Virus record (IMG/VR): IMGVR_UViG_3300035120_000150
Location: 1 to 32,286 of that record
Direction: 5' to 3' (one strand)
Length of the DNA stretch: 32,286 nucleotides
DNA from: a virus
This document shows positions 1-32,286 of this stretch, in pieces. The translations under genes and the position numbers were made by a program. Under the pieces are notes generated by a model that did not search any database, was not told the DNA's origin, and saw nothing but the letters and a program-made list of their open reading frames with translations. Every line of letters begins with the position of its first letter. Positions within the stretch are counted from its first letter, which is position 1.

Positions 1-1
1 A

Positions 2-128
2 GTCTTTCGGACATAAACAAAAAGACCGAGACTGTTGTCGTCCCTGCGCCCTCTTGGCGAAATCCCTAGGTTCGCCAGGGGAGGTCGGGACAGGACAACA
101 GTGAGTCTTATATGTAGACTCTGAGTCT
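2..128 (+). promoter_or_regulatory. Structured leader upstream of the NusG paralogue
   Basis: Several complementary segments are visible. A long interrupted hairpin has arms 31-39 with 94-102 (9 bp perfect), 41-44 with 87-90, and 55-61 with 71-77 around a 9-nt loop. Flanking it are short stems 2-7 with 21-26, 103-107 with 117-121, and 116-120 with 124-128. The word AGTCT occurs at 1-5, 104-108 and 124-128 and its complement AGACT at 29-33 and 116-120, so several pairings are mutually exclusive. No protein-coding signal was seen here. A regulatory RNA role (leader, antitermination recruitment site or switch) is inferred from structure and position only. It could also be a DNA-level element such as a protein-binding or packaging site. 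Confidence 0.5.
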
Positions 129-200
129 AAGGGGAATTTCGCCGATTTCGGAACCCGCAAATTTGACGCCATCGCCACTGCCGCGTTAAGGCAATGCGGC

Positions 201-728
201 ATGACCTTCTGGTCGGTCGCGCAAATCTACATCAATCGCGAGTCATACGTTGCGAGGCGCATCACCGATGCCGGCTTTGAGGTCTTCGCGCCCAAAACCC
301 GCATCCGCGTCAAAGGCACATTTCGGGTCGTCGCCTTGTTCCCCGGCTACGCTTTCGTTCGCATCGTCGATCGCTGGCGCGCGGTCGCCAAAACGCCAGG
401 CGTGCTCGGCCTGATCATGGCCGGCGACCATCCAGCCTGCTGCCCGGACGCCGAAATCGAGAAAATCAAGGGCGCAACCATGCGCAACGGGCTGGTACGA
501 CTACCGAAACCACCGAAGTCGAGGGCGTTCAAGCCCGGCCAGAACGTGCGGATTAGCTCGGGATCGTTCTGCGGCTTCAACGCGATCTACCAGGGCATGA
601 GCCCCCGCGACCGCGAAATCGTCCTGCTCGAGATGTTCGGCCGCGAGACCCGCATCGAGCTCGGCGCCGGCGATCTCATCCAACCCGCAGACCTAGCTAT
701 TGCAGTGCGCATCAATCCAAGCTACTAG
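201..728 (+). CDS. NusG-family transcription elongation/antitermination factor (paralogue)
   Basis: The 175-residue protein has the NusG layout. An N-terminal NGN domain (about 1-75) begins with a W-S-V-A start and a E-S-Y-V-A helix and contains FPGYAFV at 47-53 followed by TPGVLGLI at 65-72. A C-terminal KOW domain starts near 110 with KPGQNVRISSGSFCG. NusG proteins bind RNA polymerase through the NGN domain and make it more or less processive. The divergence from housekeeping NusG and its place at the head of phage late genes fit a specialised paralogue (RfaH or LoaP-like in role) acting on this operon, which is inference. The ATG at 201 follows AAGG at 188-191 at a normal distance. A structured leader lies just upstream. 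Confidence 0.85.
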   Translation: MTFWSVAQIYINRESYVARRITDAGFEVFAPKTRIRVKGTFRVVALFPGYAFVRIVDRWRAVAKTPGVLGLIMAGDHPACCPDAEIEKIKGATMRNGLVRLPKPPKSRAFKPGQNVRISSGSFCGFNAIYQGMSPRDREIVLLEMFGRETRIELGAGDLIQPADLAIAVRINPSY

Positions 729-877
729 TCGCAACCGATGGAACTTTGATTGATCGCGACTTTGCGTGCATTGGTTGCTACGCATTGTTGTTGGTTTCCA
801 CTCATCGCATCTATTGAGGGCCGAAATTCACGTCCCTCGACCGCGCGGCGCGCGTTTCCAAATAAACCCCGAATTCC

Positions 878-893
878 TGTTTCACGTGAAACG
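878..893. promoter_or_regulatory. parS-like palindrome (ParB binding site candidate)
   Basis: The sequence TGTTTCACGTGAAACG contains a perfect 14-bp palindrome at 879-892. It matches the widely conserved bacterial parS consensus TGTTNCACGTGAAACA at every position but the last. It lies in the 270-bp gap between the NusG paralogue and the ParB-domain methyltransferase, about 110 bp before the latter. A degenerate CACGTG site (TCACGTGA, 1016-1023) overlaps the possible second start of that gene. The match is direct; binding by host ParB is inference. Confidence 0.65.
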
Positions 894-998
894 CCCACAA
901 ATGGCCGCTGGTGCGTTTTGCGCCAAGCCGCTAGGTGGGTGGCGGCCAGCGCAAACCAATGCATGGGCGCGCCTGTGGCTTTGAAGCCGGGGTAGCCT

Positions 999-2429
999 GT
1001 GTGCCGGATAGGTGATCACGTGAAGCGCGGCCCGAGTAAAATAACCAAGGAAACGAAGGCGCAGCCGGCCGAGCACGTTGAGACCCGGCCGCTAACCGCT
1101 ATCACGCCGTATCCGCAGAACGCGCGCACCCACACCGACCAGCAGATCGAACTGCTCGCCAACCTCATGCTGCGCTACGGCGTCGACCAGCCGATCGTGG
1201 TTGACGAGGCCGGCGTCATCCTCAAGGGCCACGGCCGGCGGCTGGCGGCCATCAAGGCCGGCTTCAAGACGTTCCCGGTGGTGGTGCAGCGTGGTTTGTC
1301 CGATGACGACAAGCGCGCGCTGCGCATTGCCGACAACCAGGTCGCGTTGCTGGCCGGGTGGGATCAGCGATTGATGCAGCTGGAGCTCGGCGAGTTGAAG
1401 CTTGCCGGGTTCGACCTGCCGCTGCTCGGGTTCGGCGACGCCGAGTTGGCGTCGTTCCTCGATGCTAATCCGGGGCTGACCGATCCCGACGAGGTGCCCG
1501 AGGCGCCCGCGCCCGCGGTCGCGGTAAGCAGGCCGGGCGATGTGTGGCTGCTCGGCCGGCATCGGCTGGCCTGCGGCGACGCGCTATCCGAAACCGATGT
1601 GAAGCGGCTGCTCGATGGGGCGCAGATTCACCTCGCGAACTGCGATCCGCCCTATGGAATCAGCATTGTCAAAGCTACCGCCGACGGCGGTAGCAAGCCT
1701 TTTGGTTCGATCGGTGGAGTTCGGAACTCCACCGATCGAAAGCACATCGGGAATTACGACCGAGGCCGTGGACACGGCCTCGGCCAGTCTGGATTTGGCC
1801 GCGTTCCCGTGAACGCGGCCAAGGCAATAATTCCGACCGGCGTCTATGCTGAAGTCATCGGCGATGACAGCACGGACACGGCCATCGCCGCCTATAAAAT
1901 GTTGATCAATCTTGCTGTCGAGACGATCGTGCTATGGGGCGGCAATTATTACGCCAACGCGCTTCCACCGTCGCGGTGCTGGTTCGCATGGGACAAAGAA
2001 GTGTCCGGAAATTTTGCCGACATGGAGTTGGCTTGGACAAATTGCGATCAGGTAGCGCGACTATTTCGGCATCAGTGGAACGGTTTAATGAAAGCCTCAG
2101 AGCGCGGGGAGCGCCGCGTGCATCCAACGCAGAAGCCGGTCGCATTGGCTGAATGGGTAATCAACACAGCCGCGCCGAAGGCTCAAACAGTGCTCGATCT
2201 TTTTATAGGCAGCGGTTCGACGTTGATCGCATCTGAACGACAAAATCGCCAGCATTTCGGTATGGAAATGGCGCCGGCCTATGTCGACGTTGCGGTGCTG
2301 CGCTGGCAGAACTTCACTGGCGAGCAGGCGACGCTCGATGGAGGCCACGGCCAAACCTTCGCGCAGGTCGCGGCCGAGCGGACGGGCCAGCGCGAGCAGC
2401 AACCCGCAGAGGCCGCAGTACCGGCATGA
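999..2429 (+). CDS. ParB-like domain fused to DNA methyltransferase (beta-type motif order)
   Basis: Residues about 30-130 form a ParB/sulfiredoxin-like domain with the box GHGRR at 77-81. After a Pro-rich linker comes an amino-methyltransferase with catalytic DPPY at 216-219 and the S-adenosylmethionine motif DLFIGSGS at 400-407, the DPPY-first order of beta-class enzymes. DPPY suggests N6-adenine methylation; the target sequence is unknown. HPTQKP precedes motif I, as usual. No helix-turn-helix domain of true ParB is apparent. Between DPPYG and the GDDSTDTA segment the linker is longer than I expect for the family, and its DNA (1674-1822) is four perfect hairpins. The GTG at 999 or GTG at 1020 could start translation; neither ribosome site is strong. 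Phage methyltransferases usually protect against host restriction or mimic host methylation. Confidence 0.85.
   Translation: MCRIGDHVKRGPSKITKETKAQPAEHVETRPLTAITPYPQNARTHTDQQIELLANLMLRYGVDQPIVVDEAGVILKGHGRRLAAIKAGFKTFPVVVQRGLSDDDKRALRIADNQVALLAGWDQRLMQLELGELKLAGFDLPLLGFGDAELASFLDANPGLTDPDEVPEAPAPAVAVSRPGDVWLLGRHRLACGDALSETDVKRLLDGAQIHLANCDPPYGISIVKATADGGSKPFGSIGGVRNSTDRKHIGNYDRGRGHGLGQSGFGRVPVNAAKAIIPTGVYAEVIGDDSTDTAIAAYKMLINLAVETIVLWGGNYYANALPPSRCWFAWDKEVSGNFADMELAWTNCDQVARLFRHQWNGLMKASERGERRVHPTQKPVALAEWVINTAAPKAQTVLDLFIGSGSTLIASERQNRQHFGMEMAPAYVDVAVLRWQNFTGEQATLDGGHGQTFAQVAAERTGQREQQPAEAAVPA
1674..1822. repeat. Array of four perfect hairpins inside the methyltransferase gene
   Basis: Four inverted repeats follow one another: 1674-1682/1686-1694 (9-bp arms, 3-nt loop), 1706-1721/1725-1740 (16-bp arms, 3-nt loop), 1760-1769/1774-1783 (10-bp arms, 4-nt loop) and 1795-1806/1811-1822 (12-bp arms, 4-nt loop). 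All arms are perfectly complementary and the gaps between hairpins are 11, 19 and 11 nt. The reading frame stays open and encodes residues 226-275. The arms of different hairpins are unrelated in sequence, so this is not a simple tandem repeat. Confidence 0.9.
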
Positions 2430-2956
2430 CGACGCCCCCCGATAAGCCATTTAACTTCGCCGACATTTCCAAATCCCCTGAGCCGTACAAACGCAAGTCG
2501 CGGGCAAAGAACCCGGACTATCCCAGCAAGGGCGGCCGGCCGCACGGCGCGCTGAATAAGCGAACCATCGCGGCGATCGAGAAAGCCAAGGCGAACGCGC
2601 CGGTCGTGCAGAAACTGTCGCTGACGAGTCTGCGCGAGACCGCGCGCTATCTCGGCTCGGCGATGGCGCTCAAGCAGCCGTGGGAACCGGACGGCTCGCC
2701 GCGCCCTGGCGGCGACTACAAAGTATTCATGGATCTTGCCGTGCTGCAGCTGCGATACCTCGAGGCGATCACGCCGTACGAGGCGCCGCGACTGGCGGCG
2801 ATCGCGATGGTGCCGCAGGGCGAGCGGCAGCGCACGATCGTGAACGTCACGATCCTCGACGAGCGCGGCGGCAAGGTGTTTAGCGACGAGACGATCGACG
2901 GCGAGGCGACGGCGATCGAGGATCAGCGTCCTGGTGATGAAGAAAAAGTGGCGTGA
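2426..2956 (+). CDS. Probable terminase small subunit or related packaging protein
   Basis: The 176-residue protein starts with ATG overlapping the methyltransferase stop (ATGA) and ends overlapping the large terminase start, so the three are translationally coupled. It contains GGRPHGALNKRT near residues 33-44, a G-R-P-x-G-x-x-N-K phrase typical of small DNA-binding phage proteins found just before large terminases. A charged, Lys-rich helix follows, and the C-terminus is acidic. Position immediately before the large terminase is the main support for a small terminase (DNA recognition) role; the sequence alone does not prove it. An alternative is a DUF5681-like accessory protein. Confidence 0.55.
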   Translation: MTTPPDKPFNFADISKSPEPYKRKSRAKNPDYPSKGGRPHGALNKRTIAAIEKAKANAPVVQKLSLTSLRETARYLGSAMALKQPWEPDGSPRPGGDYKVFMDLAVLQLRYLEAITPYEAPRLAAIAMVPQGERQRTIVNVTILDERGGKVFSDETIDGEATAIEDQRPGDEEKVA

Positions 2957-4224
2957 TGCTCGACCGAGTACCGCGCGAGATCATCTATCGGCGGCCGCCG
3001 CTCTACGAGAAGCAGCGCGCGGCCATGTTCGATCCAACGCGCATCTCGCTGATTGAGGCCAGCACCAAGAGCGGCAAGACGGTCTCGGGTATCATCTGGC
3101 TTTACGAGAAGGCGCTGCAGGGCACGGCGGGACAAAACTTCTGGTGGGTTGCTCCGGTTTCTATACAGGCGCGCATTGCGTTTAATCGCATGCGGCAGAA
3201 CTTCCTCGATCAGGACGGGCGATCGGTATTCATGGTCAACGTGGCTGATCATACGCTCACCAACGAGCGCGGTGCGGTGATTGCGTTTCGTTCAGGTGAT
3301 CATCCTGACACGCTCTACGGCGAGGACGTCCACGCCGCGGTGATTGACGAGGCGTCGCGCTTCAAGGAGGAAAGCTGGCACGCGATTCGGTCGACCTTGA
3401 CGGCGACGCGCGGGCCGATCCGGATCATCGGCAACGTCAAAGGCCGCAGGAATTGGTTCTACAAGCTGGCACGCACAGCTGAAGCCGGCTTTCCCAATCT
3501 CGCGTATCACAAGCTCACCGCCTATGATGCGGTGGAAGCGGGTGTGTTGGCTGACGCAGAGATCGAGTCGGCGAAGTCGATGCTGCCGGACCATGTGTTC
3601 CGCGAGCTCTACCTCGCCGAGCCGAGCGACGACGAAGGCAATCCGTTTGGTGCCGAGCATATTCGCGCCTGCATCGCGCCGCTGTCCGGCAAGCCGGCGG
3701 TAGCGTGGGGTTGGGATCTGGCGCGCAAGCAGGACTGGACGGTGGGCATCGGGCTTGATGCCGAGGGCTGCGTCGCCATTGCGCTGCGGTTTCAGAAACC
3801 GTGGTCGGAACAAGTCAAGATCATCAAGAAGTTCGTCGGCAGGACGCCGGCGTTGATCGACGAGACCGGCGTCGGCGACCCGATCGTTGAGGCGATCAAG
3901 CGCCCAGATCACGGCGAACGCGGAAACGGCGCGGAGATCTACCAACTGTCATGCCCGCGGCTCGAGGGATTTCGGTTCACCAGCGCATCCAAGCAGATGC
4001 TGATGGAAGGTCTGGCGCTGGCGATCCACGAACGCAAGGTGCGCTTTCCGCAAGGGCCAATCAGCATCGAGTTGGATAACTTCGAATATGAATTCACGCG
4101 GCTTGGTGTTCGATATTCGGCGCCTCCCGGTATGCATGACGACTGCGTTTGCGCGCTCGCGCTGGCGTGGGCGTGCTTCGAGCGCAAGAAGCGCGGATAC
4201 AATCTCGACGCCATGGCCAGCTGA
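2956..4224 (+). CDS. Phage terminase large subunit
   Basis: The ATPase and nuclease that packages DNA into procapsids. Counting from ATG 2956, the Walker A variant EASTKSGKT is at 34-42 and Walker B AAVIDEAS at 127-134. An RNase H-like nuclease domain starts at WGWDLARKQDW (Asp254) and ends with an HDD at 394-396, giving the usual acidic metal-binding set. At 422 residues it is of normal length. GTG 2953 is also in frame, but ATG 2956 overlaps the upstream stop as TGATG, the junction style used throughout this operon. The portal follows 12 bases later. Confidence 0.93.
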   Translation: MLDRVPREIIYRRPPLYEKQRAAMFDPTRISLIEASTKSGKTVSGIIWLYEKALQGTAGQNFWWVAPVSIQARIAFNRMRQNFLDQDGRSVFMVNVADHTLTNERGAVIAFRSGDHPDTLYGEDVHAAVIDEASRFKEESWHAIRSTLTATRGPIRIIGNVKGRRNWFYKLARTAEAGFPNLAYHKLTAYDAVEAGVLADAEIESAKSMLPDHVFRELYLAEPSDDEGNPFGAEHIRACIAPLSGKPAVAWGWDLARKQDWTVGIGLDAEGCVAIALRFQKPWSEQVKIIKKFVGRTPALIDETGVGDPIVEAIKRPDHGERGNGAEIYQLSCPRLEGFRFTSASKQMLMEGLALAIHERKVRFPQGPISIELDNFEYEFTRLGVRYSAPPGMHDDCVCALALAWACFERKKRGYNLDAMAS

Positions 4225-4236
4225 GGATCGCACCTG

Positions 4237-5733
4237 ATGGGCGTCGTCACAAAACTGCGCGACGGGATGCAGAATCTGCTCGCCGGCCTCGGCGTGCCGG
4301 GCCGCGACAAGTTTGCCTCGCAGACCTACATCTTCAATCCGATGTCGCTGGCTGAGTGCGAGATCGCCTATCGCGGCGACTGGATCGCGCGCAAGTGCGT
4401 CGATATTCCGGCCTTTGACATGACGCGGGAATGGCGGGCGTGGCAGGCCGATCAGGATCAGATCACCAAGCTCGAGATGTGCGAGCGAGGCCTGTTCGTC
4501 CAGATGAAGGTCCAGCAGGCGCTTGTCAAAGCACGGCTGTACGGCGGCTCGGTTATTGTCATTGGTGTCGAATCCGGCAATCCAGAAGAGGAACTCGATC
4601 CTGAGTCGGTCGGCGAGGGCGATCTCAAGTTCCTGCATGTGGTCCCGTGGCACTATTTGTCGATGGGAGATATTGTCTGGGACGTGACGTCGCCGTACTG
4701 GGGACAGCCGAGCTGGTATCAGTTGCAGGCGACCGCACCGCGTTTTGGCGGGATGAATACGGCAAGCGCCCGCGCTGCATCGTTCGAGAAAAATCCAGGC
4801 TCGCAAGTACAACTGCATCCCTCGCGGGTCGTGCGCTTCGTCGGACTGCCGCCGCCGGACATCCTGCGGTCGTCGACCATGTCATTCGGCGACAGCGTCC
4901 TGCAGCCGATCAACGACACGATTAAAGCCTGTGGAATGATAGCTGGCTCGTTGGCGACGCTGATCTCGGAGATGAAGCTCGACGTCGTCAAGGTGCCGAA
5001 CCTGAGCGAGGAGTTGTCGACGCAAACCGGGACCGACAAGATTATCAGTCGGTTCAGCAACGCGAACGTCGCCAAGTCGATCATCAACACCATTCTGCTC
5101 GACTCGAGCGAGGAGTGGCAGCGCATCGGGACCAATTTGGCCGGAGCGGAGGCGTTGCTCACGGCGTATCTGCAGATTGCGTCGGGTGCCGCGGATATTC
5201 CGGCCTCGCGGTTTCTGGGTCTTCCGCACCGCGGCCTCAACACGACCGGCGAGGCGGATTTTCGGAATTACTACGATCGCCTGGCGAGCGAGCAGTCGGT
5301 GAACCTGACCCCGGCGCTGAACATTCTCGACGAGGTGCTGATTCGTTCGTCGCTGGGCAACCGGCCGGACGAAATCTATTACGAGTGGAATTCGCTGTGG
5401 CAGCAGACCGACAGCGAGAAGGCCGATCTCGCTCTCAAGAAGGCGCAGGCGTACAAGGTAGACGTGGATGCGGGCCAGATCCCGCTGACCGCTCTGGCGC
5501 ACGCGCGCATCAATCAATTGATCGAGGACGGGTTCTATCCTGGGCTCGAGCAGGCGCTCGAGGACGCGGCGTCCGAGGGCGATACGGTCGAGGAGCAGAA
5601 CGCGCCGCAGCCCGAGCCGACTGGGACGGTGTTGGTGGCGGGTGCGCATCTGCCGCCGCCCGATCCGAATGCGCCGCCGGCTGATCCCAACGCTGCCTTA
5701 CTGCCGCCGCCGATGCCGGCACCGAACGCTTGA
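4237..5733 (+). CDS. Phage portal protein (DUF1073-type)
   Basis: The 498-residue product has the portal layout: an early segment on proteins whose two lysis-side residues include GDWIARKCVDIPAFDMTREW (about 48-67), then LFVQMKVQQALVKARLYGGS, PWHYLS, and a long central helix region from SVLQPINDTIKACGMIAG. It ends in a Pro-rich low-complexity tail (from about 455). Portals form the dodecameric ring at the capsid vertex through which DNA passes and on which terminase docks. The gene lies directly after the large terminase, as expected. Some members of this superfamily carry or resemble the Acb1 anti-CBASS phosphodiesterase, but I see no paired H-x-T/S motifs in the C-terminal tail. The next gene starts 35 bases downstream. 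Confidence 0.85.
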   Translation: MGVVTKLRDGMQNLLAGLGVPGRDKFASQTYIFNPMSLAECEIAYRGDWIARKCVDIPAFDMTREWRAWQADQDQITKLEMCERGLFVQMKVQQALVKARLYGGSVIVIGVESGNPEEELDPESVGEGDLKFLHVVPWHYLSMGDIVWDVTSPYWGQPSWYQLQATAPRFGGMNTASARAASFEKNPGSQVQLHPSRVVRFVGLPPPDILRSSTMSFGDSVLQPINDTIKACGMIAGSLATLISEMKLDVVKVPNLSEELSTQTGTDKIISRFSNANVAKSIINTILLDSSEEWQRIGTNLAGAEALLTAYLQIASGAADIPASRFLGLPHRGLNTTGEADFRNYYDRLASEQSVNLTPALNILDEVLIRSSLGNRPDEIYYEWNSLWQQTDSEKADLALKKAQAYKVDVDAGQIPLTALAHARINQLIEDGFYPGLEQALEDAASEGDTVEEQNAPQPEPTGTVLVAGAHLPPPDPNAPPADPNAALLPPPMPAPNA

Positions 5734-5768
5734 GCAACAACTACCTTCAACCAACGGAGAATAAACCT

Positions 5769-6449
5769 ATGAAGAGAGTTTTGGCTACGACCGCCATCCT
5801 GGCGGCGCTCACTCTGCCGGCTGCGGCCACCGTTCTAGACTGGAACTTCCAGGACCATCTCGGCGTGCTGGGCAACACCCAGACCTTCACTGCGGGTGGG
5901 GACAACCTCACTGCGCGAGGGTTCACGTCCAGCGATGCTGGGACTGCCCTGTTCGGCAAGAACGGTGGCGGCGACGAGAACGGCCTCGGCCTCAACAACG
6001 ATGCGTCAGGCGATCACGAGATCACCGGCGGTAACTTCGTCCAGCTCAACCTGGACGGCATCAAGAACCTGCTGGACCCCAACAGCATCATGGTCCAGAT
6101 GGGGTCGACCACCCAGAACGAAGGCTGGCAGATATTTGGCAGCAATGACGACCATCCGTTCCAGTTCACCCTGCTCGCGTCCTCCACCGATCCCGGTGGC
6201 CAGGAGGGCTTCCACAGCCTGGCCGGTGGCTACGACAACTACAACTTCTTCTACAGCGGTCTTGGCGTCAACCTATGCGGCTCCGGCTGCAACGCCAACG
6301 TGCTCCTGACCAACTTCGACGCCACCTTGGCGGCCACCACCCCGCTCCCGGCGAGCTTGCCGTTCTTCGCCGCCGGCTTGCTGGGCTTGGCCGGGCTGAC
6401 GCGGTCGCTGCGCCGGCAGTGCCGAGGCGATGCCACGGCATCAGCATAG
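5769..6449 (+). CDS. PEP-CTERM sorting-domain secreted protein
   Basis: The ATG at 5769 is preceded by GGAG at 5756-5759 and gives an immediate signal peptide (KR then a hydrophobic stretch to about residue 19, cleavage after a AAA). A TTG further upstream in frame would bury it. The mature part is Gly/Asn/Asp-rich with several aromatic residues and a single Cys pair near 175-180. The C-terminus carries a PEP-CTERM signal: PLPASLP from 192, a hydrophobic helix, then the basic cluster RSLRR. Such proteins are recognised by exosortase, cut and displayed or released at the surface in bacteria with exopolysaccharide. The 226-residue protein has no resemblance to head or tail proteins, so it is probably cargo acquired from a bacterium. 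Its ending RQCRGDATASA is longer than usual after the basic cluster. Confidence 0.8.
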   Translation: MKRVLATTAILAALTLPAAATVLDWNFQDHLGVLGNTQTFTAGGDNLTARGFTSSDAGTALFGKNGGGDENGLGLNNDASGDHEITGGNFVQLNLDGIKNLLDPNSIMVQMGSTTQNEGWQIFGSNDDHPFQFTLLASSTDPGGQEGFHSLAGGYDNYNFFYSGLGVNLCGSGCNANVLLTNFDATLAATTPLPASLPFFAAGLLGLAGLTRSLRRQCRGDATASA

Positions 6450-6576
6450 GAAGCGGCGGCACGAGGTTCATGCCTACTGGCGTGTAATTCGTAATAAGGA
6501 CGGCAGCGTCAAAAAGCGTATTCGAGTTGATAGCTACAAGCGCGGAAACGCAAACCTGAGGCCTAAAGCGAAATAG
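6430..6576 (+). CDS. Small basic protein, 48 residues
   Basis: The ATG at 6430 lies inside the last codons of the PEP-CTERM gene in another frame (20-base overlap), with GAGG just before it. The 48-residue product is very basic and ends TAG at 6576. Its middle, AYWRVIRNKDGSVKKRIRV followed by DSYKRG, has the alternation of Arg/Lys and beta-prone residues seen in small phage proteins and in linkers of phage head proteins. A function cannot be assigned; nucleic-acid binding is a guess from charge. It is below the size many gene finders keep. Confidence 0.5.
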   Translation: MPRHQHRKRRHEVHAYWRVIRNKDGSVKKRIRVDSYKRGNANLRPKAK

Positions 6577-6621
6577 AGTCCCGCCCCGCTGATCCATCCA
6601 TCAATGCTCAGTAGGCAGGAA

Positions 6622-6672
6622 GGCCCACCGGGAGCATCCCTGTGTACCATCACCATGTCTCTCCGGTGGGCC
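6622..6672. repeat. Inverted repeat between cargo genes and head operon
   Basis: Arms GGCCCACCGG (6622-6631) and CCGGTGGGCC (6663-6672) are perfect complements around a 31-nt loop. There is no T-run after the second arm, so a classical intrinsic terminator is not supported. It lies in the non-coding gap 6577-6698, just before the next gene. It may mark the border of the inserted PEP-CTERM segment or control read-through. Confidence 0.5.
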
Positions 6673-6698
6673 ACCAAATTTGATGCAGAGGTAACACG

Positions 6699-7070
6699 AT
6701 GACCTTGCAGGTTCTAAACGGCCCTTTCATACAAGCTGGCGAGTCGTTGTCGGACGCCGTCGACTGCAGCCCCGGCGAATTGGTGCGCCTCACCATGCCG
6801 GGTGCTTGGTCGGAGGCAGCACCGTTGACGTTTCAGATCAGCACGGACGGCGTGTTCTACAACGATCTATTCACGCTCGACGGCTACGAGGTCACGCTGC
6901 CGGCCGTGGTGCCGGGCGCGGCGGTGCTCGTTTCGCATGATGTCGGGCGGGCAATCGCCTTCATCAAGTTTCGGTCGGGCACACGAGCCGCCCCAATGCC
7001 GCAGCAGGATTTGCGCGAGTTCGCGGTGGCGATCGATGTACCCGATGCTGCGGGAGGCGCCGCTCGGTGA
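6699..7070 (+). CDS. Hypothetical phage protein, probably virion-associated
   Basis: The 123-residue protein follows an AGAGG ribosome site and overlaps the next gene by the GTGA junction. It looks all-beta: alternating hydrophobic residues, TFQISTDGVFYNDLFTL near residues 47-63 and a second half ending in FAVAIDVPDAAGG. No cysteine pair, signal peptide or membrane helix is seen. I do not recognise a named family. Its place between portal and head morphogenesis genes suggests a small capsid or portal accessory protein, which is inference from context. Confidence 0.7.
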   Translation: MTLQVLNGPFIQAGESLSDAVDCSPGELVRLTMPGAWSEAAPLTFQISTDGVFYNDLFTLDGYEVTLPAVVPGAAVLVSHDVGRAIAFIKFRSGTRAAPMPQQDLREFAVAIDVPDAAGGAAR

Positions 7071-8365
7071 GCGATCCCACCGGCACGGCGGGCCTGCGCC
7101 GGTCATTCCTGGCCGAAGGCAATCGCCGCCTGGCGCGGGTGCGCTCGCTGACGCATACGATGCTGGTCGAGTACGATGTGATGGCGGCGCGCGGCGATCC
7201 GCTAGCACAGTTGTTGCCGCATCCGGGTAATCGGCTGGCGGCGTTCATGCAATGGTTCGAGCAGACGGTTAACGCGCAGTTGCTCGGGGGCCGATGGTGG
7301 GAGCGGTTCCTCGAGCGCGCCTATCGCTCTGGATTTGAAGCGGGCAGTGCGCTGACACACACGCCTCCCGGTGCCGCGCCACTGCCGGCGGTGTTCCGCG
7401 AGCTCGCCGGTCGCGAGTTCGCGGGCATCGCGGCGGCCTTGGTGCAGCAGGTGACTCGGCAGGCTGCAGGTGCCGCGCTCGGTCGGCGCAAGCCGCAGCC
7501 GATGTACCGGCGGGTGCTCCCGGTGTTGCGCAAGGTCGGTGACGCACGCGTGCGCTTGGCCACCAACACCTTGACGGTCAAACTGCATAACTCCGGCCGG
7601 TTGGCGCAATTTCGTGCCGCCGGCATCACGCGTGTCGGCATCACGCCGGAACGCCTGGAGCCGCGCAAGCCTTCGCGGTTTCTGAAGCGCGATCACTTGC
7701 AGCACGATCATCGTCTGCACGATCGCGAGACCAAAGTGCAAAGACTGCTTCGTCAGGCGAATGAGTTGCTGGCCGAGCAAAAACGCCAACGGGAGGAAGA
7801 GCAAGCGCAAGCCGAAGCCGAGTTGGAAGCATACAGGACGAGTCTCGCGGCTGAGATAGAATCGCACCAGGCCGGTGGGCTCGTGGCCCAGACTGCGGCG
7901 CAGGCTGAAGCTGAACTAGCGGCAGCGAGTGCGCGGGCCGAGGAGGAAGTGGCTGCAGCCAAAGCCGCTACGGCAGAGCGGGAAGCGGCGGCGGCCGAAG
8001 CCTGGCAGAAAGTCCTCGCCGCCAGAAAAGAGGCAAGGGCGGCAGAGTATGCGGCAAAAGCCGCGGCCAGGGTTGCCGGGAAGGGAGCTGCACAGGCGGC
8101 TGAACAAGCCGTTGCAACTGAGGTCGAGCAGGTTGTTGCACCGGAGCCAGCGGTCGAAGTGGCGGCAGAGGAAGTGAACGTGCAGACCGCGGGCGACGAT
8201 CGTGTCTGCGACGAATGCGACGACATCGCTGCGGCCGGACCCTACTCGCTCGACGAGGCGGAAGACCTGATTCCCGCGCATCCGAATTGCCGCTGTACGT
8301 TTGTACCCGCTGTCGATGACGCCGCCAATGCCGGTCAACTTTCACTCCTGGGAGCTGACGAGTGA
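7067..8365 (+). CDS. Phage head morphogenesis protein (SPP1 gp7-like)
   Basis: The C-terminal 50 residues hold the minor head protein signature: D-x-V-C-D-E-C-D-D, then a P-Y-S-L-D-E-A segment and PAHPNCRCTFVP, a Cys/His set seen in SPP1 gp7 and Mu F-like proteins. These proteins sit inside the head near the portal and help DNA exit or capsid assembly. The N-terminal 250 residues are helical. Residues about 225-370 are a long Ala/Glu/Lys/Gln-rich coiled coil, unusually long, before the signature domain. The GTG start at 7067 overlaps the upstream stop, and the downstream gene starts in a matching GTGA overlap. Confidence 0.82.
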   Translation: MSDPTGTAGLRRSFLAEGNRRLARVRSLTHTMLVEYDVMAARGDPLAQLLPHPGNRLAAFMQWFEQTVNAQLLGGRWWERFLERAYRSGFEAGSALTHTPPGAAPLPAVFRELAGREFAGIAAALVQQVTRQAAGAALGRRKPQPMYRRVLPVLRKVGDARVRLATNTLTVKLHNSGRLAQFRAAGITRVGITPERLEPRKPSRFLKRDHLQHDHRLHDRETKVQRLLRQANELLAEQKRQREEEQAQAEAELEAYRTSLAAEIESHQAGGLVAQTAAQAEAELAAASARAEEEVAAAKAATAEREAAAAEAWQKVLAARKEARAAEYAAKAAARVAGKGAAQAAEQAVATEVEQVVAPEPAVEVAAEEVNVQTAGDDRVCDECDDIAAAGPYSLDEAEDLIPAHPNCRCTFVPAVDDAANAGQLSLLGADE

Positions 8366-8910
8366 CGATCAGCATTCGTTTTGATGGGCCGCCGGCAGCA
8401 GCGCAGGTCGGTGCCAATCTTGCGAAGCACAAGCAGAAAATCCGGCGATCGGTCGATGCTGCGGCGAGGAAACTCGGCAATTCAATCGTAGAAAAAGGTC
8501 GCGCCGACATTGCATCGGCCGGCCAGTTCGGACAGCGCTGGACGCAAGGATTGACCTCTGAAGTCGTCAACGAAGGCGAAGCGCGTACCGTCATCACGAT
8601 CCGGGAGGCGGTTCCCTATTGGCGGGTGTTTCAAGACGGCGCCATTATCCACGGTAAGCCGCTGCTCTGGATTCCGTTGAGCTTTGCGCCCGAGGCACAA
8701 GGTGTTTCGGCAAAGGACTATCCCGGTCGGTTGTTTCGCGTCGACCGCAAATCCGGCGATGCACCGCTATTGTTGTCGGCAGATGATGGCGAGCCCAAAT
8801 ATTTCGGGGCTGAGAGCGTCCGCATCCCGAAGAAGTTCCATTTGCTGGAAATCATCACCGCCGAGTCCAAGACATTCGGCGAGCTGTACCGGGTCGAGAT
8901 GACCAAATAG
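8362..8910 (+). CDS. Phage gp10-like / DUF6441-type head-tail protein
   Basis: A 182-residue protein starting with GTG in a GTGA overlap. The N-terminal region is a basic helix (KHKQKIRRSVDAAARKLGNS), followed by beta segments with VPYWRVFQDGAIIHGKPLLW near residues 85-104, a phrase typical of small phage proteins with the HK97 gp10-like fold. Such proteins bind the tail-terminator side of the neck, or in some phages are minor virion components. Position in the head block agrees with a virion role. The exact family (DUF6441 or gp10-like) is from memory of the pattern, not a search. Confidence 0.55.
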   Translation: MTISIRFDGPPAAAQVGANLAKHKQKIRRSVDAAARKLGNSIVEKGRADIASAGQFGQRWTQGLTSEVVNEGEARTVITIREAVPYWRVFQDGAIIHGKPLLWIPLSFAPEAQGVSAKDYPGRLFRVDRKSGDAPLLLSADDGEPKYFGAESVRIPKKFHLLEIITAESKTFGELYRVEMTK

Positions 8911-8927
8911 CACGAAAGGAACAGGCC

Positions 8928-9176
8928 ATGTCGTTAAGCGGCCTTGTGTTAGGCATCATCAACGTCGCGATCGTCGTCGCCATCCTGCTGCTTGTGGGCG
9001 CGGTCATCCTGTGGTTCTGCAGTTGGATCGGGTTTGCCGTCCCCGACATGGTGCGCAAGCTCTACATCGCGGTGGTCGCGCTGATCGGACTCTATATGCT
9101 GGTGGCATTGGCGTTCGGCATCCCGTCGATCCGCATCATATCGCATGCGGGCCTGGTGGCGCTGGCGCTGACCTAA
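8928..9176 (+). CDS. Small membrane protein (82 residues)
   Basis: After an AAAGGAAC ribosome site comes a very hydrophobic protein with a first membrane helix at about 7-37 and a second at about 45-65, and a third short hydrophobic end (LVALALT). It overlaps the following tiny membrane gene by TAATG. Sitting between the gp10-like and protease genes is odd for a membrane protein. A holin, a superinfection factor or a head-associated membrane protein are possible; the sequence does not decide. Confidence 0.65.
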   Translation: MSLSGLVLGIINVAIVVAILLLVGAVILWFCSWIGFAVPDMVRKLYIAVVALIGLYMLVALAFGIPSIRIISHAGLVALALT

Positions 9177-9310
9177 TGCCCAGCGGCCGGCACTTTTTCT
9201 TTTCCGTATTCGTACTGGTCGTGGCCGCGATGCTTGCGCTTGCGGCCTACGGCTATTTCAGCGGCGCGTGGGACCGCAATCCGATCGCGCCACCAGCCAT
9301 AGTCGACTGA
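9176..9310 (+). CDS. Small single-helix membrane protein (44 residues)
   Basis: This ORF begins with ATG inside the stop of the previous gene (TAATG). It has a basic start (PSGRH), one membrane helix at about 7-27 (FFFSVFVLVVAAMLALAAYG), and a short polar tail ending PPAIVD. It is translationally coupled to the upstream membrane gene, so the two probably work together. Function is unknown. It ends 12 bases before the next gene. Confidence 0.6.
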   Translation: MPSGRHFFFSVFVLVVAAMLALAAYGYFSGAWDRNPIAPPAIVD

Positions 9311-9322
9311 AAGGTCACGCCC

Positions 9323-10687
9323 ATGATCATGCTCGACAGGATCGAGGTCGAGGAGCGCTGCGACCTCAACGACGCCGGCGCCAAAATGCGGATTACTGAA
9401 GACGGCTATCTGGTGGCGTCGCCGCGCATCGCCCGCACCGGCATCCAGCTTTACAGCGGCCACGAGGTGGGCCGCGACGACCTCGAGGTGGTGCGGGTCT
9501 ATCGGCCAGCCGAGCAGGTATTCAACAAGGCGGCAATGGCATCGCTGGCCTGGCGGCCGGTCACGCTCGATCATCCTGACGACGCAGTTACCGCGAAAAA
9601 CTGGAAGCAGCTTGCCGTCGGGTATGTCACCGGCAAGGTCGCCCGCGACGGTGACTATATCGAAGTGCCGCTGGCGCTCATGGATCACGCTGCGATCACC
9701 GCGGTGCAGAACGGCCATGCGCAGTTGAGCGTCGGATACGGCGCGAAGCTCGTGTGGGGCGACGGTGTCACGCCGGCCGGCGAACCGTATGACGCGATGC
9801 AGACCGACATCCGCGCCAACCATGTCGCCATCGTCAAGATGGCGCGCGGCGGCGACAAGCTCAAGATCGGTGACGACAAGACAACCGACCGCGAGTTCTC
9901 GACGGCTGAGCGCGAGAAGGCGGCCGAGAAAGGCCAGGCGATGCCCGGTGGCGGCTTCCCGATCAAATCGGAAAAGGATTTGCGCAACGCGATTCAGGCT
10001 GTCGGGCGCGCCAAGGACCCGGCAGCCGCTAAGGCGCATATCAAGAAACGGGCGAAGGCTTTGGGCCTGACATCGCTTATTCCCAAGCAATGGGGCGATG
10101 CCGCCCCCGGAAAGGAGAAGGTCATGACTACCAAGACAATCGATGGCGTGCAGATCGAGCTCGAGGACAAGGACGGTCAAATCCTCGACCGTTACCTCGG
10201 GACCTTGCAAAGCAAGCTCGCCGACAGCGAGAAGAAACTGGGCGAGTTGACGGCGCAAGTCGCCACGCTCGGCAAAAGCCTCGAGACCAAGGATGGCGAA
10301 GTCATTGGCCTGACCAAGAAGCTGGCCGATGCCGAATGGACGCCGCAGAAACGCGACCAGGCCATTCGCGACAGCATGGAAATCTTCGACCGCGCGCGCC
10401 GCGTGCTCGGGGACAAGCTGGTCACTGACGGAAAGAGCGACATCCAGATCAAGCGTGAAGTCGTCGCCGCCGAGATCGGGGACGAAGAAGCCAAGGCAAT
10501 GTCGGACGAGGCCATCGCCGGCGTATTCAGCGCCGTCACGCGACAGGTCAAGAAGGACGGCTTCCAGCGCACAGTGAGTGCGTTGTCGCAGCCATTGTCG
10601 GCGGCGTCGAATTTGACGCCGTCCCAGGCCGCCTACGCAAAGTACGTCGACAGCCTAAACAACGCCTACAAGGCCAAGAGCGCGTAA
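9323..10687 (+). CDS. DUF2213-type capsid maturation protease with scaffold region
   Basis: Three parts are seen in the 454 residues. Residues 1-190 are DUF2213-like, including SLAWRPVTLDHPDDAV and HAQLSVGYGAKLVW, in the position of a capsid maturation protease. Residues about 195-255 are a DUF6582-like segment (KDPAAAKAHIKKRAKALGL). Residues about 268-454 are a charged coiled-coil region typical of scaffolds, with LGTLQSKLADSEKKLGEL. ATG 9323 follows AAAGG, and ATG 9329 is also in frame. A protease-scaffold fusion that is auto-cleaved during head assembly is the usual logic for such genes. An internal start at 10124 gives a free scaffold. The stop lies in a tandem duplication. Confidence 0.8.
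   Translation: MIMLDRIEVEERCDLNDAGAKMRITEDGYLVASPRIARTGIQLYSGHEVGRDDLEVVRVYRPAEQVFNKAAMASLAWRPVTLDHPDDAVTAKNWKQLAVGYVTGKVARDGDYIEVPLALMDHAAITAVQNGHAQLSVGYGAKLVWGDGVTPAGEPYDAMQTDIRANHVAIVKMARGGDKLKIGDDKTTDREFSTAEREKAAEKGQAMPGGGFPIKSEKDLRNAIQAVGRAKDPAAAKAHIKKRAKALGLTSLIPKQWGDAAPGKEKVMTTKTIDGVQIELEDKDGQILDRYLGTLQSKLADSEKKLGELTAQVATLGKSLETKDGEVIGLTKKLADAEWTPQKRDQAIRDSMEIFDRARRVLGDKLVTDGKSDIQIKREVVAAEIGDEEAKAMSDEAIAGVFSAVTRQVKKDGFQRTVSALSQPLSAASNLTPSQAAYAKYVDSLNNAYKAKSA
10124..10687 (+). CDS. Nested in-frame scaffold protein (internal start)
   Basis: ATG 10124 is in frame with the protease gene (its residue 268) and is preceded by AAAGGAG at 10111-10117, six bases away, a better ribosome site than the one of the full-length gene. 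The product would be 187 residues, all helical, coiled-coil, acidic and basic mixed: a stand-alone scaffold. This is the same logic as C/Nu3 in lambda, where an internal start makes extra scaffold. Evidence is the ribosome site, frame and domain boundary. Confidence 0.65.
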   Translation: MTTKTIDGVQIELEDKDGQILDRYLGTLQSKLADSEKKLGELTAQVATLGKSLETKDGEVIGLTKKLADAEWTPQKRDQAIRDSMEIFDRARRVLGDKLVTDGKSDIQIKREVVAAEIGDEEAKAMSDEAIAGVFSAVTRQVKKDGFQRTVSALSQPLSAASNLTPSQAAYAKYVDSLNNAYKAKSA

Positions 10688-10740
10688 CCCCAAACCCGTA
10701 ACAGCGAAAGCGCGTAACCCCAAACCCGTAACAGCGAAAG
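10679..10740 (+). repeat. Perfect tandem duplication at the protease stop codon
   Basis: A 30-bp unit occurs twice head-to-tail (10681-10710 and 10711-10740), identical, with a two-base extension on the left. The first copy contains the TAA stop of the protease gene. The second copy ends just before the AGG ribosome site of the cement gene at 10751. The copies are identical, so the duplication is recent or maintained. Confidence 0.95.
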
Positions 10741-10750
10741 GAGGCAGCAC

Positions 10751-11221
10751 ATGCCTGCTGTTCAAACTACTTATTCCGCGACGCTTCAGCCTGGCCTGGA
10801 AGGCCAGATCGCCAGCATGCTCGACGACGATGATGTCGAAACGCGACTCTGCGAAACTGCCGCTGGCATCGCATTCGGGCGCGCGGTGTCGGAAGGCACC
10901 AACGCGCGCGGCGCGGTGCTCGGCGGGGCTACCAAGTTCATCGGCATCACGATCATCGATACTACCCTGATCATCAAATCCGGCCAGACCGTCGATCTTT
11001 ATCAGCAGCGCGACAGCATGGCGGTGTTGAATGAGGGTGATGTCTGGGTGCGCCCGGTAGCGGCCGTCACGCACGGCTCGCCGGCGACCTACGACTCAAC
11101 CACCGGTCAGCTCAATCCTGTTGCTGCCGGCGTGGCCATTCCGGCCTCGCGCTACATCACATCGGCCAGCGCCGGGCAGCTCGCAGTGCTGCGGCTGACC
11201 GCAACCGCTCCGGGTGCGTAA
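10751..11221 (+). CDS. Structural cement (head decoration) protein
   Basis: The 156-residue protein follows a strong GAAAGGAGG site. It looks like the structural cement protein type: N-terminal MPAVQTTYSATLQPGLEGQI, then a body of beta strands with DTTLIIKSGQTVDLYQQRDSM and GDVWVRPVAA in the middle, and GVAIPASRYITSA at the C-terminus. It stabilises capsid hexamer or pentamer junctions in homologous phages. It precedes the capsid gene, the normal order. Its stop lies in a short imperfect direct repeat. Confidence 0.75.
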   Translation: MPAVQTTYSATLQPGLEGQIASMLDDDDVETRLCETAAGIAFGRAVSEGTNARGAVLGGATKFIGITIIDTTLIIKSGQTVDLYQQRDSMAVLNEGDVWVRPVAAVTHGSPATYDSTTGQLNPVAAGVAIPASRYITSASAGQLAVLRLTATAPGA

Positions 11222-11236
11222 CCGCTCCGGGTGCCT
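11203..11236 (+). repeat. 17-bp imperfect tandem repeat at cement gene stop
   Basis: Two copies of a 17-base unit (AACCGCTCCGGGTGCGT at 11203-11219 and the same with one change at 11220-11236) meet at the TAA of the cement gene. It resembles, in position, the tandem duplication at the end of the previous gene. Confidence 0.9.
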
Positions 11237-11264
11237 AACCCAGCATAAGGATGGAGACACCGAG

Positions 11265-12218
11265 ATGAATTACCAATTCGGCGATGCTGCCCAACAGGCG
11301 CTCAGCTTTGTGGTGCAGCAGGCGCAATACATCGAACCTCAAGTTTATGAGGTGGCCTATCCGGAAATCCAATACCCGAACCTTGTGCCGATCGATTCGT
11401 CAGGAAACGAATGGATGAAATCGATCGCGTTCTTGTCGCTCGACAAGGTCGGCCAGGCAAACTGGTTCAATCATCTTGCGGCGGATGTCCCGTTCGCAGA
11501 TGTCATGCTCAACAAATTCGAGCAGGGCATCGAAATGGCGGCTATCGGCTACTACTGGACTCTCGAGGAGACCGGCCAGGAAGCGATGATTTCCGGCCCC
11601 ACCATCAACAGAGTCATGGAACGCGCCAATGCTGCGCGTCGAGCCTCCGAGGAAATGATCGATCGCATCGCATTCTTCGGCGATACGACCAAGGGCTGGA
11701 CCGGCCTCACCAACGACCCGAACGTCACGATCACCGGCGCGCCGGCGGATGGCACCGGCTCTTCGGCGTTGTGGTCGACCAAGACCGCCAACCAGATGGC
11801 CCGCGACATCAATTTGATCTTGTCCGGGGTCTACACCGCATCGTTGACCACCGAGATTGCGGACACGCTGTTGCTGCCGCCGGATCGGTTCACCGCGCTG
11901 GCGCAATCGCTGGTCACCAATACGGCGGTGACCGGGCTCAATCTCGTGCAGCAGGGCAACGCCTACACCGCGTTGTCCGGCAATCCGCTGACGATCCGCA
12001 CAGTGCGCGGACTGGAGACCGCGGGCGCCGGTGGCGTCGCGCGTGCGATCGCCTACCGCCGCGATCCGCAGATCCTCAAACTGCATCTGCCGATGCCGTT
12101 CAACTTTCGCTCGCCGATGCAGGTCACGGCGCTCCGGTTCGACGTTCCCGGCATCTTCCGAACCGGCGGCGTCGAGGTGCGGCGGCCAAAGTCGATGCAG
12201 TACTTGGACGGAATCTAA
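11265..12218 (+). CDS. Major capsid protein (DUF2184-type)
   Basis: ATG 11265 follows AAGGATGGAG and fits the typical start MNYQFGDAAQQAL; a GTG 51 bases earlier is in frame but inside the repeat. The 317-residue protein has DUF2184-style features: VPIDSSGNEW, LEETGQEAMI, the central RRASEEMIDRIAFFGD, LLLPPDRFTALAQ, and the end LPMPFNFRSPMQVTA. It forms the icosahedral shell in the HK97 fold. It follows protease/scaffold and cement genes, the standard head order. DUF2184 assignment is by pattern recognition. Confidence 0.85.
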   Translation: MNYQFGDAAQQALSFVVQQAQYIEPQVYEVAYPEIQYPNLVPIDSSGNEWMKSIAFLSLDKVGQANWFNHLAADVPFADVMLNKFEQGIEMAAIGYYWTLEETGQEAMISGPTINRVMERANAARRASEEMIDRIAFFGDTTKGWTGLTNDPNVTITGAPADGTGSSALWSTKTANQMARDINLILSGVYTASLTTEIADTLLLPPDRFTALAQSLVTNTAVTGLNLVQQGNAYTALSGNPLTIRTVRGLETAGAGGVARAIAYRRDPQILKLHLPMPFNFRSPMQVTALRFDVPGIFRTGGVEVRRPKSMQYLDGI

Positions 12219-12285
12219 ATACCACAAGGTGGCTGCCCGTAAGCAAGCAGAGCGCTGTTATTTCGTCTAACAAAGGAGCACAGCG

Positions 12286-12744
12286 ATGGCTGAGCACAAG
12301 GAAGTCGCGAAGCAGACGATCAAAGTCAAGAACACCGGCAAGGCTCCGCATGTCCTGCATGCCGCCAGCGGTGAGGCAAAGGTAATCGGCCCTGGCCAGG
12401 AGGCCGAGGTCGAAGTTGCGGAGCCGCAAGCCAAGATACTGCAGGAGGGGTCAAAGCGTGGCAGCCATCTGCAGGTGTCGGGTCACGAGCCCGAGAAGGA
12501 AGAGCCATCCGAGGTCGAGGCTGCGACACCGGAAGAGCAGAAGTCACGCCATGCATTGGCCGAGAAAGAAACCGAGCTGATGCAGGCCGGCCAGGAAGCC
12601 GGCAAGGACGCGCGTGAGAAGATGGCCAAGAAGGATTGGCAGAAGCTCGCGGCCGAAACCGGCATCGGCATCATGGGCCGTGGCGGCGTGGATGCGCTCG
12701 AGACGGTCGCCGAGGCGCCGGACGCACCGGCCAAGAAGAAATAG
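12286..12744 (+). CDS. Hypothetical phage protein after the capsid gene
   Basis: A 152-residue Lys/Glu/Ala-rich protein after AAAGGAG. Its N-terminal half (about 8-60) is a beta-type domain on residues KVKNTGKAPHVLHAASG and VIGPGQEAEVEVA, a phrase found in phage proteins near capsid genes. The C-terminal half is charged and helical, ending in APAKKK. A FluMu-like C-terminal segment (KDWQKLAAETGI) is possible. It may be a head-completion or decoration protein; the role is inferred from position. Confidence 0.65.
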   Translation: MAEHKEVAKQTIKVKNTGKAPHVLHAASGEAKVIGPGQEAEVEVAEPQAKILQEGSKRGSHLQVSGHEPEKEEPSEVEAATPEEQKSRHALAEKETELMQAGQEAGKDAREKMAKKDWQKLAAETGIGIMGRGGVDALETVAEAPDAPAKKK

Positions 12745-12822
12745 CGCCTGCGTTTCGTTTGGGGTGCCTGCGCTCGCCCCGTCTTTCCTTATCCCCTCAC
12801 ATCGTCATAGGAGGCCAGCGTC

Positions 12823-13452
12823 ATGGCTAACGCCGTGTACCCACTTTTCAAGCAGTCGCTTCTGACCGAAGCCGACGCCAACAAGTCGCTCAACCAGACC
12901 GGCAGCAATGCGCCCTACGCGGCATTGATCACCACCTCGTCCGGTTACACCTACTCGGCAGCGCATCAGTTCTATTCGTCGCTGTCGAACATTGTCGGCA
13001 CGCCGCAGCCGATCACCACCCCGACGGTGGTCAACGGGACGTTCGACGGTGACGACGTCACCTTCACGGCCGTTTCCGGCACGGTGGTCGGGGCGATCGT
13101 GATCTATCGGCAAAACGCCGGTGCGAACACAACTTGGCGGTTGACGCTGTTCGAGGACACCTCGGTTACAGGCCTGCCAGTGACCCCTAACGGCGGCAAC
13201 ATCGTGATTACTTGGAACGCCTCAGGAATATTTACGCTGAGTGATGCCGCAGCGAAGGAAGACATCATTCGCATCGGCGAGCTGCCGGATGGCCTGCCGC
13301 TCTATCGGTACAACTATCGTCGGTCTCACGTGCCTTCAATCGGTGTGCTGGCGCATGAGGTCGAACAGCAGTACCCGGATTGTGTCGGACGGCTCGGCTC
13401 CTACCAGGCCGTCGACTATCCGAAGGTCATGGAGCACGCGCTGCATGGTTAG
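12823..13452 (+). CDS. Capsid-surface type protein with S74-like intramolecular chaperone end
   Basis: Two parts are visible in 209 residues. Residues 1-137 resemble the small phage surface protein that begins MANAVYPLFKQSLL and contains GLPVTPNGG at 117-125 and a WNASGIF end. Residues 138-209 look like a peptidase S74 / fibre intramolecular chaperone: Ser140 and Lys145 in SDAAAKEDIIRIG have the Ser/Lys spacing of the known catalytic pair, followed by GVLAHEV and VDYPKVM. S74 domains trimerise fibres and then cut themselves off. The arginine normally near the Ser/Lys pair is absent (AAA), so cleavage is uncertain. GGAGG precedes ATG 12823. Confidence 0.7.
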   Translation: MANAVYPLFKQSLLTEADANKSLNQTGSNAPYAALITTSSGYTYSAAHQFYSSLSNIVGTPQPITTPTVVNGTFDGDDVTFTAVSGTVVGAIVIYRQNAGANTTWRLTLFEDTSVTGLPVTPNGGNIVITWNASGIFTLSDAAAKEDIIRIGELPDGLPLYRYNYRRSHVPSIGVLAHEVEQQYPDCVGRLGSYQAVDYPKVMEHALHG

Positions 13453-13771
13453 CGATCCCCTGCAACATCTGCCTGGTCAGGAGAAGGTTCTGTTCGAAAG
13501 GTTCACGACCTTTTCCAAAGGCATGCCGCTCGAATCGGTGATGGGCGCGGCCGTCAACGTCCTCATCAACGCCATCCGGCAGAACTATGCGCTGCGGGCT
13601 GCGGCCGAGCAAAAGATCGATGAGTTGTTCGGGCGTGCAAAGCAATTGCTTCTCGCCAATCATTACGACACGGTGACGGGGAGACGGCGCTCCGTGATCC
13701 CGCACGATCAAATCTTGCACATGCCCTACGTCATGGATCCTGACGTGACCCGGAAACAGAACGGTCGTTGA
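13445..13771 (+). CDS. Hypothetical protein (108 residues)
   Basis: ATG 13445 is inside the last codons of the S74-like gene, with GGAG ten bases before it, so translation is coupled. The protein is mostly helical in the middle (INAIRQNYALRAAAEQKIDE) and ends basic. No cysteine pair, membrane helix or known motif is seen. It stops one base before the following gene. Coupling to the surface protein suggests a virion or chaperone partner. Confidence 0.65.
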   Translation: MVSDPLQHLPGQEKVLFERFTTFSKGMPLESVMGAAVNVLINAIRQNYALRAAAEQKIDELFGRAKQLLLANHYDTVTGRRRSVIPHDQILHMPYVMDPDVTRKQNGR

Positions 13772-14989
13772 ATGGATGTCGTCGATCTTCGAAAGACAAA
13801 TCAGACCGTAGGGCCGCCGTCTCTTGTGACGGATGTCGAAAACTTCCACACACCGAATGGCATTAGTGTGGTCCTGGTCGATGCTATCTTCCATGATCTA
13901 GGGGATTTATTTCCAGCCCCTGTAGCCAATGCGAGCAATGTTCAACGACCGACACTGTTCAACGACGCGAGTATATTTTTGGTGCCGGCGCTGTTGGGCA
14001 CTGCCTGGACCACACCGCAGGATTGGATCGACAATGACGGGGTGGGCAGCGCGGCTCTTATCAGCCTGACGACCTTGCAGCCGGAATCTTATGATGATTC
14101 TGTCGGTGGGTCGTATGACATCCAAACGACCTTTATTGTCTTTGCACCGATTGTGGGTCCTACCGATTCAATTTGCAAACCGTCAATGAGTGTCGGCGCC
14201 GTTCAGATGGCGCCGTCTCTGATTAGTGATATTGAAATCGTCATTGAGCCAGCTCTCCTCGGGTCATACGGGCTGACGGCGACGACCGTGCTTGATGACG
14301 ATCAAATCATGTCATCGGCTGTCTTGCTGATGATCCAATATTTGACACCATCGACCCACGTCGATGTCGAGGACACGCTGGACCCCGACGGTGTGGCGGC
14401 ATTCGGGCATTTGATGCCAGAGTTGGGCATCATGGACGCGGACGTAGTTCCCGCCGCGGGCATGGTGCCGGGGGACGTGGGGCTTTCACCAGATTGCATC
14501 GACGAGAGCGAAATCCAGCACCCACACGATCTGCAGGCGAGCTCTGCATTGACTGCTTCATTGGTGACCGACGATGACCAATCCCACGATGTCGTTGCTT
14601 TGCCGGGCGATGTTTTGTGGCAGGACCCCGACACGACACACGACGACGAGTTCAGCGGCTCGTCCATGCTCGCTGGTCCGGTCGGGGCGCAAGTCGACTG
14701 GTTCGGCGACACCGATTTGTTGTACGCGTCGATGTGTGTGCGCGGCGACGCAAATGTCGGGCCGTATCCATACGAGGAGATGGACGCGATTCCCGCCGCG
14801 ATGTTCCAGCAAAACTCGACGTTTGCCATGCCACGGCTCATCGACTTCGACCGCTTTTTCTCCGCTCGTGTCAGTGGCGGGCATTATCACTCGACGCAAG
14901 GTTCGCGGCTTGCCGGCTCAATGTCGGGGCCAGCCTATATGGTCGGCGGGATGAAGCAGCATTCCCTCAAGGGTTCGATTGCCGCATGA
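13772..14989 (+). CDS. Asp-rich repeat protein 1 (beta-repeat, virion-associated)
   Basis: A 405-residue acidic protein made largely of degenerate repeats of about 22-25 residues. Recurring words are PSLVTDVENFHTP, PTLFNDASIFLVPALLG, PSLISDIEIVIEPALLG and similar, which fit a pattern L-x-P-x-L-x-x-D-x-D-x-x-x-x-P. The final 80 residues leave the repeat and contain GHYHSTQGSRLAGSM. A second protein of the same repeat type is encoded at 25650-26963. Function is unknown; such repeats may make extended beta structures and bind Ca2+ through Asp pairs (inference). The start touches the upstream gene; the end overlaps the next by ATGA. The GC content is slightly lower than in the flanking genes. Confidence 0.7.
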   Translation: MDVVDLRKTNQTVGPPSLVTDVENFHTPNGISVVLVDAIFHDLGDLFPAPVANASNVQRPTLFNDASIFLVPALLGTAWTTPQDWIDNDGVGSAALISLTTLQPESYDDSVGGSYDIQTTFIVFAPIVGPTDSICKPSMSVGAVQMAPSLISDIEIVIEPALLGSYGLTATTVLDDDQIMSSAVLLMIQYLTPSTHVDVEDTLDPDGVAAFGHLMPELGIMDADVVPAAGMVPGDVGLSPDCIDESEIQHPHDLQASSALTASLVTDDDQSHDVVALPGDVLWQDPDTTHDDEFSGSSMLAGPVGAQVDWFGDTDLLYASMCVRGDANVGPYPYEEMDAIPAAMFQQNSTFAMPRLIDFDRFFSARVSGGHYHSTQGSRLAGSMSGPAYMVGGMKQHSLKGSIAA

Positions 14990-15705
14990 CCGAGCTTCGG
15001 CAAAACTTCAGCTTGATCGCCGGCGACGATACCGATGTCGACTACGGCATCGTGCCTGCGCCCGATCCGCCGTTTGACATGGCCCAGGCCAACATGACCT
15101 GGACCGCCTATCCGCAGGTGCGCGGGGTTGCCGACAAGACCGCGTCGGTTGTCATCAAGACTTCGGCCGATGGCAGCATCGTTGTCGAGGACGCGACGTC
15201 CTACGCATTCTCAGTGCTGCTTGCTTCCGCCGATACAATGGCCCTATCCGGCAACTACTACTATGAGATCGTCATCATCGATCCGTTGAACGACAACAGG
15301 CGCTCGACGCCGACCATCGGCACCATGACGGTGATCGATACCGCGAATCCGATCAATGTCGTCGCCTTCAAGTCAATGTTCCCCGAATTCATGGCGGTGG
15401 ACGACAGTGTGGTGCAGACCGCCTTGGACGAGGCCGCCCTGTTCATCGGTGACGATTGGGATCCGGTGGATGCGCAGGCCGCGACCTTCTACCTGGCGGC
15501 CCATTTCATAGCACAAGGCCAGGCGGCCGCGGGTGGGGCAGGACGGTTGGTCACGTCCGAACGCATTGGACAGATTTCGGTCCAGTATGCGGCGGCGTCC
15601 AGCAGTTCCAGCGGGTCGGCCTATCCGTCATTGGCCAACTCGTCCTATGGGCTGATGTTCCTCGCGGTGATGCGGCGCAACAGCCCGGGGATCGCCATCG
15701 TATGA
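14986..15705 (+). CDS. BppU-like N-terminal domain fused to DUF4054 head-tail connector
   Basis: The 239-residue protein begins with ATGA overlap. Residues 1-120 form an Ig-like domain of the BppU type (LRQNFSLIAGDDTDVDYGI, then beta strands) known from baseplate upper proteins. Residues about 121-239 look like DUF4054, a head-tail connector type: FKSMFPEFMAVDD, ALDEAALFIGDDW, and the helical YLAAHFIAQGQAA. The connector half gives the main function (adaptor on the portal). The next gene starts within its stop (ATGA). Confidence 0.7.
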   Translation: MTELRQNFSLIAGDDTDVDYGIVPAPDPPFDMAQANMTWTAYPQVRGVADKTASVVIKTSADGSIVVEDATSYAFSVLLASADTMALSGNYYYEIVIIDPLNDNRRSTPTIGTMTVIDTANPINVVAFKSMFPEFMAVDDSVVQTALDEAALFIGDDWDPVDAQAATFYLAAHFIAQGQAAAGGAGRLVTSERIGQISVQYAAASSSSSGSAYPSLANSSYGLMFLAVMRRNSPGIAIV

Positions 15706-16043
15706 TCGACTACGGCAGGGAGCGCGCCATCGCCGAAGGCATGATCCGCAAGTACGGGGCGCCGGCGATCCTGCGGCGTGACGATGGCGATCGACCATGC
15801 TTTGCCTTCATCTCGGACTACATGCCGCATGAGCGCGTTGGCAAGATCATCAATCAGACCGATCGCAAGGCGCTGTTGTCACCGGTGGATCTTACGGTCG
15901 ACCCGGACTCGGAACAGGACCGGCTGGTGACACTTGATCCCGTGACCGGCACCGAGCTCGAGACGCTGCGCATCGTTTCGCCCGTCGGGAAATTGGTGCC
16001 GGGGAACATCGTCATATACTGGGAACTTCAGGTTCGCCGCTGA
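15702..16043 (+). CDS. Head-tail joining / head closure protein
   Basis: A 113-residue protein whose ATG overlaps the connector stop. It has a helical start (DYGRERAIAEGMIRKYG), a central INQTDRKALLSP and the C-terminal VSPVGKLVPGNIVIYWELQVR, which fits a small beta-rich head closure or stopper. The order connector, closure, terminator is typical of siphoviruses. Identification rests on size and order more than on a motif. ATGA-type junctions link it to both neighbours. Confidence 0.6.
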   Translation: MIDYGRERAIAEGMIRKYGAPAILRRDDGDRPCFAFISDYMPHERVGKIINQTDRKALLSPVDLTVDPDSEQDRLVTLDPVTGTELETLRIVSPVGKLVPGNIVIYWELQVRR

Positions 16044-16516
16044 TGCAGGACAAACGCGAAGCCATACTTCTGCGCATGTTGTCGCTGCTGGGGACGGTGA
16101 ACGGCACGGCCGATCCCTTGAACGTGTTCCGCAATCGCGCCGAAATCCCCACTGAGAAGCTTCCGGCGCTCGTCTTGCTCGACGGCAGTGAGACCCTCAA
16201 AAACCCCCAGGCGGTGCACACCCGCGGGGGCGCACGCGTCCCCGGCATATTCGAGTTGACACCGCAGGTGTTCATCGTCCTGCGACCGCGCGACACCATA
16301 GACAATCCCGGCGTTGGCGAGGAATTGTCCGGGCTGCGGATGCAGGTGCTCAAAGCGTTCACCAAAGATGACGAGCTGTGGGCCTTACTCGGCTCGAACG
16401 GGGAGCTCATACACTCTGGCCACGTCACGGATTTGCAAACCGGGTCCACCGTGGTCGGTCAAATGCAACTGCACTTCCAATTGACCTATGTGCTCGACCC
16501 TAACGATCTTAACTGA
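16043..16516 (+). CDS. Tail terminator / neck protein
   Basis: A 157-residue protein starting in a TGATG junction. It has the alpha-helix start MQDKREAILLRMLSLLG, RNRAEIPTEKLPALVLLDG and a C-terminal LQTGSTVVGQMQLHFQLTYV, a pattern seen in tail-terminator proteins that cap the tail tube at its head-proximal end. It is followed by the tube gene, as in related siphoviruses. The assignment is by order and pattern. Confidence 0.65.
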   Translation: MQDKREAILLRMLSLLGTVNGTADPLNVFRNRAEIPTEKLPALVLLDGSETLKNPQAVHTRGGARVPGIFELTPQVFIVLRPRDTIDNPGVGEELSGLRMQVLKAFTKDDELWALLGSNGELIHSGHVTDLQTGSTVVGQMQLHFQLTYVLDPNDLN

Positions 16517-16536
16517 AAGAGAAGGAGAACCAGGCG

Positions 16537-17388
16537 ATGGCTTACGGTGTCAGTAGTCCGGATGTCAGTAATCTTGCTGTCGGCAAGGGCTTCATCTTGT
16601 TCAAGCCTACCGATCAAGTCAGCTTCTTTCATGTTGGCAACGTGCCGACATTTACCTTTACTCCCAAGGTGACGGTGCTCGATCATTACTCGTCGATGGG
16701 GGGCTCGCGGCTCAAGGATCTGAGCATCATCACCGAGAAGTCGGGTGAAGTGAAGATGGACCTAGAGGAGTTGACGGCGCAGAATTTGGCGATGTTGCTG
16801 ATGGGTGATGTCGGCAATGACGGCGGTACTCCGCCAAATCCGCAGGTCCAGATTTTCTCGCGCAATTCCTTCATCGGGGAGTTGAAGTTTTTTGCCACCA
16901 ACGAAGTCGGCCCGCGTTGGTATGTCGATTTGCTCAGCGTGAACCTGACCCCAAGCGGGGACTTCTCACCCATCATCGATAACGCCTTCATCAAGATGGT
17001 GGTCAGTGGTTCGGTGCAATCCATCGACGGCGTCTTCGGATCCATGACCCTGATGCCGCCGGTGAATTCGATAGCGCCGACAAATGTACTGCTGCCGGCA
17101 ATCACGGGTGGCGCCTCCGTCTCCTCGCCTGGCGCGCCCAAGACGGGAGATGTTCTGACCGCGACCATCGGTGGTTGGACGGGAGCGCATACCTATACTT
17201 ATGCGTGGCAGAGCGTCACGGGAACTACTGGCCCGTGGATCCCGATCTCTCCACCACAGACTGGCAAGACTTATACGGTGGTCTCAGGCGACATCGGTAA
17301 ATCGTTCAAGGTAATAGTGACCGGCACCAATCCGATTGGCAGTACGCCGGCGACTAGCACGAATACACTTGTAGCGGCGGCAACTTAA
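16537..17388 (+). CDS. Major tail tube protein with C-terminal Ig-like domain
   Basis: After GAAGGAGAA comes a 283-residue protein. Residues 1-170 have the tail tube features: MAYGVSSPDVSNLAVGKGFI, ELKFFATNEVGPRWYVDLLS, and the final IKMVVSGSVQSIDG. From about 190 to 283 is an Ig-like/bacterial immunoglobulin-like domain (GDVLTATIGGWTGAHTYTY, TYTVVSGDIGKSFKVIVTG), as often found hanging from tail tubes. The tube polymer forms the DNA channel; the extra domain probably decorates the tail surface and may aid adhesion. It is followed by the tail chaperone. Confidence 0.85.
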   Translation: MAYGVSSPDVSNLAVGKGFILFKPTDQVSFFHVGNVPTFTFTPKVTVLDHYSSMGGSRLKDLSIITEKSGEVKMDLEELTAQNLAMLLMGDVGNDGGTPPNPQVQIFSRNSFIGELKFFATNEVGPRWYVDLLSVNLTPSGDFSPIIDNAFIKMVVSGSVQSIDGVFGSMTLMPPVNSIAPTNVLLPAITGGASVSSPGAPKTGDVLTATIGGWTGAHTYTYAWQSVTGTTGPWIPISPPQTGKTYTVVSGDIGKSFKVIVTGTNPIGSTPATSTNTLVAAAT

Positions 17389-17406
17389 ACAAAGAAGTGA
17401 GGCCAA

Positions 17407-17889
17407 ATGAACAGCCTACTCGATCTCGGTCCATTGGAGGAAGAAGTAGAGGTCCGCGGCATCAAACTCACGGTGCATGGGTTGACGGCCTCCGACTTGT
17501 TCAAAATATTCTCCCAGTTCCCCGACATGCGTCAAATGATCGAACAGTTGGGGACACCGGGCGCGGTCATGATGAACCTCGCGCCCGACGTGGTGGCGAA
17601 GGTGATCGCCATCGTCACCGGCTCACCTGGTGACAAGGACGTAGAGGCGAAAGCGAAGTTGCTGGGAGCGGCGGATCAGATGATGATCCTATCCGCCGTT
17701 CAGCGGTTGTCATTCCCGCAGGGCTTCGGCCCTTTCGTCAGCCAGGTCACCAAGTTGATGGGGACGGACGCGCTGACCCCATCGGTGACTGGGAGCGGGC
17801 AGGGGAACTCATCGCACGATGCCTCCAGCGCTGCATTGCAGACGGACTCTCCTGGTCTGACGCGTGGAGACTCACCCCGCGTCAATTAG
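17407..17889 (+). CDS. Tail assembly chaperone, short form
   Basis: A 160-residue protein at the usual place between tail tube and tape measure. It is mostly helical, with LTASDLFKIFSQFPDMRQMI at about 24-43, and becomes Ser/Gly-rich and disordered after residue about 127. The last 30 residues are poor in structure, as expected if the real C-terminus is in the other frame. A -1 shift would make the long form that continues to 18023. Ribosome site GTGAGG precedes ATG. Confidence 0.75.
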   Translation: MNSLLDLGPLEEEVEVRGIKLTVHGLTASDLFKIFSQFPDMRQMIEQLGTPGAVMMNLAPDVVAKVIAIVTGSPGDKDVEAKAKLLGAADQMMILSAVQRLSFPQGFGPFVSQVTKLMGTDALTPSVTGSGQGNSSHDASSAALQTDSPGLTRGDSPRVN

Positions 17890-18023
17890 CGGCCTGGATC
17901 AAGCTGTCCGAACGTAATCGTCAAATCAATCTCGCTCATGACTTTGCCAACCTTCACAACGCGCAGGGTGACGGTAAGCATGCGCAGCAGTACCTGCAAA
18001 AGCTGTTAGCGGGAACCGAGTGA
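17803..18023 (+). CDS. Tail assembly chaperone, -1 frameshift extension
   Basis: The -1 frame is open from 17634 to TGA 18021-18023 and has no ATG, GTG or TTG in it, so it cannot be a separate normal gene. It encodes WERAGELIARCLQRCIADG, then LSWSDAWRLTPRQLAAWIKL and a QYLQKLLAGTE end, a clear helical coding sequence. It matches the lambda G/GT logic, in which -1 frameshifting makes a minor long chaperone. The best slip-like site is GGGGAAC at 17802-17808, where the P-site Gly codon can re-pair; the A-site re-pairing is imperfect. Start coordinate is the assumed shift point. Confidence 0.75.
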
Positions 18024-18068
18024 GATGGTCAACATCAAGCTCACCGGCGGCATTTAATAGGTAGGCTC

Positions 18069-20441
18069 ATGGCTGACGAAGGCGATATCGTACAAAAGCT
18101 GGTAATCGAGGGTACTGACGAGGCGATCAGCCAAATCGAGGAATTTGGCGGCACCGTCGGTCAGATCTTCTCGAAGATCGCGCAGGACATCGCTAGCGCA
18201 GGCGCGGCATTCGAGTCGTTCGGTGGTGCCGCCGGATTAGCGCTTGCGGCCGCCGCGGCTGCTGCTGCCGCTGCTGGAGGGGCACTGTATGAGTTGGCAT
18301 CCCATGCTGCAGAGGCGGTCGAGTCCCTGATGAAGTTGGAGGCGGTGACGGGGGACTCGATCGAGAACCTGTCCTCCTTTAAGGGTGCGGTCGAGTCATC
18401 TGGCGTCGGTGTCGACGGGTTGGCGCAGGCAATGGTGCGTCTGTCCTCGCGCATGGCGACCGAGTCGGCAAAGGCCGCGCAGGACCTCGCGCAGCTCCCT
18501 GTAGCGTTTGAAAAAGCAGCTGTTGCCGCCGCGCAGCTTGCGTTGGAGCAGGAGAAACTGGGCAATAGCTCCAGTGACTACGCGTTGAAGATGGAGTCTG
18601 CGGACTTCAGTATTGCGCGGACCGAGCAGGCAATGAGCAACCTCGGCGTGGAGGCTGCGCGTCTATCCAATGAGATGGAAAAAAGTGCCACCGACTTTGC
18701 CTTCAGCCAGGCAAGTCTGTCGCTATCCATCGGCGACGCCGAAAGTGCGCTGAAGAAGTTGCTGGGAACCTACACTGCCGCCGATGCAGAAGCCGATAAG
18801 CGGAGAAAGATCGAGGAGGCCGAACTCAAGATCGAGCAATTGAAGGCGAAGCAGACGCAGGATGCGGCCGACCAGGAGATGAAGCAGCAAGAATTCGCGA
18901 TGAAGCAGCAAGAATTAGCGATGAAGCGGCAGGAGCTCGAACTCAAGCTCAAGGAACAGCTAGCGGCGAAGGCGAAGGCTGCGCATGACGAGTACATGAA
19001 GCAGAAGGAGGACGAGGTAAAGGCGCAGGAGCTTGCACTCAAGGCGCAGGAACAGGCGGCGCAAGCGGCAAAGGATTATGCTGAGAACATTGTCGTTCTG
19101 ACGAGTACTTTCGCTAAGGCGGCAGCTGGTCAACAGATCTTCATCGACAAATCCGTCTCGATACAAAAGCAACTGGAGGGCATGGTTGCGGCCGTCGATG
19201 CCATCGTCAAGCAGAAGATCGATTGGGGCCAGATCACACCGGATGAGAAGCGGCAGGAGCAATTGCTGCAGTTTGCGACGATCCTGCGCAACATTCCCGA
19301 TGCAGAGCAACGCGTGGCCTTGGCGTCACAACTCGTGGGGCGTGGCTTTGCCGAGGCACTTTTGCGGATGGACCCGGAAAAGATCCGCGCCTTGCAGCAG
19401 AGCTTCAAGGATCTTGGGCTCACCATAACCAAGGTCGATGAGGAGAGTATCGAGAAGTACAAGCAGGCGACCGGGGAACTCGGTTACGTCATAGATACAC
19501 TTAAGACCAAGCTGGGGGCGATGATCACCCCCGGCTTCGCCGCCTTCTGGGATGCGATGGCAAAGGCGATCGAGCAGTCAATTCCGTTCTGGACCGCTCT
19601 CGGTAACTCCATCCAACAGGTGTTCGCCATCGTTCAACCGTTATTCCCTGCCATTGCTCGGGGCCTCGTATTCATGGCGCAGCTCCTTGGCGTCGCGCTG
19701 TTGGCGGTAACGATGCTTGCTGCTGGTTTCGCAATTGCCTTCGGTGGAATAGTTGTTGTAATTGAACAAGCGTGGGACGCACTCAAATTTGGCGTACAAC
19801 TGATTAACCTTGTCGCCAATTATCTGATGGACAGCTTCATCAACCCGGTGATCGATGCCTTCAATCGTTTCGTTAAGTTGGTCGAGGACAGCTTCAACGC
19901 GGTCGCCAAGTCGATCACGGATGCGTTCAATGCGATTCTTGCCCCGATCAAAACAGTGGTCGACAAGATTGCCGGTTGGATCCAGGGCCTCATTGACGGA
20001 ATAAAGGCATTGTGGGCTGGGTTGACGGGTGCGGGGGCGTCGGTGTCCACCGGCGGCGGCGGTGGTGGGATGGCTGCGGGCGGGTTGTTCGTCGGCCGGC
20101 ACGGCGGAGTCGATACCAACCTCGCCTATCTGACCTCCGGTGAATTTGTCATGAACACGGCGGCCGTGCAGAGATACGGCGTGTCCGCCATGCACGCCAT
20201 CAATTCATTACAGGCCCCGCGCTTTGCGCTCGGCGGGTTGAACGTCGGTGGGTCCATGCCGCGCACGGCCGGGATAATCGCCGGCGCTGGCAGCGCTTCC
20301 CCGCGCGTGCTGAACCTGACAATCGAGGGGCGTTCATTCCAAGGGTTGACGGTTCCCGAGCACACTGCATCGGCATTGGAGCGTTTCGCGGTCCACAGCC
20401 AGATCGCCTCGGTCGGGCGCAAGCAGTCGTGGAGGCGATAG
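18069..20441 (+). CDS. Tail tape measure protein
   Basis: A 790-residue protein with the tape measure layout: N-terminal helical region, Ala-rich segment (poly-Ala near 60-70), and a central Lys/Glu/Gln-rich coiled coil with near-repeats KQQEFAM, KQQELAM, KRQELEL at about 277-297. Hydrophobic segments follow at about 520-570, and a Gly-rich linker near 660. The C-terminus has GRHGGVDTNLAYLTSGEFVM, typical of tape measure ends, and RFALGGL. It sets tail length and may enter the cell membrane at injection. ATG 18069 follows TAGGTAGG. A 10-codon ORF at 18025-18057 precedes it. Confidence 0.9.
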   Translation: MADEGDIVQKLVIEGTDEAISQIEEFGGTVGQIFSKIAQDIASAGAAFESFGGAAGLALAAAAAAAAAAGGALYELASHAAEAVESLMKLEAVTGDSIENLSSFKGAVESSGVGVDGLAQAMVRLSSRMATESAKAAQDLAQLPVAFEKAAVAAAQLALEQEKLGNSSSDYALKMESADFSIARTEQAMSNLGVEAARLSNEMEKSATDFAFSQASLSLSIGDAESALKKLLGTYTAADAEADKRRKIEEAELKIEQLKAKQTQDAADQEMKQQEFAMKQQELAMKRQELELKLKEQLAAKAKAAHDEYMKQKEDEVKAQELALKAQEQAAQAAKDYAENIVVLTSTFAKAAAGQQIFIDKSVSIQKQLEGMVAAVDAIVKQKIDWGQITPDEKRQEQLLQFATILRNIPDAEQRVALASQLVGRGFAEALLRMDPEKIRALQQSFKDLGLTITKVDEESIEKYKQATGELGYVIDTLKTKLGAMITPGFAAFWDAMAKAIEQSIPFWTALGNSIQQVFAIVQPLFPAIARGLVFMAQLLGVALLAVTMLAAGFAIAFGGIVVVIEQAWDALKFGVQLINLVANYLMDSFINPVIDAFNRFVKLVEDSFNAVAKSITDAFNAILAPIKTVVDKIAGWIQGLIDGIKALWAGLTGAGASVSTGGGGGGMAAGGLFVGRHGGVDTNLAYLTSGEFVMNTAAVQRYGVSAMHAINSLQAPRFALGGLNVGGSMPRTAGIIAGAGSASPRVLNLTIEGRSFQGLTVPEHTASALERFAVHSQIASVGRKQSWRR

Positions 20442-20888
20442 TTGTATATTGGCGCTCCACCCAACGACCAGACCTTTCTGCAAATCAGTGTCATGGGGGT
20501 GCCGCTGTATTCTGCCCGCAATCTGTCGCAAACGCTTGAGCCGATAGACGCGTCTAAGAACATACGGCGCTCGATCAATGGGCTATTGCTCGACGTCAAC
20601 CATTCCCAGTTTCACAAGTATAAGTCGAAAATCACATGCACCGACGCCCGCACACCGGCCATTGACGGCATCTGGCCGGGACTGACGGTCACGGTCGATT
20701 GCGTGGCCTACCTATGTTACCCGAATGGGGGCACACCGCAACGATTGGTGATTTCAGGCAGTCAATTCACCGAGGGCAGTTTCGTATTCTACCGTCCGCG
20801 CCTGACTATGCTGGTGACATCTAGCACCATGCAGGTGGACGAGTGGGCCGGGACGGTGCCTTGGGAACTGGATCTGGAAGAAATCTGA
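20442..20888 (+). CDS. Distal tail-like protein (Dit position)
   Basis: The ORF begins with TTG directly after the tape measure stop and runs 148 residues. It has ARNLSQTLEPIDASKNIRRS and DARTPAIDGIWPGLTVTVDC, a pattern shared by small phage tail proteins at the distal tail position. It is beta-rich. The place between tape measure and hub fits a distal tail (Dit-like) adaptor. The TTG start is unusual; no better start exists upstream because the previous stop adjoins it. The hub overlaps its end by TGATG. Confidence 0.65.
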   Translation: MYIGAPPNDQTFLQISVMGVPLYSARNLSQTLEPIDASKNIRRSINGLLLDVNHSQFHKYKSKITCTDARTPAIDGIWPGLTVTVDCVAYLCYPNGGTPQRLVISGSQFTEGSFVFYRPRLTMLVTSSTMQVDEWAGTVPWELDLEEI

Positions 20889-22813
20889 TGGTCTCTTTTT
20901 ACTTCGCCTGGTGCGGTCCGGGAGAGCCGTTCAGCGCGGCCCACATGCGCGAGGACGAGATCGTCCTGTCATTTGATCTTGCTCATCTCGAAGGTCAAAT
21001 CCCTACCTTGTCGGTTGAAATAAAAAACCCGCGGATCGGGTTGCTGGCACCGGGGCGATTGCAGTGGGTTTGGTTCTCGTGGCAGTCGCCGACCGGAGCC
21101 GTCACACCGTTGTTCTATGGTCGGTTGGTAGCGCTGCCCAGCAACTTGTTTAACGAGGTGGTGACGCTGACATTTTTGGCGCGGCCGACTAACTATCTGG
21201 CCCAGAAGCAGGCGGCGGCAGAAGCCCTCAAGGTGTCGCCCTATTATGATCCGATTTGGATTGCCCAGGACAAGTGGGACGACCCCGATACGATCCTCGA
21301 ATCCTACACGACGGCGTGGCATGTGGATCGGACGTCACTCACGATCACCACCTCCGACATGATTTTCGGCGAGGACGGCACCGCGGAATTCCTGCCCGAG
21401 GATTCATTCTACGACAGCGTCTCGCTTTCCTTCGCGCAGTCACCGCAAAGTCAGGTCCAGTTCACTGGAACCGTGAATTGGACGCAGACGGGTGGTGGTA
21501 TCGTCAAATTGCCTGATGTCAGTCCGCCGCTTTTCTACAATGGAGATCAATGGGTTTCAGATTGGCCGAAGCCAGGCGCCTCCCTGCAAGGCGGTTGGAG
21601 TGTGGCCGATTCCGCGCTCGTGGATCTGTGGGGGACAGGCAATGCCTACACTTACAACGTGACCGGGAGCTATCAAAATCACGAAAAGACGCATCGCAAT
21701 GGGGACCAGATGTCGGTCAGCATCAGTCGGACCTATGCCATGCCAGGTAATCTTCTGGAGTCGAGCTATATCACGTCCGATACCGGCACTCGGGTCATTG
21801 GTGACCCGGATACCGGGACCGCGGCATCGGCGTCGGAGAGTGTAAGCTACATTCAACCGATGTTGTTCGCATTGAAGGGAAGTCTGACGCTCGCCTATGG
21901 CTTGAATGGTAAGCGTACCGAGACCGTCACATTCACGATGAACAGCGCGCTACAGTCGATAGTGACGACACCCGCGGACGAGGCAGCAAATCCAATAGCG
22001 CTCTCCATGCAAGGATCCGATGTCGGGGTGAGCTTGCAAGGTGTGGTGCCGATCGGCGATCCGGGTCGCAATGTCTTCTTTCCGACCGATCGTGGAATTC
22101 AGGCACTGCAGTATCCTTTGTTGGTGGCTCGAGCACACTTGTTGCAGTCAGCTCGCGCCGTGAAAATCGGGTTCGATTGTCAATTCGAGCGCGCCATAAG
22201 CCTGTCGTGCCGCAAGAATGCATTGCTGCACGACAGCAGACTCCCAGGTGGGCAGGCGCTCGGTAAGATCACCGAATACCATATCAAGGGAAGCGGCGAT
22301 CAGGGTCAGCTGATCGGAACCGTACAGATCGAGAGCACCATCGGTGCTGGTGGTTCGGTCACGGTCGTGGAAGGCACTCCGGTTTATGCAGATGATGGTT
22401 ATGTCGCGGTGGGTTATCAATTGTATGACGGCGGAACCCTGACCCTGCCAACCTATGATCTTGCATTCACGTTGCCGGGCGGGGCCGGTGTCGGGCCACC
22501 GATCGGCAATGATGCTGTCATCAGATATGAGATCATGCATGGCCTGACTCCGGAAGATGCCGCAAAAAACGTCGTGCCACCGCCGAGCATGTCGGACATT
22601 GCCGAGCTGGCCGCCGAGCAGCAAGTGCAATCGGCACAGGACAAACAGAAGATCATGGAAAATCAGATTCAGGATCAGGTTAAAAATAATCCGACGTGGC
22701 TGGATCTTGAATTGGCTCCGGTTGCTGGATTCGATTATGCGGCCGAGTATCCTATCCAGGTCGGAACGCTGATTATACCCAGAATGATCGATCTGGAAGC
22801 TCCAAGTGCCTAG
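20888..22813 (+). CDS. Baseplate hub / tail-associated protein
   Basis: ATG 20888 overlaps the upstream stop (TGATG); an earlier in-frame start lies inside the previous gene. The 641-residue protein starts with MVSFYFAWCGPGEPFSAAHM and a segment LVALPSNLFNEVVTLTFLAR, and is followed by a Tyr/Asp-rich beta region and a C-terminal Gln-rich helix (EQQVQSAQDKQKIMENQIQD). It occupies the hub position, following Dit. The first 120 residues look like a gp27/hub-like beta domain, by eye. Enzymatic residues of a lysozyme were not seen. Confidence 0.7.
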   Translation: MVSFYFAWCGPGEPFSAAHMREDEIVLSFDLAHLEGQIPTLSVEIKNPRIGLLAPGRLQWVWFSWQSPTGAVTPLFYGRLVALPSNLFNEVVTLTFLARPTNYLAQKQAAAEALKVSPYYDPIWIAQDKWDDPDTILESYTTAWHVDRTSLTITTSDMIFGEDGTAEFLPEDSFYDSVSLSFAQSPQSQVQFTGTVNWTQTGGGIVKLPDVSPPLFYNGDQWVSDWPKPGASLQGGWSVADSALVDLWGTGNAYTYNVTGSYQNHEKTHRNGDQMSVSISRTYAMPGNLLESSYITSDTGTRVIGDPDTGTAASASESVSYIQPMLFALKGSLTLAYGLNGKRTETVTFTMNSALQSIVTTPADEAANPIALSMQGSDVGVSLQGVVPIGDPGRNVFFPTDRGIQALQYPLLVARAHLLQSARAVKIGFDCQFERAISLSCRKNALLHDSRLPGGQALGKITEYHIKGSGDQGQLIGTVQIESTIGAGGSVTVVEGTPVYADDGYVAVGYQLYDGGTLTLPTYDLAFTLPGGAGVGPPIGNDAVIRYEIMHGLTPEDAAKNVVPPPSMSDIAELAAEQQVQSAQDKQKIMENQIQDQVKNNPTWLDLELAPVAGFDYAAEYPIQVGTLIIPRMIDLEAPSA

Positions 22814-23027
22814 CCTCGAGCAAATCGTCAGACCATTTGTCGTCGTCGATACGACACCTTCGGTCGCGGTGCCGGTTTCATCGTCGGGCACGCCCCCAGC
22901 CAATGTCGTCATGAAGATCGGTTATGGCGGGTCCGCCAAGTTGCTGACGACAAGTTGGTCGACATCGTTCAGCGACTACATGGATGGAAAGCAAAAGGAA
23001 ACTAAGCCTTCCTCATCAGGTCAATAA
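22806..23027 (+). CDS. Small tail protein (73 residues)
   Basis: Starts with GTG within the hub stop region. A 73-residue protein, mostly beta-prone: VRPFVVVDTTPSVAVPVSSS and VVMKIGYGGSAKLLTTSWST. It has a Lys/Ser-rich end. Proteins of this size at this place are usually small baseplate or fibre-attachment parts. No motif allows more. The start has GGAAG seven bases upstream. Confidence 0.6.
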   Translation: MPSLEQIVRPFVVVDTTPSVAVPVSSSGTPPANVVMKIGYGGSAKLLTTSWSTSFSDYMDGKQKETKPSSSGQ

Positions 23028-23042
23028 AACGATTGAACCAGA

Positions 23043-23873
23043 ATGGCCATTATTTATAGAAGCGCGGGACCATGGGGTGCGGGCAAGGGTGCGAACCTGG
23101 TTGCCGGCGAGGTCGATGGTAATTTTTACGACTTGGATAAACGGGTGACGGTGACCGAGGAGACGATACCCGAGTTGGTGTCGATCTCTTTTTTCGAGGT
23201 GAGTGGGTCATCGTTCTATATTCACATGACCGACGGCACCATTCAGGGGCCGTTCGCGTTGCCGATGACTCAGTGGTACTTTCGCGGCGAGTGGGTCCCG
23301 AACACCCATTACAGCGTCAATGATGTGATCACCACCAATGGCAACACCTACATGGTGTTGTTCAATCATCTCAGTGCCGCCACGTTTGACCCAGGTGCGA
23401 ACGACGGATCGGGGCATCCCTATTACGGGCTATTGCTGTCAAATCCGGCCGGTGTCTTACCGGTAGGTGGGCTGCAGGGACAGTACCTGACCAAGACGTC
23501 CGATCTTGATTATGAGGCCGGGTGGCTAACACCGGTCGTGTTTCCGTCGCAGGCACTATTGGAAGCTCCGGACCCGATTTACACTCTAACGCTGGCGAAT
23601 ATCGCGAGCTATGTTCGGTGCGTCAACGCCTCCGGGTGCAATGTCACCATACCCGCTGACGCCAATCTAAATTTTCCGTTGTCGACCGAAATTTCCTTTC
23701 GGCAATGCACCGGGGTCGCCGTGACCGTGCAACCAGATATTGGTGTGTTTTTCAATACGATTGCCGGGTTTTTGCACACGGGAGGCTCGGTCATGACCGG
23801 GCGCAATGGTGCGGTGATCACCGCAAAAAAGGTTGCACCAAATAGCTGGGATATATTTGGTTTGTTGGGTTAA
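23043..23873 (+). CDS. Tail fibre protein with carbohydrate-binding-like module
   Basis: The 276-residue protein starts MAIIYRSAGPWGAGKGANL, a start frequent in phage fibre proteins. Residues about 78-110 hold WYFRGEWVPNTHYSVNDVIT followed by NGNTYMV, a short CBM5/12-like (chitin-binding type) beta module that may bind cell-surface glycan. The rest is beta-rich with GRNGAVITAKKVAPNSWDIF at the end. It is one of a series of fibre-like proteins. The ribosome site is weak, so translation may be coupled. Confidence 0.7.
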   Translation: MAIIYRSAGPWGAGKGANLVAGEVDGNFYDLDKRVTVTEETIPELVSISFFEVSGSSFYIHMTDGTIQGPFALPMTQWYFRGEWVPNTHYSVNDVITTNGNTYMVLFNHLSAATFDPGANDGSGHPYYGLLLSNPAGVLPVGGLQGQYLTKTSDLDYEAGWLTPVVFPSQALLEAPDPIYTLTLANIASYVRCVNASGCNVTIPADANLNFPLSTEISFRQCTGVAVTVQPDIGVFFNTIAGFLHTGGSVMTGRNGAVITAKKVAPNSWDIFGLLG

Positions 23874-23877
23874 GCAC

Positions 23878-24549
23878 ATGGCTGACGATGACAAACGCAA
23901 AGCTCATGTCTTTCGAATTTACAAGGACGACGATCAGACATCCGATGTCTGGGTGGACATCGAGCGCATTGATGCTCTCATATTCGAGACGGGCTCTGGG
24001 AAGGATTATCGTAAGTGGTACTACGAGTATGATTGGGATAAATTCGATCCGAAGGATCCCGATATTGCCGAGTACAAATACATCACGAATCCGGATGACG
24101 GTCCGTCTGTTGAAGTCTCGACTGCGCCACCTGCTGGAGGCAAAGATTACATCAAGGTCCCAATTCGCAAGGCCCTCACGGTGGAAAGTGGTAGTGGCCC
24201 GCAATTTCAAAGAACCATACACACGCACGAAAACGGTTCGAGCGTTGACCAGGAGACCACTCGTAAAGTGCATGTACGAAAAGTCATTCATTATGACGTT
24301 CCGAAAGAACGCCAGGATGCAGATGGTCAACCTCCATCTGACCCAAAAGATTATTTTAACGCACTAGACGTCGAATCCAAGGACGAGTCGCAATATGTCG
24401 AGGTCGAGGTCATTGATGAGCTTATCACCACCACCGGCAGCGGCTACACTTGGCGAAAATGGTTTTGGTCACTCAGTTCCGACGGCGACGCCCTGTTGGC
24501 GGACCCTATCGGGAATCAGGGGGCATTTCCAATCGGGCCTCGGAAGTAG
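23878..24549 (+). CDS. Repeat-containing phage protein, unknown function
   Basis: A 223-residue, acidic and aromatic protein. A repeat of about 25 residues is seen three times: IDALIFETGSGKDYRKWYY, IRKALTVESGSGPQFQRTI and IDELITTTGSGYTWRKWFW. The unit ends in GSG-x-aromatic-basic. It lies within the fibre block, five bases after the previous stop, and is followed closely by the propeller gene. A virion or adhesion role is likely. I do not recognise the family. Confidence 0.65.
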   Translation: MADDDKRKAHVFRIYKDDDQTSDVWVDIERIDALIFETGSGKDYRKWYYEYDWDKFDPKDPDIAEYKYITNPDDGPSVEVSTAPPAGGKDYIKVPIRKALTVESGSGPQFQRTIHTHENGSSVDQETTRKVHVRKVIHYDVPKERQDADGQPPSDPKDYFNALDVESKDESQYVEVEVIDELITTTGSGYTWRKWFWSLSSDGDALLADPIGNQGAFPIGPRK

Positions 24550-24552
24550 ACG

Positions 24553-25653
24553 ATGGCGGTGGACAAGGCCGACCCACCGTGGCGATTGGATCCGCTGCAG
24601 AACATCATCAACATCAGTTGGGGTGGCGGGACTGTGTTTGTTTATGGAACGCTGTTGGACAGTACAATATTCTATGTAAAGGTTAAAAACAGTAAAGATA
24701 CGAGCCCGCAACTAAAAGCCGTTGCAATTCCCAATCCAGGGCAGTTTGGTCTTTCGACTTACGGCAGTTCTTATCATCTTGTCGTCAAGAACGAGGGCTT
24801 TCCTAACGAAGAGAAAAAACCTGTATTCTTATTGTGCAGCAATTCGGCTTCTTTAGTTGGTTCCGTCGATGGTGCAGGCAATCCGATACAACTGCTAGCT
24901 TACCACACTATGATCCATTATTCAAATGATGGCCTGACCTGGCAAATTGTACATCAACATGATGGCGCACCAACTCTAACAAATCCAGATTCCGCGAACC
25001 CAGTTGCATTGGTTTGGAATGAAGATAACAACTCGTTTTTCTATGATCAATGTTTGGCAACTGACATCGTTTCAGAGCAGATATTGTCATCATCTGATGG
25101 TCTTGGTTGGAGTGTGATTAGCAGCAATGAAACCGGCGCTAGTTCTGATTACATATCAGAGTTTCCGCCGAGCTATTGCAATCAGAATGATTGTCTTGAT
25201 GCTTTAGGCCAACACGTGCCGGATGGTGTCATGGCCAATGATCCACCGCCACTGTCTATCAATGCTCCACCTCCGAAGTCGTCCAAGAAGCTCACGGCAA
25301 ATCCCGTTCTACCACCGATCATCAATTATTGGAATGGGACCAGCAGCGTCGCTTTTTCTAGCGACGGTGAAACCTGGGGCGGGAGCGATGTTAGGATTGT
25401 TCAAATTGATGATAAAGGGTCCCAGCAAACTGCTATTGTCTCAATTCCAGGCTTGCAAAAGGTTTTTTGCGTAGCGGGAGCCGATGGCATCCTGATGGCA
25501 GGTGGGTCTCCAGATAAGGATGGTGGTTCAGGAGCTGTCGTATTGTCGCTGGATAAAGGACAGACTTGGACCACGCTGGCGCAACACGATAGCGCGGTCA
25601 CGACCATGAGTGCGGCTCCTGCACTAGACATCAAATCATCGCAATCACAATGA
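24553..25653 (+). CDS. Asp-box (BNR-like) propeller-type protein
   Basis: A 366-residue protein with four Asp-box style motifs: SNDGLTW (124-130), SSDGLGW (180-186), SSDGETW (269-275) and SLDKGQTW (332-339). These occur at blade turns of sialidase-like beta propellers. There is no sign of the sialidase catalytic Arg/Tyr set, and the number of motifs is low for a full propeller. Host surface binding or glycan recognition is plausible. The DNA at about 24660-25300 is AT-richer than its neighbours. The start is three bases after the previous stop; the end overlaps the next by ATGA. Confidence 0.65.
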   Translation: MAVDKADPPWRLDPLQNIINISWGGGTVFVYGTLLDSTIFYVKVKNSKDTSPQLKAVAIPNPGQFGLSTYGSSYHLVVKNEGFPNEEKKPVFLLCSNSASLVGSVDGAGNPIQLLAYHTMIHYSNDGLTWQIVHQHDGAPTLTNPDSANPVALVWNEDNNSFFYDQCLATDIVSEQILSSSDGLGWSVISSNETGASSDYISEFPPSYCNQNDCLDALGQHVPDGVMANDPPPLSINAPPPKSSKKLTANPVLPPIINYWNGTSSVAFSSDGETWGGSDVRIVQIDDKGSQQTAIVSIPGLQKVFCVAGADGILMAGGSPDKDGGSGAVVLSLDKGQTWTTLAQHDSAVTTMSAAPALDIKSSQSQ

Positions 25654-26963
25654 TCGTCGGGGTCATTGCAGAGGAGTTGTTGCTTGGGTTGGCCACGATA
25701 CCCGGTATCGTCGTCGACAATGATATTGTTCCATCCCCGACGATCAAGGTTCCGGGGTTCCTGTTGTTTGAAAGCTCGTTCGATGAAGGTGACACGATCT
25801 ATCAGGCCTATGTCGGGGACGTTGACAATAGTGTGTACCCACCACTCATCGTCGACCCGGATACCATTTTTACCTTCACGCGATCTGCGTCCCTTGCCAT
25901 CGTCGCCCAGTCTTTCACCGATGTCGATACGATCTATCGGCCGATTGTTCTCAGCAAGGTCCTCGGTCCGCAGCTGTATATCGATCTCGACATCTTCGGC
26001 GGCGTCAAAAAGCTCACGCAGGGCAAGGCGACAATCAACCAGACCTTCCCGATCGATACTGTCATCGACATCGACATCATTTTCGCTCCGTTGGTCGAAC
26101 GATCCGGTGTTATCGTCATCACCCAACAAGCCGCGTTGGCCACCGAGTTTGACACCGTCTATGTCAATGAAACCACGAGCAGCGTTACCGCGCTGCTCGG
26201 ATCGTTCGTCGGAGAGACCGCAGGCTACACGCCGCCGCTCGGTTATCTGTCCCCGCAACCGGTTGGTGCCGACGACGCGATCCCCGTTGCGAACGTCTTG
26301 GGGCCGGTAGCGCCAGGCATCCTTGTCGATGTCGATGCCTTCTTCACCCCGACGAGGGTCAACTACGTAACATCCAATGCGGTCTTCGATAGCGATGTCT
26401 TCTTCGCGCCGTTCGCAGCAAGGCAGTTGCTGCCGGGCGTCGTTGTCGCTGCAGATGTAATCAATGGTCCGTTCTTCACTCAGCCCGGTTCGTTCGGTCT
26501 CGTCATCGATGCCGGCGAGTTTATTCCGGTACCAATTGTCACCCCGCAGCGCGCGACCGTTGGTCCACAACTGCTTAATGATAGTGCTATCGATGCCTTC
26601 TACGCGCCCATAGCCAGTCCGGCAATCATCGCGCCATCTGTCATGGACATCGATACCGTCCTTGCACCGACCGTGAGCTTCGGTGCACTCACACCGGTTG
26701 TTTCCGTCATTGACCCTGACGCCTTCTATTCACCGGTTGTTGGCAAGCCGCCGATCACACCTGCGCTGTTGGTTGAGACCGACATCTTCTACGCCCCGGC
26801 GATGGGTTACGATCAAACGTCGTCGGTGGGCATCGTCATTGACACCGACACATTCTATGCACCGTCAATTGCAGGCATAGCGAGCTTCGATGGCACCTTG
26901 GCACTCGACGGTCCGATTATGCCGTCAACTCCGCCAGTCACCGTGATCTATATCGAGGGTTAG
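25650..26963 (+). CDS. Asp-rich repeat protein 2 (beta-repeat fibre)
   Basis: A 437-residue protein composed of about 15 repeats of 20-27 residues. Late repeats are clearest: LVETDIFYAPAMGY, IVIDTDTFYAPSIAG, MDIDTVLAPTVSF, and VDVDAFFTPTRVN. The pattern is (V/I)-x-D-x-D-x-(F/V)-(Y/F)-x-P. The same type of repeat occurs in the protein at 13772-14989. Acidic pairs suggest metal binding, which is inference. ATG overlaps the previous stop as ATGA, and the large fibre follows after six bases. It probably forms an extended stalk in the tail fibre complex. Confidence 0.7.
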   Translation: MIVGVIAEELLLGLATIPGIVVDNDIVPSPTIKVPGFLLFESSFDEGDTIYQAYVGDVDNSVYPPLIVDPDTIFTFTRSASLAIVAQSFTDVDTIYRPIVLSKVLGPQLYIDLDIFGGVKKLTQGKATINQTFPIDTVIDIDIIFAPLVERSGVIVITQQAALATEFDTVYVNETTSSVTALLGSFVGETAGYTPPLGYLSPQPVGADDAIPVANVLGPVAPGILVDVDAFFTPTRVNYVTSNAVFDSDVFFAPFAARQLLPGVVVAADVINGPFFTQPGSFGLVIDAGEFIPVPIVTPQRATVGPQLLNDSAIDAFYAPIASPAIIAPSVMDIDTVLAPTVSFGALTPVVSVIDPDAFYSPVVGKPPITPALLVETDIFYAPAMGYDQTSSVGIVIDTDTFYAPSIAGIASFDGTLALDGPIMPSTPPVTVIYIEG

Positions 26964-26969
26964 ACCGTC

Positions 26970-29366
26970 ATGGCCTTCTACGATACCACCTGGTACGCAA
27001 ACAGTGTCGGCTACGCTGCGATAACAGCCTGGGCGACGGGCGCCTCGATCGCGGCTGGCGCGCTGCGTCGGCAGCTCGCGGCTCCTGCCGTCAACAACGA
27101 GCGTGTGTTTGTTGCCATCGTCGGCGGCACGACGCACGCCACGACCGAACCGACCTGGACTCTCACGCGCGGGGCTAAGACCACCGACAACACGGTGACG
27201 TGGCAGGAATGCACTGGCTGTTCTGCCGTCAATGGTGATTTGACGAACACGCCGAGCTGGATCGGTGTCACCGGGGGTATTGCGACGGCGATCACGCTGG
27301 GCGCGATCATCAAGCGCAACAATGCTGCCAGTTACTGGATATGCAGCACGGCCGGGAACACTGGGACCACCGAACCGGCCTGGGCGAACAACACTGCGGG
27401 CACGACGCAAACCGACAGCACGGTGACGTGGACCTGCCTTGGTGTTGTCGGCAATTTCACCGGCGGGCAGGCGCCGCACGCCCGCATCCTCAACGCCACC
27501 ACCACAAACTGGTTCTCGGCTGGCAACACGGTCTACATCGGCGACAATCATGCCGAGAGCCAGACGGCAGCTATTTCTTTTGGCCCCTCAAGCGCCAATC
27601 CGCTTGTCGGTCGGTTTATCTGCCATAATCATTCTGGAGCGTACCCACCGGCATCCGGTGACATCACTACCGGGGCGTCCATTTCGACAACAGCCAACAA
27701 CAATATAACTTATACTGGCGGTTCGGCGTATTTTTACGGGATTACGTTCAAGGTGGCTGTCGGCGTCAGCACCAGCAGTGCGTTCATTTTACTTCAGGCT
27801 AATTCGGGTACGTATAATTGTTTTGATAATTGTTCATTTTGGTTGTCTGACACGCAGGCGGGTAATACTTCGTATATTGGAGTAGGAGCCAACGGTCTAT
27901 CTGCTGTAACAATTTTCAACAACTGCACGGTTAAGTTTGCCGTTGCTACAAATTTCGTGGCACCAGTTTTTGGAACATTCATATGGCAGAACACTGGACC
28001 GGTACTTGCGTCGGGGTCGGTCGTTCCGACATCGTTGATTTATTTCGGGCAGGCTGTCGCTTCTCACACCAGCACTACTGTGCTTGAAGCTATCGATCTT
28101 TCGCAATTGACCGGCAACATCTACGTCACCCTCAACCAGCCAGTAGGTAGTTTACTGATCAAAGACTGTAAGCTGAACGCGGCGGCTGCATTTCCTCAAC
28201 CAATTGTGCCAGGGTTAACAGTACAATTTGTCCGCTGCGACAGTGCTGCTACCGGCTACAAGTCCGCGCGCTATCAATACGAGGGCGTGGAAACGACCGA
28301 TACGACGGTCACCCGTGTCGGCGGTGCTTCCGATCCGACCGGACAGGCGCAGTCGCGCAAGATCGTCACTACCGCCAACTCCCAATGGCTGCGGCCGTTC
28401 AAGGCGGAACCCTATGCGATCTGGAATCCGACGACTGCGGCCAACGTCACGGTGACGGTATACGGCACCATCAATGCCGGCGCATTGCCCAACAACGACG
28501 ACATCTGGCTGGAGGTGGAATACCTCGGCTCGTCGGCAAGTCCGCTCGGCACCATCGTCACCACAACCAAGTCCAGCGTGCTGGCGGCCAATGCGGCGGT
28601 GGCGTCTGACTCGTCAACATGGAATTACACTGTCCCGAATACGACATTGAACCCTGCCGACAAGGAAGCTCACATCTCGCTGTCGGGCGGCAACCTGACA
28701 GCGACAGGGACGGCTGGATGGACCGGCAGCGTTCGTGCGGTCGATGGGCAATCGTCCGGTAAGTACTATTGGGAATGCACGTTCAATGCTTCCGCCGTTA
28801 ATAGCGGCGTCGGGGTGAGCATTAGTACGCTTCCTATTGCAACAGTTTTCAGTGGCGCTGGTACTGGGCAGGCTGGGGTCACGCAGCAAGGCGGTGTTTA
28901 TGTTGATGGAGGGCTTACCTTCACTGTAGGGGGAGTGGCGGGATCAAGTATCACGTTTGGAACCATTACCAGCGGCACCGTGATCTGTGTCGCAATAGAC
29001 GTACCCAACAAGTTGTTGTGGTGGCGTCTAGGGGCGGCTGGCAATTGGAACAACAACGCAAGTCGTAATCCGGCGACGGGCGCTGGCGGGGTCAGCATTC
29101 CGAATATATCGACGGCGGCCTACCCATCCATCTCCTTCGGTGGCGCGGACACGATCATCGCCAATTTCGGCAGCTCTGCCTTCACGGGAGCGGTGCCGTC
29201 CGGGTTCACCTCCGGTTTCCCGGCGGCCTTCACGCTAACGCCATTCAAGCTGACCACCACGCTGTCCGCGCCACAGCCCGGCATGGCCGGTTATCTGCAC
29301 GCGCGTGTTCGGGCTGCGAAGCCTTCCGCGACCTACTACATCGATCCAAAGGTCGTTTTGAGTTGA
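26970..29366 (+). CDS. Large tail fibre / surface protein with SPRY-like domain
   Basis: A 798-residue protein. The N-terminal 160 residues contain a duplicated module ending EPTWTLTRGAKTTDNTVTWQ and EPAWANNTAGTTQTDSTVTW. The middle (about 165-440) is beta-helix-like, rich in Gly, Asn, Ser and Thr. Residues about 557-745 look like a SPRY domain, with SGKYYWECTFN and VCVAIDVPNKLLWWRLG. The end (KLTTTLSAPQPGMAGYLHA, DPKVVL) is the usual end of such phage proteins. SPRY domains bind other proteins or glycans. The DNA at about 27700-28000 is AT-richer. GAGGG precedes ATG. Confidence 0.75.
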   Translation: MAFYDTTWYANSVGYAAITAWATGASIAAGALRRQLAAPAVNNERVFVAIVGGTTHATTEPTWTLTRGAKTTDNTVTWQECTGCSAVNGDLTNTPSWIGVTGGIATAITLGAIIKRNNAASYWICSTAGNTGTTEPAWANNTAGTTQTDSTVTWTCLGVVGNFTGGQAPHARILNATTTNWFSAGNTVYIGDNHAESQTAAISFGPSSANPLVGRFICHNHSGAYPPASGDITTGASISTTANNNITYTGGSAYFYGITFKVAVGVSTSSAFILLQANSGTYNCFDNCSFWLSDTQAGNTSYIGVGANGLSAVTIFNNCTVKFAVATNFVAPVFGTFIWQNTGPVLASGSVVPTSLIYFGQAVASHTSTTVLEAIDLSQLTGNIYVTLNQPVGSLLIKDCKLNAAAAFPQPIVPGLTVQFVRCDSAATGYKSARYQYEGVETTDTTVTRVGGASDPTGQAQSRKIVTTANSQWLRPFKAEPYAIWNPTTAANVTVTVYGTINAGALPNNDDIWLEVEYLGSSASPLGTIVTTTKSSVLAANAAVASDSSTWNYTVPNTTLNPADKEAHISLSGGNLTATGTAGWTGSVRAVDGQSSGKYYWECTFNASAVNSGVGVSISTLPIATVFSGAGTGQAGVTQQGGVYVDGGLTFTVGGVAGSSITFGTITSGTVICVAIDVPNKLLWWRLGAAGNWNNNASRNPATGAGGVSIPNISTAAYPSISFGGADTIIANFGSSAFTGAVPSGFTSGFPAAFTLTPFKLTTTLSAPQPGMAGYLHARVRAAKPSATYYIDPKVVLS

Positions 29367-29545
29367 TGACAGCCTTCTCGATCTATCTGGTGGTCGGTGC
29401 CTTGATCGGATTGATGGCCGTGTGTGCCAACACCAAGCCGCTGCCGGCGTTCGTTTATGCCATGACCTTGATGGCATTGATCGTGCTCTGGCCCGTGTGC
29501 CTTGTCGCTGGTTACTCGCAACGACGCGGACAACGACGCCGATGA
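29366..29545 (+). CDS. Small two-helix membrane protein (holin-like)
   Basis: ATG 29366 overlaps the fibre stop (TGATG); a TTG three bases earlier is in frame. The 59-residue protein has two membrane helices (about 3-22 and 29-50) and a basic tail RRGQRRR. The two-helix form with a positively charged end is that of class II holins. No endolysin gene is seen next to it, so this is only a suggestion. The next gene starts inside its stop. Confidence 0.55.
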   Translation: MTAFSIYLVVGALIGLMAVCANTKPLPAFVYAMTLMALIVLWPVCLVAGYSQRRGQRRR

Positions 29546-30105
29546 TCAACATCACCAGCGGTCGACAGTGCGGCACCTGCTCGCTTTGCTGCAAGCTCTT
29601 GCGCGTGCTCGAGCTCGACAAGCCGGCGAATGAATGGTGCGGGCATTGCAAGCCTGGCCACGGCGGGTGCGCCATTTACGACAGCCGCCCGCATATCTGC
29701 CGCGGCTACTATTGCGGCTGGATGTTGTCGGATCGGGTCGGCGACGAATGGTACCCGCTGACCTGCCACATGATCCTGTCCATCGGCCGGATCGACGGCT
29801 TGCAAATGGTGACGGTGACGGTCGACGGGCGCTACCCGCTCACATGGCGCGAGCCGAAATATCACCAGCAGTTGGTGCGCATGGCGCACGGCGGCCTCAA
29901 GGTCAACGATCCCGAGAAGGTCTACGTCGTGCAGGTCCGGGTCGACAATCGGGTGTGGCTGGTCCTGCCCGACCGCGACATCGAGATCACCAGGTGCTCG
30001 TACATCCTGAAGCTGGCGCGACCTGGCGAATGGGAGGTCGAGCAATTCCCCGACAGCGCCGCGGCAGCCGATCGGGTTAAGGTGCTGACCGGAGCTAGTG
30101 CCTGA
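29542..30105 (+). CDS. YkgJ-type cysteine-cluster protein
   Basis: A 187-residue protein with nine cysteines in its first 60 residues: C10, C13, C16, C17, C33, C36, C43, C53 and C58, in the order CGTCSLCC, CGHC, then GCAIYDSRPHICRGYYC. This matches the YkgJ / CxxCxxCC family (putative zinc or iron-sulfur cluster). The remaining 130 residues are unrelated beta-rich sequence. Function of the family is not known. It is the last + strand gene and converges with the OB-fold gene three bases away. It was probably acquired as extra cargo or serves virion maturation; neither is proven. Confidence 0.75.
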   Translation: MINITSGRQCGTCSLCCKLLRVLELDKPANEWCGHCKPGHGGCAIYDSRPHICRGYYCGWMLSDRVGDEWYPLTCHMILSIGRIDGLQMVTVTVDGRYPLTWREPKYHQQLVRMAHGGLKVNDPEKVYVVQVRVDNRVWLVLPDRDIEITRCSYILKLARPGEWEVEQFPDSAAAADRVKVLTGASA

Positions 30106-30108
30106 GCG

Positions 30109-30579
30109 TTACATCAAAATGCAATTGTCGCCGTATGGTGCGCCACCCCATCGCTGCATTTTCTCACAGCGGATGATTACCGGTTGGCCCTTTTGCAGAT
30201 TGCCCAACGTCGCTTCTTGTTTCTTGTCCATCTTCATGCTCGCAGATAGAAATTGATTTCGCGTCACCAAGCCGACGCGCAAATATCCAAATGCATCCTT
30301 GGTGATCGTATTCACGGTGCCGCTGACCTCGATAATGTTGCCCTTGAGTTTCAGGTCCGTCGCGATCTCGTTGCTGTCATATTCGTCGGCCAGGACTCCG
30401 ACATCGATACGGAACACCGTTCTGACTTCCTTCGGTGGCATGCTTTGCGCCGGTGCTGGCCTGCTGGCTTGCGCGGCAACCGGCGTATTGCTCTGCGATC
30501 GCTGTGAGCCAAGAACGACGATGCCACCAACGACAAGGGCGACGCCCCAGGCGGTAACGATTTTAGAAAACGTTGACAT
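30109..30579 (-). CDS. Membrane-anchored OB-fold (tRNA_anti-like) protein
   Basis: The start at 30579 is preceded on the - strand by AAGGAG, twelve bases away from ATG. The 156-residue protein has an N-terminal membrane helix (about 7-24), a Ser/Pro/Ala-rich linker, and an OB-fold like domain (about 60-156) with GNIIEVSGTVNTITKDAFGY, LGNLQKGQPVIIRCE and a Cys near the end. Such proteins occur in bacteria and phages and may block receptor or superinfection; that role is a guess. It is downstream of recT and convergent with the + strand. Confidence 0.6.
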   Translation of the reverse strand: MSTFSKIVTAWGVALVVGGIVVLGSQRSQSNTPVAAQASRPAPAQSMPPKEVRTVFRIDVGVLADEYDSNEIATDLKLKGNIIEVSGTVNTITKDAFGYLRVGLVTRNQFLSASMKMDKKQEATLGNLQKGQPVIIRCEKMQRWGGAPYGDNCILM

Positions 30580-30670
30580 GTTAGAGTGCTCCTTGTGTTT
30601 TACGGTATTAGAAGGGTTTCTTCGTGTTTGGCTTGTTCGCTGGAGCCAAAGATTTGCTTTTTGGCACCGG

Positions 30671-31570
30671 TCACTCGGGGCCGGCGAGCCGCTTCCGCGT
30701 CGCCGCGACGTTCGCCTCGATCCGGGCATGGATTTTCACCGCGTTGGTCTTGATGCCGGCCAGCGTGGCATCGTTGAGCTTTTGCCACTGGTCAATCTCG
30801 CCGGCCGTCCTGGCCGTGCCGATGGCTGCGATGTAGGTGCTGCCCCAGGCCACGTATCGCCGCCATTGGGTGTCGGCCTTCGGCAACGCGATGGTGTGGG
30901 GTGCCTCGATCTCGCCGGTCTCAAGATCGTGGGGCGGCACGCCGGAAGCGGGCACTGGCGCGGGCGGCTTACCCTCGGCTTCGACCGGGGGATTGACGGG
31001 CGGGAGCTGCTCGATCCGCGCGTTGCCCTTGCTGGTGGCCTCGTCGAACTCCTCGGGCGAGAACACGCCCAGCATCATTTCCGGCATGTGCCGACGTGCC
31101 CACACCCGGGTGCCATGGTACATGAGCTGCTGGTCCGGTTGCTTGCTCCATTGCGTGTTTGCGGTCCTGGCGTCCTTGAGCGTGACCGTCGCGGTGCGGG
31201 ACGAGCCCTCGCCGCGCAAGCGGCCATGCACAGTAATGGTGCGCTCAGCGTCTTTGCCCGCATAAGCAAACGACAGCCGCTCTTCGAGATTGCCGCGCAC
31301 GTTGATGACCGCGGCAACGAGCTTGCCCGAGTACATCAGCTTTCCCTGGATGACGCTGCACTCCTGCGCCACCGCGAACGGGTCCATCTGCCAGCGCACT
31401 GCCTGCTGGATCACCATCAGGCAATCGGGCGCCGATTTTTGCAGCGCGGCCGGAACCAGTTTGGCACCGGCCATGACGTCGGCAAGCTGCATGGCTTCTT
31501 TCAGCGTGGCCGGGATGAGGCCCTGCATCGGCCGCGAGACCGCCGCCGGATCGAATTGGATGACGTTCAT
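30671..31570 (-). CDS. recT: RecT-family single-strand annealing protein
   Basis: A 299-residue protein with RecT features: QAVRWQMDPFAVAQECSVIQ, KLMYSGKLVAAVINVRG, and LMYHGTRVWARRHMPEMMLG followed by VFSPEEF. RecT binds single-stranded DNA and pairs complementary strands in phage recombination. The C-terminal 110 residues are less conserved, Pro-rich in the middle and helical at the end. The start ATG 31570 overlaps the exonuclease stop (ATGA), so the two are coupled. Confidence 0.88.
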   Translation of the reverse strand: MNVIQFDPAAVSRPMQGLIPATLKEAMQLADVMAGAKLVPAALQKSAPDCLMVIQQAVRWQMDPFAVAQECSVIQGKLMYSGKLVAAVINVRGNLEERLSFAYAGKDAERTITVHGRLRGEGSSRTATVTLKDARTANTQWSKQPDQQLMYHGTRVWARRHMPEMMLGVFSPEEFDEATSKGNARIEQLPPVNPPVEAEGKPPAPVPASGVPPHDLETGEIEAPHTIALPKADTQWRRYVAWGSTYIAAIGTARTAGEIDQWQKLNDATLAGIKTNAVKIHARIEANVAATRKRLAGPE

Positions 31571-32286
31571 ATACGCGACTCCTTGAGTGACAGACGACCG
31601 GCGCGGTCGCGCCTGATTTCGATGCCGTGGCCGTGGCAGCGCACGGCGTCGAGCGGGACGAGGCCCTTAAGGTCTTTCTCGGCGGCCAGTGCCATGCGGG
31701 CTGCGATGCGGTTCTCGAGCCATACGACTGCCTCCGAGGCCCAGAGATTGTCGCCGGTCATGTCGTAGGTCTTCATGGGCTTGACCCGCGGCGGGAGCGG
31801 CGGAACCGGTACTCGCTCCACCGGTTCGGTCAGCGTCTCGACGCAATGCCAAAAGTTGTCGACCCGCTCCCACAGCGCGTGCTCGTAATCGGCATTCCAC
31901 TCAACGGGACGCTCGACCGGCTCCTGCCCGCCGTGCACGATCAACAGCGCGGCCCGTTCCGCTCCCAGGCAGGCACGCTGGCCGATCAGTTGCGGGGTGT
32001 AATAGGACTCGACCTCGTCGAGCTTGCGCCACGGCCCCGGCGCCTTGCAATCGATCACGGTGGCGTCGTCGGCGCGGAACGCATCGAGCGTGCAGCAAAA
32101 GTACGGCCGCTCGGGATGGTGCACCACGTCGCCGCGGTGCGAGAGCGCGCGGCCGGTTTTGCGTTCGTGCCAATCGAGTGCGAACGGCTCGATCCAGGAT
32201 CCGAATTGCACCGCCCATTTGTCGTCGAGGTCTTCCGGCTCCCAGGCCGGATCGCCGACGAGGCGCTGCCATTCGCGCAGGATTTC
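31567..32286 (-). CDS. YqaJ-type phage exonuclease, 5' part outside the window
   Basis: The frame is open to the right edge, so the gene begins beyond it; a GTG at 32211 is not needed as a start because coding continues upstream (WQRLVGDPAWEPEDLDDKWA). The visible 239 residues contain FGSWIEPFALDWHERKTGRA, the D of TLDAF and the VIDCKAPG signature of YqaJ/lambda exonuclease-like nucleases (usual form E-x-K; here D-C-K). It degrades one strand of double-stranded DNA to provide substrate for RecT. Its stop overlaps the RecT start. Confidence 0.82.
   Translation of the reverse strand, partial: EILREWQRLVGDPAWEPEDLDDKWAVQFGSWIEPFALDWHERKTGRALSHRGDVVHHPERPYFCCTLDAFRADDATVIDCKAPGPWRKLDEVESYYTPQLIGQRACLGAERAALLIVHGGQEPVERPVEWNADYEHALWERVDNFWHCVETLTEPVERVPVPPLPPRVKPMKTYDMTGDNLWASEAVVWLENRIAARMALAAEKDLKGLVPLDAVRCHGHGIEIRRDRAGRLSLKESRI

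What the first reader, a model, noticed from the sequence alone, without database searches (positions are those of the whole stretch)
1674..1822. Four perfect hairpins in a row inside a methyltransferase coding sequence
Arms of 9, 16, 10 and 12 bp, each fully complementary, with 3-4-nt loops, fill 149 bp of an intact gene. They encode residues 226-275, a linker where I expect only a short loop in this family. Chance cannot explain this, and selection on protein does not require it. Options are an in-frame palindromic element (as with Rickettsia palindromic elements), a packaging or replication signal close to terminase, a translation/mRNA structure, or a bypass-type element.
Basis: partly seen in the sequence, partly recalled or inferred. 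Interest (0 to 1): 0.75.

Follow-up and report, generated by a model that had tools for sequence, protein, structure and literature searches.

The report
Flipping palindromes inside phage methyltransferase genes
A disordered loop in a family of phage DNA methyltransferases is built from perfect DNA palindromes that keep being rewritten and flipped, most likely by DNA polymerase copying the wrong strand, so a replication error process is visibly writing protein sequence.

Summary
Four perfect hairpins (arms 10, 17, 11 and 12 bp) lie in frame at window 1674-1822, inside a ParB-like/N6-N4 DNA methyltransferase gene of an IMG/VR phage; contigs from three other metagenomes carry them too. They are not peculiar to this phage. 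In 110 related genes, all 24 linkers of 85 aa or more between DPPYG and WGGNY carry such hairpins, against 3 of 86 shorter ones. Arms reach 31 bp. Density is about 68 times that of surrounding DNA and far above synonymous-codon shuffles. Arms change in concert, wobble pairs are not favoured inside stems, and loops occur in two orientations that are reverse complements, with at least 16 flips on the tree. One pair of genes about 96% identical differs by three loop inversions. This is the published signature of polymerase template switching between inverted repeats (arm homogenisation plus spacer inversion). The linker is predicted disordered and varies in length, so it can absorb insertions. 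Packaging signal, bypass and dispersed mobile palindrome are not supported, and selection for mRNA structure is weakened. Why this one linker accumulates palindromes, by tolerance or by selected diversity, remains open. It is a new and extreme instance of a known mutational mechanism.

The parts
999..2429 (+). ParB-like / beta-class N6-N4 DNA methyltransferase gene (GTG start at 999 or 1020)
   Evidence: Pfam N6_N4_Mtase 2.8e-17 and sub-threshold ParB_N; PHROG 498 DNA methyltransferase 1.5e-97; Foldseek ParB/Noc and M.BceJIV/CcrM
1644..1949 (+). linker from DPPYG (motif IV) to WGGNY, 102 codons; most homologues have 56-72
   Evidence: residues 232-271 (counted from 1020) have pLDDT below 50 in a model of mean pLDDT 83
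1674..1694 (+). hairpin H1 (ATADGGS), GCTACCGCCGACGGCGGTAGC; also in L013, L015, L016 with compensatory changes
1706..1740 (+). hairpin H2, 17-bp arms; part of an insertion absent from L013 and L014
1760..1783 (+). hairpin H3 (RGRGHGL); loop GA where L013 has TC, its reverse complement; arms differ in concert
1795..1822 (+). hairpin H4 (FGRVPVNAAK); L013 has an imperfect palindrome here whose 8-nt spacer, once inverted, matches the window at 7 of 8 positions
   Evidence: not significant by itself, 0.09
1758..1758 (+). only difference (A/C) between the window and a 12,342-bp relative contig, 2 nt from H3
2953..4224 (+). terminase large subunit, next but one gene downstream (context only)

Best explanation
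The hairpins are palindromes created, lengthened and kept perfect by DNA polymerase template switching during phage DNA replication. At a short inverted repeat such as the GGC TCC nnn GGA GCC that encodes a GSxGA turn, the nascent strand switches to its own or the opposite strand, copies the other arm, and switches back. That rewrites one arm as the reverse complement of the other, inverts the short spacer when the switch is between strands, and can insert extra codons. The changes are tolerated because they fall in a disordered, length-variable loop directly after the DPPYG catalytic motif; frame is kept because inversions do not change length and only in-frame insertions survive. Shown: perfect arms, concerted arm changes, two-orientation loops, repeated flips, confinement to this linker, correlation with linker length. 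Inferred: the switching itself, the tolerance of the loop, and that no dedicated enzyme is involved.
For: Loops of homologous hairpins fall into a sequence and its reverse complement. Non-identical pairs closer after reverse complementing: 48/87 (K), 27/59 (A), 112/160 (V); after reversing only 5, 0, 0; after complementing only 7, 0, 19. At least 5+6+3+2 orientation changes on a tree built without the linker. L211 and L228 (64 differences in 1554 nt) differ by three loop inversions, joint chance about 5e-7. Concerted arm changes: 49 double-change cells against 18.9 +/- 3.0 in shuffles, 0/500; the 30-31 bp arms of L064 and L224 differ in concert and have an inverted loop. Stems end abruptly: one bridging mismatch against 926 pairs; internal G-T 6, A-C 4. 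24/24 long against 3/86 shorter linkers. Disordered linker. The same two outcomes are described for yeast genes (PMC8604942) and for RNA hairpins (PMC8794818).
Against: Template switching by itself does not explain a 68-fold concentration in one linker of one gene family, nor hairpin positions conserved between proteins about 60% identical, which would also fit selection on the hairpins or on diversity. No replicating population was watched. Arms were found by requiring perfection, which favours perfect stems. For 1-nt loops an inversion and a single transversion look alike. The tree counts are minimum numbers on a tree with several weak branches. The H4 inversion in the window is not significant alone (0.09).
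Confidence: 0.77

Rival explanations
1. The linker is a selected diversity generator: palindromes are kept because template switching at them supplies fast, reversible amino-acid changes next to the catalytic motif of the methyltransferase, for example to alter target choice or escape a host inhibitor. (This adds selection to the best explanation rather than replacing its mutational step.)
For: 68-fold local enrichment; positions conserved across divergent phages; flips change 1-3 residues each (V/D, IGG/SNG, GY/VS); the only SNV in 12.3 kb lies 2 nt from H3.
Against: Many family members, also at 70% GC, have short hairpin-free linkers; several motifs (KPFG, VRG) are conserved rather than diverse; no functional data on the loop, and the model gives it no structure.
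Confidence: 0.25
2. The hairpins are selected as RNA structure in the mRNA, for example for translation pausing or RNase processing.
For: Very stable fold, z = -8.0; concerted changes in stems.
Against: Inside stems G-U pairs are not favoured over A-C mismatches (6 against 4 in about 900 pairs); stems are essentially all Watson-Crick; loop inversions are not predicted; most relatives do without hairpins. At stem ends G-T is commoner than A-C (56 against 29), so a small RNA component is not excluded.
Confidence: 0.07
3. A DNA packaging, replication or termination signal near terminase.
For: The methyltransferase lies just upstream of terminase in most hairpin-bearing contigs checked.
Against: The same gene order holds in a hairpin-free relative (pOW20-A), and L008/L009 share the window's flanks and terminase at 82-88% nt identity with a hairpin-free swapped domain. 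Hairpins travel with the domain, not with the genome.
Confidence: 0.04
4. In-frame mobile palindromic element (Rickettsia palindromic element type) or programmed bypass element.
For: In-frame palindromic insertions that lengthen the linker; H2 is part of an insertion relative to L013.
Against: No copies elsewhere in the window or the contigs; hairpins sit on motifs that exist without hairpins in relatives; 104/104 linkers open and in frame, so nothing need be skipped.
Confidence: 0.04

Closest known systems
Template switching between inverted repeats in coding DNA of Saccharomyces cerevisiae (PMC8604942); quasipalindrome-associated mutation in E. coli (PMC7202029)
   Same: Arm homogenisation to perfect repeats and inversion of 2-5 bp spacers inside genes, with parallel flips; arms of about 10 bp or more
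   Different: There scattered events in 39 genes; here 2-4 adjacent palindromes with arms up to 31 bp in one linker across many phages, with length expansion
Template-switch origin and maintenance of RNA hairpins (PMC8794818)
   Same: Perfect stems, concerted changes, loop inversions
   Different: There non-coding RNA genes where loop inversions are rare; here a protein-coding linker where both loop orientations are common
Coding palindromes in Nematomorpha mitochondrial genes (PMC6649704)
   Same: Perfect inverted repeats inside translated genes, some at shared positions; template switching proposed as origin
   Different: Mitochondrial, arms up to 284 bp in conserved protein parts of several genes; the word inversion does not occur in the text
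Rickettsia palindromic elements
   Same: In-frame palindromes in unstructured protein segments
   Different: Those are families dispersed through a genome; these hairpins stay in one gene
PARCELs (PMC2996958)
   Same: Palindromic coding repeats giving variable proteins
   Different: PARCELs are 75-nt tandem repeats with imperfect symmetry, often in membrane-targeted proteins

Membership tests
Template-switch (quasipalindrome) palindromes | Arms perfect and changed in concert between relatives | tested here: met
Template-switch (quasipalindrome) palindromes | Inversion of the short spacer between arms | tested here: met
Template-switch (quasipalindrome) palindromes | No bias to G-U intermediates inside stems | tested here: met
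   internal 6 G-T and 4 A-C; terminal positions show 56 and 29
Template-switch (quasipalindrome) palindromes | Arises during replication, depends on polymerase and exonucleases | not testable with these tools
   needs experiment
Rickettsia palindromic elements | Related copies dispersed in many loci of the genome | tested here: not met
   only self matches in the window; 0.115 hairpins per kb outside the linkers
Rickettsia palindromic elements | In-frame insertion in an unstructured protein part | tested here: met
Translational bypass element (byp/hop) | Frame or stops require skipping | tested here: not met
   104 of 104 open in one frame
Packaging (pac/cos) signal | Required in cis by the phage backbone | tested here: not met
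   L008/L009 share backbone and terminase flank without hairpins
PARCEL | 25-aa tandem repeat of the PARCEL profile | tested here: not met
   Pfam finds only N6_N4_Mtase and ParB_N
Selected mRNA structure | G-U pairs tolerated well above A-C inside stems | tested here: not met
Diversity-generating retroelement | Reverse transcriptase and template/variable repeat pair | not tested
   not all window genes were annotated
Site-specific invertase switch | Recombinase gene and defined crossover sites | not tested
   loops of 1-8 nt are too short for known invertases (own knowledge)

The most novel reading that the evidence does not exclude
Phage methyltransferases of this family carry a cis-encoded diversity generator that needs no dedicated enzyme: arrays of coding palindromes maintained by selection because template switching at them reversibly flips and lengthens a loop beside the catalytic motif, varying the enzyme during infection.
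Probability: 0.22. Interest if true: 0.87.

Novelty: new variant of a known kind. Interest (0 to 1): 0.66.

Why it matters
Template switching at inverted repeats is usually inferred from rare scattered events. Here one protein linker appears to have been largely written by it, repeatedly and in many phages, so that half of the residues in each hairpin follow from the reverse complement of the other half. That gives a natural system to measure the process, warns that such blocks of replaced residues can look like positive selection or RNA-structure covariation, and raises a testable question: is a replication error used to diversify a methyltransferase?

Tried and rejected
Rfam: nothing above chance near the hairpins. 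Genome collection: the first scan found no relative; in the profile scan and the GTDB sample only relatives without a long linker were seen among the linkers extracted. Phage and plasmid records: only distant relatives; the two isolate linkers read (PaV-LD, pOW20-A) are of ordinary length. GC content as sole cause rejected: L106 (38% GC) and L082 (49%) have hairpins, L100 and L115 (70%) do not. A second structure model, of hairpin-rich L111, was too weak to use (pLDDT 52). The H4 inversion in the window is suggestive only. The pattern search with GEAYDIP brought many unrelated hits, discarded. Literature searches for phage methyltransferase palindromes found no description; the homing insertion in a phage methylase (PMC11855218) is a different element.

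Full report
Observation. The window is an IMG/VR virus record. ORF 999-2429 is a ParB-like/beta-class DNA methyltransferase. It contains four perfect hairpins at 1674-1694, 1706-1740, 1760-1783 and 1795-1822. No other perfect hairpin with arms of 10 bp or more exists in the window. Shuffling synonymous codons while keeping the protein never reproduced the stems. Contigs from three further metagenomes carry the same DNA, so it is not an assembly artefact.

Relatives. A scan with the catalytic domain found viral contigs with hairpins at the corresponding places but of different sequence. Wider scans gave about 110 distinct linkers. Linkers of 50-61 aa have none (0/51), 62-84 aa rarely (3/35), and 85 aa or more always (24/24, mean 2.9 hairpins); length and hairpin content correlate (Spearman 0.74, p = 5e-20). 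In 20 loci, hairpins with arms of at least 10 bp occur at 7.9 per kb in the linker and 0.115 per kb elsewhere. In the hairpin-rich clade four positions recur, here called A (VATNGYVGGG), S (DVGGGASHM), K (GLGxxxGxKPFG) and V (VRGSxGAxN).

Concerted arms. In the V hairpin the wobble base of the Arg codon pairs with the first base of the facing codon: CGA with TCG (Ser), CGC with GCG (Ala), CGT with ACG (Thr), and AGA faces TCT (Ser). Counted over 29 distinct sequences, chosen by protein motif and not by pairing, there are 49 cells changed on both sides against 18.9 +/- 3.0 in shuffles (0/500), and the covariation score is 0.344 against at most 0.110 when one side is slid. The 30-31 bp arms of L064 and L224 differ at several positions, each matched on the other arm.

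Which level. Inside stems G-T and A-C mismatches are about equally rare (6 and 4 in about 900 pairs, composition ratio 1.10) and stems stop abruptly (one bridging mismatch). Selection on RNA pairing would be expected to leave many wobble pairs. G-T is commoner than A-C at stem ends (56 against 29), so a weak RNA effect cannot be excluded.

Loop inversion. L211 and L228 share 1490 of 1554 nt, yet differ by three loop inversions: ATTGGG/TCCAAT (one residual change), CAATA/TATTG (exact), TTATCG/CGATAG (one residual change); given the number of changed bases the joint chance is 5e-7. Across the family, K loops are NCCRAY or RTNGGN, V loops GTC/GAC, ATC/GAT, ATT/AAT, A loops GTATCC/GGATAC, S loops GGT/ACC. 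Reverse-complement matches are common, reverse-only and complement-only matches mostly rare. On a tree built from the domain after the linker, orientation changed at least 5 (K), 6 (V), 3 (A) and 2 (S) times.

In the window itself. H1 and H3 have counterparts in L013 (71% aa identity) with concerted arm changes, and the H3 loop is GA where L013 has TC. H4 faces an imperfect palindrome in L013 and looks like its inverted and perfected form, but one such case is not significant (0.09). H2 is part of an insertion absent from L013 and L014.

Mechanism. Arm homogenisation plus spacer inversion is the described outcome of polymerase template switching between inverted repeats, in yeast genes (PMC8604942) and in RNA genes (PMC8794818). 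The linker is predicted disordered (residues 232-271, pLDDT below 50), which would explain tolerance. The 3' arm of K encodes KPFG, present also in hairpin-free relatives (for example L054, L057), so the 5' arm is plausibly the copy; this direction is inferred.

Against other readings. All 104 DPPYG-WxGNY pairs are in one open frame, which removes the need for bypass. L008 and L009 share the window's backbone on both sides, terminase included, but have a different, hairpin-free catalytic domain, so the hairpins are not needed for packaging there. Most hairpin-bearing phages checked do have terminase next to the gene, but so does hairpin-free pOW20-A.

Open question. The mechanism explains form and flips, not the concentration in one linker. 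Tolerance plus self-perpetuating palindromes is the simpler account; selected diversity of the loop is the interesting alternative.

Noticed in passing
window 1584-2273 compared with L008/L009: The catalytic domain of the methyltransferase has been swapped between otherwise 82-88% identical phages; the N-terminal ParB part and the C-terminal tail are shared.
   Followed up: partly
window 30671-32211: RecT-like annealing protein and RecE-like exonuclease genes on the minus strand; a single-strand annealing system might favour template switching.
   Followed up: no
window 1758: Sole difference in 12,342 bp between the window and contig IMGVR_UViG_3300045141_000061, 2 nt from hairpin H3.
   Followed up: partly
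window 25650-26963: ORF with a repeated protein motif of the type DTDTFYAPxx; repeat protein of unknown function.
   Followed up: no
L211:718-749, L213:2457-2488, L220:7350-7381: A further 13-bp palindrome CTGGCAGCACATCCGTGCTGATGTGCTGCCAG in the ParB-like part of the gene, imperfect in sister L228.
   Followed up: no
L228:2584 and L209:6000: Long perfect hairpins (23 and 17 bp arms) elsewhere in hairpin-bearing phages, nature unknown.
   Followed up: no

Follow-up and report, generated by a model that had tools for sequence, protein, structure and literature searches.

The gene at 5769-6449 of the window (the whole stretch of viral DNA analyzed here, 32,286 nucleotides, positions 1 to 32,286 of IMG/VR virus record IMGVR_UViG_3300035120_000150) is a modular cassette that recurs across many phages and is no single oddity. 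The cassette would consist of a signal peptide, an extracellular body and a C-terminal sorting tail, the last two both exchangeable, together with a small basic co-gene and, in the window, a hairpin. Judging from sequence patterns and from comparison among phages, we consider it probable that the gene is a moron of a temperate phage whose product is sorted by exosortase. A broader picture, which we advance tentatively, is that phages infecting soil bacteria with exosortase share a mobile cassette for a surface protein. Its bodies and host-specific tails would recombine as modules, accompanied by a microprotein and hairpin of their own, and a phage that changes hosts could thereby re-address the same protein to a new exosortase class.

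The elements named in the original prediction, a signal peptide, a PLPASLP motif, a hydrophobic helix and a basic cluster, are all present as sequence patterns in the encoded protein (Table 1). The reading frame runs from an ATG at 5769 to a TAG at 6447-6449. Its N terminus, MKRVLATTAILAALTLPAAA, resembles a signal peptide by eye and by sequence pattern only, and no lipobox cysteine follows it in LTLPAAAT, as read from the translation. In the tail, TTPLPASLPFFAAGLLGLAGLTRSLRRQ, the proline motif precedes the helix and the helix precedes the basic cluster (PLPASLPFF-helix-RSLRRQ), the protein ending in TTPLPASLPFFAAGLLGLAGLTRSLRRQCRGDATASA; the F1 body between them has no library match over cut-off. 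The predicted site between portal and head genes is borne out by the genes on either side, and the phage also encodes a terminase (2953-4224), a protease (9323-10687), a cement protein (10751-11221) and a major capsid protein (11214-12218). The window copy thus sits within a late operon, among late genes; a scan of 5400-7100 that covers sigma-70-like sites, with other promoter types outside it, found no sigma-70-like promoter, and the two observations together give no indication of expression in a lysogen. The right-hand neighbor, the 6699-7070 gene, has relatives in the head region of other phage types.

Table 1. Features at and around the gene with the PEP-CTERM-like tail (positions in the window)
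Feature	Position	Strand	Basis or remark
Portal protein, left neighbor	4237..5733	+	PF06381, E 2.2e-92
Shine-Dalgarno-like ACGGAG, 9 bases 5' of the ATG	5754..5759	+	Read from sequence
Phage protein with PEP-CTERM/VPLPA-like tail, F1 body, 226 aa	5769..6449	+	ORF call; tail HMM matches below cut-off
Signal-peptide codons, left recombination zone	5769..5828	+	DNA comparison with L022
F1 body, replaced by unrelated F2 body in L018-L025	5832..6332	+	dN/dS 0.06-0.34
C-terminal tail PLPASLPFFAAGLLGLAGLTRSLRRQ..., right recombination zone	6342..6446	+	97% identity to L022 over 6339-6720
48-aa basic microprotein, overlapping the 3' end of the gene	6430..6576	+	Family seen only next to such genes
GC-rich hairpin, no T-run	6622..6672	+	Similar hairpins behind the gene in other phage types
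Head-region gene, right neighbor	6699..7070	+	No PHROG match; no Pfam match over cut-off
Mu F-like minor head protein	7067..8365	+	PHROG head families; Pfam Phage_Mu_F below cut-off

Taken alone, the window protein has weak HMM support as a PEP-CTERM protein: it scores 14.1 bits against the Pfam PEP-CTERM model (cut-off 20.7) and 14.2 bits against TIGR03370 VPLPA-CTERM (cut-off 25.35). Because these scores fall below the curated cut-offs, we describe it as a protein that would work like a PEP-CTERM protein and do not file it as a scored member. Relatives in other body families do pass: L117 (F3; 35.4 versus 20.7 in Pfam and 23.3 versus 16 in TIGR02595), L100 (F4; 25.7 versus 20.7 in Pfam) and L099 (F2; 17.9 versus a curated PEP-CTERM cut-off of 16). 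Those in L004, L015, L018 and L085 (F1 or PLPA-type F2), as well as L095 and L110, stay below the PEP-CTERM cut-offs, and L120 and L101, with tails of the GAG-P-G class that is commonest in F3, match no NCBIfam model at E 0.1.

The pattern is nonetheless far from random. A simple tail pattern (P-x-P, a hydrophobic stretch, basic residues) occurs in 75 of 90 called F1-F5 genes, compared with 6 of the 1568 other genes of 90 aa or more that were called in these loci; adding a signal-peptide pattern gives 57 of 90 versus 1 of 1568. We reject a chance ORF. These are counts from a pattern that misses PGP-type tails and from called genes some of whose starts are wrong. The original prediction staked its reading on retention of the motif in homologs, and the sorting-type tail is indeed kept in 106 of the 107 complete F1-F5 phage genes, the single exception being L103, in which the F2 tail is out of frame. 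There, at about 7917-8753, the frame is lost after PLPAV by comparison with L101, through either mutation or an assembly error.

A scan of the viral collection with the window protein returned 25 loci, 17 with the F1 body and 8 matched by the tail only; the latter carry a different body (F2) in the same place, with portals up to 98% identical. Among the 17 F1 contigs beyond the window, L001 and L002 come from the window's own phage and L014 is cut by a contig end. Scans with F2 and F3, the second first met in tandem with F1 in L017, returned 65 and 24 loci, and a tail scan added the bodies F6 (L174, L178), F7 (L175) and F8 (L177, L179), assigned by eye. In total, 106 phage contigs carry F1-F5 (the window, L001 and L002, one phage, counted in), with 107 complete genes and 6 truncated by contig ends; the counts are of stop-to-stop ORFs with repeated loci of one contig removed, and many of the contigs are near-copies. 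F1, F2 and F3 have no match among 50,697 cultured phage records, and neither F2, F3 nor an F3 tail alone has a match on plasmids. Structure models of F1 and F2 have low confidence, with pLDDT of 52.6 and 55.9, and produced no firm match; hits that resemble beta-sandwich folds or carbohydrate-binding modules (Foldseek E at best 2.6e-3 for F1, VIA Z at best 5.4 for F2) were set aside as evidence, the models being poor. A PAGNQPQN..C-x-I-C-G block, which might be a metal or disulfide site, is retained in each of the 15 aligned F2 proteins, and distant F2 versions with 46-47% identity lie in L099 (7944-8711, beside an endolysin) and in L101 (7953-8735, on a podovirus-like 95-kb contig). Genes of these families also occur in pairs, F3 with F1 in L017 (7296-8669) and F3 with F5 in L118-L120 (about 7971-9409), and in L100, L104 and L108 the F2 and F4 genes lie on opposite strands.

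Bodies and tails behave as separate modules. The F2 body occurs with four tail classes (PLPA-type, GAG-P-G, P[VIL]PGAVWLF and EPGSLAI) and the F3 body likewise with four (PLPA, GAG-P-G, PEPSTW and PGAVWLF), the classes being our own and defined by pattern. The same tail, in turn, is found on different bodies within one phage type: on F1 in the window and F2 in L018-L025, on F1 in L009 and F2 in L092, and on F1 in L015 and F3 in L017 and L110. At the DNA level, the window and L022 are 95% identical over 5656-5833, a match that ends just past the signal-peptide codons; they do not align across the body, and 97% identity resumes at the PLPAS codons and extends over 6339-6720. The breakpoints of the exchange thus lie close to the signal-peptide codons and the PLPAS codons. 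Among 60 distinct body-tail entries (complete plus-strand genes of F1, F2, F3 and F5, L103 left out), tails of different-body pairs are on average 0.71 identical where the flanks are similar (28 pairs) versus 0.47 where they are not (1086 pairs); the pairs are not independent, and none of 2000 shuffles of tails within body families reached 0.71. Within the 28 flank-similar pairs, tails are at least 0.84 identical in 11 and below 0.7 in 14, and L009 differs from L084, L088 and L089 in both body and tail (tail identity 0.48). The effect is partly one of the tail and the right flank moving together, as expected from recombination breakpoints alone.

The original prediction proposed comparing close relatives for the gene at this site, and they do not all have it. 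In L032 and L034, the portal stop is followed by 12 bases and then the 6699-type gene, leaving the site between portal and head genes empty, and an F2 gene sits before the portal instead; in L028 and L029, whose portals are 86% identical, no F1-F5 gene was found in the DNA examined. Close relatives thus differ in whether they carry the gene at this site, which lies between conserved genes, as would be expected of a moron. F1-F5 genes occupy at least five genomic settings: (i) between portal and head genes, as in the window; (ii) between terminase and portal (L032, L034) or terminase and head genes (the L058 group); (iii) near recombination genes (a RecE-like exonuclease in L009, YqaJ in L015); (iv) behind an endolysin (the L099 group, within which L100, L104 and L108 have F4 on the opposite strand); and (v) before a helicase gene (L116). 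The podovirus-like contig L101 encodes DNA polymerase A and has no integrase match. Where they occur, F1 bodies are under purifying selection, with dN/dS of 0.06-0.34 across 28 pairs of 8 genes.

Two further elements travel with the gene, the hairpin in only some of the loci. The basic microprotein belongs to a family of 39-48 aa that occupies 39 places in the examined loci, 38 of them at -19 to +278 nt of an F1/F2 stop and the remaining one (L030) following a tail that is truncated at the start of its contig. Across the whole viral collection, a scan for the family gave 36 loci, 35 with an F1 or F2 body at most 1300 nt upstream; the other, L207, is the L030 contig, where the microprotein follows the cut-off tail. 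In the 13 of 21 pairs for which dS was measurable, its dN/dS of 0.07-0.54 supports a coding gene. The family has no Pfam or PHROG match and was not seen beside F3 in the examined loci.

The large inverted repeat noted earlier to the right of the gene is real. The segment 6612-6690 folds at -31.9 kcal/mol (z -2.5), and three hairpins fold better than shuffled versions of themselves, with z from -2.3 to -3.4. A stem pattern built from other loci finds 38 sites in 122 loci, of which 37 lie no more than 300 nt past an F1-F3 stop and one (L030) follows the cut-off tail. This pattern is too narrow to fit the hairpin of the window, which was grouped with 13 others by alignment. By this pattern, occupancy is 11 of 18 loci for F1, 25 of 65 for F2, 1 of 24 for F3 and 0 of 3 for F5, the hairpin being missing from most F3 loci, and by eye a GGCC-type hairpin is present in about half of 33 representatives. 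The stem shows covariation across the 14 hairpins: 5 cells changed on both sides, a count that 0 of 500 shuffles matched; weaker counts are 3 pairs changed on both sides (23 of 500 shuffles) and 7 further pair types (120 of 500). Rfam has no match at the hairpin. An exact long-stem scan of the collection found 17 contigs, 14 with these genes and 3 with unrelated short loops; the latter (L181, L182, L186) we attribute to chance, L181 and L182 lacking a sorting tail upstream and L186 having too little upstream sequence to judge.

The window phage is temperate: a 49.5-kb record (G060) contains it (65 of 65 sampled 40-mers) together with a tyrosine integrase. Of 50 related phage records, 13 have an integrase match, 12 of these over cut-off. 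These records are the larger of 62 contigs and may be fragments; neither in them (0 of 50) nor in the window was an exosortase found, so processing by the host would be needed. The capsid (Rhizobium phages as the best listed match, at 44.8% over 97%; an Acinetobacter phage at 45.9%), the portal (Rhizobium at about 40%, a Xanthomonas phage at 38.6%) and the integrase (Microvirga at 41.6%) lean weakly to Alphaproteobacteria, and a tRNA T-arm pattern search for an attachment site found nothing. Scanning genome contigs with F1 yielded two distant cellular relatives (30-36%), and both of these genomes carry exosortase. In 58 genomes around one of them there are three F1-model matches, the relative itself, one more and G059, the last matched in the tail region only and with a stop inside; 297 genomes of the other relative's phylum gave one weak partial F2 match. 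In one of the two exosortase-bearing genomes, and in a relative, some F1-like domains form part of large proteins that also contain PKD, Ig, SprB and SdrD-like domains; one of these proteins, L049/L142, has no sorting tail.

We posit that the product is exported by the host Sec system and retained in the inner membrane by its tail helix, whereupon host exosortase would cut it and pass it to the surface or exopolysaccharide, where the body could coat or alter the envelope or matrix. Sorting by the host exosortase best accounts for the near-constancy of the tail, the exchange of tail classes and the absence of a phage sorting enzyme. The likeliest benefit would be to keep phages from binding or rebinding the infected cell, its lysogen or debris, with altered aggregation of the host as a lysogen ranked second. 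The role against (re)infection is a first guess, made by analogy with T5 Llp, and, judged on its own, we hold it to be less likely than not.

It is also doubtful that the benefit falls to the host, through a lysogenic conversion in which the protein strengthens biofilm or floc and thereby helps the prophage persist. The temperate lifestyle is consistent with this idea, as are the F1-like domains beside adhesin-type domains in some cellular proteins and the biofilm and floc roles of exosortase/PEP-CTERM systems described in PMC12188702 and PMC9850573. The window copy, however, lies among late genes with no promoter-like site found, and the gene is also present in podovirus-like L101, which lacks an integrase match.

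An improbable alternative is that the tail is a plain membrane anchor that holds the protein in the inner membrane facing the periplasm, for instance as a lysis accessory or an exclusion protein that blocks DNA entry, with no exosortase involved. The sub-cut-off scores of the window tail and the place of the gene among late genes would suit such an anchor, as would the greater divergence of tails than of bodies (dN reaches 0.535 in tails and 0.256 in bodies). Against it, 106 of 107 genes retain a proline motif ahead of the helix, members of F2, F3 and F4 pass curated PEP-CTERM models, and tail classes are exchanged as units, for which a plain anchor would have no need.

More improbable still is a decoy, in which the tail competes for host exosortase and weakens host surface or EPS proteins, easing release or infection. 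Such a decoy could explain why the tail is kept while bodies differ and why tail classes differ between phage types. The conserved body disfavors it as a sufficient account: selection on F1 bodies is purifying, and 44 columns ahead of the tail are invariant across 15 F2 proteins that differ in tail class, which together argue that the body matters. We consider a host gene acquired by chance and carried without phage function, or an assembly artifact, so improbable as to be ruled out; cellular relatives do exist, but the gene recurs in 106 contigs from many samples, is flanked here by head genes, evolves at an F1 dN/dS of 0.06-0.34 and has a linked microprotein. Equally remote is a virion decoration encoded in the head operon, an idea prompted by the position between portal and head genes, since the signal peptide would export the protein away from the compartment of assembly and, in other phages, the gene is found close to genes for recombination, an endolysin or a helicase.

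An exosortase-sorted moron, the reading we prefer, resembles several known systems and departs from each. Phage morons, or lysogenic conversion genes, are extra genes between conserved phage genes, expected to have their own promoter, their own terminator and expression in the lysogen. Here, too, an extra gene lies between conserved genes, is missing there in close relatives and occupies other sites in other phages; unlike a typical moron, it has no promoter-like site that we could find, its product ends in a sorting-type tail and its hairpin lacks a T-run. That hairpin covaries and is not listed by a terminator scan. The envelope-modifying genes known from phages encode mainly lipoproteins, membrane proteins and sugar-modifying enzymes. 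T5 Llp and T1 Cor, for example, are superinfection-exclusion lipoproteins with an N-terminal lipid anchor (PMC9586334). The protein described here would share with Llp a small size, export and a place on the host envelope, its action being proposed only; it differs from both in that no lipobox cysteine was seen and targeting would be C-terminal.

The features used here to recognize a PEP-CTERM protein (motif, helix, basic cluster, signal peptide) follow Haft et al. 2006 (PMC1569441). PEP-CTERM/VPLPA-CTERM proteins likewise combine a signal peptide and a body of little homology with a C-terminal proline motif, helix and basic cluster, and PEP-CTERM genes likewise have no sorting enzyme beside them. 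In contrast to those proteins, ours is encoded by a phage among phage genes, its bodies and tails are exchanged between phages, it has a linked microprotein and often a hairpin, and the window copy scores below the model cut-offs. Closest among virus-borne proteins may be the 13 TIGR03118 proteins that PMC11003980, in the part available, reports in hot-spring viruses, with a putative exosortase interaction domain, and counts as transferred cellular genes; they are a different family by name and, by that description, were counted without modularity, tail exchange or linked parts. Two NCBIfam families match F1 weakly and far below cut-off, XDP1 (NF041927; 18-20.9 bits for F1 proteins, cut-off 125) and floc_PepA (NF033554; 18.8-20 bits for L015 and L004, cut-off 80). 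Passages in PMC12642866, PMC4886054 and PMC3048395 deal with host systems, and PMC12188702 and PMC9850573 with the biofilm and floc roles of exosortase and PEP-CTERM proteins; none of the literature matches listed takes phage-encoded PEP-CTERM proteins as its subject, the scope of the search placing most subscription papers and bioRxiv preprints outside it.

Cassette swapping in a soil phage and in about a hundred contigs suggests that phages may use a sorting machine of their hosts to change the cell surface. If so, a family that uses the C-terminal exosortase pathway of the host would tie phage biology to the poorly understood PEP-CTERM system, and tail exchange between phages would supply natural tests of the fit between tail and exosortase and of surface-protein function, in bacteria whose matrix is the first thing a phage meets. 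Elsewhere in the window, in the packaging region, a gene at 999-2429 fuses a ParB-like domain to a DNA methyltransferase domain (PHROG 498, ParB families) and contains, at 1706-1740, a perfect 17-nt inverted repeat with a 1-nt spacer.
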